Source: Arenibacter amylolyticus
GTDB lineage: Bacteria > Bacteroidota > Bacteroidia > Flavobacteriales > Flavobacteriaceae
Length of the DNA: 64,000 nucleotides
Assembly: GCF_002150785.1 (NCBI RefSeq)
Contig: NZ_MTAZ01000005.1
Coordinates: forward strand, 1-64,000
Direction of reading: 5' to 3'
In this document: positions 1-64,000 of the stretch, one piece after another
Numbering within the stretch: position 1 is the stretch's first letter
How the letters are laid out: each line of letters starts with the position of its first letter
Notes under the pieces: generated by a model
What the model saw: the letters and a program-made list of their open reading frames with translations, nothing else
Databases searched by the model: none
What the model was told of the DNA's origin: nothing
Position numbers and translations under genes: made by a program

Positions 1-10
1 TGAGAGGACA

Positions 11-31
11 GGTAGCCAAATAATGGCTACC
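11..31. terminator. Terminator-like hairpin at the window edge
   Basis: A perfect 8-bp stem, GGTAGCCA (11-18) and TGGCTACC (24-31), encloses a 5-nt loop. Only a short pyrimidine stretch follows and there is no long T-run, so it is a weak intrinsic terminator. It probably ends the gene that lies before this window, ahead of radC. Confidence 0.4.
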
Positions 32-87
32 TTCCTACTCGATTCAAAGTAAATCCTCCAATAGACTATAATTCTTATCTTTAACCT

Positions 88-786
88 ATGCAAGAAAAAT
101 CTACCACCTTTTCCATAAAAAATTGGTCCGATGATGATAAGCCACGGGAGAAACTGGTCCAGAAGGGGCGGACAATCCTAACTGACGCAGAATTGATTGC
201 TATTCTTATCGGTTCCGGCAGTAGAAATGAAAGTGCGGTGGAGCTCTCCAAGCGTATTTTGGCCTCGGTAAATAATAACCTTAACGAATTGGGCAAACTT
301 TCCGTAAAACAGCTTATGAAGTTCAAGGGGATTGGAGAGGCCAAGGCTGTATCTATTGTTGCTGCCTTAGAGATTGGACGAAGGCGAAGGGGAGAAGACG
401 GACAGAAGATTACCAAAATCTCTTCCAGTAGATGTGTTTTTAATCTTTTGCAGCCTAAAATGGGAGAACTCCCCCATGAGGAGTTTTGGATTGTATACCT
501 TAACAACTCCAATAAAGTTCTTTTTGCAGGTCAGCAGAGTAAAGGGGGTATTACCGGAACCTTGGTAGATGTCCGCTTGGTATTAAAGCAAGCTTTAGAG
601 CTTGGAGCCGTGGGCCTTATACTTGCCCATAACCACCCATCAGGTACCCTTAAGCCCAGTGAGGCCGATAAACAGATAACCCAAAAATTGAAGTTGGCGT
701 CTCAAGCCTTGGACATAAAAGTGTTAGATCATATTATCATTACTCAAAAAGAATACTTTAGTTTTGCTGATGAAGGCCTGCTATAA
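88..786 (+). CDS. radC: RadC family protein (JAB/MPN domain)
   Basis: Of 232 residues, the usual RadC length. The N-terminal part carries a helix-hairpin-helix-like segment (KFKGIGEAKA, about residues 73-82). The C-terminal JAB/MPN domain holds the metal motif HNHPSG at about residue 181, followed by a downstream Asp (SEAD). RadC was named as a DNA repair protein, but its biochemical activity remains unsettled; JAB-domain relatives are metalloproteases and the family is often linked to recombination or mobile DNA. The ATG at 88 follows TATCTTTA (76-83), one mismatch from the Bacteroidetes -7 element TAnnTTTG, by only 4 nt. Transcribed alone or with the gene at 910. Assignment is firm; physiological role is not. 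Confidence 0.93.
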   Translation: MQEKSTTFSIKNWSDDDKPREKLVQKGRTILTDAELIAILIGSGSRNESAVELSKRILASVNNNLNELGKLSVKQLMKFKGIGEAKAVSIVAALEIGRRRRGEDGQKITKISSSRCVFNLLQPKMGELPHEEFWIVYLNNSNKVLFAGQQSKGGITGTLVDVRLVLKQALELGAVGLILAHNHPSGTLKPSEADKQITQKLKLASQALDIKVLDHIIITQKEYFSFADEGLL

Positions 787-909
787 AAACTAATTTAAAG
801 TGTTAGCTTCGGGTAGAAACGTATTTCTAAATATCAATCGGTTCTTTCCGGTCATAGGGAGGCGCCAAAGGATATCGGTAATAAAACCCGTTAGAGAAAA
901 ATAAAGACT

Positions 910-2208
910 ATGCTGCTTATTTACACCCATAAGATCACTTCCCGCTTTAGATATATAACGAAGCATTTATTCACCAATATTTTGGGTATAGAGGTTTCCT
1001 TCACAACCAAAGTGGAAGATTTTATAAAACACGCCGGTCCCAAAATAACCTATACGAAGCAGCCACTTCAAAACGAGTTTTTTTTAAGGAGCAATGATCT
1101 ATTGTTCGAGCAGGGAATTAACGATCTTCAAATACATGTATCGGATTGGGAAGGCGTACCTTGTTTTTTTGCCGCCGGGGAAAGGAGTAACCTGCCCTTC
1201 GACATTTTTGCCGCTAGTTTTTATTTACTCAGTAGGTATGAGGAGTATTTGCCACACGTTAAGGATATCCACGGTAGGTTTCCTCCGAAAGACAGTTTGG
1301 CGTATCAGAATAACTTTTTGCAGATTCCAGTGGTAGATATATGGGCGCTTAGGTTATTGGAAGGGCTTAAAGAAAAATTTCCAGAATTGGAATACAAGCC
1401 TAGATCATACCGTTTTAACCCCATCATTGATGTTACCACTTCCCATTGTTTTTTGCACAGGGGGTTGGTAAGGGGGATTTCGGGCTTCTTATTAGACTTG
1501 GTCTCTCTAAGATTAAGACGGGTGGTAGATCGGATATCTGTGTTGATGAAATTAAAGAGGGATCCCTATGATAATTTTTTTGAGCTCATAGAATTGCACA
1601 AACAATACAATGCTAAGGGCAGGTTCTTTTTCCAATTTGCGGAATATTCTACCTATGACAAGAATGTGTCTCCCAGTAATAACAAATTTAAATACCTTAT
1701 TAAGTCGGTTGCAGATTACGAGGTGGTTTCTCTTTGCTGTTCGTACAGTTCCTTTAACAACAAAACCTTGTTGATGGAAGAGAAAAAGAATCTTTCCAAT
1801 GTAATTCATAGACCCATCAATAGCTCCCGCATGCGTTTTAACAGGGTAGATATTCCAGAAACCTATCGGAATTTAGTGGATGCGGGGTTTACAAACGATT
1901 ATACCATGGGTTATACCCATGAAAGTGGATTTAGAGCGGGGAGTTGCACCCCTTTCTATTTTTATGACATTCTTCTGGAGGTTCAACAGCCTATAGAAAT
2001 TCACCCATTTGCCCTCCATGATTATAGCTTGTTAACTACCAATTCAAAAGAAGAGGCACTTAAGGTGGTAGCGTCTCTTGCTTTGGAAGTGAAAAAGGTA
2101 AATGGTACGTTTGTAACCATTTTTTCTAATGAGCTGCTTGGGGGCGAAGCGAAGCTGAATTGGAAGGAGTTATATAGAAATATTTTAAAGAAAGTATATG
2201 TACAGTAA
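910..2208 (+). CDS. Polysaccharide deacetylase-like protein (DUF7033-type N-terminus)
   Basis: 432 residues without a signal peptide. The arrangement resembles flavobacterial proteins annotated as polysaccharide deacetylase family: an N-terminal domain (about 1-150, with LLSRYEEYLPH and the FPPKDSLAYQN stretch) followed by a NodB-like barrel from about residue 170. The first NodB metal motif would be expected around NPIIDVTTSHCF, where usual members have an Asp-rich DxD-type signature; only one Asp is visible here, so the metal site may be altered or inactive. The later motif YTHESGFRAGSCTPF matches the substrate/closing region of such proteins. The stop overlaps the next gene by 11 nt, which implies co-transcription with the HAD phosphatase. 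Family call is from general resemblance, not alignment. Confidence 0.62.
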   Translation: MLLIYTHKITSRFRYITKHLFTNILGIEVSFTTKVEDFIKHAGPKITYTKQPLQNEFFLRSNDLLFEQGINDLQIHVSDWEGVPCFFAAGERSNLPFDIFAASFYLLSRYEEYLPHVKDIHGRFPPKDSLAYQNNFLQIPVVDIWALRLLEGLKEKFPELEYKPRSYRFNPIIDVTTSHCFLHRGLVRGISGFLLDLVSLRLRRVVDRISVLMKLKRDPYDNFFELIELHKQYNAKGRFFFQFAEYSTYDKNVSPSNNKFKYLIKSVADYEVVSLCCSYSSFNNKTLLMEEKKNLSNVIHRPINSSRMRFNRVDIPETYRNLVDAGFTNDYTMGYTHESGFRAGSCTPFYFYDILLEVQQPIEIHPFALHDYSLLTTNSKEEALKVVASLALEVKKVNGTFVTIFSNELLGGEAKLNWKELYRNILKKVYVQ

Positions 2209-2887
2209 TACGGTTACCGATGTGTTTTTCGATCTAGATCATACACTCTGGGATTTCGAAAAGAATTCTGCCCTTACTTTCCAGAAGATTTTGTCTGAAA
2301 GTGCCGTGGGGGTGGATTTGGATGACTTTTTAAAAACCTATATTCCCATTAACCTAGAATTTTGGAAGAAGTATAGGGAGGGGAAAGTCACTAAAGAAGA
2401 GTTGAGATATCAAAGGCTTAAAAACACCTTCGACTCGTTGAGGTATGGGGTAGGTGATGAGCTTATACATTATTTGGCCAATCAGTATATAGAGCACTTG
2501 TCTTCCTATAATAACCTATTTCCAAATGCCTTAGAGATCTTGGGGTACTTACAACCCAAATACAAGCTTCATATCATTACCAACGGATTTCAGGAGGTAC
2601 AGGATAGGAAATTGCGCAATGCCAAAATCGACCACTTTTTTAATCAGGTTATTAATTCGGAAATGGCCGGTGCAAAAAAGCCAGATCCCTTAATATTTCA
2701 ATTAGCACTGGATAAGGCCAAGGCAGTTCCCCAAAGATCTATAATGATAGGAGATAGCGTGGAGGCAGATATTATTGGGGCTCAAAGGGTGGGATTTCAC
2801 GTACTTCATTTTAATGCCCATAAGGAACCTAAGCATAATTATTGCGAAATTATTCAGAACTTGAATGAAATAAAATTGTTTTTATAA
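2198..2887 (+). CDS. yjjG: YjjG-family HAD noncanonical pyrimidine nucleotidase
   Basis: 229 residues, cytosolic HAD-superfamily hydrolase. Motif I is DLDHTLWDF near the N-terminus (nucleophile Asp and general acid Asp), motif II is the Thr in HIITNGFQEVQ, motif III the Lys in GAKKPDP, and motif IV is GDSVEADIIGAQ. The length and the DLDHTLWDF start are characteristic of YjjG, which dephosphorylates noncanonical pyrimidine nucleoside monophosphates in nucleotide-pool cleaning. The ATG at 2198 lies inside the 3' end of the preceding gene, in another frame, so translation is probably coupled. Subfamily is likely, exact substrate is inferred. Confidence 0.85.
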   Translation: MYSNTVTDVFFDLDHTLWDFEKNSALTFQKILSESAVGVDLDDFLKTYIPINLEFWKKYREGKVTKEELRYQRLKNTFDSLRYGVGDELIHYLANQYIEHLSSYNNLFPNALEILGYLQPKYKLHIITNGFQEVQDRKLRNAKIDHFFNQVINSEMAGAKKPDPLIFQLALDKAKAVPQRSIMIGDSVEADIIGAQRVGFHVLHFNAHKEPKHNYCEIIQNLNEIKLFL

Positions 2888-2940
2888 AGTTGTATATTGT
2901 AGATCATGATCTTATAGTCTGATTTTGCAATGTGCACCTT

Positions 2941-3486
2941 ATGGTAAATAAGATTTTAATTCTGTCTATAATTACGCTACTAGGACTAGTTTCCTGTGTG
3001 GAGAAGCAGAATTTTGATCAATTGGATGATTTATTCATAGAGCCTACCATTGAGGGAAGTATCCTATATGTGGAAGCGCCGGAAGATGTATTTAATCAGC
3101 CTATTGTAGGAGGTTCCGTAAGCCAGGATTTTAATTTTGACGGATTTAATGAAGATATCTTTGCAGACCGGGTGTTGGAAGGTTCTATTATATATGAAAT
3201 TGAAAACACCACAAGCAAGGAATTAGACCTCACTGTAGAGTTTTTGGATGAAGCTAAGCTAATTCTGGATACTATGTACATTCACGTAGACCCAGGGCCA
3301 ACGGCTACCGTAGAAAAGGAGGTAGCTTATGGTGGCGCTTCTGGTAAAAACATAGAAATTATCAAAAACACCTCCAGTATTAGGGTTCATGTGCAGAACT
3401 TGGGCGACAATACCAGTGTTTCTAACCTTCCAGACCCAAAGATCATTTTTAGGTCTATGGGTGAATTTACGATGCGGATACGATGA
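2941..3486 (+). CDS. Hypothetical lipoprotein, first gene of a three-gene envelope cluster
   Basis: 181 residues from the ATG at 2941; an in-frame GTG at 2932 would add three residues but no better signal. The N-terminus MVNKILILSIITLLGLVSC is a lipoprotein signal peptide with Cys in the lipobox, so the mature protein is expected to be membrane-anchored. The rest is predicted beta-rich and acidic, with no enzyme motif that I recognise. The stop overlaps the start of the next gene by 4 nt (ATGA), indicating translational coupling to the outer-membrane barrel gene. Similar lipoprotein-barrel pairs occur in Flavobacteriia, but no function is known to me. Confidence 0.75.
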   Translation: MVNKILILSIITLLGLVSCVEKQNFDQLDDLFIEPTIEGSILYVEAPEDVFNQPIVGGSVSQDFNFDGFNEDIFADRVLEGSIIYEIENTTSKELDLTVEFLDEAKLILDTMYIHVDPGPTATVEKEVAYGGASGKNIEIIKNTSSIRVHVQNLGDNTSVSNLPDPKIIFRSMGEFTMRIR

Positions 3487-4922
3487 GGTCTTGGGCTATT
3501 ATTTTATTGATATTGCTCACGAGCAATGTCCCGCTTCTAGCCCAGAACAAACAATTGTTATACGATTTCACGGAAATCCCCGATGCCCTGATGGTCAATC
3601 CCGGGATGCTGACGGATTATCAGTGGTATGCCGGTCTACCGGTTGTTTCCGGTCTGTCTATTCAAGCAGGCTCCAATGCCCTCACTGTCCATGATCTTTT
3701 TGCGGATGATGGGGAAGACTTTAATGATAAAGTCCGGGAAAAGGCAATAGATAGGATGGGGATAAGGGACGAACTAAGCGGAACTTTTCAAACACACCTT
3801 CTTAATGCCGGATTTAGGGGAAGGAATCCAGATAACTTTTATTCCTTCGGGATTTATACGGAGGGAGATGCTATAGGCTATTGGTTTAAGGATCTTGCCA
3901 TCCTAGCATTTGAGGGCAATGCCCCTCATTTGGGAAGAAGGTTTAATCTAGACCACTTAAAAGCTAGGTCCGAAATGGTGAATGTGTTTCATTTTGGACT
4001 TAATAAAAGAATCCATAAAAAGCTTACTGTAGGGGCAAGGGCAAAAATATATTCAAGTGTATTTCATGCTTCCTCTACAAAGAACAGCGGGTATTTTGTT
4101 ACTACGGAGGGAGAGAATAATCTACGAGCTAACACCTTGGTGGCAGATATGGAATTTCGCTCCTCTGGTTTAGATGAAATTAAAGATGCCTTGGACGACA
4201 ACGAAAATACTTCTTTATCTGAGGTTCTTAGCCGTAGAATGTTTTTTGGGGGCGATTTGGGACTGGGTGTGGATTTAGGGTTTACCTATCACTTAAACGA
4301 AAGAACCCTACTAACGGGTAGCTTGTTAGACCTTGGATTTATTTACAATACCACCGATGTAAAAAACTATAGCCTAAATGGGGCGGCTACCGTAGAGGGA
4401 ATAGAGTTTATTTTGCCAGAGGCATTTTCTAACCTTAACGACGACCTTTGGCAAGAATTAATAGAGGAGGTAGAATCTTTGATTCCCTATGAAAATAATA
4501 CAAAAAGCTATCTTAGCTTTAGACCTACTAAACTATATGGGTCTCTTCGCTATAACTTTGGCAAGCCTATGCCATCTCGTGGTAGGTGTGACTGTAAGGA
4601 TTTGGTGTTTGGCAGACAGCGTTTTAAAGACTTCAACAATGCGGTGGGAGGACAATTGTATGTTATTAACAGGCCTAGGGGACCGCAAGCTGCTTTAACG
4701 GCCTTTTATCTGCGTCGCTTCGGGCATGCCTTGGCCGTAAAAGCTACCTATACGGTAGATAAGTTTTCATTTTCAAATATAGGATTGGGACTAAGTTTAC
4801 AAGCAGGTCCGGTTAATTTATATGTAATGGCAGATAACCTTCTAGCTTATGGGAATGTGGCTGATAGTCACTATGCTTCTTTTCAGTTTGGATTAAATAT
4901 TATATCTTGGGGCAAGAAATAA
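3483..4922 (+). CDS. DUF5723-like outer-membrane beta-barrel protein
   Basis: 479 residues with a signal peptide (MRSWAIILLILLTSNVPLLAQ). After cleavage the protein starts with a short segment containing ALMVNPGML, then alternating amphipathic strands rich in Gly and aromatics (for example HFGLNKRIHKKLTVGARAKI and FGGDLGLGVDLGFTYHL), as in flavobacterial DUF5723 proteins of the FadL/PorV-like barrel type. A small cysteine pair (GRCDCKDL) sits at about residue 365. The gene is translationally coupled to the lipoprotein before it and 12 nt from the secreted protein after it, so the three products probably act together at the outer membrane. The substrate, if any, is unknown. Confidence 0.72.
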   Translation: MRSWAIILLILLTSNVPLLAQNKQLLYDFTEIPDALMVNPGMLTDYQWYAGLPVVSGLSIQAGSNALTVHDLFADDGEDFNDKVREKAIDRMGIRDELSGTFQTHLLNAGFRGRNPDNFYSFGIYTEGDAIGYWFKDLAILAFEGNAPHLGRRFNLDHLKARSEMVNVFHFGLNKRIHKKLTVGARAKIYSSVFHASSTKNSGYFVTTEGENNLRANTLVADMEFRSSGLDEIKDALDDNENTSLSEVLSRRMFFGGDLGLGVDLGFTYHLNERTLLTGSLLDLGFIYNTTDVKNYSLNGAATVEGIEFILPEAFSNLNDDLWQELIEEVESLIPYENNTKSYLSFRPTKLYGSLRYNFGKPMPSRGRCDCKDLVFGRQRFKDFNNAVGGQLYVINRPRGPQAALTAFYLRRFGHALAVKATYTVDKFSFSNIGLGLSLQAGPVNLYVMADNLLAYGNVADSHYASFQFGLNIISWGKK

Positions 4923-4934
4923 TCCGAGTTTTAC

Positions 4935-5810
4935 ATGAGAAATTTACTGATTGCTATCTTTTTGCTGAATTGTTTTTTAGGAATGTCACAGGCAGAATTA
5001 AATAAGTATAAATACATTATCGTACCTGTTAAGTTAGATGCCTTTAAGCAGGAGAATCAGTACCAGACCAGTACCTTGATTAAATATTTATTGGTGGAAA
5101 ATGGATTTAATGCGGTGTACGACAATGCTATGCCAGAGGATTTGTTGAACAATAGATGTTTGGGACTGGTATTGTCCTTAAACGATGATTCTTCCATGTT
5201 TACCACTAAACTTACCCTTAGTTTAAAGGACTGTTTCTCTAAAGAGGTATATGTAACCAAGGAAGGAAGGAGTAAAGAAAAAGATTTTAAAGCAGCGTAT
5301 TCAGGGGCCATAAAAGAAAGTATGCAGTCCCTGTCCGATGTAGATTACCAATACCAACCGGCAGCTAATAAGGAGCCAGTAACGATTAGTTTTAAGGACG
5401 ATGTAAAAAGAATTTCGCAAACTGCCACCCAGGCACCAAAAAACAGTACGCACGATCCTGTGGTGCAGCAAAAGGCTACTTTGAAAGAGCAGTCCTATAA
5501 GGATCTAACTCCAGCGCAGTCAGATTTTAAGCAAGGGGAAGGGCAGCTAACCGAAACTGCCACGCAGGTGAAAAATGTGGTGGAAAGCGATGTTTTGTAT
5601 GCTCAGGCCATTCCCAATGGCTACCAATTAGTGGATAGCACCCCTAAAATTGTGATGATCTTGCAGCAGACTAGTTTCAGTAACTTTTATATGGCGAAAC
5701 CTAATTGGCAAGAAGCAAATGGAATCTTGTATAAAAGAGGTGGAAATTGGGTGTTCGAATACTATGAGGGAGGCGAACTGATGAACAAAAAGATGAACAT
5801 TAAATTCTAA
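4935..5810 (+). CDS. Hypothetical secreted protein
   Basis: 291 residues beginning with a signal peptide (MRNLLIAIFLLNCFLGMSQA). The first part (about 20-130) looks like a compact domain with KYIIVPVKLDAF and a Cys in LSLKDCFSKEVYV. A linker rich in Gln, Thr and Lys (about 150-220) follows, then a C-terminal domain with several aromatic residues (PNWQEANGILYKRGGNWVFEYYEGG). Third gene of the cluster with the lipoprotein and barrel; ends convergent with rarA. I do not recognise the family. Export to the periplasm is the only supported statement. Confidence 0.7.
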   Translation: MRNLLIAIFLLNCFLGMSQAELNKYKYIIVPVKLDAFKQENQYQTSTLIKYLLVENGFNAVYDNAMPEDLLNNRCLGLVLSLNDDSSMFTTKLTLSLKDCFSKEVYVTKEGRSKEKDFKAAYSGAIKESMQSLSDVDYQYQPAANKEPVTISFKDDVKRISQTATQAPKNSTHDPVVQQKATLKEQSYKDLTPAQSDFKQGEGQLTETATQVKNVVESDVLYAQAIPNGYQLVDSTPKIVMILQQTSFSNFYMAKPNWQEANGILYKRGGNWVFEYYEGGELMNKKMNIKF

Positions 5811-5831
5811 TCCGAATGTATTTTGCAAACC

Positions 5832-5858
5832 AGGGAGTTCCTTTCGTAGGAACCCCCT
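5832..5858. terminator. Bidirectional terminator-like hairpin
   Basis: AGGGAGTTCCT (5832-5842) pairs with AGGAACCCCCT (5848-5858) with one A-C mismatch and a 5-nt TTCGT loop. It lies in the 51-bp gap between two convergent genes (the secreted protein at 4935 and rarA), where it could stop transcription from both sides. T-runs are short. Confidence 0.6.
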
Positions 5859-5861
5859 AGA

Positions 5862-7139
5862 TTATAATTTATACTTGTTCTTCCACCGCTTCTTAAGGAA
5901 TTCCTTGATGGCATTTTCTCGATTATTGTTGCCTGGGCTATAAAAGCTGGCCCCTTTTAACTCGGTCGGCATAAACTCTTCGTCCACAAAGTTTTGGTCA
6001 TAATCGTGTGCATATTTGTATTCTTGCCCGTACCCTAGATCTTTCATTAGTTTGGTAGGCGCATTTCGTAAAGGTAGCGGTACCGATAGGTCTCCCGTTT
6101 GTTTAACGGTTTGTTGCGCTTTATTGATGGCCATATAGCTGGCATTGCTCTTAGGGGAGGTGGCTAAATAAATAACACACTGGCTTAGAATTATACGCGC
6201 TTCTGGATATCCTATGGTAGTAACTGCCTGGAATGTGGTATTTGCCATTACCAATGCGGTGGGATTGGCATTGCCAATATCTTCGGAGGCCAATATCAAC
6301 AGTCTTCGGGCAATAAATTTCACGTCTTCTCCGCCTTCTATCATCCTAGCCAGCCAATATACGGCGGCATTGGGGTCGCTGCCGCGTATAGATTTGATAA
6401 AAGCAGAGATGATGTCGTAATGTTGCTCCCCAGTTTTGTCATAGAGCACCGTATTTTGCTGAACCTTACTTAAAACCAGTTCGTCTGTTATATTAATTTC
6501 CTCTTTGGCTTCGGAGTTTATAATAAGCTCAAAGATGTTCAATAGTTTTCTGCCATCCCCACCGGAAAGTCTTAACAGTGCCTCGGTCTCCTTCAGGTGA
6601 ATGGTTTTTTTCTTAAGATGGGTATCCAGATTCATGGCCCTTTTTAAAAGAGCTTCCAAGTCCTCTTTTCCAAACGGATTCAGGATGTAGACCTGACAAC
6701 GGGATAGGAGCGCGGGGATTACCTCAAAGCTGGGGTTTTCGGTAGTCGCTCCAATTAAGGTGACCCAGCCTTTCTCAACAGCACCTAAAAGGGAGTCTTG
6801 TTGCGACTTGCTAAACCGGTGGATCTCATCAATAAAAAGGATAGGGTTTTTAGTTGTGAATAAACCGCCGCTTTGTTTAGCTTTTTCAATTACCTCCCTT
6901 ACCTCTTTTACACCACTGCTAATAGCACTCAAAGTGTAAAAGGGTCTTCCGCTGGTCTCGGCAATGATATTGGCCAAGGTGGTTTTGCCCGTTCCTGGGG
7001 GGCCCCATAGGATGAGGGAAGGAAGAATTCCTTGTTTAATTTGATGGGTAAGCGATCCCTTTTCACCTACCAGATGATGTTGACTTATGTACTCCTCCAG
7101 TGATTTGGGGCGTACTCTTTCTGCAAGTGGTTTATTCAT
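5862..7139 (-). CDS. rarA: Replication-associated recombination protein A (AAA+ ATPase)
   Basis: 425 residues from the ATG at 7139 (MNKPLAERVRP); the open frame extends three codons upstream to a TTG, which is less likely. RarA/MgsA is a AAA+ ATPase related to clamp-loader proteins that acts at stalled replication forks. Walker A is LWGPPGTGKTTLA, Walker B is LFIDEIHRF, sensor 1 is IGATTENPSFE, and the arginine-finger region is PALLSRCQVY. The C-terminal part with IRGSDPNAAVYWLARM is typical of the tetramerisation domain. TATTTTTG, a perfect -7 element on the minus strand (7146-7153), stands only 6 nt before the ATG, which suggests a leaderless or very short-leader mRNA. Confidence 0.95.
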   Translation of the reverse strand: MNKPLAERVRPKSLEEYISQHHLVGEKGSLTHQIKQGILPSLILWGPPGTGKTTLANIIAETSGRPFYTLSAISSGVKEVREVIEKAKQSGGLFTTKNPILFIDEIHRFSKSQQDSLLGAVEKGWVTLIGATTENPSFEVIPALLSRCQVYILNPFGKEDLEALLKRAMNLDTHLKKKTIHLKETEALLRLSGGDGRKLLNIFELIINSEAKEEINITDELVLSKVQQNTVLYDKTGEQHYDIISAFIKSIRGSDPNAAVYWLARMIEGGEDVKFIARRLLILASEDIGNANPTALVMANTTFQAVTTIGYPEARIILSQCVIYLATSPKSNASYMAINKAQQTVKQTGDLSVPLPLRNAPTKLMKDLGYGQEYKYAHDYDQNFVDEEFMPTELKGASFYSPGNNNRENAIKEFLKKRWKNKYKL

Positions 7140-7145
7140 AGGGCA

Positions 7146-7153
7146 CAAAAATA
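7146..7153 (-). promoter_or_regulatory. Candidate -7 promoter element of rarA
   Basis: TATTTTTG on the minus strand matches TAnnTTTG exactly and is followed by TGCCCT and the rarA ATG. I see no TTG at the expected -33 distance. Confidence 0.4.
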
Positions 7154-7230
7154 AGACTTTTAAATAGATGACATTTTATCGAAAAATGGAATCTTGGCAG
7201 GGATGTTGATTTTATACTTATATTTCAAGT

Positions 7231-7989
7231 ATGACGGAGCAATCGTATTTTAAATATTCAAATTCGGTCATTGTATTGCCGCTAATTTCAGTGCTTGCCA
7301 TTTGGACCGTATTTTGGGTAGAAATTAAATTCCAAGTAAACTTAAACGAGTATGGTATCTATCCAAGAACGTTTAGCGGATTAAGGGGGATTATCTTTAG
7401 TCCCTTCCTTCATGGATCGGTAGACCATCTGTACAATAACACCCTCCCGTTGGCGATACTTACAGCTGGCTTGACATATTTTTATAGGGGAATCACTGCC
7501 AAAGTGCTACTACTTGGAATACTAATATCTGGTTTTATTACCTGGTTAATTGGTAGGCCTAGCTTTCATATTGGCGCAAGTGGTCTTATATATGTATTGG
7601 CTAGTTTCATTTTTTTTAAGGGAATTATTTCCAAACACTACAGGTTGGTAGCACTTTCCCTTATCGTAGTATTTATCTACGGAAGTATGCTGTGGTATAT
7701 TTTTCCGGTAAAGGAAGGGATTTCTTGGGAGGGGCACTTAGGCGGATTCTCAACGGGATTGTTGTTGGCCCTATTAGTAAAGGCTTCCTTGCCAAAACCT
7801 AGGAAATACGATTGGGAAAGGGAAGATTATAATGAGGAGGAAGATGAGTTCCTAAGACACTTTGATGAAGATGGTAATTTTATTGAGCGTCCATCCGAGC
7901 AGGAGGCGGTGCCCCATAAAGAGCCACCCAGTATTATTTACCACTATAGGAAGTCGGAAAAAGGGGACTCCGCTGATAGTAGGGAGTAG
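7231..7989 (+). CDS. Rhomboid family intramembrane serine protease
   Basis: 252 residues. Several hydrophobic helices span residues 10-190. The catalytic Ser is in GASGLIY and the catalytic His in WEGHLGGF, the two rhomboid signatures; HGSVDHLYNNTLPL is the usual helix-2 histidine/asparagine region. The protein ends in a strongly acidic, soluble tail of about 60 residues (YNEEEDEFLRHFDEDG) that faces the cytoplasm if the topology is standard. It would cleave transmembrane substrates within the inner membrane; the substrate is unknown. The ATG at 7231 follows TATATTTC, one base off a -7 element, by 4 nt. It is convergent with rlmB. Confidence 0.92.
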   Translation: MTEQSYFKYSNSVIVLPLISVLAIWTVFWVEIKFQVNLNEYGIYPRTFSGLRGIIFSPFLHGSVDHLYNNTLPLAILTAGLTYFYRGITAKVLLLGILISGFITWLIGRPSFHIGASGLIYVLASFIFFKGIISKHYRLVALSLIVVFIYGSMLWYIFPVKEGISWEGHLGGFSTGLLLALLVKASLPKPRKYDWEREDYNEEEDEFLRHFDEDGNFIERPSEQEAVPHKEPPSIIYHYRKSEKGDSADSRE

Positions 7990-7993
7990 GTGT

Positions 7994-8014
7994 GGTGGCC
8001 CACTAGGGGCCGCC
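7994..8014. terminator. GC-rich hairpin between convergent genes
   Basis: GGTGGCCC (7994-8001) pairs with GGGCCGCC (8007-8014), one G-U pair, 5-nt loop, in the gap between the rhomboid gene and rlmB. No T-run on either side, so the role in termination is uncertain. Confidence 0.4.
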
Positions 8015-8037
8015 AGCCTGGTAACAATATGTTTCGT

Positions 8038-8787
8038 TTATTTGGAGGTTTTGCCCAAACGCTGCCGTACTACCTCGTATAGGAAAACGCCGCAAGCTAC
8101 AGATACATTAAGGGATCCAATGGTTCCCAGCATAGGCAATTTGGCCATATGATCCGAGGCTTTTAGGATGGAGGGGGAGATGCCTTGATCTTCAGATCCC
8201 ATAATGATTGCCGTGGGGGCAGATAACGATACCTCATAAAGGGTGTTGTCTGTTTTTTCCGTGGCGGCAACCACTTGAATTCCTGATGCCTGTAAAAAGA
8301 AAACGGCATCTTTTATATGGTCTACCTTTGCAATAGGTACTCTAAAAGCAGCTCCGGCCGAAGTCTTAACGGTGTCGGCGGTAACGGGTGCTGCTCCTCT
8401 CTTCTGAATAATTATTCCATCTACGCCTGTGCATTCTGCAGTTCTAATAATTGCGCCAAAATTACGGACATCGGAAAGTTGGTCTAATAAAAGAAAAAGA
8501 GGGGCCGTTTCTTTCTCCGCTACTTGTGCAATTAATTCCTCTATGGAAAGAAAGTCAACAGGAGATATGTTGGCTACCACTCCTTGGTGGTTGTTTTTGG
8601 TAATGCGGTTTAGTTTTTCAACGGGGACATAAGAGGCGCTGATGCCCTTCTTGCGAAGTAGGGTCTCCATCTCCCGAGAGAGATCGCCTTTTAATCCTTT
8701 CTGGATAAAGACTTTATCTATGGGCTCGTTGGCATTGATGGCCTCCATAACGGCTCTAATACCGTAAATTTGGGTTGTTTTTTCCAT
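8038..8787 (-). CDS. rlmB: 23S rRNA (guanosine-2'-O-)-methyltransferase RlmB, SpoU family
   Basis: 249 residues. An N-terminal substrate-binding domain (YGIRAVMEAINANEPIDKVF) is followed by the knotted SpoU methyltransferase domain: motif 1 LSDVRNFGAIIRTAECTGVD (catalytic Arg/Asn region), motif 2 IMGSEDQGIS, motif 3 LPMLGTIGSLNVSVACGV, which bind S-adenosylmethionine. By family knowledge it methylates the 2'-OH of G2251 (E. coli numbering) in the peptidyl-transferase P loop; TrmH-type relatives differ mainly in target. TACCTTTG (8793-8800, minus) is a full -7 element 5 nt before the ATG. Monocistronic by position, with a terminator upstream that isolates it from the SusCD operon. Confidence 0.9.
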   Translation of the reverse strand: MEKTTQIYGIRAVMEAINANEPIDKVFIQKGLKGDLSREMETLLRKKGISASYVPVEKLNRITKNNHQGVVANISPVDFLSIEELIAQVAEKETAPLFLLLDQLSDVRNFGAIIRTAECTGVDGIIIQKRGAAPVTADTVKTSAGAAFRVPIAKVDHIKDAVFFLQASGIQVVAATEKTDNTLYEVSLSAPTAIIMGSEDQGISPSILKASDHMAKLPMLGTIGSLNVSVACGVFLYEVVRQRLGKTSK

Positions 8788-8792
8788 AGACG

Positions 8793-8800
8793 CAAAGGTA
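8793..8800 (-). promoter_or_regulatory. Candidate -7 promoter element of rlmB
   Basis: TACCTTTG on the minus strand fits TAnnTTTG and is followed by CGTCT and ATG. No TTG at the expected upstream distance was found. Confidence 0.4.
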
Positions 8801-8803
8801 GAT

Positions 8804-8833
8804 AAAAAAAACCACCCGCCGCTAGGCAGATGG
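8804..8833 (-). terminator. Intrinsic terminator of the downstream SusC/SusD operon
   Basis: On the minus strand CCATCTGCC (8833-8825) pairs with GGCGGGTGG (8820-8812) around a 4-nt TAGC loop and is followed by eight T residues. It lies 27 nt after the SusD stop and just before the rlmB promoter. Confidence 0.85.
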
Positions 8834-8860
8834 CTTTATGAAGATGAAAATCCTTTTGTT

Positions 8861-10225
8861 TTAGTTGCTTGGAAATGATGCTAAATCATCATCCAGTAAA
8901 TGTCCGCCTTGTGCAGAAATAGCAGCTTCATAATTTGCTAAATTAGTGGTGCGCTCAGAAAGGGGGTATAAAAATCGCCTCGGTATTACCCCAGAGGGAT
9001 TATTACTGGGAACGGCATCCGGATTGGGCGTCAAATTTGGAAATCCGGTTCTACGGTAATCTACCCATGCTTCAAACGGGGCGTTTCCATACAGAGCCTT
9101 GTATTTTTCCACAATAATGGTTTCTATTTTATTGGCCTCACTACCTGTAAGTGCCAAGGTATTGGTGTAGGTATCCGCATCAGCTTGGGTAACCCCTACG
9201 TAAAGCATATTGGCCATTACTGCCTCTTGTAAAGCCGACAATGCAGCTGCATCGGAGCCTCCGGTCCTAACAATCGCTTCCGCTTCAATGAATTTCACTT
9301 CCCAATACGAAATGAGTGGGGTAGGAGATTCAAATTGTCCCCAAAACAAACCGGGTACGCCGGCAAAGCTTTCCCCATCGGTAGTATAGAAAGGTAATCT
9401 GGGGTCTCCGGTCATCATAGTAAAAAGCGATGTTGAAAATCCTAAAGTGCTGGGCCTGTCATTGTCGAAAAGTGCGAAAGGGTTTGCGTTTTGCGCTGGT
9501 GAACTATAGATAAAATCTGGTTGTTCCGAGGTGCTGCTAAAGGCTTGTTGAGCTTCCTGTAGGGCGCTTTGGGCAGCTGTACCATCAACAGACGTAAGGT
9601 GCAAGTAGTAACGTGCCTTTAAGGCATGCGCGGTTTTTTCCCAATCTATATTGCCTGTGGATCCTGCACCCATAAATGCACCAATGCCAGATTTCACACC
9701 TTCGGAAAGGGATTCATCCAACAGCGTCTGAATAGTACCGTAAAGAGCTAATTGATTGTCATATACGGGGTTTAGATTTCCCGCGTCCCCTATAAAGGCT
9801 TCAGAGTATGGGACATCTCCCCAAGTACTTATGGCAACCCCTAAGTTGGCGGCCATATATAATTTAGCCAATGCACTTACCTCTCCTTCACTATTTTGCA
9901 TTATTACAAAGCAATCCCTCATAGAACCAGCTCCATAAAGACCAAAGTCCCATAGGTCGTCCGTATCGCTTTCTCCAATATTATATTGCCCATAGGCAAT
10001 TTGCTGTGCATCTAGGCCTTCAAAATGTTGAATTACTATTCCCGCTATTCTACCACCCAATGCCACTGAATTCCTATGGGTTTGGGCAATCATTCCAGGA
10101 TAAATAGCTCCGGCATTAATAGATTCTGCAGATGGATTATCTGGATCCACATTAACATCCGTGATTTCGCAAGAAGCCAACAGGCCAATAAATAGCATGC
10201 CAAATATTAAGTTTGTAGTTTTCAT
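8861..10225 (-). CDS. SusD/RagB family outer-membrane lipoprotein (first pair)
   Basis: 454 residues. The signal peptide MKTTNLIFGMLFIGLLASC ends in a lipobox Cys, so the mature protein is a surface lipoprotein. The segment after it (DVNVDPDNPSAESI) and the motifs WGDVPYSEAF and YLHLTSVDG are typical of the SusD-like-2 group, with TPR-like helices and a C-terminal block (PFEAWVDYRRTGFPNL, IPRRFLYPLSE). These proteins cap a SusC barrel and capture oligosaccharides or peptides. It lies 4 nt after the SusC-type gene, so the two form an operon. No enzyme gene accompanies the pair, so the ligand cannot be inferred. Confidence 0.9.
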   Translation of the reverse strand: MKTTNLIFGMLFIGLLASCEITDVNVDPDNPSAESINAGAIYPGMIAQTHRNSVALGGRIAGIVIQHFEGLDAQQIAYGQYNIGESDTDDLWDFGLYGAGSMRDCFVIMQNSEGEVSALAKLYMAANLGVAISTWGDVPYSEAFIGDAGNLNPVYDNQLALYGTIQTLLDESLSEGVKSGIGAFMGAGSTGNIDWEKTAHALKARYYLHLTSVDGTAAQSALQEAQQAFSSTSEQPDFIYSSPAQNANPFALFDNDRPSTLGFSTSLFTMMTGDPRLPFYTTDGESFAGVPGLFWGQFESPTPLISYWEVKFIEAEAIVRTGGSDAAALSALQEAVMANMLYVGVTQADADTYTNTLALTGSEANKIETIIVEKYKALYGNAPFEAWVDYRRTGFPNLTPNPDAVPSNNPSGVIPRRFLYPLSERTTNLANYEAAISAQGGHLLDDDLASFPSN

Positions 10226-10229
10226 CTTC

Positions 10230-13200
10230 TTAAAAGTTTAATTTTAGGTTAAGGCCATAACTTGTAGTGTTGGGCTGATTAAAATAATCCAATCCAATAC
10301 CATTGGTGTCACCGGTCAAGTTGGTCTCGGGATCTACACCGGGATAATCGGTGTTCAACCATAGATTTCGTCCAAAAGCTGATAAGGACATAGCTTCTAT
10401 AAAGGTGCCTTCAAGCCATTTAGAGGGTAGATCGTATGAAACTGTAATTTCTCTTAAGCGTATCCAAGAGCCGTCATAAATAGCGGTTTCGGAAAGCCCC
10501 CCAAATCCATAGCGTCTCCACCAGTTATTATTCTCGCTGATCGATGGGTCTGAGTAAGGGACAGTTTGGGTATTTGCTGCGCCGGTAGACTCAACAATTC
10601 CTGGAAATAAAGTAGTTTGATCCCGGATCAATGTGGCCTCCGAAACCCCAAAATAGTCTAAGATGCCGCAGGTACCGCACCATACATCACCACCTTCTCT
10701 AATGTCGAACAGGACAGAAAGACCAAAGCCTTTATATCTTAGGGAGGAGCTAATTCCGGCAAGCCAATCCGGAATGGGATCTCCCACAACACCATCTTCA
10801 GGATTTTGTAGCGGATAACCGTCATCATCTATTAATATAGCTCCCGCTTCGTTTCTAAGGAATCTTGAGCCAAAAATAACTCCATAGGATGCTCCGGCAA
10901 CCGCACGTGAACTGGTACTGGAAAAACCGTTTAATGTGACACTTTCAACACCTTCTACTAGTTCTTCTACCACATTTTCATACGTGGTCCAGTTAACACT
11001 CACATTCCAAGAAACATCATCCGTTCTGATGGGTGTACCACTTAAAGTTACTTCATAACCTTTATTGGAAACGATTCCAACATTTTCAAATCGGTCTATA
11101 AACCCGGAAGAAGGAGCAGCATCCACTGGAATTATCTGGTCAGATGTTTCTTTGTCATAATAGGAGAAATCGAACTTCAATCGGTTCCTTAGCATACCTA
11201 ATTCTAAGCCTACCTCAAACTCCGTGGTTTCCTCAGGCTTTAATATCGGGTTGCCAGCTCTTGAAGACCGCTCAAAAGAAGTAGCATCGTAAGCGGGGAA
11301 AGTGACATTTTGTATAAATCCGTCACCACTTACAGAGGTGCCTATGAAATTGGTGATGGTGGCATAGACAGGCGCATCATTACCGGATTTACCCCAGGAC
11401 CCCCTTAGCTTACCATAATTAATAAAAGAATCTGCGTTGAGCAATTCGCTAAATACAAAACTGCCCCCAATGGAATAAGATTGAAAGGTATTATCGCCAA
11501 CGGGTAGGGTAGAAGACCAGTCATTTCTAAAGGACGGTGTTAAAAAAATCATATTGTCGTAACTTATAGTAGCCGTTGCAAAGGCTCCGATAAGTTTTTT
11601 TGAGTTGGAAATTTCCGAAGCCTGTGTAGTTTCAACGTTGCTTAAATTAAAGAATCCGGGAATGGTCATCCCATCGCCAATGACGGTTTGCCTATTACTC
11701 TTGTTATAATACCCGTCATAACCAATATTAGCGGTTATCCCAATCTTCTCGCTGAAATCATGATTTGCACTAATAAGGAAATTCCAGTTTATATCCTGAT
11801 TGGCAATAACATCATTGAGGGTACGGCCATTTCCAAAACTGGCATCTAGGATATCAAAACCAATTTTTCTAGTATCGGTGTATCTATCGATGGAGCCGGA
11901 TGATTTAAAACTGAGCCAATCATTGAAGGCGTAGGTCAGGCCCAATTTACCTATGGTCCGGTTTACGTCATCCAAGTTTGGGTTTTTGGCAACTGTAAAG
12001 TACGGGTTGTTGTAAATACCATCACGATAACTTCTATGTCCCGGTAGTTCAGAACCAGCGATGTCATAGTAATAGGATGCTGGACTATCAGCAGCGGCTT
12101 GTCCCCTAAGACCATTACCGTTGTCAAAAGTAGGAGTGGTACGTAACAATCCTAACATAATACCCGATATATTGGATCCCCTTTGCACCCTAACACCTCC
12201 GGAATTGGTGTACTGGCCAGAAGCGTCCAAGGTGATCTTTTCATTTAACTTAGCCTGCATATCCAATCTAAAGGTCTTGCGTTCAAATTCTTCGTTTGGG
12301 GAAATTCCATTTTGGGTTAATCTTCCAATTGATGCCCTGTAGTTAATGTTTTCATTTCCTCCACTGACAGCTAAGTTGATATCAATAGCATCTCCGGTCC
12401 TAAAAAAATCATAGTGATCATACGCTCTAGCGGGAGTGCCATTTCCTGTTCCGGCAGGAACTAGACGACCGCCCCTATCAAAGGGATAGGAAGTGTCACC
12501 GTCAAACTCCAGATCGGATATTTTTGGTCCCCAAGAATCGCCCTCAAAAGTTTCAGGCCCTCTATATTCCAACCCGTTATTGTGACGTCCCTGAGCATAT
12601 ATTTTTTGTAAGGAGGGTACCTGGTTATAATCAGATAGTGTGCTAGAGGTGGTCAGTGTAACCCTAGTCTTACCCGCTTTACCTTTCTTGGTGGTAATGA
12701 GAACAACCCCATTTGCCGCACGAAGTCCATAAAGGGTCTGGGCGGCAATTCCTTTAAGTATATTGACCGATTCAATATCACTGGAATTAATATCTATGGC
12801 ACGGTTGGAAAAATCACTTCCCCCTACACTAGAGTTATTAAAGGTTTGGGTGGGGTCTTCCGAGAATGAGGAGTTGTCAATGGGTACGCCATCTACGACA
12901 AACAAGGGAGAATTTGAACGGGTGATGGAAGTATTACCACGAATTCTAATATTTGCCGATGCGCCTACCGATCCCGATGAGGTGGTTACTTGAACCCCAG
13001 CGGCCTTAGAGCTTAAGGCAGACACTAAGTTGGTCTCCCTAGACTTAGTAATGTCTTCCGAATCTACGGACTGTACGGAATAACTTAAAGATCTGGGTTG
13101 TGCCCTAATACCTTGAGCGGTTACCACCACCTCTTCCAGTACCTCTGTGTCTTCCTCCATCTGTACGTTGATGGTGCTACCTGCACCAACAACCCTTTCA

Positions 13201-13442
13201 GCGGTTTGAAAACCTATGAAAGAGAATGCTAAAGTCTGTCCTTCGCTTGCTTTAATGGAGTAATTACCATCAAAATCGGTTTGAGTCCCGGTTGTGGTAC
13301 CCTGTACAAGGATGTTAACTCCAGGGAGCGGTAGATTGTCTTGATCCGTGACCGTTCCTGAAATTGTTTTCTCTTGTGCAAATGCAAGTTGCACAACCAA
13401 TGCTAAAAATAGCGTCAGGATTCCATGTAGTGTTGTTTTCAT
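10230..13442 (-). CDS. SusC/RagA family TonB-linked outer-membrane protein (first pair)
   Basis: 1070 residues from the ATG at 13442 (MKTTLHGILTLFLALVVQLA); the open frame runs 12 codons further up without a signal sequence. Signal peptide (1-23), carboxypeptidase-regulatory-like beta-sandwich (about 24-110, ISGTVTDQDNLPLPGVNILV), TonB plug (about 115-240, with SPLFVVDGVPIDNS and LRAANGVVLITTKKG), then a 22-strand barrel ending in Phe. It transports nutrients with energy from TonB/ExbBD. The first 90 residues are nearly the same as in the SusC paralogue at 16416, while the barrels differ, pointing to tandem duplication with divergence of the ligand part. Paired with the SusD lipoprotein 4 nt downstream. 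Confidence 0.95.
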   Translation of the reverse strand: MKTTLHGILTLFLALVVQLAFAQEKTISGTVTDQDNLPLPGVNILVQGTTTGTQTDFDGNYSIKASEGQTLAFSFIGFQTAERVVGAGSTINVQMEEDTEVLEEVVVTAQGIRAQPRSLSYSVQSVDSEDITKSRETNLVSALSSKAAGVQVTTSSGSVGASANIRIRGNTSITRSNSPLFVVDGVPIDNSSFSEDPTQTFNNSSVGGSDFSNRAIDINSSDIESVNILKGIAAQTLYGLRAANGVVLITTKKGKAGKTRVTLTTSSTLSDYNQVPSLQKIYAQGRHNNGLEYRGPETFEGDSWGPKISDLEFDGDTSYPFDRGGRLVPAGTGNGTPARAYDHYDFFRTGDAIDINLAVSGGNENINYRASIGRLTQNGISPNEEFERKTFRLDMQAKLNEKITLDASGQYTNSGGVRVQRGSNISGIMLGLLRTTPTFDNGNGLRGQAAADSPASYYYDIAGSELPGHRSYRDGIYNNPYFTVAKNPNLDDVNRTIGKLGLTYAFNDWLSFKSSGSIDRYTDTRKIGFDILDASFGNGRTLNDVIANQDINWNFLISANHDFSEKIGITANIGYDGYYNKSNRQTVIGDGMTIPGFFNLSNVETTQASEISNSKKLIGAFATATISYDNMIFLTPSFRNDWSSTLPVGDNTFQSYSIGGSFVFSELLNADSFINYGKLRGSWGKSGNDAPVYATITNFIGTSVSGDGFIQNVTFPAYDATSFERSSRAGNPILKPEETTEFEVGLELGMLRNRLKFDFSYYDKETSDQIIPVDAAPSSGFIDRFENVGIVSNKGYEVTLSGTPIRTDDVSWNVSVNWTTYENVVEELVEGVESVTLNGFSSTSSRAVAGASYGVIFGSRFLRNEAGAILIDDDGYPLQNPEDGVVGDPIPDWLAGISSSLRYKGFGLSVLFDIREGGDVWCGTCGILDYFGVSEATLIRDQTTLFPGIVESTGAANTQTVPYSDPSISENNNWWRRYGFGGLSETAIYDGSWIRLREITVSYDLPSKWLEGTFIEAMSLSAFGRNLWLNTDYPGVDPETNLTGDTNGIGLDYFNQPNTTSYGLNLKLNF

Positions 13443-14000
13443 AATATATTTATTTGAATATCCTATTGTAAAATTCATAAAAGAATGTTAACTAAACAAT
13501 TGAATTAACAAAAAATATAGCAATGCATTGATGGTTTGTTAAAAAAATACTTATAATTGTTACAAAATGAAAAATAAATTCTTTTAAAAAGTATTTTATT
13601 TTCGTAAATCTTGTAGGAGATATTTATTATTATCCGAATCGAACAACTTTTGGAATTGGATTTATTGTTAGGATGAGGTTTAATTAGAGCCCTCTTTTTG
13701 CTAGCATGTAAGTTGTCCTCTTTTCAACTGAACCTGGCATAATAGGGTGGTAAAGTTTGACGCTACTCTTCGTTGGTTGTTTTTGTAGATAAAGTTTTGT
13801 TTTATCACCGGGATGGAAGGGTAGGGATGCCGTTTTTGTAAATTAGGGTTCCCATTTTTAGTAAGAGAACGCTATTTTCTTAGAGGGATAGGGAGTTAAG
13901 GTATAGCGTGCTTCTAGCTAAAAATTAGGATGAAAGTTATGTGCCTAAGGAGGTAACACTTATGCTGGCATAGTATGGCAATTCTTGATTTAACATCTTA
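13443..14000. other. Gene-free spacer upstream of the first SusC gene
   Basis: About 560 bp with no open frame worth calling. The half next to SusC (13490-13640) is very A/T-rich, as expected for a promoter on the minus strand, but I find no exact TAnnTTTG in that direction. The other half (13640-14000) has mixed composition, no clear hairpin except the terminator at its end, and no resemblance to a tRNA. Confidence 0.5.
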
Positions 14001-14040
14001 TAAAAGTAAAAGGGGCATTCAAAAAATTATGAATGCCCCT
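14001..14040 (-). terminator. Intrinsic terminator of the upstream SusC/SusD/lipoprotein operon
   Basis: A perfect 10-bp stem, AGGGGCATTC (14011-14020) and GAATGCCCCT (14031-14040), with a 10-nt A/T loop. Read on the minus strand it is followed by TTTACTTTTA. It is 46 nt after the lipoprotein stop at 14087 and separates the two Sus operons. Confidence 0.85.
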
Positions 14041-14086
14041 TTGTAGTTTTACCTAGGTAATAGGTTGTGAATGTACTTTTTGAAAA

Positions 14087-14998
14087 TTAATTCATAGTAA
14101 AGGTGCCTCCTAAAGTAGATGATGCTAGGTAGGTTGGGAAATATTGTGATGCAAGACCTTGGTCTTCACCCACATAATAGATATCATAATCTATCACTAG
14201 TGTTGGTTTGGCGTCACAGTTAGTCCATTTCCCTGTTCCAGCTATTTCGTACTCATACGGATCGCCTTGATAGGTGGTGGTATAGATATACTGTCTTGGA
14301 ATGGTGATAACGCCATTTCCTGCTACTTCGGCAGTAATAGTGCCTCCAGCAATCACATCTTCACCCCAGAAGTTATTAATAAATGACACCCCTAGTCCAG
14401 AAATGGATAGTTTACCATCTACCTCCGTCGCAGTAATAGCGTCGCCGTAACCGTTAAGGTCTATGGTAGAGGCATAGGATCCAGCAAGGTCTGCAGTACC
14501 GTTCTCTAATGGGCAAAATGCGATTCGCATAAGCTGGTATGTTAATTTGGTCCCAGCTGTAGCGGTATTGGCTCCTGCGTCAATATTTAAGACCAATTGT
14601 AACTTCTCGCCAACGGGCATTTCCGAGGTGTTGGTTTTCATTGTTACAGATCCTCCTGTAGAACCAGCAGGGATTGTTACGGATGTTGAGGACAGCTCGT
14701 ACATATTGGATGCTATGGTGGTAGAGGGGTCTACTTCTAAGTTCACCGTGATATCTGCGGACTGAGGAGTACCCAGAATAGCAACCACAATCGAGGTCTC
14801 AATGTCTACCAAATTACCAGACTCGTCTACCCCTGATTCCAGGTCTTTAGATGCATCCTTAAACTGCACGTAATAGGTGGCATTAGGGTCTGGAGCATTG
14901 TTGGTTAGTTTAGCAAATTCTGTTTCATCGTACTCACAGGAAACCGCAAATAGTGCGCCAACCAGTAGTAGAGCTGAATATATGATTTTATTTTTCAT
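14087..14998 (-). CDS. Surface-glycan-binding-like lipoprotein of the second Sus operon
   Basis: 303 residues, with a lipoprotein signal (MKNKIIYSALLLVGALFAVSC). The mature part starts with a Calx-beta/DUF1735-like sandwich (about 35-150; SIVVAILGTPQSADITVNLEVD and VTIPAGSTGGSVTMKT), a layout used by accessory lipoproteins of SusCD operons. The C-terminal half (about 165-303) starts after a lone Cys (AFCPLENGTADLAGSY) and is beta-rich. Such proteins usually sit on the cell surface and help bind the substrate. It is the third gene after SusC and SusD (17-nt gap) and is followed by a strong terminator. Domain names are judged by pattern only. Confidence 0.65.
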   Translation of the reverse strand: MKNKIIYSALLLVGALFAVSCEYDETEFAKLTNNAPDPNATYYVQFKDASKDLESGVDESGNLVDIETSIVVAILGTPQSADITVNLEVDPSTTIASNMYELSSTSVTIPAGSTGGSVTMKTNTSEMPVGEKLQLVLNIDAGANTATAGTKLTYQLMRIAFCPLENGTADLAGSYASTIDLNGYGDAITATEVDGKLSISGLGVSFINNFWGEDVIAGGTITAEVAGNGVITIPRQYIYTTTYQGDPYEYEIAGTGKWTNCDAKPTLVIDYDIYYVGEDQGLASQYFPTYLASSTLGGTFTMN

Positions 14999-15015
14999 CT
15001 TTTATCTTTTTAATT

Positions 15016-16398
15016 TTATTGATCCCACCATAATTTATCCGAAATGGTAACCGCCGGTACGTTCTCACTATTGTAGTCCAATTCGCTTTGAGCGTATGGA
15101 AACCTTGTTGGTATATTTGGAATTACTGCACCTTCTGCCAATTCAAGTGCAGGTAGTCCAGTTCTTCTCCAATCTGCATAGGGCTGGTTGGTAGCAACAC
15201 CGTCAATATATTTCTGGGTCATAATGCCCTCTAGGGAAACTGGAACCCCATTGATGTTAGCATCTAACCAAGCTTGGTTGGCCTCTCCGGTAACCCTTAA
15301 TACAGAAGCAGCAACTGCAGCTTCATAGGCTTCCTGAGCACCAGCCTGACCTAAAGCTAACTTAGCTTCAGCTTCAATGAACTTTAATTCTGAATAGGTC
15401 ATTAATTTGGTGGAAGCATCAAATCCTGCTATGTTTTCTCCCGGTTTGGAAGCAGCATCATTTTGTCCTCCTGGTGTACTACCCGTATAATTTCCGTCTG
15501 CATCCATTTCTGCGTAGAAAGGAAGACGAGGGTCATCGTTAGAAGCCAAAAGATCAATTAAGGTAGCGCCCATTCTAATATCTGTACGCTCTTCCATAAA
15601 TTGGTAGATGGGGTTACGGTTCTTGTCCTCAAATGGTACTAGCATATCATCGGCATTAGAAGTAAATCCTTTAGCTACTGCCTCTAAAGCTGCGGTGTAT
15701 GCTGCATTTCCGTTTACTTTGGAAAGCTGTAAATGATGCCGCGCTTTAATAGAGTTCGCAGCTTTCTTCCATTTGTTCAAGTCGCCACCATAGATAACAT
15801 CACCTTCTACAGGGATGGTATTTGTGGAGCTATTCAAATTGGTCACCGCCGAATTCAACAGCGAAAATATGCTGTTGTAGATGGATTCCTGAGTGTCATA
15901 GGCAGGAGACAAAACATTCTCCGAGCCTTGAAAGGCCTCGGTGTAAGGGATAGATCCAAAAAGATCCGTGGTAATACCTAATGTGGTGGCCAACAATACT
16001 TGTCCAACCCCTTCAAAATGGGGTGAAGGTGCTGCTTCAGTACTTGCCTTGTCTACAATCAGGGTACTGTTCATCATCATTTCAGTATAAATAGACCCCC
16101 ATACGTTATTTACATCTGCCGGGGTTAATTGATACCTGGTTTCGGTGTAGGACTGCCTATCCGTTCCATCAAAGTGTTGCATCCAGATGTTGTTGGTCCT
16201 TACGGTGTTGTTTCCTAGAAGGTTGTACCCCATAGACTGCTGAATGGCCGGTAAAAGTAGGCTCATTGGAACATCTGCAGGAGCATCTGGATCAATGTTT
16301 AGATCGTGGTCGATCCAATTGTTACAAGACACTGATACAAGTAATAAGCCTATTACCGCCATCAGGTTTTTATATATGTTGCTTTTATTTTTTCTCAT
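15016..16398 (-). CDS. SusD/RagB family outer-membrane lipoprotein (second pair)
   Basis: 460 residues. The signal MRKNKSNIYKNLMAVIGLLL continues to a lipobox Cys (VSVSC). It is of the SusD-like-2 type, as is the protein at 8861: DHDLNIDPDAPADVPMSLLL near the mature N-terminus, GSIPYTEAF matching WGDVPYSEAF, KARHHLQLSKVNG matching the YLHLTSVDG block, and YADWRRTGLPALE near the end. Expected to form the lid on the SusC-type barrel encoded 17 nt upstream. Shared motifs with the first pair support descent by duplication of the whole SusCD unit. Confidence 0.9.
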   Translation of the reverse strand: MRKNKSNIYKNLMAVIGLLLVSVSCNNWIDHDLNIDPDAPADVPMSLLLPAIQQSMGYNLLGNNTVRTNNIWMQHFDGTDRQSYTETRYQLTPADVNNVWGSIYTEMMMNSTLIVDKASTEAAPSPHFEGVGQVLLATTLGITTDLFGSIPYTEAFQGSENVLSPAYDTQESIYNSIFSLLNSAVTNLNSSTNTIPVEGDVIYGGDLNKWKKAANSIKARHHLQLSKVNGNAAYTAALEAVAKGFTSNADDMLVPFEDKNRNPIYQFMEERTDIRMGATLIDLLASNDDPRLPFYAEMDADGNYTGSTPGGQNDAASKPGENIAGFDASTKLMTYSELKFIEAEAKLALGQAGAQEAYEAAVAASVLRVTGEANQAWLDANINGVPVSLEGIMTQKYIDGVATNQPYADWRRTGLPALELAEGAVIPNIPTRFPYAQSELDYNSENVPAVTISDKLWWDQ

Positions 16399-16415
16399 GA
16401 TTTTGTTTTTTACAA

Positions 16416-19400
16416 TTAGAAGGTCAATTTAAGGCCCATAGTGAAACTTCTGGTGCCTGGACTGTTAAAGTAGTCCATACCTTGGGCGTTGGTTGCTCCC
16501 CCTAGGTTCGTTTCTGGATCGATGCCTGTATAAGGGGTGTCTATCCAAAGATTCCTACCGGAAAAGTAAATTTGAGCGTCTTTGATTAGCGGAGATATTT
16601 CAGGTAAGTTGTAAGCGACGGTTAAATCTCTTAGCCTAACCCAATCTGCGGGCTCCATTGCGGCCGAGGATGGCCCTCCACCAAAGTTACTACCAGCTCC
16701 TTGGAACCAAGCTTGGTCCTGAACTACGGGAGTAACGTTCTTAACACCACTAGAAACTACATTGCCGTCATCATCTATATGACCGTATACTCCATCCATC
16801 ACTACGATGTTTTCTGCAGGAGTTCTGTCAAAGTCGATGCTGCCATCGGTATTGTAATATACCTCTCTTTTTTCCGTACGCTCATGTACCCCAAAGAAGT
16901 TCATTGCAAAGGCAGTTCCGTTGTACATAACCCCGCCCGACTTTACATCTATTAAGAAAGATAGGCTTAGGTTCTTGTAGGTAAGCGTGTTGGTCATGTT
17001 GGCCGTCCAATCCGGGTTGAAGTTTCCAATGGGAACCAATCCTTGAGCGGTATTGGTCATTGGATAGCCATCCCTGAAATTATCGGTTGGATCATCGTTG
17101 ATGATTACGTTTCCATTGGCATCCCTATACCAGTCCTCACCAAAAATACTTCTGTATTCTTCACCAACAACGGCTCTTACTTGTGGGGTGGTAAATCCAC
17201 CTAAGAAGATATTGTCCACACCATCGGCCAATTTGGTAACGATGTTACTGAATTCAGTATAGTTGGCAACAAAATCCCACTGAAAGTTCTCGGTCTTTAC
17301 CGGCGTGGCGTTTAAGCTAATCTCTATACCCTTAGACTCCATGGAGGCGGCGTTTAGGAATACGGAGGTAAATCCAGAAGAGGCTGCAATAGGCACACTC
17401 ATCAACAGGTCTGTATTGTTGTTGTTGAAATAAGTGAAGTCTACTCCTAAGCGACTATTAAAGAACCTTAGATCGGCTCCTACTTCCCAAGAATCCTGGG
17501 TTTCGTGTTTTAGATCCGGGTTTCCTAAGCCAGAGCTAACAGCAAATCCGGTCTGACCTGCATAGGGGAATTCTACACCACCTGTCCAACCATCAGCTGT
17601 ACCTGCAGCTACAAAGTTGTTGGTAGTTTGGTAGGCAGGGGCAATGTTTGCAGTAGTAGCAGCAGAAGCCCTCAATTTACCAAAAGATAGGACGGGATTG
17701 TTTTTTAATCCATCAATTTCAGTGAATACAAAACCTAAACTTGCGGAAGGGTAAAAAGCGCTATTGTTTTTCTTCGGCATCGTAGTGGCCCAATCATTTC
17801 TACCGGTTAAACCTAAAAAGATCATATCGTCCCAGGCTAATTGAAGATCAGCAAAAACAGCCATGGTTCTAGAGCGGCTTGTGCCCGTAGAGGTGGTGTT
17901 GTTACTGGTGTTGTTTAGCTGATAAAAATCTGGAATTTCCAATCCGGTTGCATCTCCAAAAAGAAATTTACTGTTGGTGGAATAGTAGTTGTTTCCTACC
18001 GTAAGACTCAAGTTTAAATCCTCAGTGATGTCATTGCGATAGTTTAAAAGAAGGTCGGAGTTGAATACGCTGTTGAAATTCATATACTCACCCAAATACC
18101 CTCTTGGATTACCTCTAGAGTTTATTTTAAACCTATCCACATAGCGTCTGTTGTACCAGTCAATACCTGTGTTGTACGTTAAGCTTAGATGATCTGTAAA
18201 TTTCACGTTTAAATTAACACCTCCGGTAAAACGGTTTACATCCTCATCAAAGGCAATGTTGTTAGAAATCCAATAGGGGTTGTCATAACCTCCACCGTTT
18301 CTGTAGTTACGTTGGGATCCATCCGGGAATTCATATCCAGCACTGTTGTCAAAGGTAGTGGCAGTTCGTAATAGCCCTAGCATAATACCGGATACGTTAG
18401 AACCCTTTTGGATTTGGACTGCTCTAGAATTGGTGTAAGCCATATCTGCACCAAACTTGATATTATCTGAAATGTTGGTGTTGGCATTTAATCTTACCGT
18501 GGTTCTACCATAGGTGTTATTAGGTATAATACCTTCTTGTTCTCTGTTAGATAGTGAGAAGAAGTAGTCTCCTTGATCGTTTCCGTTACTAATGCTGATG
18601 CTGTTGTTGCTTACCGAACCATGTTGGAAGAAATCATAAACATCATAGGCTTTTGCCGGCATACCGTTGCCAGTGCCTTTAGGTACCAATCTTCCAAAAG
18701 GATCCCACTTGTAGGAGCTGTCTCCGTCATATTCCAATTCGGCAATAGGGGCGCCCCAAGAGGTAGCGCTACCGCCAGCCCAAGCGCCTCCACTTCCTTG
18801 GGAGTATTTGTCTTGTCTTCCCGGTACATGGGAAATTACATCTACCCCTATGGAGCTGTGAACCTCAATTTTCTTGGCGTTTAGGTTTTTACCAGACTTT
18901 GTGGTGATGATAATAGCACCGTTGGCAGCCCTAACACCGTACAAGGCAGTTGCAGCACCTCCTTTAAGAACAGATACGCTGGCAATGTCATCTGGGTTAA
19001 TGTCTATGGAACGGCTAGAAGTGTTTACTCCACCAGTACCACTAGAACCACCGCCAGAAGCTATAGGAAGTCCGTTAACAACAAATAAAGGCTGGTTGTT
19101 ACCAGTAATGGATGCAGATCCACGAATGGTGATAAAGGTAGATGCACCTGCCTCACCAGAAGAGTTTACAATCTGTACCCCAGAAGTTGTTCCAGAAAGT
19201 GAGTTAACCACATCGGCGTTGGGCTTAGAGCTAATAGCTTCGGCATCTACCGTTTGTACGTTGTAGCCTAGTCCTTTTTCGCTCCTGGTAATACCTATCG
19301 CGGTAATAACCACCTCTTCCAATGCTTGGGCGTCCTCTTTCATCTGAACATCTATAGTGTTACCAGATCCAACGGTTCGCCGTACGGTTGTCTGTCCTAT

Positions 19401-19625
19401 ATAAGTGAAAATAAGGCTTTGGCCTTCAGAAGCACTTATCGAATAGTTTCCATCAAAATCGGTTTGTGTGCCCGAAGTAGTGCCCTGCACAAGAATGTTT
19501 ACTCCAGGGAGGGGGAGACCATCTTGATCCGTCACCGTCCCTGAAATCGTTTTTTCCTGTGCAAAAGCAAGTTGCACCACTAACGCTAGGAATAGCGTTA
19601 GGATTCCATTTAGTTTTGTTTTCAT
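16416..19625 (-). CDS. SusC/RagA family TonB-linked outer-membrane protein (second pair)
   Basis: 1069 residues from the ATG at 19625 (MKTKLNGILTLFLALVVQLA); 12 further upstream codons belong to the open frame but carry no signal. Domain order is signal peptide, carboxypeptidase-regulatory-like domain (GTVTDQDGLPLPGVNILVQG), plug (QPLFVVNGLPIASGGG, VRAANGAIIITTKSGK) and barrel with a terminal Phe. First gene of a three-gene operon (SusC, SusD, lipoprotein). Its first 70 codons are nearly identical to those of the paralogue at 10230. It is transcribed away from rpsL, so the 413-bp gap at 19626 holds two divergent promoters. No sigma/anti-sigma or hybrid two-component gene lies beside it. Confidence 0.95.
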   Translation of the reverse strand: MKTKLNGILTLFLALVVQLAFAQEKTISGTVTDQDGLPLPGVNILVQGTTSGTQTDFDGNYSISASEGQSLIFTYIGQTTVRRTVGSGNTIDVQMKEDAQALEEVVITAIGITRSEKGLGYNVQTVDAEAISSKPNADVVNSLSGTTSGVQIVNSSGEAGASTFITIRGSASITGNNQPLFVVNGLPIASGGGSSGTGGVNTSSRSIDINPDDIASVSVLKGGAATALYGVRAANGAIIITTKSGKNLNAKKIEVHSSIGVDVISHVPGRQDKYSQGSGGAWAGGSATSWGAPIAELEYDGDSSYKWDPFGRLVPKGTGNGMPAKAYDVYDFFQHGSVSNNSISISNGNDQGDYFFSLSNREQEGIIPNNTYGRTTVRLNANTNISDNIKFGADMAYTNSRAVQIQKGSNVSGIMLGLLRTATTFDNSAGYEFPDGSQRNYRNGGGYDNPYWISNNIAFDEDVNRFTGGVNLNVKFTDHLSLTYNTGIDWYNRRYVDRFKINSRGNPRGYLGEYMNFNSVFNSDLLLNYRNDITEDLNLSLTVGNNYYSTNSKFLFGDATGLEIPDFYQLNNTSNNTTSTGTSRSRTMAVFADLQLAWDDMIFLGLTGRNDWATTMPKKNNSAFYPSASLGFVFTEIDGLKNNPVLSFGKLRASAATTANIAPAYQTTNNFVAAGTADGWTGGVEFPYAGQTGFAVSSGLGNPDLKHETQDSWEVGADLRFFNSRLGVDFTYFNNNNTDLLMSVPIAASSGFTSVFLNAASMESKGIEISLNATPVKTENFQWDFVANYTEFSNIVTKLADGVDNIFLGGFTTPQVRAVVGEEYRSIFGEDWYRDANGNVIINDDPTDNFRDGYPMTNTAQGLVPIGNFNPDWTANMTNTLTYKNLSLSFLIDVKSGGVMYNGTAFAMNFFGVHERTEKREVYYNTDGSIDFDRTPAENIVVMDGVYGHIDDDGNVVSSGVKNVTPVVQDQAWFQGAGSNFGGGPSSAAMEPADWVRLRDLTVAYNLPEISPLIKDAQIYFSGRNLWIDTPYTGIDPETNLGGATNAQGMDYFNSPGTRSFTMGLKLTF

Positions 19626-20038
19626 TTTAAAATTATTTGAATTAGCTGGAGCAAAAATCATAAATAGATGTTAATAAAAAAAATAATTTTAATAAAACTT
19701 TAAGTTTTGAGTCATGAATCCAACAAATACGGGTTGTTTTCTTTCATAATTAACAATCGCTTCTATTGCAGGGGGATTTATAACAATTTTTGTTAAAATT
19801 AGGGGAGGTGCCGTCCGTATTGGCGCAATAGAGGGTTGGGAGGGGTTTGGTGAAAAAAATTGGAGTGGCGGTGTGCTTAGGGGAGAAGAGGGTTTTGTTG
19901 GAGTGCTTTTTTGATGCAATGGGTTGATTCTCAAAAAAAAATGAAAAAAAACTATTATGCAATTTGAATTATTCTGGATAATTGTTACATTTGCCAGCCC
20001 TTAAAAAGAGGGGATAAGTTTTATTATACATATATAGT
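19626..20038. other. Divergent spacer between the SusC operon and rpsL
   Basis: A/T-rich region with homopolymer tracts. It must contain the SusC promoter (minus) and the ribosomal operon promoter (plus); the latter is identified at 19964-19993. Two overlapping minus-strand open frames here have low-complexity translations and are not believed. No tRNA or other RNA gene is visible. Confidence 0.55.
19964..19993 (+). promoter_or_regulatory. Promoter of the str-S10-spc-alpha operon
   Basis: TTG (19964-19966), exactly 19 nt, then TACATTTG (19986-19993): a full match to the Bacteroidetes primary-sigma consensus TTG-N19-TAnnTTTG. Transcription would start about 20000, giving a leader of roughly 40 nt. 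The leader is A/T-rich and has no Shine-Dalgarno sequence before the rpsL ATG. Confidence 0.82.
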
Positions 20039-20413
20039 ATGCCAACAATTTCACAATTAGTACGAAAAGGAAGAGTCACTATTACTAAGAAGAGTAAATC
20101 GGTTGCCTTGGATTCGTGCCCTCAAAGAAGAGGTGTTTGTACGCGTGTTTATACTACTACTCCGAAAAAACCAAACTCTGCAATGCGTAAAGTTGCAAGG
20201 GTAAGGTTAACAAACGGAAAAGAGGTAAACGCTTACATACCTGGAGAAGGGCACAACTTGCAAGAGCACTCGATAGTATTAGTAAGGGGCGGAAGGGTTA
20301 AGGATTTGCCAGGAGTTAGGTATCACATCGTTAGAGGTGCTTTGGATACAGCAGGTGTTGCTGGAAGAGCTCAGCGAAGATCTAAATACGGCGCAAAACG
20401 ACCTAAGAAGTAA
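20039..20413 (+). CDS. rpsL: 30S ribosomal protein S12
   Basis: 124 residues, the usual size. S12 lies at the decoding centre and controls accuracy. The two loops known as streptomycin-resistance sites are wild type in form: [12 protein letters not shown] with Lys43/Lys44, and [12 protein letters not shown] with Lys88 (Met counted). First gene of the ribosomal block, 45 nt after a consensus promoter. Its mRNA leader is too short to hold a complex regulator. Asp89 in the second loop is the residue that is beta-methylthiolated in many bacteria. Confidence 0.98.
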
Positions 20414-20452
20414 AGATAGGGGATCCCTGTCCAAACAATTAAATGATAAGAA

Positions 20453-20929
20453 ATGAGAAAAAAGCAGGCAAAAAAGAGGCCACTTTTACCGGATCCAAGG
20501 TATAATGACCAGTTGGTGACACGTTTTGTGAATATGATGATGCGTGATGGTAAGAAATCAACAGCCTTTAAGGTATTTTACGATGCAATGGATATCGTAG
20601 AAGAGAAGAAGACTGACGAGGAGAAAACAGCCTTGGAGTTGTGGAAGGATGCATTATCTAATGTGATGCCACACGTAGAGGTGAGAAGTAGGAGAGTTGG
20701 AGGGGCTACCTTTCAGATTCCTATGCAAATAAGACCGGATCGTAAGATTTCAACAGCCATGAAATGGCTTATCGGTTTTTCAAGAAAAAGAAACGAAAAA
20801 GCAATGTCTTTAAAGTTGGCGTCCGAAATTTTGGCGGCTTCTAAAGAAGAAGGTGCGGCGGTTAAAAAGAGAGTTGATACTCATAAGATGGCCGAAGCAA
20901 ATAAAGCTTTCTCCCACTTTAGATTTTAA
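20453..20929 (+). CDS. rpsG: 30S ribosomal protein S7
   Basis: 158 residues. S7 nucleates folding of the 16S rRNA 3' major domain and lines the E site. Recognised by [18 protein letters not shown] at the start, [12 protein letters not shown], and the beta-hairpin region [16 protein letters not shown]. The C-terminus ends in FSHFRF, close to the family form. It stands 39 nt after rpsL and 9 nt before fusA, the normal str-operon position. In E. coli S7 represses this operon; whether it does so here is not shown by the 39-nt rpsL-rpsG gap, which lacks a strong hairpin. Confidence 0.98.
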
Positions 20930-20938
20930 TAAAAGCAA

Positions 20939-23065
20939 ATGGCAAGAGATTTAAAATTAACAAGAAACATAGGTATTGCAGCGCATATTGATGCTGGGAA
21001 AACAACAACTACCGAAAGAATTCTTTTTTACACTGGAGTTAACCATAAGCTAGGTGAGACCCATGAAGGTTCTGCAACAATGGACTGGATGGATCAGGAG
21101 CAGGAAAGAGGTATTACAATTACTTCTGCTGCTACTACCTGTGATTGGAATTTCCCCATGGAAAATGGTCAAGTGCTGGATGACACGGAGTCTTACCATT
21201 TTAACATTATAGATACTCCTGGTCACGTAGACTTTACAGTGGAGGTAAACCGTTCGTTGAGGGTTCTTGATGGATTGGTTTTTCTTTTTAGTGCTGTAGA
21301 TGGAGTAGAGCCTCAATCAGAGACTAACTGGAGATTGGCCGATAATTATAAGGTTCCTCGAATTGGTTTCGTAAATAAAATGGACCGTCAGGGAGCTAAC
21401 TTTATTAGTGTTAACAATCAGGTGAAAGATATGTTGGGGTCCAATGCGGTGCCAATTGTTTTGCCTATTGGAGATGAGGCTGATTTTAAAGGGGTAGTTG
21501 ATCTGGTAAAGAATAGAGCTATCATTTGGCACGATGAGAATTTCGGATCTACTTTTGATGTGGTCGATATTCCTGCTGATATGGTAGATGAGGTTAAGGA
21601 GTACAGAGCCAAGCTTATTGAAGCGGTTGCTGAGTATGACGAGACTTTGATGGAGAAATTCTTCGAGGACGAAAATTCTATTTCCGAGGAGGAGATCCAT
21701 GCTGCTCTAAGAGCTGCTGTAATGGATATGAGTATCATTCCTATGGTGTGTGGTTCTTCCTTTAAAAATAAAGGGGTTCAGTTCTTGTTGGATGCGGTTT
21801 GTAGGTACTTGCCTTCTCCATTGGATAAAGAGGCTATTATTGGTACTAATCCGGATACAGGTGAAGAGGAAAAGCGTAAGCCAGATGTGAAGGAGCCGTT
21901 TGCTGCACTTGCATTTAAAATTGCAACAGATCCATTTGTAGGTCGTTTAGCGTTCTTTAGAGCGTATTCCGGTCGTTTGGATGCTGGTTCGTATATCTTG
22001 AACAATCGTTCAGGAAAGAGAGAGCGAATTTCAAGAATTTATCAAATGCACTCCAATAAGCAAAATGCACTCGATTTTATTGAGGCGGGTGATATTGGTG
22101 CTGCGGTTGGATTTAAGGATATTAAGACAGGGGATACCATGTCTGATGAAAAGCATCCAATTGTTTTGGAGAGTATGGATTTCCCAGATCCCGTTATCGG
22201 TATCGCAGTGGAGCCAAGAACCAAGGCGGATGTTGATAAGTTGGGAATGGCGCTTGCTAAGTTGGCCGAAGAGGATCCAACGTTCCAGGTAAAGACCGAT
22301 GAGGCTTCTGGACAAACTATCATCTCAGGAATGGGAGAGCTTCACTTGGATATTATTGTAGATCGTCTTAAGCGTGAGTTTAAGGTAGATGTTAACCAAG
22401 GTGAGCCGCAGGTAGAGTACAAGGAAGCATTGACTGCTACAGCAGATCACAGAGAGGTTTATAAGAAGCAGTCTGGTGGTCGTGGTAAGTTTGCGGATAT
22501 CGTATTTACTATGGGTCCTGCAGATGAAGGTAAGGATGGTCTTGAGTTCGAAAACCTTATCAAAGGTGGTAATATTCCTAAAGAATATATTCCTTCTGTT
22601 GAGAAAGGATTTAAAGAGGCTATGAAGAATGGTCCTTTGGCCGGATTTGAGATGGATAGTATGAAGGTTACTTTAAAGGATGGATCTTTCCACGCAGTGG
22701 ATTCCGATTCGTTGTCCTTTGAATTGGCAGCTAAAATGGGATACAAAGCAGCTGCTAAAGCCGCGCGTGCCGTGTTGATGGAGCCAATTATGAAGATTGA
22801 GGTGTTAACCCCAGAAGAGAATATGGGTGATATCGTTGGGGATCTTAACCGTAGAAGGGGTACTATTACCAGTATGGATGATAGAGCTGGATCTAAGGTG
22901 GTAAAAGGATCGGTGCCGTTATCTGAAATGTTCGGGTATGTTACCTCTTTAAGGACCTTGTCGTCAGGAAGGGCAACTTCTACTATGGAATTCTCGCACT
23001 ACGCGGAAACGCCTTCCAATATTGCAGAGGAAGTTATTAAAAAAGCTAAGGGAATAACCGCTTAA
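20939..23065 (+). CDS. fusA: Elongation factor G
   Basis: 708 residues, GTPase that drives tRNA-mRNA translocation and, with RRF, ribosome recycling. G1 is [12 protein letters not shown], switch I holds [13 protein letters not shown]3 is DTPGHVDF and G4 is NKMD. The domain II, III, IV and V order is standard; the tip of domain IV is in the [12 protein letters not shown] region, and [20 protein letters not shown] marks domain V. tuf, which follows fusA in many bacteria, is absent: rpsJ starts 11 nt downstream. It is the only EF-G copy visible here; other Bacteroidetes often carry a second paralogue elsewhere. Confidence 0.98.
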
Positions 23066-23076
23066 ATCCAACTAAG

Positions 23077-23382
23077 ATGAGTCAGAAAATTAGAATCAAA
23101 TTAAAATCGTACGACCATAACTTGGTAGATAAATCTGCCGAGAAGATCGTAAAAACGGTAAAGACTACGGGGGCGGTTGTAACTGGTCCAATTCCTTTGC
23201 CAACACATAAAAAAATATTTACAGTATTGCGTTCACCGCACGTAAATAAGAAAGCAAGAGAGCAATTTCAATTGAGTTCTTACAAGCGATTACTGGATAT
23301 TTACAGCTCTTCTTCTAAAACTATTGATGCTTTAATGAAATTAGAGCTTCCAAGTGGTGTAGAAGTCGAGATAAAAGTGTAG
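23077..23382 (+). CDS. rpsJ: 30S ribosomal protein S10
   Basis: 101 residues. S10 (NusE) binds the 3' domain of 16S rRNA and takes part in transcription antitermination with NusB. Family motifs: [36 protein letters not shown], and a C-terminal GVEVEIKV. It is joined to the str genes (11 nt after fusA), and a 157-nt structured gap separates it from rplC. In E. coli it heads the S10 operon, whereas here it sits at the end of the str part with a possible terminator behind it. Confidence 0.98.
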
Positions 23383-23500
23383 TTTTGCAAAACTTTTTCG
23401 CCTGAGTGGTGAAAATGACATGTCCGGAGCGTTTCGCGAAGGAAAGATGGAGAAAAAAATAAAATCAGGGTCGATTTATTTTTGACCCTTTTTTTATCTA
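23383..23500 (+). promoter_or_regulatory. Structured rpsJ-rplC spacer, candidate ribosomal-protein leader with attenuator
   Basis: The spacer holds several ordered structures: the palindrome AGTTTTGCAAAACT (23381-23394, including part of the rpsJ stop) followed by T5; a hairpin TTTTCGCC/GGTGAAAA (23395-23402 and 23408-23415) with loop TGAGT; a central G/A-rich segment with TTCGCGAA; and the terminator at 23467-23495. The layout is that of a leader whose final hairpin can stop transcription before rplC. L4 (rplD), which represses the S10 operon in E. coli, is encoded two genes on. Function is inferred. Confidence 0.5.
23467..23495 (+). terminator. Internal terminator or attenuator before rplC
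   Basis: AGGGTC (23467-23472) pairs with GACCCT (23484-23489) over an 11-nt loop and is followed by six T residues. It lies 44 nt before the rplC ATG, inside what is otherwise one long ribosomal operon, so it is likely leaky or regulated. Confidence 0.7.
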
Positions 23501-23539
23501 AAAATTTGAGTAGTAATCAATTAATAATCAATTATAAGT

Positions 23540-24157
23540 ATGTCTGGGTTAATAGGTAGAAAAATTGGTATGACCAGCATCTTCGACGAGAACGGGAAGA
23601 ATATTCCATGTACGGTAATCGAGGCTGGGCCATGCGTAGTTACCCAAGTCAGAACCGAAGAGGTTGACGGGTACAGTGCCCTTCAGCTTGGTTTCGATGA
23701 CAAGGCAGAAAAACGTGCTAACAAAGCGGCTACAGGTCACTTTAAAAAAGCAGGGGCTTCTCCTAAGAAAAAAGTCGTTGAATTCCAAGATTGGGAAGGT
23801 GAATTTAAATTAGGTGACACTTTAGGTGTGGATCTGTTTGTGGAAGGCGAATTCGTAGATGTAGTTGGTACATCTAAGGGTAAAGGTTTCCAGGGGGTTG
23901 TTAAAAGACACGGCTTTGGTGGTGTTGGTCAGCAAACTCACGGTCAGCACAACAGGTTAAGAGCTCCGGGGTCCATTGGTGCGGCATCCGATCCTTCAAA
24001 AGTATTTAAGGGTATGAAGATGGCCGGTAGAATGGGTAACGATCAGGTGACCGTTCAGAACTTGAGAGTATTGAAAATTGTTCCAGAGAAAAATCTTTTA
24101 GTAGTAAAAGGTTGTGTTCCTGGACATAAGAACGCTTACGTAACTATTCAGAAGTAA
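23540..24157 (+). CDS. rplC: 50S ribosomal protein L3
   Basis: 205 residues. L3 starts 50S assembly and reaches to the peptidyl-transferase centre. Motifs: [19 protein letters not shown] at the N-terminus, the [16 protein letters not shown] loop, and [18 protein letters not shown]. Gln residues in GQQTHGQHN lie in the extended loop. Starts after the structured spacer and ends with TAATG, sharing one base with the rplD start, so L3 and L4 are translationally coupled. Confidence 0.98.
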
Positions 24158-24789
24158 TGAAGGTAGCAGTTTTAGATATAAAGGGAAAAGAAACAGGTAG
24201 AGAGGTAGAACTTTCTGATGCTGTATTCGCAATAGAGCCGAACAATCATGCTGTTTATTTGGATGTTAAGCAATACTTGGCACACCAAAGACAAGGGACG
24301 CACAAAACTAAGGAGCGTGCCGAAATAGCAGGTAGTACAAGAAAGATCAAGAAACAAAAAGGTACGGGTACCGCTAGAGCTGGTAGTATCAAATCTCCTG
24401 TTTTCAGGGGTGGAGGCCGAATTTTCGGACCTAGACCAAAAGATTATAAGCAGAAATTGAACAAGAACTTAAAGCGTTTGGCCAGAAAATCGGCTCTTAG
24501 CATTAAGTCTAGTGACAATGCGATAATCGTTGTGGAAGACTTTAATATGGAGACGCCAAAGACAAAGGAGTTCCTTAACATATTGAATTCCTTGGGCTTG
24601 GAAGGTAAAAAGTCCTTAATTGTATTGGGTGATAGAAATAATAACGTATATTTGTCCTCTCGCAATTTGGAAAAGTCTGAGGTTGTAACTAGCTCAGAGC
24701 TAAGCACTTACAAGATATTGAATGCAGGAAGCGTAGTGTTGACGGAAGGTGCCTTAGAAGGAATCGAATCTAACTTAACAAACAACTAG
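24157..24789 (+). CDS. rplD: 50S ribosomal protein L4
   Basis: 210 residues. L4 sends a long loop into the exit tunnel; the loop is visible as [18 protein letters not shown] and [14 protein letters not shown] (about 55-95), where macrolide-resistance changes map in other bacteria, and it looks unaltered. In E. coli L4 also represses its own operon through the S10 leader. It overlaps rplC by one base and is 2 nt from rplW. If the spacer upstream of rplC is an autoregulatory leader, L4 is the leading candidate ligand. Confidence 0.97.
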
Positions 24790-24791
24790 TC

Positions 24792-25082
24792 ATGAGTGTG
24801 TTGATAAAGCCAATTATTACGGAAAAAATGACAGCTGAGAGCGAATTGAACAATCGCTACGGTTTTCTTGTTGATCCTAGGGTTAACAAGATTCAGATCA
24901 AAGAAGCGGTAGAGGCTACTTATGGTGTTTCAGTTGAGAAAGTTCGAACTATGAATTATGGTCCCTCACGCAAATCGCGTTACACCAAAACAGGTGTGCA
25001 GCACGGTAAGACCAATGCTTATAAGAAAGCAATTGTAGATCTTGCAGAAGGGGATATCATTGATTTTTACAGTAATCTATAA
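24792..25082 (+). CDS. rplW: 50S ribosomal protein L23
   Basis: 96 residues. L23 lies at the tunnel exit and is a docking site for trigger factor and SRP (Ffh is encoded at the end of this window). Motifs: LIKPIITEKMT at the start, then NKIQIKEAVEATYGVSVEKVRTMN with the family's basic loop GPSRKSRYTKTG. Gaps of 2 nt to rplD and 9 nt to rplB keep it in the S10 cluster order L3-L4-L23-L2. Confidence 0.97.
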   Translation: MSVLIKPIITEKMTAESELNNRYGFLVDPRVNKIQIKEAVEATYGVSVEKVRTMNYGPSRKSRYTKTGVQHGKTNAYKKAIVDLAEGDIIDFYSNL

Positions 25083-25091
25083 AGACAAAAC

Positions 25092-25916
25092 ATGTCAGTT
25101 AGAAAATTAAAACCAATCACTCCAGGACAGCGTTTTAGAGTAGTAAATGGATTTGACGCCATCACTACTGATAAGCCGGAGAAAAGCTTGCTTGCTCCGA
25201 TAAAAAAGTCCGGAGGTAGAAACAGTCAAGGAAAGATGACTATTCGCCAGAAAGGTGGAGGTCATAAGAGAAGGTATCGTATCATCGATTTCAAAAGAGA
25301 CAAGCAAGGTGTTGTCGCTAAAGTGGAGTCTATTGAATACGATCCAAACAGAACAGGGTTTATTGCCTTGTTGTCGTACGCCGATGGCGAGAAAAGATAT
25401 ATCATTGCACCTAGTGGTTTGCAAGTAGGACAGGAAGTTTCTTCCGGTGCCGACGCATCTCCCGAAATAGGAAACGCACTTCCTTTGAAGTCTATTCCTT
25501 TAGGGGCTGTTATTTCTGCAATTGAATTACGTCCTGGTCAGGGAGCGGTTATGGCGAGAAGTGCCGGTACTTTTGCTCAATTGATGGCTAAGGAAGGTAA
25601 GTTTGTAACTATCAAGTTGCCTTCAGGTGAAACCAGATTGGTATTGTCTGAGTGTATGGCGACTATTGGTGCTGTTTCTAACCACGACCATCAGTTATTG
25701 GTATCCGGTAAAGCGGGTAGAAGTAGATGGTTAGGTAGAAGGCCAAGGACTAGACCGGTAGCGATGAACCCAATCGATCACCCGATGGGTGGTGGTGAAG
25801 GTAGAGCTTCTGGAGGACATCCAAGATCTAGGAACGGAATCCCAGCTAAGGGGTATAGAACTCGTTCTAGGACCAAGAGTACCAACAAGTATATATTAGA
25901 ACGTAGAAAGAAATAA
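25092..25916 (+). CDS. rplB: 50S ribosomal protein L2
   Basis: 274 residues, full length. L2 is needed for subunit association and supports peptidyl-transferase activity. Recognisable parts are the N-terminal [15 protein letters not shown], the OB-fold/SH3 core with [17 protein letters not shown], and the C-terminal His loop [19 protein letters not shown] whose His corresponds to the conserved functional His of the family (E. coli has DHPHGGGEG here, so the second His is Met). Ends with [14 protein letters not shown]. Confidence 0.98.
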
Positions 25917-25929
25917 AAAGTAGAAAGAA

Positions 25930-26208
25930 ATGGCACGTTCATTAAAGAAAGGACCTTACGTTCACTATAGTTTGGATAAGAAAGTCCAGCAAAATGTAGA
26001 ATCCGGTAAAAAGGCAGTCATTAAGACTTGGTCCAGGGCATCTATGATTACTCCAGATTTCGTGGGGCAGACCATAGCGGTGCACAACGGAAAGCAGTTT
26101 GTACCAGTTTTTGTTACAGAGAACATGGTGGGTCACAAATTAGGTGAATTTTCTCCGACTAGATCTTTTAGAGGTCATGCAGGAGCAAAAAATAAAGGTA
26201 AAAAGTAG
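25930..26208 (+). CDS. rpsS: 30S ribosomal protein S19
   Basis: 92 residues. S19 pairs with S13 in the head of the 30S subunit and contacts the A-site tRNA. Motifs: [53 protein letters not shown]. Short intergenic gaps of 13 nt before and 6 nt after keep the S10 order L2-S19-L22. The upstream sequence is A/G-rich with no clear Shine-Dalgarno, as in most genes of this block. Confidence 0.97.
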
Positions 26209-26214
26209 TAAGCT

Positions 26215-26622
26215 ATGGGAGTTCGAAAAAGACAAATGGCCGAAAGGATAAAGGCGGAAAAACAGCAAGTAGCATTTGCCAAATTAAACAATTGCCCTAC
26301 CTCTCCAAGAAAAATGCGCTTGGTTGCGGATTTGGTTAGAGGTGTGCAGGTTGAAAAGGCGCTTGCTATTTTAAAGTTCAACCCTAAAGAAGCTTCACGA
26401 AGGTTAGAGAAGTTGTTGTTGTCCGCAATAGCAAACTGGCAAGCCAAAAACGAAGATGCGAGTATTGAGGATGCTGAGCTTTTTATAAAAGAGATCAGAG
26501 TAGATAGCGGAAGTATGTTGAAGAGACTACGTCCAGCCCCTCAGGGAAGAGCGCATAGAATAAGAAAACGTTCCAACCATGTTACCTTGGTTTTGGGATC
26601 TAATAATAATACACAAAGCTAG
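26215..26622 (+). CDS. rplV: 50S ribosomal protein L22
   Basis: 135 residues. L22 lines the exit tunnel through a long beta-hairpin. Motifs: [20 protein letters not shown] at the start, [16 protein letters not shown], and the tunnel-hairpin region [21 protein letters not shown], where macrolide-resistance changes arise in other species; no insertion or deletion is apparent. It has an N-terminal extension of about 18 residues ([18 protein letters not shown]) compared with the short E. coli form. Ten nucleotides separate it from rpsC. Confidence 0.97.
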
Positions 26623-26632
26623 AGCATTTAGT

Positions 26633-27355
26633 ATGGGACAGAAAACAAATCCAATCGGAAATCGCCTAGGAATCATCAGGGGATGGGAGTCTAACTGGTA
26701 CGGTGGAAACGATTATGGCGATAAGCTTGCCGAAGACGATAAGATCAGGAGATATATACATGCGCGTTTAGCGAAAGCTAGTGTGTCTAGGATTATCATT
26801 GAGCGAACCCTTAAGTTGATCACAGTAACCATTACCACGGCTAGACCTGGTATTATTATCGGTAAAGGTGGTCAAGAGGTTGATAAGCTTAAAGAGGAGT
26901 TGAAGAAAATTACGGATAAGGAGATCCAGATCAATATTTTTGAGATCAAGAGACCGGAATTGGACGCTAATTTGGTTGCTGCTAGTGTGGCACGTCAGAT
27001 CGAAAGCAGAATCTCCTTTAGAAGAGCTATCAAGATGGCAATAGCCGCGGCAATGAGAATGAACGCTGAAGGAATCAAGATACAGATATCTGGACGTTTG
27101 AACGGAGCGGAAATGGCTAGGTCCGAATCTTATAAGGAAGGTAGAATTCCTTTGTCCACTTTCAGGGCAGATATTGATTATGCAATGCATGAAGCTCATA
27201 CTTCCTACGGAAGGTTGGGGATCAAAGTCTGGATCATGAAAGGGGAGGTTTACGGAAAGAGAGAGCTTTCTCCATTAGTTGGTATGGCTAAAGGTCAGAC
27301 TGGCGGAAAAGGTGGAAAGCACGAAGGACCGAAGAAACAACGTCGTAGAAAGTAA
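26633..27355 (+). CDS. rpsC: 30S ribosomal protein S3
   Basis: 240 residues from the ATG at 26633 ([17 protein letters not shown]), the universally conserved start; an open frame of 18 more codons extends into rplV and is not real. The KH domain has [20 protein letters not shown], whose GKGG loop is the RNA-binding GxxG. The C-terminal domain contains [12 protein letters not shown], and the tail is basic and Gly-rich ([17 protein letters not shown]). S3 lies at the mRNA entry channel and has helicase activity with S4 and S5. Confidence 0.97.
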
Positions 27356-27375
27356 TTTTTTAAAGAACAAAGAAA

Positions 27376-27795
27376 ATGTTACAGCCAAAAAGAACTAAGT
27401 ACCGCAAAACGCAGAAAGGGCGTATGAAAGGGATCTCTGGAAGAGGACATCAACTTTCCAACGGTATGTTCGGAATCAAATCCTTGGACACTTCTTTCAT
27501 CACATCGCGGCAGATAGAGGCAGCTCGTATCGCGGCAACTAGATATATGAAAAGGGAAGGGCAGTTGTGGATAAAAATATTCCCGGACAAGCCTATCACC
27601 AGAAAGCCTTTAGAAGTACGTATGGGTAAAGGTAAAGGTGCCCCTGAATATTTTGTGGCTAGAGTGTTGCCAGGAAGGATAATGTTCGAGGTTGCTGGAG
27701 TTCCAATTGATGTTGCTAAAGAGGCTTTACGTCTTGCAGCTCAGAAATTGCCAGTAAGAACAAAATTTATTATTGCTAGGGACTATTCTGCTTAA
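27376..27795 (+). CDS. rplP: 50S ribosomal protein L16
   Basis: 139 residues. L16 organises the A-site side of the large subunit. Motifs: [39 protein letters not shown], and [19 protein letters not shown]; the Arg of the VLPGR segment lies near the Arg81 hydroxylation region of E. coli L16. No size change is apparent. It is 20 nt after rpsC and 17 nt before rpmC. Confidence 0.97.
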
Positions 27796-27812
27796 TATAA
27801 TTGCAAGGAATC

Positions 27813-28004
27813 ATGAAACAATCAGAAATTAAAGAATTATCAGTTGAGGAGCTCAAAGGAAAGAGTGCTGAGTACAAAAAGCAGTACGCCGATCTTAAAA
27901 TGGCTCACTCCGTAACACCATTGGAAAATCCTTTGCTTATCAGAAAAGTGAGAAAGACAGTGGCGAGATTGGCAACTGAGTTAACAAAAAGAGAATTACA
28001 ATAA
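27813..28004 (+). CDS. rpmC: 50S ribosomal protein L29
   Basis: 63 residues from the ATG at 27813 ([14 protein letters not shown]); the open frame reaches back four codons to a TTG at 27801. L29 is a two-helix protein near the tunnel exit, contacting L23. Core motif: [24 protein letters not shown]. Usual length and position between L16 and S17. Confidence 0.96.
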
Positions 28005-28017
28005 TTGGTTCTGCTTT

Positions 28018-28275
28018 ATGGAAAAAAGGAATTTAAGAAAAGAGAGAATAGGAGTTGTCACTAGCAATAAGATGGAGAAATCAGTAGTGGTTTCAGAAGT
28101 TAAGCGTGTTAAACACCCTATGTACGGAAAGTTCGTGTTAAAAACTAAGAAATACGTTGCGCACGATGAAAAGAACGATTGCAATATTGGGGATACTGTA
28201 AAGATCATGGAGACTCGTCCATTGAGCAGAACCAAATGTTGGAGATTAGTGGAAATCATTGAAAGAGCCAAATAA
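28018..28275 (+). CDS. rpsQ: 30S ribosomal protein S17
   Basis: 85 residues. S17 is a primary 16S rRNA binding protein with an OB fold, needed for assembly of the 30S body. Motifs: [41 protein letters not shown], and [23 protein letters not shown]. Spacing is 13 nt to rpmC and 2 nt to rplN, the usual L29-S17-L14 order. Confidence 0.97.
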
Positions 28276-28277
28276 TT

Positions 28278-28646
28278 ATGTTACAGCAAGAATCTAGACT
28301 AAAAGTAGCGGACAATACGGGGGCAAAAGAAGTTTTGACCATTCGTGTGCTGGGAGGTACCAAAAGAAGGTATGCTTCTGTAGGAGATAAAATTGTAGTA
28401 ACTGTTAAGGAAGCTACCCCAAACGGAAGTGTTAAGAAAGGTACGGTTTCCACGGCGGTTGTTGTAAGGACAAAGAAAGAGGTTAGAAGACCAGATGGCT
28501 CCTATATTCGTTTTGACGATAATGCTTGTGTGCTTTTAAACCCTACCGGTGAAATGAGAGGTACACGTGTATTTGGTCCTGTGGCCAGAGAACTTCGTGA
28601 CAAACAGTTCATGAAAATTATATCATTGGCTCCAGAGGTGCTTTAA
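28278..28646 (+). CDS. rplN: 50S ribosomal protein L14
   Basis: 122 residues, exactly the family size. L14 forms an intersubunit bridge and is the target of the silencing factor RsfS. Motifs: [50 protein letters not shown] and [13 protein letters not shown]. First gene of what is the spc operon in E. coli; here it is continuous with the S10 genes, 2 nt after rpsQ, with no promoter-like sequence in between. Confidence 0.97.
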
Positions 28647-28659
28647 TAAAAACAGCAAA

Positions 28660-28974
28660 ATGGGAAAATTGAAAATAAAAACAGGGGATACCGTAAGGAT
28701 TATAGCAGGAGACCACAAAGGGGTTGAAGGCAAAGTAGTTATGGTAGACCGTGAGAAGAACAAGGCGATCGTGGAAGGTGCCAATATGGTTTCCAAGCAC
28801 GAAAAACCAAGCGCGAACAATCCGCAAGGAGGTATCGTGAAGAAAGAGGCTCCTTTAAGCATTTCTAACCTATCCTTGATCGATCCTAAGTCGGGAGAGA
28901 CCACAAGAGTTGGGTTTGAGGTGAGAGATGGTAAAAAAGTGAGATTTTCTAAGAAATCTAAAGAAGTAATTTAA
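28660..28974 (+). CDS. rplX: 50S ribosomal protein L24
   Basis: 104 residues. L24 initiates 50S assembly. The KOW motif is [20 protein letters not shown], followed by [20 protein letters not shown] and [20 protein letters not shown], all typical. Only 2 nt before rplE. Its N-terminus MGKLKIKTG is the normal bacterial form. Confidence 0.97.
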
Positions 28975-28976
28975 TT

Positions 28977-29528
28977 ATGGCTTACGTTCCAAGATTAAAA
29001 CAGGAATATAAAGAAAGAGTGGTAAATGCTCTTCAGGAGGAGTTTGGTTACAAGAATGTAATGCAGGTTCCCAAATTAGAGAAAATTGTTGTAAGCAGGG
29101 GTGTTGGTGCCGCGGTTGCGGACAAGAAGCTTATCGACTATGCGGTGGAGGAGCTAACCTTGATCACTGGCCAAAAAGCAATTACAACAATCTCCAAAAA
29201 GGATGTTGCAGCATTTAAACTGCGTAAAGGGATGCCGATTGGGGCAAAAGTTACCTTGCGAGGTGAAAGGATGTACGAATTTTTGGACAGGTTGGTTACA
29301 GCTGCCCTTCCAAGGGTAAGGGATTTTCAAGGTTTAAAAGCTACCGGATTCGATGGAAGAGGTAATTATACCCTTGGAATTACAGAGCAAATCATATTTC
29401 CTGAAATAAACATTGATAAAATTAATAAAATCAATGGAATGGATATTACATTTGTAACCTCTGCGGAAACAGATAAAGAATCCAAATCATTATTAACAGA
29501 ATTAGGATTACCTTTTAAAAAGAATTAG
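28977..29528 (+). CDS. rplE: 50S ribosomal protein L5
   Basis: 183 residues. L5 binds 5S rRNA with L18 and contacts the P-site tRNA and S13. Motifs: [57 protein letters not shown], and [20 protein letters not shown]. The C-terminus extends slightly beyond the E. coli protein ([16 protein letters not shown]), as is common. One base separates it from rpsN. Confidence 0.97.
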
Positions 29529-29529
29529 T

Positions 29530-29799
29530 ATGGCTAAAGAATCTATGAAGGCCCGTGAGGTCAAAAGAGAAAAGACTGTAGCTAAGTATGCTGAGAAAAG
29601 GAAGGCTTTAAAAGAAGCTGGAGATTATGAGGCATTGCAGAGATTGCCAAAGAACGCATCTCCGGTGCGTTTGCACAATCGTTGCAAACTTACTGGTAGG
29701 CCAAGAGGTTATATGAGAACTTTTGGAGTATCTAGGGTTACCTTTAGGGAACTGGCAAATAACGGTCTTATACCAGGGGTTAAGAAAGCAAGCTGGTAA
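29530..29799 (+). CDS. rpsN: 30S ribosomal protein S14, zinc-independent long form
   Basis: 89 residues, the long zinc-free (C-minus) type: it has one Cys ([15 protein letters not shown]) rather than the two CxxC pairs of the short zinc-binding S14. S14 is in the 30S head near S3 and S10. Motifs: [53 protein letters not shown]. Ends 64 nt before rpsH, one of the larger gaps in the cluster. Confidence 0.96.
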
Positions 29800-29863
29800 A
29801 ATTTTATAAACAGGTGGCAGGTTCAATGTTAATGTTGAAAACCGTTACCGTAAATCAATAACT

Positions 29864-30262
29864 ATGTTCACAGATCCAATCTCGGATTATTTAACAAGAA
29901 TTAGGAACGCAAGTAGTGCAGGGCACAGAGTGGTAGAAATACCAGCTTCCAATTTAAAGAAAGAAATTACTAAAATATTATTCGATCAAGGATATATTTT
30001 AAGCTACAAATTTGAAGACGATTCCATTCAGGGTACGATTAAGATCGCTTTAAAGTACGATAAGGTTACAAAAGAGCCTATCATTAGAAAACTTAAGCGT
30101 GTGAGTAAGCCTGGACTTAGGAAGTACGCCAACTCCAAAGAGTTGCCTAGGGTTCTAAACGGTCTTGGTATTGCCATCGTTTCAACTTCACATGGGGTAA
30201 TGACCAGTAAGCAAGCAAAGCTTGAGAATGCAGGTGGGGAAGTTTTATGTTATGTCTATTAA
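29864..30262 (+). CDS. rpsH: 30S ribosomal protein S8
   Basis: 132 residues. S8 binds helix 21 of 16S rRNA and, in E. coli, represses the spc operon by binding the L5 start region. Motifs: MFTDPISDYLTRIRNAS, IRKLKRVSKPGLRKYANSKE, LPRVLNGLGIAIVSTSHGVMT, and ENAGGEVLCYVY. Preceded by a 64-nt gap containing a small A/T inverted repeat. 20 nt to rplF. Confidence 0.97.
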   Translation: MFTDPISDYLTRIRNASSAGHRVVEIPASNLKKEITKILFDQGYILSYKFEDDSIQGTIKIALKYDKVTKEPIIRKLKRVSKPGLRKYANSKELPRVLNGLGIAIVSTSHGVMTSKQAKLENAGGEVLCYVY

Positions 30263-30282
30263 TATACTAAAGATTTAGAAGA

Positions 30283-30825
30283 ATGTCTAGAATAGGTAAT
30301 AATCCAATAGCAATTCCAGAAGGAGTAACCGTAGAAGTAAAGGACGAAGTGGTTACCGTGAAAGGTAAGCTGGGAACACTTTCCCAAGAGTTTACTGGAG
30401 CGGCTGTGAAGGTAGAGGAAGGTCAAATTTTTGTTACAAGACCGTCCGATTCCAAGGAGCACAAGGCAAAACATGGTCTTTACAGATCTTTAATTTATAA
30501 TATGACCCAAGGAGTTTCCAAGGGTTGGGTAAAAGAACTTGAATTGGTCGGTGTTGGATACCGAGCAAGTAACCAAGGTCAGAAGTTAGATCTTGCTTTA
30601 GGTTTTTCACATAATATTATTATGGATATCGCCCCAGAGGTGAAGATAGAGACTGTCTCGGATAAGGGTAAGAATCCTATTATAAAGCTTAGTTCCCATG
30701 ATAAACAACTAGTGGGTCAAGTAGCTGCCAAAATAAGGTCTTTCCGTAAGCCAGAGCCTTACAAAGGAAAAGGGATTAAATTCGTAGGAGAAGAATTAAG
30801 AAGAAAAGCTGGTAAATCAGCCTAA
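30283..30825 (+). CDS. rplF: 50S ribosomal protein L6
   Basis: 180 residues. L6 lies by the sarcin-ricin loop and the factor-binding site. Motifs: [19 protein letters not shown], the [18 protein letters not shown] segment, [20 protein letters not shown], and [20 protein letters not shown] at the C-terminus. Two homologous alpha/beta domains as usual. Gaps of 20 and 11 nt to its neighbours. Confidence 0.97.
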
Positions 30826-30836
30826 TAATTAGGAAT

Positions 30837-31193
30837 ATGGGATTATCGAAGACTGAAAGAAAACTACGTATCAGAAGGAGGATAAGAAAAGTATCCTCAG
30901 GTACTGCTCAAAAACCAAGACTAGCTGTTTTTAGAAGTAATAGTGAAATATATGCTCAATTGATAGACGACGTTGCCGGAACTACATTAGTGGCTGCTTC
31001 ATCTAGAGACAAAGAATTGGCAAAGACAAAAGGAACTAAAACAGAAGTTGCTAACTTGGTAGGTAAAACTATCGCCGAAAAGGCAAAAGAGGCCGGAATA
31101 GAAGAGGTTGCTTTTGATAGAGGTGGTAACTTATACCACGGACGTGTTAAATCATTGGCCGAAGGCGCAAGGGAAGCAGGATTAAAATTCTAA
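30837..31193 (+). CDS. rplR: 50S ribosomal protein L18
   Basis: 118 residues. L18 joins 5S rRNA to the 50S subunit with L5. Motifs: [20 protein letters not shown] near the start, [15 protein letters not shown], and [20 protein letters not shown] near the end. Its 7-nt gap to rpsE matches the conserved L6-L18-S5 order. Confidence 0.97.
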
Positions 31194-31200
31194 GAATATT

Positions 31201-31725
31201 ATGTATCAGAAATACAAAAACGTAGAGGCTGTTAAGCCGGGAGGATTAGAATTAAAGGATAAATTGGTAGGGATACAACGTGTTACCAAAGTTACCAAAG
31301 GTGGTAGAGCGTTCGGATTTTCCGCTATCGTTATTGTTGGTGATGAGAATGGTGTTGTTGGTCATGGTTTGGGGAAATCCAAAGAAGTGGCTACCGCTAT
31401 TGCAAAAGCCATCGAGGATGCCAAGAAAAACCTTGTTAGAATACCTCTTAATAAAGGAACTTTGCCACACGAGCAAAAAGGGAAATACGGTGGGGCAAGA
31501 GTTTATATCCAGCCTGCTTCTGAGGGTACCGGAGTAATTGCCGGTGGTGCTGTAAGAGCCGTGTTGGAATCTGTAGGGGTGCAGGACGTATTGTCTAAAT
31601 CCCAGGGATCTTCCAACCCGCACAACGTAGTGAAAGCTACTTTTGATGCGCTTTTACAACTTAGGGATGCCAAAACAGTGGCAGCTCAAAGAGGTGTTTC
31701 CTTGGAAAAAGTTTTTAAAGGATAA
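31201..31725 (+). CDS. rpsE: 30S ribosomal protein S5
   Basis: 174 residues. S5 helps fidelity and forms part of the mRNA entry helicase. Motifs: [19 protein letters not shown] (the loop where spectinomycin-resistance changes occur in other species, unaltered in form), [20 protein letters not shown] and [18 protein letters not shown]. It is followed by an unusually long 114-nt gap before rpmD that contains a heptamer repeat. Confidence 0.97.
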
Positions 31726-31800
31726 AATTATAGTACAAAGTATTAGGTACTTAAGTATTGGTTGGTTTATTTTTGCCGATGCAATAAAGCAAGCTGCTGG

Positions 31801-31835
31801 TACTGGTTACTGATTACTGAATGCTGAATACTAAA
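31801..31835 (+). repeat. Degenerate heptamer repeat inside the ribosomal operon
   Basis: Five consecutive 7-nt units between rpsE and rpmD: TACTGGT, TACTGAT, TACTGAA, TGCTGAA, TACTAAA. The array ends 4 nt before the rpmD ATG. The unit phase and the CTGAATA core resemble those in the longer heptamer array at 60404-60459. Confidence 0.7.
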
Positions 31836-31839
31836 AAAC

Positions 31840-32019
31840 ATGGCAAAGATTAAAGTAAAACAGGTAAAGAGCGCTATTAATAGGGCTCAAAATCAAAAGA
31901 GGACCCTAGAGGCTCTTGGCTTACGAAGAATAGGACAGGTGGTAGAACATGATGATACCCCTAATATTCTTGGTATGGTAAATAAAGTTAAACACTTAGT
32001 TTCTATAGTAGAGGCTTAA
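31840..32019 (+). CDS. rpmD: 50S ribosomal protein L30
   Basis: 59 residues, short enough to be missed by length cut-offs. Translation from the ATG at 31840 gives MAKIKVKQVKSAINRAQNQK, then the family core TLEALGLRRIGQVVEHDDTP and the C-terminal MVNKVKHLVSIVEA. L30 binds 23S rRNA near the 5S region and is present only in some bacteria. It lies between rpsE and rplO as in the spc operon. The A-rich start (CTAAAAAAC before ATG) follows directly after the heptamer repeat. Confidence 0.95.
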   Translation: MAKIKVKQVKSAINRAQNQKRTLEALGLRRIGQVVEHDDTPNILGMVNKVKHLVSIVEA

Positions 32020-32033
32020 ACAATTTTAGTGTT

Positions 32034-32486
32034 ATGAATTTAAGTAATTTAAAACCTGCAGAGGGAGCGAAACAAAGAGCCGGTAAAATTGTAGGTAGAG
32101 GACAAGGTACTGGTAAAGGTGGTACAGCTACCAGAGGACACAAAGGGGCAAAATCCAGATCTGGATATTCCAAGAAACTTGGTTTCGAAGGTGGACAGAT
32201 GCCTTTGCAAAGACGTGTTCCAAAATTCGGATTTACCAACATTAACCGAAAAGATTATGCAGGTATCAACCTAGATAAGTTGCAAGAGTTAGTGGATAGA
32301 GGAATCGTTAAAGATACGGTTACTTTAGAGCTGCTTATTGAGAACGGCTTGGTAGGTAAGAACGATCTTGTAAAAATCTTGGGTGGTGGGGAGCTTAAAG
32401 CATCCCTTAAAGTTTCTGTTCATAAATTTACTGCTACAGCAAAGGCTGCTATTGAAGCTGCAGGTGGTGAAGCAATAAGTTTATAA
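32034..32486 (+). CDS. rplO: 50S ribosomal protein L15
   Basis: 150 residues. L15 organises the core of the 50S subunit. Its long basic Gly-rich N-terminal extension is evident (KIVGRGQGTGKGGTATRGHK, GAKSRSGYSKKLGFEGGQMP), followed by the C-terminal L18e/L15 globular domain ending in KAAIEAAGGEAISL. Gaps of 14 nt to rpmD and 12 nt to secY. Confidence 0.97.
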   Translation: MNLSNLKPAEGAKQRAGKIVGRGQGTGKGGTATRGHKGAKSRSGYSKKLGFEGGQMPLQRRVPKFGFTNINRKDYAGINLDKLQELVDRGIVKDTVTLELLIENGLVGKNDLVKILGGGELKASLKVSVHKFTATAKAAIEAAGGEAISL

Positions 32487-32498
32487 GCAAATATTACT

Positions 32499-33842
32499 AT
32501 GAAGAAATTTTTCGATACAGTATCAAACATTTGGAAGATAGAAGAGCTCAAGGGTAGAATTATGGTAACCCTTGGCTTGCTTTTAGTGTACCGTTTTGGT
32601 GCGCAAGTAGTACTTCCAGGTATTGATTCAACGCAATTGGACGCACTTGCCTCCAGTACAGATAGCGGTATTTTAGGAATCTTAAATGCATTTACCGGAG
32701 GAGCATTATCTAATGCCTCCGTTTTTGCATTGGGGATTATGCCCTATATCTCCGCTTCTATTGTAGTACAGTTAATGGGTATTGCTATTCCTTATCTTCA
32801 GAAGTTACAGAAGGAAGGGGAAAGTGGTAGAAAAACAATCAATCAAATTACCCGATGGTTAACCATTGGTATTTGTGTTGTTCAGGCCCCTACTTATCTG
32901 TATAGCCTTGGAGCGTTGGGAGTACCGGAAAGCGCATTCGTCTTTGGAAAAGGGTTAGACTTTATTGTTCCCTCGGTAATTATCTTGGTATCTGGAACCA
33001 TATTCGCAATGTGGTTGGGTGAAAAGATTACCGATAAAGGGATTGGGAACGGAATCTCCTTGTTGATCATGGTGGGTATTATTGCTACCATGCCTCAGAG
33101 TTTCGTTCAAGAGTTTATCTCTAGAACTACCAATAATACTGGAGGGTTGATGTTTATGCTGATCGAAGTTATTATTTGGTTTGTCGTGATCTTATTGTGC
33201 GTGCTATTGGTGATGGCTACACGTCAGGTACCTGTTCAGTATGCCAGACGTACCGCCTCCGGAGGATACGAGAAGAACATTATGGGGTCTAGACAATATA
33301 TACCTCTAAAATTGAATGCTTCCGGGGTAATGCCCATTATCTTTGCTCAGGCTATTATGTTTGCACCTGGATTACTAGGTAAAACTTTTAACAATACAGC
33401 AGTAGGGCAGTGGATGGAAGTCCAATTTGAAGATATTTTTGGTTTGGCTTATAATTTGTTGTTCGGATTTTTAATCATTGTTTTCACCTATTTCTATACG
33501 GCGATTACAGTACCGACCAATAAGATGGCCGATGATCTTAAAAGAAGCGGCGGATTCATTCCTGGAATCAGACCAGGAAAGGAAACAGGGGAATACTTAG
33601 ATAAGATTATGTCCCTAATTACCCTGCCAGGTTCTATTTTCTTAGCCTTGCTGGCGGTTCTTCCGGCAGTAATTGCCAAGTTAATGGGCGTGCAAATGGG
33701 TTGGGCTCTGTTTTATGGTGGTACCTCCTTATTAATTATGGTGGGAGTAGCCATTGATACCGTGCAGCAGGTGAATTCATATTTGCTTAACAGGCATTAT
33801 GATGGTTTAATGAAATCTGGTAAAAATAGAAAGGTAGCGTAG
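32499..33842 (+). CDS. secY: Preprotein translocase subunit SecY
   Basis: 447 residues with ten transmembrane helices, the channel of the Sec translocon in the inner membrane. Motifs: the N-terminal FFDTVSNIWKIEELKGRI, plug-region FTGGALSNASVFALGIMPYI, QKEGESGRKTINQITRW, and the cytoplasmic loop region RRTASGGYEKNIMGSRQYIP. FIPGIRPGKETGEYLDKIM precedes the last helices. Located between rplO and infA, as in many bacteria. The neighbouring genes adk and map, present at this site in Firmicutes and, for map, in some Bacteroidetes, are absent. Confidence 0.98.
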   Translation: MKKFFDTVSNIWKIEELKGRIMVTLGLLLVYRFGAQVVLPGIDSTQLDALASSTDSGILGILNAFTGGALSNASVFALGIMPYISASIVVQLMGIAIPYLQKLQKEGESGRKTINQITRWLTIGICVVQAPTYLYSLGALGVPESAFVFGKGLDFIVPSVIILVSGTIFAMWLGEKITDKGIGNGISLLIMVGIIATMPQSFVQEFISRTTNNTGGLMFMLIEVIIWFVVILLCVLLVMATRQVPVQYARRTASGGYEKNIMGSRQYIPLKLNASGVMPIIFAQAIMFAPGLLGKTFNNTAVGQWMEVQFEDIFGLAYNLLFGFLIIVFTYFYTAITVPTNKMADDLKRSGGFIPGIRPGKETGEYLDKIMSLITLPGSIFLALLAVLPAVIAKLMGVQMGWALFYGGTSLLIMVGVAIDTVQQVNSYLLNRHYDGLMKSGKNRKVA

Positions 33843-33845
33843 TTT

Positions 33846-34061
33846 ATGGCTAAACAAGCAGCAATAGAACAGGATGGAAGCATAATCGAGGCATTATCCA
33901 ATGCCATGTTCCGCGTAGAGTTGGAAAACGGTCATGTGGTAACGGCACATATCTCGGGTAAGATGCGTATGCATTATATTAAGTTGCTTCCGGGAGATAA
34001 GGTAAAACTTGAAATGAGTCCGTACGATTTAACTAAAGCAAGAATTACATATAGATATTAA
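33846..34061 (+). CDS. infA: Translation initiation factor IF-1
   Basis: 71 residues, single OB-fold S1 domain. Motifs: [40 protein letters not shown] and [19 protein letters not shown]. It binds the 30S A site during initiation. 3 nt after secY and 9 nt before rpmJ, which is its usual place at the end of the spc cluster. Confidence 0.97.
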
Positions 34062-34070
34062 GCAAATAGG

Positions 34071-34187
34071 ATGAAAGTTAGAGCATCAGTAAAAAAAAGA
34101 AGTGCCGAGTGCAAGATTGTGCGCAGAAAAGGCAGATTGTACGTAATCAATAAAAAGAATCCTAGATTTAAACAAAGACAAGGGTAG
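34071..34187 (+). CDS. rpmJ: 50S ribosomal protein L36, zinc-free form
   Basis: 38 residues, shorter than common ORF cut-offs. From the ATG at 34071 it reads [20 protein letters not shown], then [18 protein letters not shown]. The zinc-binding Cys-Cys-Cys-His set of the C-plus form is missing: only one Cys (residue 14) remains, so this is a C-minus L36 that should not need zinc. It stands 2 nt before rpsM. A second zinc-binding paralogue is sometimes present elsewhere in a genome but is not in this window. Confidence 0.95.
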
Positions 34188-34189
34188 TT

Positions 34190-34564
34190 ATGGCAAGAAT
34201 CGCAGGTGTAGATATACCAAAACAAAAAAGAGGGGTTATAGCCCTGACCTATATATTTGGTATAGGACAGAGTAGGGCAAAGGAAATTTTATCCAAAGCC
34301 CAAGTAAGTGAAGATACCAAAGTATCTGAATGGAACGATGATGAGATAGGCCGTATTCGTGAGGTAGTTTCTTCTTTGACAATTGAAGGGGAATTGCGTT
34401 CCGAAAACCAAATGAACATTAAGCGTTTAATGGATATAGGTTGTTATAGAGGTATACGCCATAGGTCGGGTCTGCCTTTAAGAGGTCAAAGAACCAAGAA
34501 CAACTCTAGAACAAGAAAAGGAAAGAGAAAAACAGTTGCTAACAAAAAGAAGGTAACTAAATAA
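34190..34564 (+). CDS. rpsM: 30S ribosomal protein S13
   Basis: 124 residues. S13 is in the 30S head, forms bridges to L5 and touches the P-site tRNA through its C-terminal tail. Motifs: [20 protein letters not shown], the helix-two-turn-helix [33 protein letters not shown] and [20 protein letters not shown]. First of the alpha-cluster genes (S13-S11-S4-RpoA-L17). Confidence 0.97.
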
Positions 34565-34577
34565 TAAGTAGGATATT

Positions 34578-34970
34578 ATGGCAAAGGCAAGTTCAAAAGC
34601 GGCTAAGAAGCGCAAAGTAGTGGTAGAGTCTGTGGGCGAAGCCCATGTGACAGCTTCTTTTAATAATATTATTATTTCCTTAACCAACAAAAAAGGAGAT
34701 GTTATCTCTTGGTCTTCAGCAGGTAAAATGGGTTTTAGAGGCTCTAAAAAGAACACCCCATACGCAGCTCAGGTTGCTTCCGAAGATTGTGCAAGAATTG
34801 CACATGAGGCTGGTTTAAGAAAGGTAAAGGTTTACGTTAAGGGACCAGGAAATGGAAGGGAATCTGCCATCCGATCTCTACACAATGCCGGAATTGAGGT
34901 AACAGAAATAATCGATATTACCCCAATGCCGCACAACGGATGTAGACCACCAAAAAGAAGAAGAGTATAA
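34578..34970 (+). CDS. rpsK: 30S ribosomal protein S11
   Basis: 130 residues. S11 forms part of the platform and contacts mRNA near the E site. Motifs: [58 protein letters not shown], and the end [18 protein letters not shown]. Followed by a 104-nt gap before rpsD that has a weak hairpin ACCC/GGGT (34986-34999) and a T-run. Confidence 0.97.
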
Positions 34971-35074
34971 TTTTAATAATCATTGACCCGAAATTGGGTT
35001 TTTCAAAGGAGTGTAGTTACGATTATCGAAGGATAAGCCTTAATTCATAATCACACTTCCAAAATTAAAGAGAA
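34971..35074 (+). promoter_or_regulatory. rpsK-rpsD spacer with weak hairpin
   Basis: In a 104-nt gap a small inverted repeat ACCC (34986-34989) and GGGT (34996-34999), followed by TTTTTC, resembles a weak terminator or attenuator. S4 controls the alpha operon in E. coli through a leader RNA, and a leader here would be the analogous site. The evidence is structural and slight. Confidence 0.3.
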
Positions 35075-35680
35075 ATGGCAAGATATACAGGACCAAAAAC
35101 AAAGATCGCCCGTAAATTCGGGGAAGCGATTTTCGGAGACGATAAAGCTTTTGAGAAAAGAAATTATCCTCCTGGACAACATGGTAACAACAGACGCCGT
35201 GGTAAAAAGTCCGAATATGCTATCCAGTTAATGGAAAAGCAAAAAGCAAAATACACCTACGGTATTTTGGAAAAACAATTTAGAAACATATTTGGAAAGG
35301 CCAACAGAAGTGGTGGAGTTACCGGTGAGGTATTGCTTCAGCTTTGTGAGTCCCGTCTAGATAATGTGGTTTACAGAATGGGGATTGCTCCTACTAGAAG
35401 CGCAGCCAGACAATTGGTTTCCCACAGACACATTACCGTGAACGGCGAATTGGTAAATATTCCTTCTTATACCCTAAAGCCAGGTGATGTTGTAGGAGTA
35501 AGGGAAAAATCTAAATCCCTAAAAGCCATTGTAGAATCTTTGGACGCCAATTCTAAGGTGTACGAGTGGATTACATGGAATTCAGAAAAAAAGGAGGGTA
35601 GTTTTGTTGCCATCCCAGAAAGAATGCAAATTCCGGAAAACATAAAAGAACAATTAATAGTTGAGTTATACTCTAAATAA
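35075..35680 (+). CDS. rpsD: 30S ribosomal protein S4
   Basis: 201 residues. S4 nucleates 30S assembly and takes part in mRNA unwinding. It has the zinc-free N-terminus (no Cxx[19 protein letters not shown]), the [20 protein letters not shown] segment, and the S4 RNA-binding domain at about 90-155 ([20 protein letters not shown] and [20 protein letters not shown]). Gap of 18 nt to rpoA. Confidence 0.97.
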
Positions 35681-35698
35681 AACAACACTGATCCAATT

Positions 35699-36691
35699 AT
35701 GGCATTATTAAATTTTCAGAAGCCCGATAAAGTTATAATGATTGATTCCTCCGATTTCGAAGGCAAATTTGAATTTCGTCCGTTGGAACCAGGTTATGGC
35801 CTTACTATTGGGAACGCATTAAGAAGGGTTCTGCTTTCCTCGTTGGAAGGTTTCGCTATCACTTCAGTCAGAATTGATAAGGTAGAGCACGAGTTTTCTG
35901 TAATTTCAGGTGTTGTTGAAGACGTTACCGAAATCATCCTTAACTTAAAGCAAGTTCGCTTTAAGAGGCAGATCGAAGACGTGGACAGTGAGACAGTTTC
36001 CATTTCCATTAGTGGAAAAGAGCAGTTAACAGCAGGTGACTTTCAAAAGTTTATCTCTGGTTACCAGGTATTGAACCCAGATTTAGTTATCTGTAATATG
36101 GAGTCCTCGGTAAACCTTAACATGGATATTGTCATTGAAAAAGGCAGGGGCTATGTGCCAGCAGAGGAAAACAAGAAATCCAACGCCATGTTGGGGACCA
36201 TTGCAGTAGATTCTATATTTACACCTATTAAAAACGTAAAGTATAGTATCGAAAACTTTAGGGTAGAACAGAAAACGGATTACGAAAAATTGGTTTTCGA
36301 AATTGTTACCGATGGCTCTATCCACCCGAAAGACGCTTTAACGGAAGGGGCGAAAGTTCTTATTCACCACTTTATGTTGTTTTCGGATGAGCGTATTACT
36401 TTGGAAGCCGATGAGATTGCGCAAACAGAGACCTATGATGAGGAATCTTTGCACATGCGTCAGCTTTTAAAGACTAAATTGGTAGATTTGGATCTTTCCG
36501 TAAGGGCACTTAACTGCTTAAAAGCAGCTGAAGTGGATTCTTTGGGAGACTTGGTTGCCTATAACAAAAACGATTTAATGAAGTTTAGAAACTTTGGAAA
36601 AAAATCCTTGACCGAATTGGAAGAATTGGTGATGAACAAAGGATTAAGTTTCGGAATGGACTTATCAAAATATAAATTGGATAAAGATTAA
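35699..36691 (+). CDS. rpoA: DNA-directed RNA polymerase subunit alpha
   Basis: 330 residues. The N-terminal domain (1-230), which dimerises and binds beta and beta-prime, has [20 protein letters not shown] and [16 protein letters not shown]. The C-terminal domain (about 255-320) has [20 protein letters not shown] and [13 protein letters not shown], the helix-hairpin-helix pair that binds UP elements and activators. The linker is short and acidic ([12 protein letters not shown]). Standard alpha-operon position between S4 and L17. Confidence 0.98.
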
Positions 36692-36747
36692 TACCGCTTT
36701 TTAAGAATGGGATAACCCTATCTACGAAAAGTTTATAGAAAAGTACA

Positions 36748-37284
36748 ATGAGACACGGCAAAAAAGTTAATCATTTAGGAAGAAAGACAGCCCATAGAAG
36801 CGCGATGTTGGCTAACATGGCCTGTTCTTTAATAGAGCACAAGAGAATTAATACAACTGTTGCTAAGGCGAAAGCTTTAAAGCAGTTTGTAGAGCCATTG
36901 ATCACTAGGTCTAAGGCAGAGAACAATCAAACTCTTGAGAAAGGAACCCACAACCGCCGTATCGCTTTTAAAAACCTTCGCGATAAAAATGCAATTACCG
37001 AACTTTTCGGGACTGTAGCGGAGAAAGTAGGCGATAGACCAGGTGGGTATACCAGAATTATTAAGCTGGGTAACCGTTTGGGGGATAATGCTGATATGGC
37101 GATGATAGAATTGGTGGATTTCAACGAAATCTACAATGCTGACAAGCCTAAGAAGCAAAAAACTACCAGAAGAGGTAGAGGAGCTAAAAAGGCTGCTACG
37201 CCCGAAGCACCTGCTACTAACACTGAAGCAAAAGCGGATACGGATTCTAAAGCAGAACCTAAAGGTGATGATTCCAAAGAATAA
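36748..37284 (+). CDS. rplQ: 50S ribosomal protein L17 with long charged tail
   Basis: 178 residues, about 50 longer than the E. coli protein. The conserved core (1-125) has [37 protein letters not shown] and [20 protein letters not shown]. The extra part (about 130-178) is a low-complexity tail of Lys, Ala, Thr and acidic residues ([20 protein letters not shown] and [14 protein letters not shown]), probably disordered. Last gene of the ribosomal block, followed by a strong terminator. Confidence 0.96.
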
Positions 37285-37311
37285 GTCAGCTTTTAAATAA
37301 TACTATTTTTT

Positions 37312-37347
37312 AAAAAGGATAAGCCTTAAAGCTTATCCTTTTTTTAT
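37312..37347 (+). terminator. Terminator of the ribosomal gene block
   Basis: AAAAAGGATAAGC (37312-37324) pairs with GCTTATCCTTTTT (37331-37343) around a 6-nt CTTAAA loop, with a run of T residues at its end. It is 28 nt after the rplQ stop and closes the operon that starts near 20000. Confidence 0.9.
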
Positions 37348-37369
37348 ATCAAATAATCCGGTTTTCTCG

Positions 37370-37377
37370 TAACTTTG
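37370..37377 (+). promoter_or_regulatory. Candidate -7 promoter element of carA
   Basis: TAACTTTG matches TAnnTTTG and lies 81 nt before the carA ATG, just past the ribosomal terminator. The expected TTG at -33 is not seen. Confidence 0.42.
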
Positions 37378-37458
37378 TGGCTGCGAGTGCTATAGCCGGC
37401 TAGGGAAAGCATCCAACTATATATCATTTTGTCAATTTAATAAAGGGAACACTAGTAA

Positions 37459-38571
37459 ATGAAGTATCAATCAAGAAAAAAAGCAATTTTGTTATTGGCC
37501 GATGGAACTATATTTCACGGCAAGTCTGTAGGTGACAAAGAAGGAACGGTCTTTGGAGAGGCGTGCTTTAATACCGGAATGACCGGATATCAGGAAATAT
37601 TCACTGATCCTTCCTATTACGGGCAGATCATGGTAACAAGCAATGCCCATATTGGCAATTATGGTACACGTGACGAAGAAGTAGAATCTGATACGGTACA
37701 AATAGCTGGTTTGGTATGCAAGAATTTCAGTTATAACTATTCCAGGGATCTATCCGATGCAAGTTTGTTAGAGTTTATGGAGAAGAGCAATTTGTTTGCC
37801 ATATCCGATGTAGATACCCGTGCTTTGGTAGGTTATATTAGAGATCATGGAGCCATGAACGCCGTTATGACCACCGATGTTAACAATATTGAAGAATTAA
37901 AAAAGCAGCTGGCCGAAGTGCCTAATATGGAAGGTTTGGAACTGGCTTCCAAAGTTTCTACCAAAGAAGCTTATTACTTTGGTGAGGAAACTGCAAAGTA
38001 TAGGATTGCAGCTTTGGATATTGGGATTAAAAGGAATATTCTTAGAAACCTAGCCAAAAGGGATGCTTATATAAAGGTGTTTCCTTACAACGCTACCTTC
38101 GAGGAAATGAGTGAATGGAATCCGGATGGATATTTTATTTCTAATGGACCTGGAGATCCAGATCCTTTGCACGAAGCCGTAGCAGCTGCTAAGAAAATGA
38201 TCGAATCTGGTAAGCCAGTATTTGGTATTTGCCTTGGACATCAGGTGTTGGCTTTGGCTAACGAGGTGTCTACTTATAAAATGCATAACGGACATAGGGG
38301 TATTAACCACCCGGTTATGAACCTATTGACAGGGAAAGGGGAAATCACTTCCCAAAATCATGGTTTTGCGGTGAATAAGGAAGAAGCAGAGGCTAATCCT
38401 AATTTAGAGTTGACCCATGTGCATCTAAATGACAATACCTTGGCTGGGATGAGGATAAAGGGGAAGGATGTATTTTCGGTTCAATACCACCCAGAAGCTA
38501 GTCCAGGACCCAATGATGCCAATTACCTATTTGATCAATTCTTAGAAATGATCCAATCTGCATCCAACTAA
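37459..38571 (+). CDS. carA: Carbamoyl-phosphate synthase small (glutaminase) subunit
   Basis: 370 residues. It hydrolyses glutamine and passes ammonia to CarB, for pyrimidine and arginine synthesis. The N-terminal domain has LLADGTIFHGKSVGDKEGTV and FGEACFNTGMTGYQEIFTDP. The class I amidotransferase domain contains the nucleophile Cys in FGICLGHQVLALA and the His-Glu pair in VQYHPEASPGPND. No carB is adjacent: eno follows, so the two subunits are encoded apart, as in many Flavobacteriaceae. Confidence 0.97.
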   Translation: MKYQSRKKAILLLADGTIFHGKSVGDKEGTVFGEACFNTGMTGYQEIFTDPSYYGQIMVTSNAHIGNYGTRDEEVESDTVQIAGLVCKNFSYNYSRDLSDASLLEFMEKSNLFAISDVDTRALVGYIRDHGAMNAVMTTDVNNIEELKKQLAEVPNMEGLELASKVSTKEAYYFGEETAKYRIAALDIGIKRNILRNLAKRDAYIKVFPYNATFEEMSEWNPDGYFISNGPGDPDPLHEAVAAAKKMIESGKPVFGICLGHQVLALANEVSTYKMHNGHRGINHPVMNLLTGKGEITSQNHGFAVNKEEAEANPNLELTHVHLNDNTLAGMRIKGKDVFSVQYHPEASPGPNDANYLFDQFLEMIQSASN

Positions 38572-38646
38572 AACGATAGAGTCCCATAATAGGCCCTAAA
38601 ACGGCTATTTGGGCGATAATAATAGGGAGGAACGGGCTTCCTTTAC

Positions 38647-38654
38647 TATATTTG
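38647..38654 (+). promoter_or_regulatory. Candidate -7 promoter element of eno
   Basis: TATATTTG fits TAnnTTTG, 34 nt before the eno ATG. A TTG exists upstream (38609-38611), but its spacing of 35 nt is too long, so the -33 half is unsupported. Confidence 0.45.
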
Positions 38655-38667
38655 CATAATAAATTAA

Positions 38668-39978
<1,311 letters not shown>

Positions 39979-40003
39979 TAGCTTTTCTTTTAATTGCAAC
40001 AAT

Positions 40004-40040
40004 AAAAAAATGCCATTCAAAACTTGAATGGCATTTTTTA
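40004..40040 (+). terminator. Terminator of eno
   Basis: The inverted repeat AAAAAAATGCCATTCAA (40004-40020) and TTGAATGGCATTTTTTA (40024-40040) has a 3-nt AAC loop. It ends in a T-run, 25 nt past the eno stop. The A/T symmetry also allows stopping of minus-strand transcription. Confidence 0.9.
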
Positions 40041-40121
40041 TTAATTAAATCGAGCTATTGTTATTATATCAGAAATAAATATTTATATTATACTTTATTA
40101 ACCAACCCTTTAAAATAACCT

Positions 40122-41663
40122 ATGATCAACTTTCTATTTGTATCCGCAGAGAACGATGGCATTGCTAGATGCAAGGCGGGTGGAATGGGGGATGTGGTCC
40201 GTGATGTACCACGACATATTTCTGGGCGCGGAGATGCTGCGCATATCGTTGTGCCTTCCTATTCCAGGCTACACCAAAACGGAACGCTGGTGGGGACCAT
40301 GTCTCTTAATCTAAGGGGGATGGAATATTTGGCGGAACTATATAAAGTTCCTCCGAAGAGGGAGTTTGATAATGTGCATCACTATGTTGTACATCATCCG
40401 GAAATAACCGCAGGGGAAATAGGTCATATCTACCATGACGATCCTGAGGAGGCTTTCTATACCGACAATGTAAAATACACCATTTTTTGTACAGCGGTTG
40501 CCGAAGCTATAAAGTTGGGGTACTTTGGCGAGCTAGATATTGTGCATATGCACGACTGGCACTCTAGTCTTTTACTGTTCTTAAAAACGTACCACCCGGA
40601 TTACACCGATTTAAAGAAGATGCGTTTTGTGTATACCATACACAATCTCGCTATTCAAGGGATAAGACCCTTCTACAATAACTATTCGTCCTTGTCCCAT
40701 TGGTTTCCAAATATCCCTATTGATGAGGAAGCCTTAAGGGACCATCGTTACCAAGACTGTATTAACCTTATGGCCGTAGGGATTCGGCTTGCAGATGCTG
40801 TGCATACCGTATCTCCCTCCTATAAGGAAGATGTGCTGTTGCCTAGCAATCCGCCAGAGTTTATTGGGGGAGAAGGATTGGAAACGGATCTGCAGCAAGC
40901 GAATAACGAAGGAAGGCTGTTTGGAATCTTAAATGGTGCCAACTACAATAATATTAGGGTAGCAGAAACAGGTTTTATTTATAGAAATATTGTAAAAGCC
41001 CTTTTTGGATGGCTACAAGACGAGAATAAAAAATATAAGGCCGACTTCCTTGCCCATACAGGAGAGAAGGTAATGAGGTATGTTTCCAATAGGCCTAAAT
41101 TTATCATCTCTAGTGTGGCCAGATTAACAGAACAGAAGTTTTACTTTTTTAAGCGATCTCCAGAAGCATTTGAAGAAATTCTGGAAAAATTGAAAAAGGT
41201 TGATGGAATTTTTATGCTCTTGGGAACTGGGGCGCCAGATTATGAGCAACTGTTTCGCGAGTTGAGCTATAAGCACGAAAACTTTATTTTTACCAACGGA
41301 CAGTCCGAAGACCTTATAGATTCTATTTATCTGGAAACCGACCTTTACTTTATGCCCAGCTTATTTGAGCCATGCGGAATAAGTCAGATGTTGTCCATGC
41401 GAAATGGAAATCCCTGTTTGGTTCATAACACTGGGGGGCTAAAGGATACTGTGGAACATATGAAAACTGGTTTTAGTTTTGATGGGGACACCTATGATGA
41501 GAAGATCAAAAACATGTTGGAAGTGACAGAACAGGCAATTGACATTTTTATCAACGATAAACCAAAATGGAAGAAGATAGGGGCCAACGCCAAAAAAATG
41601 AGATTTACCTGGGAAAAATCCTTGGATGAATACTATAAATATTTGTATTCCATTAATCCATAA
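40122..41663 (+). CDS. Glycogen/starch synthase (GT5 family)
   Basis: 513 residues, GT-B fold. The N-terminal nucleotide-sugar loop is CKAGGMGDVVRDVP, which replaces the common KTGGLGDV of GlgA with KAGGMGDV. Glucan-binding and active-site segments are VHMHDWHSSLLL and YTIHNLAIQGIRPF. The acceptor/donor domain carries SSVARLTEQKFYFFKR (Lys-rich phosphate-binding turn), and LFEPCGISQMLSMRNGNPCL with NTGGLKDTV, the EPCG signature. It probably extends alpha-1,4-glucan from ADP- or UDP-glucose; the donor is not determined. No other glycogen gene (glgB, glgC) is nearby, so the name glgA is withheld. Downstream gene is gltA. Confidence 0.82.
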   Translation: MINFLFVSAENDGIARCKAGGMGDVVRDVPRHISGRGDAAHIVVPSYSRLHQNGTLVGTMSLNLRGMEYLAELYKVPPKREFDNVHHYVVHHPEITAGEIGHIYHDDPEEAFYTDNVKYTIFCTAVAEAIKLGYFGELDIVHMHDWHSSLLLFLKTYHPDYTDLKKMRFVYTIHNLAIQGIRPFYNNYSSLSHWFPNIPIDEEALRDHRYQDCINLMAVGIRLADAVHTVSPSYKEDVLLPSNPPEFIGGEGLETDLQQANNEGRLFGILNGANYNNIRVAETGFIYRNIVKALFGWLQDENKKYKADFLAHTGEKVMRYVSNRPKFIISSVARLTEQKFYFFKRSPEAFEEILEKLKKVDGIFMLLGTGAPDYEQLFRELSYKHENFIFTNGQSEDLIDSIYLETDLYFMPSLFEPCGISQMLSMRNGNPCLVHNTGGLKDTVEHMKTGFSFDGDTYDEKIKNMLEVTEQAIDIFINDKPKWKKIGANAKKMRFTWEKSLDEYYKYLYSINP

Positions 41664-41724
41664 ATAAAGGCTCCGCTTTTATTAAATCGATTTCATAATA
41701 ATTTGTAAAATAAGAAATCCTGAA

Positions 41725-41755
41725 TTGTTAAACTTAGGTGTTTTTAGTAATTTTA
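41725..41755 (+). promoter_or_regulatory. Candidate promoter of gltA
   Basis: TTG (41725-41727), 20 nt, then TAATTTTA (41748-41755), one base from the consensus TAnnTTTG and one base from the consensus spacing; 30 nt before the gltA ATG. Confidence 0.42.
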
Positions 41756-41785
41756 CCGTTAATCAAAAAAATAGGAAGCTAAGAA

Positions 41786-43069
41786 ATGTCAAATAACGCA
41801 AGATTGGAATATGCTGGAAAAAGTTACGAATTTCCAGTGATAAAAGGTACTGAGAATGAATTGGCCATCGATATAAAAACTATGCGTTCCGCTACGGGAA
41901 TGATCACTATCGATCCTGGCTATAAGAATACGGGCTCTTGTCAAAGTGCCATTACGTTTCTGGACGGGGAAAAAGGCATGTTGCGGTACAGAGGGTATTC
42001 CATTGAAGAATTAGCGGAAAAGGCAGATTTTTTAGAAGTGGCCTATTTGTTGATTTTTGGGGAATTGCCCAATCAAGAGGAACTCAACAAATTTCATAAC
42101 GATATTAAGGGAGAGTCTCATGTAGATGAGGAGATGAAGAAAATTTTGGACGGTTTTCCAAAATCGGCGCACCCCATGGGAGTGCTTACTAGTTTAACTT
42201 CTGCTTTGATTGCATTTAACCCCAGCTCTGTGAATGTATCCTCCGAAAAGGAGATGTATTGGGCCATTGTAAGAATCTTGGCAAAATTTCCCGTACTGGT
42301 AGCATGGACCTTAAGAAAGAAAAAAGGCCTTCCGTTAGATTATGGGGATGATACCTTGGGCTATGTGGAGAACATCCATAAGATGATGTTTAAAAGACCC
42401 AACCACCAATATGAAAAGAACAAGGTGGTCATCGATGCCCTGGATAAATTATTGATCCTACATGCAGACCACGAGCAGAACTGCTCCACCTCTACCGTAC
42501 GTATGGTGGGGTCGTCTCACGCGGGGCTGTTTGCCTCCTTGTCCGCAGGGATCGCTGCATTATGGGGTCCTTTGCACGGTGGGGCTAATCAAGCCGTATT
42601 GGAGATGCTAGAGGCTATTGCGGCCGATGGTGGGGATACCAAGAAATATATGAACAAGGCCAAGGATAAAAACGATCCATTTAGATTAATGGGCTTTGGG
42701 CATAGAGTATATAAGAATTTTGATCCAAGGGCTAGAATAATAAAAAAGGCAGCAGACGAGGTGTTGAGTGATCTTGGGTTGGAAGATCCTATTTTGGATA
42801 TTGCCAAAGGCTTGGAAAAAGAAGCACTGGAAGATTCCTATTTTGTAGATAGAAAATTATATCCAAACGTAGATTTTTATTCTGGAATCATCTACAGGTC
42901 GCTAGGAATTCCAACTGAAATGTTCACGGTAATGTTTGCCTTGGGCCGTTTACCGGGGTGGATTGCCCAGTGGAGGGAAATGAGGTTGAACAACGAACCT
43001 ATAGGTCGTCCTAGACAGGTATACGTTGGGCATCCGTCCAGGGAGTTTGTAGAATTGGATAAAAGATAA
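41786..43069 (+). CDS. gltA: Citrate synthase
   Basis: 427 residues, type of hexameric bacterial enzyme. It condenses oxaloacetate and acetyl-CoA to citrate. Active-site His and context: NCSTSTVRMVGSSHAGLFAS, GPLHGGANQAVLEML, FGHRVYKNFDPRA (His) and the catalytic Asp region ALEDSYFVDRKLYPNVDFYS. The N-terminal ELAIDIKTMRSATGMITIDP and SITFL region is usual for the family. Stands alone, with its own promoter-like site and a 10-bp terminator stem behind it. Confidence 0.96.
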   Translation: MSNNARLEYAGKSYEFPVIKGTENELAIDIKTMRSATGMITIDPGYKNTGSCQSAITFLDGEKGMLRYRGYSIEELAEKADFLEVAYLLIFGELPNQEELNKFHNDIKGESHVDEEMKKILDGFPKSAHPMGVLTSLTSALIAFNPSSVNVSSEKEMYWAIVRILAKFPVLVAWTLRKKKGLPLDYGDDTLGYVENIHKMMFKRPNHQYEKNKVVIDALDKLLILHADHEQNCSTSTVRMVGSSHAGLFASLSAGIAALWGPLHGGANQAVLEMLEAIAADGGDTKKYMNKAKDKNDPFRLMGFGHRVYKNFDPRARIIKKAADEVLSDLGLEDPILDIAKGLEKEALEDSYFVDRKLYPNVDFYSGIIYRSLGIPTEMFTVMFALGRLPGWIAQWREMRLNNEPIGRPRQVYVGHPSREFVELDKR

Positions 43070-43090
43070 TAGGACCCCCTATTGATTACA

Positions 43091-43130
43091 CTGCCCCAAG
43101 TATTTAAAATGCTTGGGGCAGGTTATTTAT
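43091..43130 (+). terminator. Terminator of gltA
   Basis: CTGCCCCAAG (43091-43100) and CTTGGGGCAG (43112-43121) form a perfect 10-bp stem with an 11-nt loop, followed by GTTATTTAT. It lies 22 nt after the gltA stop. Confidence 0.8.
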
Positions 43131-43144
43131 AAGCATAAGTATTT

Positions 43145-43152
43145 TATATTTG
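43145..43152 (+). promoter_or_regulatory. Candidate -7 promoter element of the DDAH-like gene
   Basis: TATATTTG matches TAnnTTTG and ends 14 nt before the ATG at 43167. TTA, not TTG, stands near -33. Confidence 0.45.
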
Positions 43153-43166
43153 ATTAAAAATCGGCA

Positions 43167-44081
43167 ATGATAAAGTTGAATATTAAGGACGAGACTTCAA
43201 GTTTAAAGTCGGTGGTGTTGGGAACAGCAGTTCATAGCGGTCCAGTCCCCTTGGCAGAGGAGGCGTATGATCCAAAGTCGTTACAGCACATTCTAGCGGG
43301 TACCTATCCCAAGGAGGAAGATATGATAGGTGAAATAGCGGCCTTTACCGCGGTCTTGGAAAAACATAATGTACAAGTGTTTAGTCCGAAGGTCATTGCA
43401 AATTGCAACCAGATCTTTGCTAGGGATATCGCCTTTGTCATAGAAGATAAGTTGATTAAAGCAAATATCCTTCCAGACAGGGAAAGAGAGTTCGATGCTA
43501 TAAAATACGTCCTAAAGAAAATACATGAAGACCAAATTATTTACCCTCCTAAGGAGGTTCATATAGAAGGCGGGGATGTAATGCCGTGGAACGATCATAT
43601 ATTTATAGGCACTTATACCGGGCCGGATTATGCCGATTATATAACCGCTAGAACCAATAAAGCGGCTGTGGAATTTTTAAAGGAAAAGTTTCCGAATAAG
43701 ACGGTTAAGGCCTTCGAACTTCGTAAATCCAACACCAATCCCAAGGAAAATGCCCTGCATTTGGATTGTTGTTTTCAGCCCATAGGTAGGGATATGGCAA
43801 TTTTGCATAAAAATGGATTCTTGGTAGAAGAGGAATACCAATGGTTGGTAGATTACTTTGGGAAAGACAAGGTATTTGAGATTACCAAAGAGGAGATGTA
43901 TAATATGATGAGCAATGTTTTTTCCATTTCGCCAACCGTGGTGGTGTCGGAGCGTAATTTTACCAGGTTAAACAACTGGCTTAGGGACCGTGGGATAACC
44001 GTAGAGGAAATTCCCTATGCGGAAGTTTCCAAACAGGGAGGTTTGCTTAGGTGTAGCACCTTACCACTGGTTAGGGAGTAG
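43167..44081 (+). CDS. Dimethylarginine dimethylaminohydrolase-like / arginine-deiminase-family hydrolase
   Basis: 304 residues, guanidine-modifying (pentein) fold. Catalytic features: Asp in FARDIAFVIED, a His-Asp pair in HIEGGDVM and NALHLDCCFQPIG, and the likely nucleophile Cys near the C-terminus (GGLLRCSTLPLVR). Family members hydrolyse methylated arginine or arginine to citrulline, or transfer amidino groups. The protein lies upstream of CtlX, another member of the superfamily, with a 245-nt gap and its own promoter, so the two may be used in the same nitrogen-source pathway but are probably not one operon. Exact substrate cannot be read from the sequence. Confidence 0.82.
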   Translation: MIKLNIKDETSSLKSVVLGTAVHSGPVPLAEEAYDPKSLQHILAGTYPKEEDMIGEIAAFTAVLEKHNVQVFSPKVIANCNQIFARDIAFVIEDKLIKANILPDREREFDAIKYVLKKIHEDQIIYPPKEVHIEGGDVMPWNDHIFIGTYTGPDYADYITARTNKAAVEFLKEKFPNKTVKAFELRKSNTNPKENALHLDCCFQPIGRDMAILHKNGFLVEEEYQWLVDYFGKDKVFEITKEEMYNMMSNVFSISPTVVVSERNFTRLNNWLRDRGITVEEIPYAEVSKQGGLLRCSTLPLVRE

Positions 44082-44207
44082 CTTATGTGGATGCCACAAC
44101 GTGTTGCGTATTTCCTATAAAAATGGACAGTGGTACCAGTAAAGTGGGGGAGGCTAAAGGCTTATTTTATACAAAATCAATAGTACTCCATTTACAGGAA
44201 TAAAAGA

Positions 44208-44215
44208 TATCTTTG
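44208..44215 (+). promoter_or_regulatory. Candidate -7 promoter element of ctlX
   Basis: TATCTTTG matches TAnnTTTG, 111 nt before the ctlX ATG. No TTG at the expected distance. It would imply a long leader. Confidence 0.33.
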
Positions 44216-44326
44216 CCCCGGCTTAAAACGGTGGCCATGGACAGTTTAAGGTCCGTTGCCAGCCAAATTATCATTCCAATTCAATTCGTTTAGGTTTAGT
44301 GTTTCAATTTTTTAAAAATTAAAATA

Positions 44327-45256
44327 ATGCAGATTACCAATAACATTCTTATGATCCGTCCGGTAAATTTTCGGATGAACGAGCAGACTGCAGTAAACAA
44401 TTACTTTCAGGAAGATATTGATTTAAAAAATAAAGAGATAAATAGTAGGGCCCAGGCAGAGTTCGATGCCTTTGTACGTGTGCTAAGGGAAAAGGGTGTA
44501 AACGTAATTGTAATGGAAGATAGGAAGGAGGTAGATACTCCAGATGCAGTGTTCCCTAACAATTGGATATCTTTTCATGAAGATGGTACTGTGGGACTTT
44601 ATCCCTTATTTGCGGAAAATAGGAGAAAGGAGCGTAGGGAGGATGTTTTGGATGTTTTGGAGGAAAAAGGTTTTGTTATCCGTAATATTATGGATTATAC
44701 CGCTGCAGAGGCCGAAGAATTGTTCCTTGAGGCTACCGGGGTTATGATCTTGGATAGGGAAAACCAAAAGGCGTATTGTGCCCTTTCCCAGCGTGCAGAT
44801 GAGGATCTTTTAATAGAATTTTGTGAGGATTTTGAGTTTACTCCTGTAGTATTTACCGCTTACCAATCTGTAAATGGAGGAAGGAAACCAATTTATCACA
44901 CCAATGTTATGATGTGCTTGGCAGAAACCTTTGCCGTTATCTGCTTGGATTCGATAGATGATAACAAGGAAAAGAAAAATGTGGTTTCCCATTTAAAGAA
45001 AGATGGAAAGGAAATTATCGCTATTACCGAGGCGCAAATGCACCAATTTGCCGGCAATATGCTTCAAGTGTTGGGAATGGGGAATAAGCGACTTCTTGTG
45101 ATGAGTACCACTGCTTATGAGAGCCTTAGGCCCGACCAGATTGCAGCGATCGAAAAACATTGTGAAATTGTACACAGTTCCTTGGATACCATTGAAACCT
45201 GTGGGGGAGGAAGTGCAAGATGCATGATGGCAGAGGTGTTTTTGCCAAAAGAATAG
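44327..45256 (+). CDS. ctlX: CtlX-type citrulline utilization hydrolase
   Basis: 309 residues. The start MQITNNILMIRPVNFRMNEQ and the segment DAVFPNNWISFHEDGTVGLY with PLFAENRRKERRED are diagnostic of the CtlX group. The active-site His is in KPIYHTNVMMCLAE and the Cys in GGGSARCMMAEVFLP, both in pentein-fold positions. Reported for the family: hydrolysis in citrulline or arginine use. It follows the DDAH-like gene by 245 nt, and a terminator sits right behind the stop. It is convergent with the BCCT transporter gene. Confidence 0.86.
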   Translation: MQITNNILMIRPVNFRMNEQTAVNNYFQEDIDLKNKEINSRAQAEFDAFVRVLREKGVNVIVMEDRKEVDTPDAVFPNNWISFHEDGTVGLYPLFAENRRKERREDVLDVLEEKGFVIRNIMDYTAAEAEELFLEATGVMILDRENQKAYCALSQRADEDLLIEFCEDFEFTPVVFTAYQSVNGGRKPIYHTNVMMCLAETFAVICLDSIDDNKEKKNVVSHLKKDGKEIIAITEAQMHQFAGNMLQVLGMGNKRLLVMSTTAYESLRPDQIAAIEKHCEIVHSSLDTIETCGGGSARCMMAEVFLPKE

Positions 45257-45278
45257 TCTTTTTGACTCAAAATTTAAT

Positions 45279-45330
45279 AGGCTTCCTAATTTAGGCTATT
45301 CTCATGCCCGGATCTAGGAAGCCTTTTTTG
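45279..45330 (+). terminator. Terminator of ctlX overlapping the BCCT gene end
   Basis: AGGCTTCCTA (45279-45288) and TAGGAAGCCT (45315-45324) form a perfect 10-bp stem across a 26-nt loop, then TTTTTT. The stem covers the stop codon and last codons of the convergent BCCT gene. Confidence 0.75.
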
Positions 45331-46734
45331 TATTATCAACTGCCTTAGAAATAATAGGGTCATAAATATCATGAAAAAGGCAAAGGGTAGGGAGGTGATG
45401 ATCAATAACTTTTGTGCCGCTACCAACACATCTACCGCTGGTTTGGCATTTCCCAAAAGAATCATGGCAACGGTAGTAAGAAATAGGAAAATAGACCAAA
45501 GCAGGCGATGTAATTTTTTCGGGTTTTTGTTCCCCTTATCCGAAAACATGCTCAATACATAAACTGCAGAATCTACCGAAGTAACCAAGAATCCGATTAA
45601 GAGTACAATGGTGGTCAAGTTTAATAGGGTGGCCATGGGGTAATTGGCAAAGAATATAAATAGGGAGGAAAATACCCCGCTAAACTCCCCCTGGTAACCA
45701 CCCCAGCCCTCTATGAGTTGAAAGGCCGAGCTTCCAAAAACGGAAAACCAGAAAAATGTTCCCAAACTAGGGACAATTAATACTCCCAATGACAATTGTC
45801 GCAAGGTGCGTCCTTTGGATATGCGTGCAATGAAAATTCCTGTAAAAGGAGCCCAGGCAATCCAAAATGCCCAATAGTAATAGGTCCAGTCCGTTAAAAA
45901 TGCAATGCCCGGATCATAGTCTCCATAGGCTAAACTCATAGGGATAAAATCTATGAAATATTGCCAAGTAGCTTTGAAAAAATTTATAAGAACCATATTG
46001 ATATCGCTGTTGAAAAAAGTAAATAACAACAAGGCAAGGGTAATTCGGATGTTTATTTTAGAGATTACTTTTATCCCTCTCTTAACACCGTTCCAGGCAG
46101 AATATAGGGCAAGGGAAGAGATAAGTGTGGTTAATAATAAGGTGGCATATAGTCCGTTATTTGCAGAGAATACATGGTTTATTCCCCCATTTATCTGAGT
46201 AGTACCCAGGCCAATGGCGGCTACCAGACCAAATACCGTGGTAATAATGGTTAAAATATCGATGCCCAGTTTTATGGGCTTTTGGGATACTGCGTCTTCA
46301 AGAGTGGCGCTTACCAATACCTTTCGTTTTTTTGTGAAAAGGAAATAGCCGATGACCATTGCGAAAAGTCCGTAAAATGCCCAAGCCGTAAAGCCCCATT
46401 GATAAAAGGTGTAGGTTAAGGCAAGGATGTCTGGGGTGGCCTGGGAAGCGTAGGGTGGATGTTGTTGCATAAAAACAGGTTCTTGTACCGCCCGTAATAA
46501 TATACCGGCGCCCATCCCGGCACTGTACAACATGGCAATCCATGCCCAAAAACTATGCTCCGGAAACTGTGAAGATTTTCCAAGTCTGATGCTCCCTAAG
46601 GGGGACAAGGCAATGCCCAATAGTAAGAGCACACAGCCTAAGCCTAAATAGAGATAAAAGGCTCCAAAATAATTTCGTACCCAAAGTGAGGTTGCTTCTA
46701 TGGTGTTGTAGGTAGCCTCGGTAGCTAGGAACAC
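45286..46734 (-). CDS. BCCT family transporter (conventional start loses first helix)
   Basis: 482 residues as drawn from GTG at 46734. Betaine/choline/carnitine-type secondary transporter: SAGMGAGILLRAVQEPVF corresponds to the GxGxG region and WTYYYWAFWIAWAPFTGIFI with ARISKGRTLRQL is the family signature. The aromatic MFWGVAEP-like part of the betaine site is LLRAVQEP here, so the substrate may differ. The GTG start lies inside the first membrane helix. In-frame coding-like sequence continues to a stop at 46891-46893 without ATG, GTG or TTG; an ATT at 46812, after an A-rich tract, would give a complete N-terminus with a charged tail and helix 1. The real start is therefore in doubt. Confidence 0.85.
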   Translation of the reverse strand: MFLATEATYNTIEATSLWVRNYFGAFYLYLGLGCVLLLLGIALSPLGSIRLGKSSQFPEHSFWAWIAMLYSAGMGAGILLRAVQEPVFMQQHPPYASQATPDILALTYTFYQWGFTAWAFYGLFAMVIGYFLFTKKRKVLVSATLEDAVSQKPIKLGIDILTIITTVFGLVAAIGLGTTQINGGINHVFSANNGLYATLLLTTLISSLALYSAWNGVKRGIKVISKINIRITLALLLFTFFNSDINMVLINFFKATWQYFIDFIPMSLAYGDYDPGIAFLTDWTYYYWAFWIAWAPFTGIFIARISKGRTLRQLSLGVLIVPSLGTFFWFSVFGSSAFQLIEGWGGYQGEFSGVFSSLFIFFANYPMATLLNLTTIVLLIGFLVTSVDSAVYVLSMFSDKGNKNPKKLHRLLWSIFLFLTTVAMILLGNAKPAVDVLVAAQKLLIITSLPFAFFMIFMTLLFLRQLIIQKRLPRSGHENSLN

Positions 46735-46924
46735 CGTTAAAATCAGGAGGGTTAAGATCCCGATTGAAATGGAGAGTAGTGGGTTTTTAAAAATGGATCT
46801 GAGTGCCTTAATTTTTTTCTCGATTAATAGTTTACGGAGTCTAACTGCCCTTATAATTAATACGTGTTTCCAAGATGTAAATTGTTGTTTTCATAGAAAC
46901 TGGTGTCAATTGAAAAATTAGGAA

Positions 46925-47350
46925 TTAGAGGTCTTCAATGGAAGTGGGGGAATTGTCTGCCCTATATCCCAGCATCTTAGTAAAAAACTTCTGTATTGCC
47001 TTGGTGTCTGCTTTTATCTGAATATAATACTCGTCCCTGTAAATGGTATATAGTCCCAAATCCGTTTTGTATAGCGATAATTTATAATAGGGGATAATGA
47101 GTCCGAAGGTCTCCAATAAAGATCTAAATCGTATAATGATTCCCTGAGGGCGGAGTTCTATATTGCAAGTATTTGTGTTATTGTCTAAGAGCAGTAAATT
47201 CTTTATTTGACTACTGCTGTCCACGATAAACAGTTTGGGAGAGCCTATACCGTTTAGGGCAAACCGTTCTTTTATAGTAAATGGCTTGCCTACTTCCTTG
47301 TCTATTTTTCGCAAGACTTCTTTATTGTTATAGGAAACGTTGAGTAGCAT
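46925..47350 (-). CDS. Hypothetical protein, small cytosolic
   Basis: 141 residues, ATG start, no signal peptide or membrane helix. The sequence looks globular with charged helices (NKEVLRKIDKEVGKPFTIKE), hydrophobic beta strands (GIIIRFRSLL, YTIYRDEYYIQIKAD) and a C-terminal helix (TKAIQKFFTKMLGY). I recognise no family. Same strand as the BCCT gene, ending 30 nt before the earliest possible BCCT open frame, so the two could share an mRNA. Confidence 0.6.
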   Translation of the reverse strand: MLLNVSYNNKEVLRKIDKEVGKPFTIKERFALNGIGSPKLFIVDSSSQIKNLLLLDNNTNTCNIELRPQGIIIRFRSLLETFGLIIPYYKLSLYKTDLGLYTIYRDEYYIQIKADTKAIQKFFTKMLGYRADNSPTSIEDL

Positions 47351-47471
47351 TCTAGTTTGTTTTTTCCCTACTAGGGCTTTTGTTAGGGCGTTATAGCATA
47401 TAAAGTTAAAGAAATCTTCTTACTTCCATGGCTGTATGGGTACATCATCTCGTAGTAACAAGAAAATTGTT

Positions 47472-47479
47472 TAATTTTG
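47472..47479 (+). promoter_or_regulatory. Candidate -7 promoter element of argS
   Basis: TAATTTTG matches TAnnTTTG and lies 22 nt before the argS ATG. No -33 TTG at 19 nt. Confidence 0.45.
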
Positions 47480-47501
47480 CAGGCTTAAACACCAGAACTT
47501 A

Positions 47502-49286
47502 ATGAACATTCAAGAAATCTTATCCCAGAAGGTAAAGGAAGCAGTATCCGAAATATATCAGGTAGAATTGCCCACGGTAGAGTTTCAACCTACCCGTAAG
47601 GATTTTGCCGGGGACCTAACGGTCGTTATTTTCCCCATGTTGAGGGTGGTGAAAGGAAACCCTGTGCAAATAGGGGAGCAAATAGGTCAGTACTTAAAAG
47701 ATAAGGTAGAAGAAGTTCAGGATTTTAATGTGGTAAAAGGGTTTCTTAACATCATTATCAGTGATGCCTATTACCTTCAGTTCTTTAAAGGAATATTACC
47801 TAATCCAGACTTTGGTTTGGTAGGCCAAGAACAAGATAAGGCTGTTATGGTGGAGTACTCCTCGCCAAATACCAATAAACCCCTCCATTTGGGACATGTT
47901 AGAAATAATCTGTTGGGATATTCGGTGGCCGAAATTCTAAAAGCAGCTGGGAAAAAGGTATATAAAACCCAAATAATTAATGACAGGGGAATCCATATTT
48001 GTAAAAGTATGGTGGCTTGGCAACATTTTGGTAATGGGGAAACTCCGGAAAGTACCGGACTCAAAGGCGATAAGTTGGTAGGTAATTATTACGTGGCCTT
48101 CGATAAAGCTTATAAGTCGCAAATAGAGGATATGGTGGCCCAAGGTGTAGATAAGGAGGTGGCAGAGAAAGAAGCGCCTATTTTATCGGAAGCTCAGGAA
48201 ATGCTAAGAAAATGGGAGGCAGGAGATCCAGAAGTGGTTAAGTTGTGGGAAACCATGAATTCCTGGGTCTATGATGGTTTTGATGTGACCTATAAAAATC
48301 TAGGAGTAGATTTTGATCAACTATATTATGAAAGTGATACCTATCTATTAGGTAAGGATTTTGTGGAAGACGGATTAAAAAGAGGTGTTTTTTACAGGAA
48401 GGACGATGGTAGTGTGTGGATAGACCTTACCGATGAGGGCCTCGATGAAAAGATTGTGCTTAGATCCGATGGTACTGCGGTTTATATGACCCAAGATATT
48501 GGAACTGCCATACAACGGGTAAAAGATAATCCAGACGTTGGTGGAATGGTTTATACCGTAGGGAACGAACAGGACTATCATTTTAAAGTACTCTTCCTGA
48601 TCTTAAAAAAGTTGGGCTTCAATTGGGCAGACAACTTGTACCATTTAAGTTATGGGATGGTAGACTTGCCAAGTGGGAAGATGAAAAGTAGGGAGGGAAC
48701 TGTAGTAGATGCCGATGAGTTGATGGAGGATATGGCCCGTACTGCCGCCGATATTTCCGAGGAACTTGGTAAGTTGGAAGATTATTCGGAAGAGGAGAAG
48801 CAAGAGCTCTATAAAATTATTGGGATGGGAGCTCTTAAATATTACATTCTAAAGGTAGATCCCAAAAAACGCATCCTATTTAATCCGGAGGAATCAGTAG
48901 ATTTTCAAGGAAATACAGGGCCGTTTATACAGTATACCTACGCAAGAATCCAATCTATTCTAAGAAAAGGAAAGGAATTGAACCTAAATGCCTCTGAGCC
49001 ATCAAATTTGGTTGAAATGCATGAGAAGGAAAAGGAGCTTATAAAGCAACTTCAATTATTTCCTGAAACCATACAGCTTGCCGCAGAAAATTTTAGTCCG
49101 GCTTTAATAGCAAATTATACCTACGACCTGGTGAAAGAGTTTAACTCCTTTTATCAAAACGTATCCATTTTAGGGGAGTCGGATGAAAATAAACGGATTT
49201 TCAGAATTCAACTGTCAAAAAAGGTAAGCGAGGTTATTAGCACTGCTTTTGGGCTTTTGGGAATCCAAGTGCCAGAAAGAATGTAG
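47502..49286 (+). CDS. argS: Arginyl-tRNA synthetase
   Basis: 594 residues, class I aminoacyl-tRNA synthetase. The HIGH signature appears as HLGH in SSPNTNKPLHLGHVRNN (about residue 129). The KMSKS position has LPSGKMKSREGTVVDADEL, a variant form seen in ArgRS. The N-terminal additional domain (1-105) binds the tRNA D-loop, and the anticodon-binding helical domain with the end LGIQVPERM closes the protein. It charges tRNA-Arg with arginine and needs tRNA for activation. Isolated from neighbours. Confidence 0.96.
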   Translation: MNIQEILSQKVKEAVSEIYQVELPTVEFQPTRKDFAGDLTVVIFPMLRVVKGNPVQIGEQIGQYLKDKVEEVQDFNVVKGFLNIIISDAYYLQFFKGILPNPDFGLVGQEQDKAVMVEYSSPNTNKPLHLGHVRNNLLGYSVAEILKAAGKKVYKTQIINDRGIHICKSMVAWQHFGNGETPESTGLKGDKLVGNYYVAFDKAYKSQIEDMVAQGVDKEVAEKEAPILSEAQEMLRKWEAGDPEVVKLWETMNSWVYDGFDVTYKNLGVDFDQLYYESDTYLLGKDFVEDGLKRGVFYRKDDGSVWIDLTDEGLDEKIVLRSDGTAVYMTQDIGTAIQRVKDNPDVGGMVYTVGNEQDYHFKVLFLILKKLGFNWADNLYHLSYGMVDLPSGKMKSREGTVVDADELMEDMARTAADISEELGKLEDYSEEEKQELYKIIGMGALKYYILKVDPKKRILFNPEESVDFQGNTGPFIQYTYARIQSILRKGKELNLNASEPSNLVEMHEKEKELIKQLQLFPETIQLAAENFSPALIANYTYDLVKEFNSFYQNVSILGESDENKRIFRIQLSKKVSEVISTAFGLLGIQVPERM

Positions 49287-49439
49287 GCTTTTTCATGTTC
49301 ATTTCCTAGTTAGTAAAGCGGGATGGGCTGTCTAATGGTGACCTTTTGGATACCTCTGGGTCTTTAGTGTATTTTCTATTTATTCTTTCTAAATTGCGGA
49401 ATCAATATTAAATCCCGGTAAGGGGCGATTGCGTAAATT

Positions 49440-51770
49440 TTGCTAAAGAGACCTTTAATTTTATATTTCATCAGCTTGCTGATCCTTCCCTTGATGGGGA
49501 AGGGCGTTGCGCAAGAATACTCCCTGCTTTCCGAGGAAGATAAGTGGAAGCTTAGGTTGCGTTCGCACGTCTTAATCGATATTGATGAGGTGAAAGACTC
49601 CAACTTAGCTACCATAATGCAGGGGAAGGCTCCGCTGGCTGTGTATGTCCCAGAAGCCAGAGAACAATACCAGAGCTTTTTAAAACAGCTAGTTTCAGGG
49701 AAGGATGCCGTGTTGTTATGGGGCGGTAATTCCTTAAAGAATTTGGATTTCTCTATTGATAGTGTATCTGTAGTGCCCATAGATCTGGTAGATGCCCTGC
49801 CGTGGAATGGAAAGGCTAAAGAAGTAGATTCCTTGCAGTTTACTGTGAGTAAAGAGCTAAGCTTGGTGGTGCTGAAGAATGAGCACCCTATGAAGGACAG
49901 TCTCTTGTTGCAACTTTGGAGAGCAATGGGCAGGGTGCCTAACTTTCTACAAGTAGACCCGTCCAAATTCTTAGGGGCCGATAGTTTGGTACAGGAGTTA
50001 AATAAGGTGAAACGGGTTTTTGGGACGGTGAATTCCAAAACGGGACCCTTAAAGGATGTAGGGTTCAAGAATCATAAAAACCTACGGGTGAACGCCTATT
50101 TTAGTCTTCCAATGGAAGCTGTGGATGATTTGCCGGTGTTTATCCCCTATAAAGCAGGATATTATTTCTCCCCAGACATTATTCGTACCACGGCAGATAA
50201 TAGTGGCAATTTAAAAGAGTTTGTCGGCTTTCCTTTAGACCCAGAGTATGGGCTTACCGATCATTTTTCTTTCAGTCCTACGATTAGGAATATTAGCAGA
50301 AAAAATAATAAGGAGCTTATTGTAAATAAGGTTCAATTAGAGGAAGATAGAAATCGTGCTACGGTTGGCTATTTTAATGATGGCGCTTATGTGGATGCCG
50401 GTCTGGATAGTAGAATGGCCTTGCAAGGTAGTTTTACCATCGCAGCATGGATCAAACCAACTGTCCTCAGTAACAACAACAGTATTTTGGGCAAGGGGGA
50501 GAATTTTGTGTTAAAGCTACATAAAGGCTTTCTTACTTTCACAATGGCCGATATAAAAGACTATATCTCCCGCTCCTCTCCGGTCCCGGTGGACCAATGG
50601 ACTCATGTAGCCCTAGTGCATTCCAAATGGAACCACGAGCTTTCCTTTTTTATAAACGGGGTGCAGACAGATAAAATCCAGTTGATTGAGGATTATGATA
50701 CCTCGGACTATAACTTGGTGGTAGGGAGTAATTTGTGGCAAGAGTTTTTCATCGGTTATCTAGATGATATTAAAATATGGGATCGGGAACTTAATCCCTC
50801 TGAAATAAAAGAGGAATTCAAGGGAGACTCCATCGCGAAGGCCAAGGGGTTAAGCGGATTTCTTATACCACTAATTGTGATAGGGCTGCTCCTGTTGGTG
50901 TTTTCGCTGTATAGTTATTGGAGAAGAAAACGGACCATAGGGAAGGCTGGCGAGCCCGTTGCTACTTCTATAGTAGCTGCAAGGCAGGTAAATCCTAATG
51001 TGGAGCAGGAACGTGCGACCTTTGTGGAGAGTATCCACTGCTTTGGTCCTCTTAAGATTATCTTAGGAGACGGGGCCGATATCGCAAAAAAGCTTTCCCC
51101 TAAGCTTAAACAGCTCTTTCTTGTTGTGCTGTTGTATAGTGTGGGGGATAGGAAGGGGATTAGCACCAAAAAACTTACCGAATATCTTTGGCCTGGAATG
51201 AGTCCAAGCAGGGCCAAAAATACCCGAGGGACCAATATTCAGAATCTAAGGGCAATATTGGCTGCTTCCACTACCATTCAATTGGTCTTTAAGGATAGGC
51301 ACTGGGTGCTAGAAATAGGGGATGACTGTTTCTGTGAATACAGGGAGGTGCTCTATTACCTAGATTTCTTCCTTAAGACGGATATTGGGGTTATGCAATT
51401 AGAGAAAATCTTGCCAAAACTACTGACTATCCTTAAGGAAGAACGCTTTTTGGCGAATATAGAGGATGCTTGGTTAGATCCCTTTGTGGAAGAATTAAGT
51501 AATAGGGTATTGGAAGTCTGCCAAGAAGTTGTATCCAAGTTATCGTTGGAGGAACATCAGGTACTACTCCAAGATTTGGCGCAAGTGATGTATATCTATG
51601 ACGATTTAAATGAAAATGCCCTGCAGTTAAAATTAAAAATACTAATTCTCCAAGGGAAACTAAGTACAGCCCATTCGGTCTATGACAAATTTTCCAAATT
51701 GTATCAAAAACTTTACGGGGAAACTTACCCTGTGAAATTTGAGGAGATCGTTGGAAATTCTATGGTCTAA
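49440..51770 (+). CDS. Membrane-bound LamG-SARP-type transcriptional regulator
   Basis: 776 residues from TTG at 49440; a stop codon 6 nt upstream excludes earlier starts, and an ATT or later start is possible. Order: signal/anchor helix (LILYFISLLILPLMGKGVAQ), an extracytoplasmic region to about 300, a LamG/concanavalin-like jelly roll (about 310-460; FTIAAWIKPTVLSNNNSIL, FFIGYLDDIKIWDRELNPSE), a helix at about 475-495 (LIPLIVIGLLLLVFSLYSYW), then a cytoplasmic winged-helix domain (about 532-635; STKKLTEYLWPGMSPSRAKN) and a helical BTAD-like tail (640-776). The last two are typical of SARP-type activators. This is a one-component sensor: lectin outside, DNA binding inside. It precedes the 3-keto-glycoside genes and probably controls them. 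Confidence 0.75.
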   Translation: MLKRPLILYFISLLILPLMGKGVAQEYSLLSEEDKWKLRLRSHVLIDIDEVKDSNLATIMQGKAPLAVYVPEAREQYQSFLKQLVSGKDAVLLWGGNSLKNLDFSIDSVSVVPIDLVDALPWNGKAKEVDSLQFTVSKELSLVVLKNEHPMKDSLLLQLWRAMGRVPNFLQVDPSKFLGADSLVQELNKVKRVFGTVNSKTGPLKDVGFKNHKNLRVNAYFSLPMEAVDDLPVFIPYKAGYYFSPDIIRTTADNSGNLKEFVGFPLDPEYGLTDHFSFSPTIRNISRKNNKELIVNKVQLEEDRNRATVGYFNDGAYVDAGLDSRMALQGSFTIAAWIKPTVLSNNNSILGKGENFVLKLHKGFLTFTMADIKDYISRSSPVPVDQWTHVALVHSKWNHELSFFINGVQTDKIQLIEDYDTSDYNLVVGSNLWQEFFIGYLDDIKIWDRELNPSEIKEEFKGDSIAKAKGLSGFLIPLIVIGLLLLVFSLYSYWRRKRTIGKAGEPVATSIVAARQVNPNVEQERATFVESIHCFGPLKIILGDGADIAKKLSPKLKQLFLVVLLYSVGDRKGISTKKLTEYLWPGMSPSRAKNTRGTNIQNLRAILAASTTIQLVFKDRHWVLEIGDDCFCEYREVLYYLDFFLKTDIGVMQLEKILPKLLTILKEERFLANIEDAWLDPFVEELSNRVLEVCQEVVSKLSLEEHQVLLQDLAQVMYIYDDLNENALQLKLKILILQGKLSTAHSVYDKFSKLYQKLYGETYPVKFEEIVGNSMV

Positions 51771-51919
51771 TCCTCATTTTGTGAATGGTTTTTAGAAACA
51801 TTTCACTTTTCCTGTAAATATTACCCCAAATATTACCCCTATTTTTACGCAGTGTGGTGTTTCTTTGACGAAGTAAATAGCACATATTCATATAATTAAT
51901 AGAAATAGTATAGGAATCG

Positions 51920-53188
51920 ATGAAGAAAAATTCAACAAGCCGGAGGGATTTCGTAAGAAAATCCCTTGTGGCAGCTGCAGGGATCAGTATTATTCCAAGA
52001 CATGTAATGGGGGGAACCAATTTTATAGCCCCAAGTGACCAATTAACAAAAGCGGTTATTGGAGTAGGAGGCATGGGACAAGGCCATTTAACTTATGAAG
52101 GAACCAGACTATTGGCCATTTGTGATGCCGATGCCAATCACTTGGCCAATACCCTAAAAAAGGTTGGTAGTGGGGTAACCGGATATCGCGATTTTCGTGA
52201 GGTGTTGCAGCGCCCGGATGTCGATATCGTACATATTGCCACACCACCGCATTGGCACGGATTAATGTCTATTATGGCTGCAGAGGCTGGTAAGGACGTT
52301 TGGTGCGAAAAACCAATGACCAGAACCATTGGGGAAGGTAAAAAAGTGGTGGAGGCCATGGAACAACACGGGAAAATGTTCCGTTTAAATACTTGGTTCC
52401 GATTTAAAGATAACTTTTACGGCATGGGTACCCCAGTAAGAAAATTAAAGAAGGTAGTAGATAGTGGTGCCTTGGGATGGCCGCTAAAAGTTACCATTAG
52501 TGGGGTTACTGGGTTTAACTGGAAATTCTATTGGGTGGGAAAGGAAAATTTAACCCCGCAGCCCGTACCTTCAGAGTTAGATTACAATATGTGGTTGGGT
52601 CCAGCTCCGGAGAAGCCGTATCACCCACACAGGGTACATGGTACTTTTAGAGGGTATTGGGATTATGACGGTGGTGGTCTTGGCGATATGGGCCAGCACT
52701 ACATAGATCCTGTGCAGTATTTCCTAGGGAAGGATAATACCAGCCCGGTAAAAGTGGAAGTAGATGCCCCAGAACAACATTATGATGCCATCGGTACCTG
52801 GAGAAAAGTAGTCTATACGTATGCAGATGGATGTCAAATTATTCTTGATGGAGAGAACAAAGACAAGGATGCTGCCTATATAGAAGGACCTAATGGAAAG
52901 ATCTATAACGGATTTAAGTCTACCATCCCAAATATTGAAGGTTTAATCAATAGTATGCCCGATCCTGAAGAGCAGATTACCGAATTCTCGGAATCGGTAA
53001 GAACGAGACAGAAATTTGCCTTGAACGAGGTAAACGGCCATAGATCTTGTACTGTTGTAAATATGGGGCTTATTGCCTTGCGTTTAGGACGTACCTTAGA
53101 GTTTGATCCGGTGAAGCAGGAATTTATCAATGATGAGGAGGCCAATAGACTGATCGATCAACCCATGAGAACCTCTTGGGCATATTAA
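51920..53188 (+). CDS. Gfo/Idh/MocA family oxidoreductase, Tat-exported
   Basis: 422 residues. The N-terminus STSRRDFVRKSLVAAAGISI is a twin-arginine signal, so the folded enzyme is exported. A Rossmann fold follows with KAVIGVGGMGQGHLTYEG, the catalytic Lys is in WCEKPMTRTIGEGK, and the C-terminal substrate domain has GGGLGDMGQHYIDPVQYFLG with its His. Relatives in Bacteroidetes oxidise the C3 hydroxyl of glycosides with a bound nicotinamide cofactor. It is 21 nt before the DUF1080 protein, so the two form an operon and the likely pathway is oxidation, then cleavage of the 3-keto-glycoside. Confidence 0.85.
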   Translation: MKKNSTSRRDFVRKSLVAAAGISIIPRHVMGGTNFIAPSDQLTKAVIGVGGMGQGHLTYEGTRLLAICDADANHLANTLKKVGSGVTGYRDFREVLQRPDVDIVHIATPPHWHGLMSIMAAEAGKDVWCEKPMTRTIGEGKKVVEAMEQHGKMFRLNTWFRFKDNFYGMGTPVRKLKKVVDSGALGWPLKVTISGVTGFNWKFYWVGKENLTPQPVPSELDYNMWLGPAPEKPYHPHRVHGTFRGYWDYDGGGLGDMGQHYIDPVQYFLGKDNTSPVKVEVDAPEQHYDAIGTWRKVVYTYADGCQIILDGENKDKDAAYIEGPNGKIYNGFKSTIPNIEGLINSMPDPEEQITEFSESVRTRQKFALNEVNGHRSCTVVNMGLIALRLGRTLEFDPVKQEFINDEEANRLIDQPMRTSWAY

Positions 53189-53209
53189 TCAATAAGAAGA
53201 ATTTATACG

Positions 53210-56200
53210 ATGAATAATTTATATAAAACCATAAGTGTGCTATTGTTGTTCGTTAGCGCACAAGTTATCAATGCACAGGACAACAGAACCTTAGATACCA
53301 AGGTTGCTGATATTTTGGCACAATTGCCAACGGAAGATTTGGAGCATTCCGATCGATTGATGCAAGAGCTTATAGAACTAGGGGAAAATGGAATACTGAA
53401 ATTTACCGATAGGTTAATTCCCCTGGGAACAGGAGATGATACCAAAGTACGATACGCCATAAACAGCCTAGCAATTTATAGCGGTGGATTGCAGCCTGCG
53501 ATAGAAAACGGCGTAGTAGAAAATGCGTTGTTAAAAGCGCTGAATAAGGCTTCGGACCATGAGGTGAAAACCTTTCTTATAGATAGACTCATCTATTGCG
53601 GGACAGATGCTTCGGTAGCGACCTTAAGCGAATTGCTAAAGAACGATGCACTTTATAAGCCAGTTCTTGCTGCCCTTACTTCTATCGGAACAGAGAATGC
53701 TGCCAATGCCATATTGGATGCTGCCAATTATGCGGCAGGGGATAAGTTGGCCGACTTGCTTCATGCCTTGGGAACGCTAGAGTTTGCTCCTGCAGTTGAT
53801 GCCATATACACGGCACTTTCTTCCTCTTCTAAGGCAGTGCAGCAGCAAGGCTTAATGGCACTGGCCAATATTGCAAGTCCTGCTTCTTACGAAGTGCTAG
53901 AAAAATGGGCTGCCAAGTCTAACTTTCAATTAGACGACACCAAAAGTATTATAGCCTTTATCCATTATGGAAATACCCTCCAGAAACAAGCTAATAAGGC
54001 CTTGAGTAATAAGGTTGCCAATACCCTGCTTAAAGAATGCAAGAGCGAGGATCAATTGCATTTTAGGTCTGCCGGAGTGCACATCTTAAATAAAAATGAA
54101 GGTAGGGGTGCTACTAGAATATTGCTGAAGGAATCCAGAAATAAAAATACCGCCTATGTAGGTGCTGTTTTGGATGCTGCGGGGGAAGAGTTATCATCTG
54201 CTGAGGTGGCCAAATGGGCAAAACAATATAGGAGGGCTGCTGCGGAAACCAAGCCCTTACTTATCAGAATGCTAGCCAAAAACAAGGAAGAGGTAGTGTT
54301 TCAATCGGTTCTCCTAAGAGCTGTGAAGGATAAGGATGTTGCGGTGCGTATTGCCGGAATTAAAGCATTGTCTTACCAGGACAAATCCAAGGCTTTGCCC
54401 GTATTGTTCAACAGTTTATTAACTGCCAAATCTCCTAAAGCCTTATTGGCTATTGAAGAAACCTTGTTGAGGTTGGTTAGCGCAGAGGACAACCAGTTGT
54501 TGGCAGATCAACTGGCCGTAGTAGGAGAAGAAGCCAAGGTAGTATTGGTAAATGTATTGTCGGCCAGAGATGCCAAGGAGCAGTTTAATACCCTTCTTTC
54601 GCTACTAAATCAAGGAAGTGAAAAAGTGAATACAGCCGTTTACCAAGCTCTGCCGTCCATAAGTGCGGAAAAAGATTTACCTGTACTATTAGGACTGCTT
54701 AGTAAAACGGATCAAGAGAATCAAATAGGAAACGTTCAGCGAGCGTTGCTTCAAATTGTAAATAATGGGAACGGTAAATTCTCCAATACCCTATACGAGG
54801 CATACGATGCAGCATCGGATAAGACTAAGTTGTTGCCGGTGTTGGCTTCCTTAAGTAGTGATAAGGCATTGAAGTTGGTTTCCCATCAATTGTCTACTGG
54901 GAAAGATAAGGAAAAGATAGTTGCTCTTAACGCCCTATCCAATTGGAAGAATAATGATGCCATTCCCTACCTATTTCAGTCGGTGAAAAACGCCAAGGAA
55001 GGGGAGATCAGAAAAAAATCTTTTGGAAATTATCTTACCAAAGTAGTCCGCTCCAACTATCCTGACGATCAAAAATTGCTTTTGATTAGGAAATTGATGC
55101 CCGAGGCACAAAACACAGGGGAAAAACAACAGGTATTGAGGGCTGCAAGAAATGTGAAGACCTTCCTTTCTTTGGTCTTTGTGTCCGAGTACCTAAATGA
55201 TGAGGAGCTGGTTACTACAGCCTCTAATGCGGCTATTGCCATCGCGCTACCGACCCCAGGTAAGAATAATGGCCTTAGTGGGGATGTGGTGCGTGATATT
55301 GTTTCTAGGAGCGTAGATAACTTAACCGGTCCTGATAGCCAGTATATTAAAATTGACGTAAGGGAGTTTTTAAATAATATGTCCAATGACCCAGGTTTTC
55401 TTTCCATTTTTAATGGAAAAGACTTTACAGGTTGGGAAGGCTTGGTGCAAAACCCGATTGCACGATCCAAAATGTCTGCCAAGCAACTGGCAAGGGAGCA
55501 GGCAAAAGCCAATGAGCAGATGATGAGGGATTGGTATATAGAGGATGGTGTTATTGGTTTTAAAGGAGAAGGATATAACAATATCTGTACGATTAAGGAT
55601 TATGGCGATTTTGAAATGATCATAGACTGGAAAATTACCAATGGTGGGGATTCCGGAATTTACTTAAGAGGTACTCCACAAGTACAGATTTGGGATACTG
55701 CCCTAGTAAAAGTAGGCGCCCAAGTAGGGTCTGGCGGACTCTATAATAACCAGAAGCACGAGAGCGATCCGTTGGTGGTTGCAGATAATCCGGTGGATGA
55801 GTGGAATACGTTTAGAATTAAGATGGTAGGAGAACGGGTTACCGTTTATCTAAATGGGGTGCTGGTAACGGATAATGTAGTTTTAGAAAACTACTGGGAT
55901 CGTAGCCAATCCATCTTTCCAAAAGAAGCCATAGAATTGCAGGCGCACGGAGAAGATCTCGGTTTTAGAAATATCTACGTAAGGGAAATAAGCTCTGGAG
56001 GCGATCAATTGTCCGATGCTGAAAAGAAAGACGGATTTAAATCGTTGCTTACTGGAAAGGAATTGGACCATTGGACGGGAAATAAAACCGATTATATTGT
56101 GGAAAACAATGAGTTGCTGGTGCGCCCAAAACAAGGAGGCCATGGTAACCTATATACCATCGAAGAGTATTCGGATTTTATCTTTAGGTTCGATTTTAAA

Positions 56201-56611
56201 CTAACTCCTGGTGCTAACAATGGTTTAGGGATTCATGCCCCTCTTACCGGAGATGTTGCCTATGTAGGGAAAGAATTGCAGATCTTGGACGATACTGCCG
56301 AGATATATGCCAACTTAGAGCCCTACCAGTACCATGGTTCGGTATATGGGATTATGGCTGCCCAAAGAGGCGCATTAAATCCGGTTGGGGAATGGAATTC
56401 CCAAGAGGTGATTGTAAAGGGAGATCATATAAAGATTACCCTAAACGGAAAAGTAATCTTGGACGGGAATATAAAGGAGGCCACCAAAAATGGGACCTTG
56501 GATAAAAAAGATCACCCAGGATTGTTAAGGAAAAAAGGACATATCGCTTTTCTGGGACATGGCTCAGAACTAGCCTTTAGAAACATTAGAATAAAGGATC
56601 TGTCCAAATAA
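53210..56611 (+). CDS. HEAT-repeat protein with two 3-keto-disaccharide hydrolase (DUF1080) domains
   Basis: 1133 residues. Signal peptide (KTISVLLLFVSAQVINAQ). Residues about 25-700 are helical HEAT-like repeats (ALTSIGTENAANAILDAANY and VRIAGIKALSYQDKSKALPV are sample units). Then two related DUF1080 jelly rolls: first at about 727-930 (GFLSIFNGKDFTGWEGLV, GDFEMIIDWKITNGGDSGIY, YLNGVLVTDNVVLENYWD), second at about 942-1131 (GFKSLLTGKELDHWTGNK, FIFRFDFKLTPGANNGLGIH, LNGKVILDGNIKEATKNG). DUF1080 proteins have been found to cleave 3-keto-glycosides. The layout with an upstream Gfo/Idh dehydrogenase fits a two-step envelope pathway. Two domains could act on different sugars or one could be only binding; the sequence does not say. 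Confidence 0.82.
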   Translation: MNNLYKTISVLLLFVSAQVINAQDNRTLDTKVADILAQLPTEDLEHSDRLMQELIELGENGILKFTDRLIPLGTGDDTKVRYAINSLAIYSGGLQPAIENGVVENALLKALNKASDHEVKTFLIDRLIYCGTDASVATLSELLKNDALYKPVLAALTSIGTENAANAILDAANYAAGDKLADLLHALGTLEFAPAVDAIYTALSSSSKAVQQQGLMALANIASPASYEVLEKWAAKSNFQLDDTKSIIAFIHYGNTLQKQANKALSNKVANTLLKECKSEDQLHFRSAGVHILNKNEGRGATRILLKESRNKNTAYVGAVLDAAGEELSSAEVAKWAKQYRRAAAETKPLLIRMLAKNKEEVVFQSVLLRAVKDKDVAVRIAGIKALSYQDKSKALPVLFNSLLTAKSPKALLAIEETLLRLVSAEDNQLLADQLAVVGEEAKVVLVNVLSARDAKEQFNTLLSLLNQGSEKVNTAVYQALPSISAEKDLPVLLGLLSKTDQENQIGNVQRALLQIVNNGNGKFSNTLYEAYDAASDKTKLLPVLASLSSDKALKLVSHQLSTGKDKEKIVALNALSNWKNNDAIPYLFQSVKNAKEGEIRKKSFGNYLTKVVRSNYPDDQKLLLIRKLMPEAQNTGEKQQVLRAARNVKTFLSLVFVSEYLNDEELVTTASNAAIAIALPTPGKNNGLSGDVVRDIVSRSVDNLTGPDSQYIKIDVREFLNNMSNDPGFLSIFNGKDFTGWEGLVQNPIARSKMSAKQLAREQAKANEQMMRDWYIEDGVIGFKGEGYNNICTIKDYGDFEMIIDWKITNGGDSGIYLRGTPQVQIWDTALVKVGAQVGSGGLYNNQKHESDPLVVADNPVDEWNTFRIKMVGERVTVYLNGVLVTDNVVLENYWDRSQSIFPKEAIELQAHGEDLGFRNIYVREISSGGDQLSDAEKKDGFKSLLTGKELDHWTGNKTDYIVENNELLVRPKQGGHGNLYTIEEYSDFIFRFDFKLTPGANNGLGIHAPLTGDVAYVGKELQILDDTAEIYANLEPYQYHGSVYGIMAAQRGALNPVGEWNSQEVIVKGDHIKITLNGKVILDGNIKEATKNGTLDKKDHPGLLRKKGHIAFLGHGSELAFRNIRIKDLSK

Positions 56612-56630
56612 ATTATACTATAAATATATA

Positions 56631-56672
56631 ATCGGAGGTTTCGGGAATGTTCCCGGGACCTCCGATTTTTTT
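56631..56672 (+). terminator. Terminator of the oxidoreductase/DUF1080 operon
   Basis: ATCGGAGGT (56631-56639) and ACCTCCGAT (56658-56666) with an inner CGGGA/TCCCG stem give a long hairpin, followed by TTTTTTT. It lies 19 nt after the DUF1080 stop, between convergent genes. Confidence 0.9.
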
Positions 56673-56740
56673 ATAGCTATCCTGGCAGAATCATACTTTT
56701 TTAATTAGAAGGACTGGCAACTGCCCAGTGTGGTTACAGC

Positions 56741-59302
56741 CTAAAAATTCATCCTAAAACTTACATTAGGGGTAACCCCTAATGACACCCTATTGATAGT
56801 TTCTATTTCGTTTTCATCGTTTAAACGATAGTAGGTGTTAAGAATGTTCTTTTTGTTCAATATATTCAATACGGAAGCACCAACGGTGGCCTTTATACTA
56901 CTTCCCAAATTAAAATTATAAAGAAAGGATGCGTCTGCCCTTAGGTATGCTGGCAACCTGCTACTATTGGGTTCCTGGTAATTTATTCTATTGGGAAAGG
57001 TGCTGGTGTCTATGGCATTGTTTCCCTCCTGTGGTTGGGTGTAAGGTTTTCCGGTGCGGTAGTTGGCTCCTAGTCCAATCTTAAAATCATTAATGGTGTA
57101 GGTGCCGGCAAAGGTAATGGTATGCCGTATGTCTAAATTATTGGGGAATGTATGCGGTACAAGGTCCTTAAAATAATAGTTGTTGTAGTTATAGGTATAA
57201 CTTAACCAAGTGCTATAGGTATTGGTTTTTTTGTTGATAAGGAACTCCAGACCAGAAACGTCATAGCTTCCAATTTCACCATTAAATTGATCCTTGTTTT
57301 GAAATCCTTGGGTAGCAGTACTTATACCCTCTACCTTTTTATAGAAACCCTCAAATCCTACATAAAGGTTGTTCTTATCATAGTTGAATCCTAAGGAGGC
57401 TTGTTTGCTCTTGGTAATGGGTAGCTTTTGATTGTCCGATAAAATCCACCTTCTTTTTTCTATGCCTAAAAAGTTTTGCTCTAGATCTATGATCTGGTTA
57501 GAGGTCTGACTCTTAATTTCTGCCAATGCCTCAACTTTTAGATCCCTGGTGATGGCGTAGTTGAGGTTAATCCTAGGCTCTACTAAAAGGGCGTCAAAAG
57601 TGTCGAAAGTTTTTAGATTGTTAATGTAGTTTAATCGGGCACCTCCGCGGGCAAACCATTTGTTATTGGGGGAGCGGTAGGCCAATTCGGAAAAGAAGGA
57701 GTGAGTGAGTATTACACTCTTTATATTGCTTCTATAGGCAGGCTGCGTTACTACGGTCCGGTTGGTAATCCCAGTTTCATTCAATTGGTATCCGTTAAGC
57801 CAATTTAGGGTGTTTCCCAGCTGGTAGTTGGTTTTCAATTTTATGGAATTCTCCAATACTTGGTTGTTTTGGAATAGCTGCTGTGATTCTGAAACCGAAT
57901 TTTGCGTATCCAGATCGTACCGGGTATAGTATGCGTTTAAGTGGCTTGAGAATCGCGGAGTCCAGCTACTTTGTAAGCTCCCTCCAATAGAAAAGTTTTG
58001 CTGTTCTAGAAGACTCTGTTTATGGTCGTTCTCTGTGGTTTCATTGTAGTTGAGGTGATTGTCAATGTGAATAAAACTGACTCTTGCCTTGTGTTTGTCG
58101 TTAATGTCATATAAAATTTTTCCAGTAACATCATAGAAGTAAAAGTCCTCTTTTTGGATAAGGCCCTTATTGTCTTCGGTAGAATTACCAGCTCCCACCT
58201 CACTGTCTTGAAATGCTTTTTCAAAAAACCGGTCATAGGTAGGAGTTTTTAAAAAATCCGTGGTAGATCGCCTTCCGGAGAATTGAAGCGAGACCTTTTC
58301 ACTCACCGGAACGTGTCCAAATACGTCGCCACTCAATAAATTAAAGCCGGCACCTCCTACAAAGTGCTGTTTCACCTTATTTTTGGTCTCTATGCTTATC
58401 ACACTACTTACGCCATCGCCATATTCCGCACTGGTCCCATTTTTTATCAAAGTTACTTTCTCTGTCAAATAGGGATTGAAGGCAGAGATTAACCCGAAGA
58501 AATGCCCGGATTGATACATTTTAATGCCGTCGTAAAGAATTAGGTTTTGATCGTTGGTGCCGCCTCGTACATTGATGTCCGATACTGTTTCGTCTACACT
58601 TTTTATTCCTGGTAGTGCCTGTATGGTTTGCAGTACATCGGGTTCTATAAGGCCTGGTAAAATTCCAATTTTGCCCGTATTTAAAACAATGCTGGCATCC
58701 TCTTCCTTGCTAATTCCCGTTGTTAGAAACTGATATACCACTACCTCGTTCAATTCCTCATAGCGGGTTGCTAAGGGGATTAGGCTGCAAGGCGCAGGCC
58801 CTGCCAATTCTTCCGCAACAATGTATTTGGTCTTGTATCCTAGATGCTTAATAGCGATATATGCTTTTCTAGGGATGCCAGAGAGGTGAAACTGACCATT
58901 GGTATCCGTAATAATGTGTTTGGGGGTGCCCAATACCTCAATCGTGGCACTGCTTAGGGTGCTGTTCTCAAAATTATCTACCACCAATCCGCATATATCC
59001 ACCAGCGGATCTTTCACAATCGTATAGTAGCGGTTGTTGAGCTTTGAGATTCTCAGGCCTGTTTGGACCTCTAGATCCTTAAGTATTTCATCCAATAACT
59101 GGGAGGCGGGTAGGGTAACCCTAATAGAGCGGATATCGTCATCTATAAAAGAGAATTTTACGTTATGCTCCCTTTCCAGTTGCTCTATATAGGGTGTAAG
59201 GGGTAGAATTTGGGGGGAATTTTCCTGGGTGCTTCCCATAAATGGAACAAAGAGAAGCGAAAAATAGATTAAAACTGCAACGTATTTAGGGCGTCTCATC
59301 AT
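56741..59302 (-). CDS. TonB-dependent receptor with STN signalling domain (FecA-like)
   Basis: 853 residues if translation starts at the ATG at 59302 (MMRRPKYVAV); the open frame runs 10 codons further up, inside fecR. Signal peptide, then an STN-type secretin/TonB N-domain (about 35-105; LTPYIEQLEREHNVKFSFID and LDEILKDLEVQTGLRISKLN), a carboxypeptidase-regulatory-like domain (CGLVVDNFENSTLSSATIEV), the plug (NVRGGTNDQNLILYDGIKMY, EKVTLIKNGTSAEYGDGVSS) and the barrel ending in NVSFRMNF. The STN domain usually relays substrate binding to the FecR anti-sigma protein encoded just upstream. Start overlaps the fecR end (ATGATGAGACGCCCTAA), so the two are translationally coupled. Confidence 0.9.
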   Translation of the reverse strand: MMRRPKYVAVLIYFSLLFVPFMGSTQENSPQILPLTPYIEQLEREHNVKFSFIDDDIRSIRVTLPASQLLDEILKDLEVQTGLRISKLNNRYYTIVKDPLVDICGLVVDNFENSTLSSATIEVLGTPKHIITDTNGQFHLSGIPRKAYIAIKHLGYKTKYIVAEELAGPAPCSLIPLATRYEELNEVVVYQFLTTGISKEEDASIVLNTGKIGILPGLIEPDVLQTIQALPGIKSVDETVSDINVRGGTNDQNLILYDGIKMYQSGHFFGLISAFNPYLTEKVTLIKNGTSAEYGDGVSSVISIETKNKVKQHFVGGAGFNLLSGDVFGHVPVSEKVSLQFSGRRSTTDFLKTPTYDRFFEKAFQDSEVGAGNSTEDNKGLIQKEDFYFYDVTGKILYDINDKHKARVSFIHIDNHLNYNETTENDHKQSLLEQQNFSIGGSLQSSWTPRFSSHLNAYYTRYDLDTQNSVSESQQLFQNNQVLENSIKLKTNYQLGNTLNWLNGYQLNETGITNRTVVTQPAYRSNIKSVILTHSFFSELAYRSPNNKWFARGGARLNYINNLKTFDTFDALLVEPRINLNYAITRDLKVEALAEIKSQTSNQIIDLEQNFLGIEKRRWILSDNQKLPITKSKQASLGFNYDKNNLYVGFEGFYKKVEGISTATQGFQNKDQFNGEIGSYDVSGLEFLINKKTNTYSTWLSYTYNYNNYYFKDLVPHTFPNNLDIRHTITFAGTYTINDFKIGLGANYRTGKPYTQPQEGNNAIDTSTFPNRINYQEPNSSRLPAYLRADASFLYNFNLGSSIKATVGASVLNILNKKNILNTYYRLNDENEIETINRVSLGVTPNVSFRMNF

Positions 59303-60200
59303 AGAACAGCACTTTATTGCCTTCCAGTACATATTTCATGCCAGAAGGAGCACTTATACTATGCAACGCTAGATTTTTGTCTGTATTGCTGAATGACCCT
59401 GTAAATAATTGATTTAAGTCGATATTCTTGGTTTCTACCTCTACGTCAAATTGTCGCTCCAATTCTTGCAGAACAAATTTTAAAGGAACGCTTTTAAAGG
59501 AACTTTCCTGAAGTAACCAAGAAGGTTGTTGCGCCTCTGCTATGGTATAGGTTGTTAATTGTCCGTTGATGACCATAAGGGCTTGGCCTGCGGGAAGTTC
59601 AATGTCTTTTTCTTTATAACGTACGCTTACCAATCCTTCATAACAGCTCACCTCAAAGAAATCTTCTCTGTTTTCTACATTAAACTGGGTCCCAAGCACT
59701 CTTACTACCCCCATATTGGTAGTAACGCGAAAGGTTTCCCCTTTAGCTACCTTAAAGAAGGCTTCCCCTTCTAAAACGATATTTCTGTTTTTCTCCCATT
59801 TCTTTTTTTGGTAAGAAATCTTGGAGCCGGCGTTTAATAGCACCTCGGAATTATCCGGGAGGGTAACTGCGGCCCGTTCTGCATACTGGGTACTTACAAC
59901 CTGATCCATGGAAGCGGTGTTGTAAAAATAAGAGATACCAACCACCAATGCTATTACCGCTGCAATTCGCAGGTATTTTTTGAAAGAATCCAAAGTAACC
60001 ACCTTACCGCCTTGGTCACTGTTCTTCCTATGATCCAGGTCGTGCTTAGCTTTGGCTATATCAAATTCCGGCGCTTCCATTGAAGCGGTGGCGTCCACTA
60101 TTTTTTTATAGGTCGCATATTCCTTGGTGGCCTTAAACTTGGTGACCTCCTCCTCGGAAAGCTCGTTGTTGAGCCACTTTGCCAAATAATTTTCTTCCAT
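59286..60200 (-). CDS. FecR-family anti-sigma factor
   Basis: 304 residues. A short cytoplasmic N-terminus with acidic/helical features (MEENYLAKWLNNELSEEEVT) precedes a single membrane helix at about 77-100 (YLRIAAVIALVVGISYFYNT). The periplasmic FecR domain contains AAVTLPDNSEVLLNAGSKIS, LEGEAFFKVAKGETFRV and VLGTQFNVENREDFFEVS. A C-terminal DUF4974/STN-like domain has SFKSVPLKFVLQELERQFDV and GSFSNTDKNLALHSIS. It should hold the ECF sigma factor encoded upstream and release it when the TonB receptor downstream signals. The gap to the sigma gene (280 nt) is unusually large and contains heptamer repeats. Confidence 0.92.
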   Translation of the reverse strand: MEENYLAKWLNNELSEEEVTKFKATKEYATYKKIVDATASMEAPEFDIAKAKHDLDHRKNSDQGGKVVTLDSFKKYLRIAAVIALVVGISYFYNTASMDQVVSTQYAERAAVTLPDNSEVLLNAGSKISYQKKKWEKNRNIVLEGEAFFKVAKGETFRVTTNMGVVRVLGTQFNVENREDFFEVSCYEGLVSVRYKEKDIELPAGQALMVINGQLTTYTIAEAQQPSWLLQESSFKSVPLKFVLQELERQFDVEVETKNIDLNQLFTGSFSNTDKNLALHSISAPSGMKYVLEGNKVLFYDETP

Positions 60201-60340
60201 GGTAATCTGCTTTATATCAGTATAACAACTTAAAGAGTGGAAACCCTACCATTAATGTTGAGATATTTATATTGTGTTGAGATTTGATTTTTATTAAAAC
60301 GCTTTGATGCCATTTTTAGTAACTAATAACTAGTAGGTGG

Positions 60341-60361
60341 TATTCAGTTTTCAGGCAGCAA
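60341..60361 (+). repeat. Short inverted heptamer tract near the main array
   Basis: TATTCAG, TTTTCAG, GCAGCAA (60341-60361). On the minus strand these read CTGAATA, CTGAAAA and TTGCTGC, the same unit type as in the rpsE-rpmD tract, and lie opposite to the array at 60404. Confidence 0.45.
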
Positions 60362-60403
60362 TAAAACTGGTGTTAGTCTTGTTTATGCAGGGAAGTTTTA
60401 TTT

Positions 60404-60459
<56 letters not shown>

Positions 60460-60480
60460 TGATCACTTACTACTATAAAA

Positions 60481-60993
60481 TCATATTCCATCAATCTGCT
60501 CCCGAAGCGTTTTCAGAGCTAGATGCATTCTTTTTTCGATGGCTTTAACGCTTACTCCTTCCATTTCCGCGATTTCTGCATATTTTTTTCCATCTATCCG
60601 ATTAAGTAAAAAGGTGGTGCGCTGATTCTCTGGGAGAGCTTGTAGCGCATTGTCTAATTTTTCCTTAAACTCTTGTTGTTCCAAAATAAACTCTGGGGAC
60701 TCATATTCCGTGCTGGGGCCCTTCTCCTTATACTTTAGGCGTACCTTTTCTGCTTTTATTACATTTAGGTACAGGTTGTTGGCTACGGTATAGACAAAAG
60801 ACTTAGCTTTCTGCGGGGAAACCTTGGCACAGTTCTCCCATAGTTTTATAAAAGCTTCCTGTACCGCATCATAAGCCTTCTCCTCATTCCCAAACTTATA
60901 GTATATATAATTGAAAATAGTTTTGGAGTGGGTGCTAAAAATGGATGCGTACACCTCTTCCTCGCAAACATTGTTTATATTATCTGCCTTCAA
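60481..60993 (-). CDS. ECF sigma factor (FecI-like, Bacteroidetes type)
   Basis: 170 residues from TTG at 60993; the in-frame stop at 61018-61020 leaves no ATG upstream. Region 2 is seen in FNYIYYKFGNEEKAYDAVQE with AFIKLWENC, and region 4 in ALQALPENQRTTFLLNRIDG, YAEIAEMEGVSVKAIEKRMH and LALKTLREQIDGI. Such proteins direct RNA polymerase to TonB-receptor or envelope promoters and are regulated by the FecR protein that follows. TATATTTG (61008-61015, minus), an exact -7 element, lies 14 nt before the TTG. The gene is divergent from the lipoprotein at 61098, so a shared 104-bp control region is likely. Confidence 0.93.
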   Translation of the reverse strand: MKADNINNVCEEEVYASIFSTHSKTIFNYIYYKFGNEEKAYDAVQEAFIKLWENCAKVSPQKAKSFVYTVANNLYLNVIKAEKVRLKYKEKGPSTEYESPEFILEQQEFKEKLDNALQALPENQRTTFLLNRIDGKKYAEIAEMEGVSVKAIEKRMHLALKTLREQIDGI

Positions 60994-61007
60994 ACTCTTG
61001 TTTTGTT

Positions 61008-61015
61008 CAAATATA
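61008..61015 (-). promoter_or_regulatory. Candidate -7 promoter element of the ECF sigma gene
   Basis: TATATTTG on the minus strand matches TAnnTTTG, 14 nt upstream of the TTG start. No clear -33 element. A TATATTTA lies nearby on the other strand (about 61045-61052) for the divergent lipoprotein. Confidence 0.42.
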
Positions 61016-61097
61016 TTTTAAAAATAATTAATAAACGAAGTAGGGTATATTTAAAGTAGGGTGTTATAAGGGTATACAAACAGAAAACCAAATCATT

Positions 61098-62858
61098 ATG
61101 AAAAAGTTATTGTCGTATTTTGGATATATCAGTATGCTCTTGCTGCTGATTGGTCTTGGTGCCTGCCAGGAGGAAATAGAGGAATTGCCAGAGGGGAACA
61201 ATCAGGAGGCTATTAATGCCAGTTCCAGCACAGCGAAATTAGTTAAGAGGGCCTCTGCTAGGGATGGTTCCTATGATGATATTATAGACGACTCTAGTTG
61301 TTTTGCTATTAATTTTCCGTATGTGGTAAATGTGAATGGCCTGGAGGTAAAAATAAACTCCAAGGAAGATCTAAAATTCGTGAAAGATCTATTGGGAGGA
61401 GTAGCGTTCGATAGAAGTATTTTAAATATTGTATTCCCGGTTACCATTACCTTTTCAGACTACAGTGAGATCACTATTGCCAATATGGGGCAAATGAAGG
61501 AGCTGGCAGAAAGTTGTAGAAAAGGTGGGGATGACGATGATATAGACTGTGTGGAATTTGTATATCCAATTACTGTGTACTCCTTTGATGTTAACTTACA
61601 GCAAACTGGTAGTGTAAGCGTGGCCAATGATATGCAGTTAAGACGTTATTTTAAAGATTTGAAAGATGATCAATTGGTGAGTTTCCAGTTTCCAATTACC
61701 TTAAAGTTATACAATGATACCGAGGTTAGGGTAAATAGCAATGCAGAAATGGCCGAGGTGATAGAAAATGCTAAGGATGAATGTGAAGACGATGATGACG
61801 ATGATGAAAAGGAGCGCGATTTTACCTTGGAGCGTTTAAATGAGTATTTGGTGGCTTGCCCATGGCTGATGAAAGAAGTGGAAACCAAAGATCAAAACAA
61901 TACTCCGCAATATTTTGATAACCTTATGAACTTTAAGGAAGATGGTACGGTAGTAGTAAGGGATAGGTCTGGAACTCAACTTGTGGGAAGCTGGAAGTCC
62001 GTAGTGGTTAATGAACGTGTAAAATTACAACTGGAATTTGATGTATTGGTAGACATCTCCTTGGAGTGGTTTGTATATGATATTGGTGACGGAAAAATTA
62101 AATTATTTGCCGATGATGATAATAAGATCATCCTGAAAAAGGCCTGTGGTATTGTAGACAATACTCCAGATACCCTAAGGGAAATTCTGAAGGAATGTAG
62201 CTGGGTAATTAGGAAGATTGAAGTAGATGATGAAGAGTTAGACAGGCTGTTGGGGTACGAATTCAGCTTTAAGGCAGAAGGAGTAGTTACCCTGAGCAAT
62301 GGAACTGATACTTCCGAAGGAACATGGGGAATTACCACCAATGCACAAGGTCGTTTGGTAATGGCTATTACTATGGGCGAAGAGCCTGGAGTTAGTTTTG
62401 AATGGTTGTTATCCGATCTTAGGGATAAATATCTAGGGTTCTCTATAGGTGAGGACGATGATTACGAGCTTATTCTTGAAAGGGTGTGTGATGATAATAA
62501 TGGCGATGGCGATGTGGTTGAAATCAGAAATATCCTAAGAGAAGGCAAGTGGGTAGTTGCTAAGTATATGGACGATGGCGAAGATGAGACCGAAGATTAT
62601 GCCAATCTGGATTTTAATTTTGTTCTAAATGCCTTGGTAACAGTATCAACTAATGATGTTCCTTTGCACTTCGGATTGTGGCGCGTTATTAGAAATAGCG
62701 AGGGCAAGCTAAAGTTTTATCTAAATTTTGGATTGGAAGCGTCTTTGGAAGACCTTACGGACCATTGGAGAATAGTAGGAGTCACTGAAAATAGAATTGA
62801 ATTACTGGATGTCAGTTCGGATGGCAGTGTAGACCTCCTAGTTTTTGAGAGAAAATAA
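61098..62858 (+). CDS. Acidic repeat lipoprotein divergent from the sigma/FecR genes
   Basis: 586 residues. Signal MKKLLSYFGYISMLLLLIGL ends at lipobox GAC, so it is membrane-anchored. The first half (about 70-235) holds similar segments, CFAINFPYVVNVNGLEVKIN and CVEFVYPITVYSFDVNL, each with a Phe/Tyr-Pro strand and ending in an acidic run (DECEDDDDDDEKERD). The second half has three repeats of about 105 residues, starting near LNEYLVACPWLMKEVETKDQ, LREILKECSWVIRKIEVDDE and IRNILREGKWVVAKYMDDGE; each has a W-[VL]-x-K motif, an EFSFKAEGVVTLSNG-like strand and a [SL]W[KGR] turn, as in lipocalin-like domains. Function unknown; its position suggests it is the target of the neighbouring ECF sigma. 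Confidence 0.75.
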   Translation: MKKLLSYFGYISMLLLLIGLGACQEEIEELPEGNNQEAINASSSTAKLVKRASARDGSYDDIIDDSSCFAINFPYVVNVNGLEVKINSKEDLKFVKDLLGGVAFDRSILNIVFPVTITFSDYSEITIANMGQMKELAESCRKGGDDDDIDCVEFVYPITVYSFDVNLQQTGSVSVANDMQLRRYFKDLKDDQLVSFQFPITLKLYNDTEVRVNSNAEMAEVIENAKDECEDDDDDDEKERDFTLERLNEYLVACPWLMKEVETKDQNNTPQYFDNLMNFKEDGTVVVRDRSGTQLVGSWKSVVVNERVKLQLEFDVLVDISLEWFVYDIGDGKIKLFADDDNKIILKKACGIVDNTPDTLREILKECSWVIRKIEVDDEELDRLLGYEFSFKAEGVVTLSNGTDTSEGTWGITTNAQGRLVMAITMGEEPGVSFEWLLSDLRDKYLGFSIGEDDDYELILERVCDDNNGDGDVVEIRNILREGKWVVAKYMDDGEDETEDYANLDFNFVLNALVTVSTNDVPLHFGLWRVIRNSEGKLKFYLNFGLEASLEDLTDHWRIVGVTENRIELLDVSSDGSVDLLVFERK

Positions 62859-62883
62859 CCAAATTTGCCCCAGATTTTTTTAT

Positions 62884-62917
62884 AAAAGGGCAATCCCAAG
62901 CTGGGATTGCCCTTTTT
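62884..62917 (+). terminator. Terminator of the acidic repeat lipoprotein gene
   Basis: AAAAGGGCAATCCCA (62884-62898) and TGGGATTGCCCTTTTT (62902-62917) form a 15-bp perfect stem with a 3-nt loop and a short T-run. It sits 26 nt after the lipoprotein stop. Confidence 0.9.
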
Positions 62918-62964
62918 AGGTTTATATTTTTAATCTCAAGCTTCACACTTCCCTTACTTATTCT

Positions 62965-62972
62965 TAAATTTG
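62965..62972 (+). promoter_or_regulatory. Candidate -7 promoter element of ffh
   Basis: TAAATTTG matches TAnnTTTG and lies 26 nt before the ffh ATG. The TTG at -33 is not clear (TTC is present). Confidence 0.45.
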
Positions 62973-62998
62973 CGCTTTCCTGTTAATACGGTAAGACT

Positions 62999-64000
62999 AT
63001 GTTCGATAATTTAAGTGATAAGTTAGATAAGGCGTTACATGTTCTAAAAGGACATGGACAAATTACGGAAATTAATGTTGCGGAAACCTTAAAAGAGGTT
63101 AGGAGAGCCCTATTGGATGCCGATGTCAATTTTAAAATTGCCAAGGAGTTTACCAATACGGTCAAGGAAAAGGCCTTGGGCCAAAACGTATTGACCTCCT
63201 TGCAGCCCAGCCAATTAATGGTAAAGCTGGTTAAAGACGAACTCACCGAACTTATGGGGGGTGATGCAGAGGGAATCAATCTTTCTGGAACACCATCTGT
63301 GATCTTAATGTCGGGTTTACAGGGGTCTGGTAAAACAACTTTTTCAGGAAAGCTTGCAAACTTTCTTAAGACTAAGAAAACCAAAAACCCCTTATTGGTT
63401 GCCTGTGACGTATATAGGCCTGCAGCTATAGATCAGCTACATGTGGTAGGGGAGCAGATAGGAGTAGAGGTCTTTTCCGATCGTGGAAATACAGACCCTG
63501 TTGCTATTTCCAAGGCAGCAATTGCCCACGCTAAAGCGAATGGGAATAACGTGGTGATTATAGATACCGCGGGTAGATTGGCCGTAGATGAGGAAATGAT
63601 GAATGAGATTGCGGCCATCCATAAGGCAATTGAGCCCCAAGAGACCTTGTTTGTTGTAGATTCCATGACTGGTCAGGATGCTGTAAATACTGCAAAGGCC
63701 TTTAATGATATCCTTAATTTTGATGGGGTAATATTAACCAAATTGGATGGGGATACCCGTGGGGGTGCCGCCATATCCATTAAATCCGTGGTTGATAAGC
63801 CTATTAAGTTTATCGGTACCGGAGAGAAAATGGATGCCATAGATATATTCTACCCTTCTCGTATGGCCGAAAGGATCCTAGGGATGGGAGATGTGGTGTC
63901 TTTGGTAGAACGTGCCCAAGAGCAGTTTGATGAAGAAGAGGCCAGAAAGATCCAGAAGAAAATTGCCAAGAATAAATTTGGACTGGACGACTTCCTAAGT
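62999..64000 (+). CDS. ffh: Signal recognition particle protein Ffh (3' end outside window)
   Basis: 334 codons are visible from the ATG at 62999; the frame is open to the window end, so the C-terminal M domain that binds SRP RNA and signal peptides is missing from view. N domain: MFDNLSDKLDKALHVLKGHG. NG GTPase motifs: SGLQGSGKTTFSGKLA (G1), ACDVYRPAAIDQL (SRP-specific DxYRPAA), IIDTAGRLAVDEEM (G3), LTKLDGDTRGGAA (G4). Ffh brings ribosomes making membrane proteins to FtsY and SecY. No reason to think it is truncated biologically. Confidence 0.96.
   Translation, partial: MFDNLSDKLDKALHVLKGHGQITEINVAETLKEVRRALLDADVNFKIAKEFTNTVKEKALGQNVLTSLQPSQLMVKLVKDELTELMGGDAEGINLSGTPSVILMSGLQGSGKTTFSGKLANFLKTKKTKNPLLVACDVYRPAAIDQLHVVGEQIGVEVFSDRGNTDPVAISKAAIAHAKANGNNVVIIDTAGRLAVDEEMMNEIAAIHKAIEPQETLFVVDSMTGQDAVNTAKAFNDILNFDGVILTKLDGDTRGGAAISIKSVVDKPIKFIGTGEKMDAIDIFYPSRMAERILGMGDVVSLVERAQEQFDEEEARKIQKKIAKNKFGLDDFLS

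Follow-up and report, generated by a model that had tools for sequence, protein, structure and literature searches.

Organization of the locus

The window analysed is a 64,000-nt stretch of Arenibacter amylolyticus DNA, and the features described here lie on its + strand. A gene with a TTG start (positions 49440–51770) encodes a 776-residue transmembrane regulator of LamG–SARP type. It is followed, after a gap of 149 nt, by the gene for a 422-residue Gfo/Idh/MocA oxidoreductase with a Tat-type N-terminus (51920–53188; PF19051 and PF01408) and then by a gene for a 1133-residue HEAT-repeat protein, of secreted type by its N-terminus, that carries two 3-keto-disaccharide hydrolase domains (53210–56611; PF13646 and two matches to PF06439, the DUF1080 family, now named 3keto-disac_hyd). 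Open reading frames and domain matches agree with the preliminary description of this DNA on the order, spacing and common direction of the three genes. The Tat signal that it assigned to the oxidoreductase is less secure: the RR motif is present, but the TIGR01409 match (14.2 bits) falls below the cut-off of 16.7.

Gfo/Idh dehydrogenases and 3-keto-glycoside hydrolases act together in the oxidative cleavage of glycosides. On domain content (PF19051/PF01408, two PF06439), the two enzyme genes qualify as an operon of the BT2156–BT2160 type, which combines an exported Gfo/Idh dehydrogenase with a 3-keto-glycoside hydrolase. Since the oxidoreductase scored 157 bits against the NCBIfam glycoside 3-dehydrogenase model BT_2158_fam, whose cut-off is 750, it is not an equivalog of that family. 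TonB-receptor, FecR and ECF-sigma genes (56741–60993; Pfam scan) adjoin the operon; neither these nor the tandem operator reported below had been mentioned previously.

A transmembrane protein with a SARP-type fold

The Pfam scan placed a LamG domain (PF13385, E = 7.6e-24) at residues 315–457 (50382–50810), with an FT...KD motif that includes K373 and D374. The only strong internal hydrophobic stretch lies at about residues 465–495 and is followed by RRKR; the AlphaFold2 model has a helix at residues 472–496, which we assign as the membrane helix (50853–50927). Beyond it the model shows a predicted winged-helix DNA-binding domain (residues 531–632, 51030–51335), whose predicted recognition helix (residues 589–607, 51204–51260) carries N594 and T598, and a BTAD-like helical tail (residues 633–765, 51336–51734). 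PF03704 (BTAD) matched residues 670–754 with E = 3.7e-4; its score of 21.3 bits narrowly misses the curated cut-off of 22.1. Among 32 relatives, only four matched this family at E ≤ 0.1.

A fold search of the DNA-binding part, set beforehand as a check, identified a SARP-type winged helix plus BTAD: all six PDB matches at E ≤ 0.001 were AfsR or EmbR chains (among them AfsR 8hvr_I with E = 6.5e-7 and TM 0.65, and EmbR 2fez with E = 5.8e-5). Sequence and profile searches with the C-terminal part retrieved no SARP among PDB sequences, so that the fold search alone gave this result. The anatomy first proposed from the sequence, a LamG jelly roll, one membrane helix and a winged helix with BTAD tail, is therefore upheld by Pfam, AlphaFold2 and Foldseek, with BTAD marginal in Pfam. 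On the fold search the regulator has the OmpR-type winged helix followed by BTAD that marks SARPs; it does not have their N-terminal placement of the DNA-binding domain, which here is C-terminal, behind LamG and the membrane helix. When the full-length model was used, Foldseek recovered only the common jelly-roll fold, with AbnA domain 4 at the top and then many unrelated lectin-type proteins; the search supports no more than a carbohydrate-binding-type fold.

The Pfam scan detected neither a kinase nor a receiver domain in the 776-residue protein. The earlier view was of a pathway switched on without histidine kinase, sigma factor or anti-sigma factor; an ECF/FecR/TonB-receptor set does adjoin the operon.

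A tandem operator upstream of the Gfo/Idh gene

The 149-nt gap contains two perfect TTACCCC heptamers at a pitch of 12 bp (51821–51839), a putative operator whose repeat is conserved across loci; there are no binding data. A third, degenerate repeat, TTACGCA, stands in register (51845–51851), and 8 bp after it lies a –7-type promoter box, TTTCTTTG (51860–51867). The Bacteroidota promoter consensus is TAnnTTTG, and the TTTG of the box keeps a constant distance in all 18 clade loci. When identical heptamer pairs were counted at pitches of 7 to 40 in 56 loci, 29 fell at pitch 12, five at 24 and at most one at any other. With eight near-copy Arenibacter loci left out (L034–L039, L041 and L042), all 21 non-redundant pitch-12 pairs lie directly 3' of a gene of the regulator family; exact pairs upstream of regulators were sought, and none was found except at L155, where two regulators are consecutive.

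The exact TTACCCC pair is the sole such site in its own genome. Allowing one mismatch gave three sites there compared with eight for the control, and for this reason no wider regulon is claimed. The degenerate pattern TTMMCCC-N5-TTMMCCC was rejected as a specific signature: it matched in 89 of 299 genomes, and its per-genome control counts, judged by eye, were no lower. Among the matches listed for this pattern, exact TTACCCC pairs occurred at 11 regulator–Gfo/Idh places, own genome included, at one other place in regulator-bearing genomes (G094:C22), and eight times among the 275 genomes that had no regulator match.

According to the parts of these papers that were available, SARP targets are heptameric direct repeats upstream of the promoter with spacers of 4–15 nt (PMC10972967), and in SARP promoters the repeats recur every 11 or 22 bp, with 8 bp between the last of them and the –10 element (PMC10936776). 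The operator conforms to the first in having two heptamers with a 5-nt spacer, and to the last in the distance from the third repeat to TTTCTTTG, if the degenerate repeat is accepted as genuine and the box is equated with the –10 element; its pitch of 12 bp does not conform.

Pairing of regulator, operator and enzymes

The next gene is Gfo/Idh for 30 of 36 LamG regulators, for none of 23 relatives whose N-termini are of other kinds, and for 5 of 732 other open reading frames, bearing out the co-occurrence expected in the preliminary description. Many of these loci are close relatives, ten of them Arenibacter loci besides that of the window. Six LamG regulators lack Gfo/Idh as the next gene; at L044, which has no Gfo/Idh, the operator precedes the 3-keto hydrolase instead. 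A full-length hydrolase occurs in 11 of the 299 genomes and adjoins the regulator in 10 of these, while in G129 the enzymes are present and both regulator and operator are absent. The LamG motif [FL]T...[IVL]KD is found in 31 of 31 regulators that precede an oxidative operon and in none of five elsewhere.

The LamG regulators form one branch within a family of Bacteroidota proteins; elsewhere in this family the sensors are tandem LamG or Kelch. LamG was present in all 32 aligned members; the region N-terminal to it is conserved in most relatives and is short or absent in L051, L054–L056 and L060. In some paralogs this region has a PI-PLC/TIM-barrel-like character; that of L058 matched PI-PLC-X with E = 2e-4, which is below cut-off.

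Operator bases and recognition-helix residues

Operator bases agree with residues of the recognition helix. Base 4 of the heptamer tracks residue 598 without exception among the 31 labelled regulators. At base 3 the groups are separated equally well by any of 12 among the 255 alignment columns, and those with C form a single clade. Heptamer labels were assigned by hand (for L149, from the first copy alone), 19 of the 50 tree rows carried none, and tree and column test omitted seven near-copy Arenibacter loci (L034, L036–L039, L041 and L042) and the short matches L148 and L161. By constant offset, residue 598 coincides with T88 of AfsR, which in the accessible part of that study contacts an operator base; because altering this base left AfsR binding unimpaired (PMC10936776), the recognition code may be a coincidence with ancestry.

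The sensor–helix–SARP layout looks modular. Evenly balanced, in our judgement, is the broader proposal of a Bacteroidota family of transmembrane SARP-type receptors with swappable periplasmic sensors (LamG, tandem LamG, Kelch), each serving the 3' gene through pitch-12 heptamers, in which N/S or E at residue 594 specifies A or C at base 3, T or G/V at residue 598 specifies C or A at base 4, and the LamG branch directly senses substrates of the oxidative glycosidases.

Proposed mechanism and alternatives

We consider it probable that the protein is a transmembrane one-component activator of SARP type, dedicated to the oxidative glycoside-cleavage operon. Anatomy, SARP fold, operator, promoter geometry, gene pairing and the agreement of operator bases with the recognition helix were computed; ligand binding by LamG, signal transfer and activation are inferred, with no expression, binding or ligand data behind them. 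The regulator would be held in the inner membrane by its one helix with LamG in the periplasm; the inferred ligand of LamG is probably a glycoside or oligosaccharide that the exported enzymes encoded alongside either consume or produce. The signal would cross the membrane helix to the cytoplasmic winged helix and BTAD, and two or three DNA-binding domains would align on the pitch-12 heptamers directly before the –7 box in the Gfo/Idh promoter and, by analogy with AfsR on 11-bp repeats, recruit RNA polymerase; SARPs activate through contacts with the polymerase and sigma. The operon would then yield the exported dehydrogenase and the double 3-keto-glycoside hydrolase for oxidative glycoside cleavage, an activity inferred from family knowledge. 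Direct control of the operon, as originally suggested, gains support from the conserved operator before the Gfo/Idh gene, still without binding data.

It is possible, if unlikely, that the operon is controlled through this operator while LamG is structural or binds a cell-wall or other polymer, with sensing left to the region that precedes LamG or to envelope state. Conservation of that region in most relatives, and its PI-PLC/TIM-barrel-like character in some paralogs, would suit such an arrangement, but the region is short or missing in the five loci named above, LamG is in every aligned member, and the LamG motif goes with the pathway. Still less likely, in our view, is that the regulator is not a membrane-bound activator but a repressor, or that it works by regulated release of its DNA-binding part; the operator is close to the promoter and the sign of regulation is without any measurement, but the SARP fold with BTAD and the repeats upstream of the –7 box at SARP spacing fit activation. 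Control by the ECF sigma/FecR/TonB-receptor set, which adjoins the operon in the window and in 10 of 10 other Arenibacter loci and surrounds it in L054, is very improbable, since the set is not among the neighbours in the clade's remaining loci, L040 and L045–L049, where regulator, operator and enzymes remain together, and the operator accompanies the regulator family regardless of the downstream gene.

If activation by the LamG–SARP regulator is correct, SARP-type activation, known from actinobacterial antibiotic clusters, also operates in Bacteroidota as a one-protein transmembrane sensor, and operator and predicted recognition code allow the inducers and targets of oxidative glycoside-cleavage operons to be searched for and tested directly.

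Comparison with known systems

The preliminary description knew of no example of this pairing. No paper on a transmembrane SARP with a LamG or Kelch sensor was among the matches listed, most subscription journals being outside coverage, but a membrane regulator beside a related operon has been published: BT2160 (SusR4), a SusR-like Bacteroides protein, adjoins the 3-keto-glycoside operon BT2156–BT2159 and, so far as the accessible text of these papers goes, shares with the present regulator a membrane location, a periplasmic sensor and a cytoplasmic DNA-binding part (PMC3878776, PMC11879859, PMC9007349). Predicted sites of SusR-like regulators, in the available portion of one of them, are direct repeats centred 67 or 77 bp apart (PMC3878776), a spacing that the 12-bp pitch does not meet. 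The same portion describes the hybrid two-component systems of Bacteroides, in which one polypeptide likewise ties periplasmic glycan sensing to transcription (PMC3878776). Unlike these, the LamG–SARP regulator has no kinase or receiver domain in the Pfam scan.

In ToxR/CadC-type activators, unlike in our protein, the DNA-binding domain is N-terminal and has no BTAD. They are alike in joining a sensor, one membrane helix and a winged helix in one polypeptide, as described for CadC in the excerpt available (PMC5430869). With the SARPs AfsR, EmbR and ActII-ORF4, the regulator shares the winged helix plus BTAD fold and, as far as the partial sources extend, heptameric direct repeats upstream of the promoter with the last repeat 8 bp from a –10-type box (PMC10972967, PMC10936776). 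It differs from them in that its SARP part comes at the C-terminal end, after a periplasmic LamG domain and a membrane helix, its operator has a pitch of 12 bp instead of 11 or 22, its host belongs to the Bacteroidota, and its partner genes encode oxidative glycosidases rather than antibiotic clusters.

Architecture of the regulator and its surroundings

The regulator gene (49440-51770, + strand) encodes 776 residues comprising a hydrophobic N-terminus of the signal-peptide type, an alpha/beta region, a LamG domain (residues 315-457), a single membrane helix (472-496) with RRKR directly after it, a linker that models poorly, and then a winged helix (531-632) with a helical tail (633-765). After a gap of 149 nt comes a Gfo/Idh/MocA oxidoreductase gene (51920-53188) whose product has a Tat-type N-terminus, and 3' of it a gene (53210-56611) for a 1133-aa protein with HEAT repeats and, at its end, two 3-keto-disaccharide hydrolase domains; all three genes are on the + strand. 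The domain scan and the structure model confirm the order drawn in the preliminary description, that is, a LamG, membrane-helix and winged-helix regulator ahead of Gfo/Idh and hydrolase genes. Neither LamG_3 nor the C-terminal part of the regulator finds a match in its own genome other than the regulator itself, and among the searches made the nearest named relatives of the window are Arenibacter species.

TonB-dependent receptor, FecR anti-sigma and ECF sigma genes adjoin the operon (56741-60993, - strand). This set is present in 10/10 other Arenibacter loci and also flanks the operon in L054, a locus with a related regulator; it could be an outer-membrane uptake route.

A SARP-like cytoplasmic part

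Residues 531-776 were modelled from 27 aligned relatives (mean pLDDT 93.5, pTM 0.87), and a Foldseek search of the PDB returned six matches at E<=0.001, three AfsR and three EmbR chains, all SARPs. The DNA-binding winged helix claimed for the regulator is thus borne out by the fold search, and judged by this model its cytoplasmic part is SARP-like. Sequence evidence is weaker than the fold: BTAD reaches 21.3 bits, short of the 22.1 cut-off, just 4/32 relatives have a BTAD match at E<=0.1, and sequence searches with this part found no SARP among PDB sequences. For AfsR, the available portion of PMC10936776 lists 12 DNA-contacting residues. Six are identical in the window protein at a constant offset of 510 (Q48/Q558, W74/W584, P79/P589, S80/S590, T88/T598 and R94/R604) and the remaining six, R92 and K95 included, differ; the offset was picked from the residue numbers in that text, with no structural alignment behind it.

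A profile of the DNA-binding part matched at least 24/299 family genomes (31 places) and at least 12/395 genomes drawn from the phylum, the own genome counted. These are lower bounds, because limited candidates per genome were scored.

A tandem operator with a 12-bp pitch

In the gap 5' of the Gfo/Idh gene, AAATATTACCCC is present as a tandem pair (the operator, 51821-51839). Relatives have pairs of TTACCCC or near variants in the same gap, and other regulator branches have TTCACCC or TTCCCCC pairs there. When identical TT[ACT][ACT]CCC pairs at pitches of 7-40 were counted across 56 loci (the window plus 55 fetched stretches), 29 fell at pitch 12 (27 loci), five at pitch 24, and none or one at every remaining pitch. 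Removal of eight near-copies left 48 loci, 19 of which hold 21 pitch-12 pairs, every one intergenic and 3' of a gene of this regulator family. Within the window's own genome the exact site is present a single time. Relatives without LamG also have the operator: L154 and L155 carry three TTAACCC copies in register (their sensors were not scanned), and the Kelch-type L150 and L153 carry variant copies.

The TTTG of a -7-type promoter box (51860-51867) begins 24 nt past the second heptamer in 18/18 clade loci (L033-L049 and the window); the mechanically called Gfo/Idh start, by contrast, lies anywhere between 44 and 157 nt from the operator among the 17 in which Gfo/Idh is next. A third, weaker heptamer lies in register (TTACGCA in the window), its end 8 bp from the box. 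Over 24 promoters, likeness to heptamer 2 is maximal at pitch 12 (97/168 positions; runner-up 61); this third repeat is poor in the TTCACCC branch.

Heptamers could be assigned to 31 of 50 regulators. Regulators with T598 have C as base 4, and those with G or V598 have A; 3/255 columns part these two groups, and of the three only 598 falls within the recognition helix. For base 3, N or S at 594 goes with A and E with C, a split that 12 columns make and whose C group is a single clade. Residues 594 and 598 are one helix turn apart, and T598 aligns by offset with AfsR T88, which contacts a base; altering that base did not impair binding (PMC10936776, as far as its available text goes). What emerges is a possible recognition code between residues 594/598 and bases 3/4.

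Pairing with oxidative operons

Gfo/Idh, called by a profile built from these same loci, is the next same-direction gene for 30/36 LamG regulators (ten of the 36 are Arenibacter orthologs besides the window's), as against 0/23 relatives that share the DNA-binding part but lack a LamG match, and 5/732 other ORFs of the same loci. The co-occurrence expected in related loci is therefore upheld. The six without it are L044, L062, L145, L146, L149 and L164; in L044 Gfo/Idh is absent and the operator lies 5' of a 3-keto hydrolase gene.

The pairing is kept when the enzymes change, as in L050, where Gfo/Idh is of the GH109 type, and in L055, where a single-domain 3-keto hydrolase accompanies Gfo/Idh. 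It is also kept when the regulator changes: in L054, L056 and L060, from another regulator branch, regulators are 29-31% identical to the window's and Gfo/Idh proteins 87-89%, which suggests regulator replacement at constant operator type. LamG regulators with Gfo/Idh do not form one clade in the regulator tree (four changes, at least three forced by supported branches).

The full-length HEAT hydrolase is encoded in 11/299 family genomes, with the regulator alongside in ten; its last domain alone was matched in eight further genomes. The exception, G129, gave no match to the DNA-binding profile and no operator-like pair (<=3/14 mismatches) in ~600 nt 5' of its Gfo/Idh gene, which is 90% identical.

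In L164 (8390-12486), a tandem-LamG regulator gene precedes in-register TTACCCC repeats and a gene for a sulfatase: the same switch with, apparently, another target.

The sensor part

Of the regulators before an oxidative operon, 31/31 (the 30 with Gfo/Idh plus L044) have the LamG motif [FL]T...[IVL]KD. Of the LamG regulators elsewhere 0/5 have it, and these five are also distant in the tree. The nearest fold to LamG is domain 4 of an arabinanase. A LamG ligand tied to the oxidative pathway would fit but is not shown, and glycan sensing, activation and transmembrane signalling by the regulator remain to be shown.

Among ten relatives scanned, Kelch-type propellers turned up in seven and LamG in one; of the other two, one is a TPR protein and the other shows no clear sensor. 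The Kelch relatives (L141, L142, L147, L150, L151, L153 and L157) carry the propeller in place of LamG on the same DNA-binding part and have no adjoining Gfo/Idh. Two family regulators stand in tandem in L155, L158 and L159. The N-terminal 150 residues of the L058 and L052 regulators weakly match PI-PLC-X/TIM barrels (E 2e-4 and 0.019, both short of the cut-offs), which would fit a sensor that incorporates a degenerate enzyme domain.

Comparison with known systems

The earlier reading is supported for architecture and partner genes, and an operator has been found too. Literature searches, with most subscription journals outside their scope, did not find the SARP-type output, the 12-bp tandem operator or the LamG sensor. 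In the accessible parts of the respective papers, BT2160 is the regulator of the BT2156-BT2160 operon (PMC11879859) and BT2157 a 3-ketotrehalose hydrolase (PMC9007349), so an operon of this kind with a membrane regulator at its side has precedent; for SusR-like membrane regulators, BT2160 included, the predicted sites are spaced by 67 or 77 bp (PMC3878776, likewise in part). In L045 (15497-17853), the HEAT hydrolase gene is followed by genes for a GMC oxidoreductase and for gluconate 2-dehydrogenase subunit 3. They recall the membrane glycoside 3-dehydrogenase LacABC, which the same portion of PMC9007349 discusses. Both domain order and repeat pitch were tested against classical SARPs and differ, and the regulator is therefore classed as SARP-like rather than as a classical SARP.
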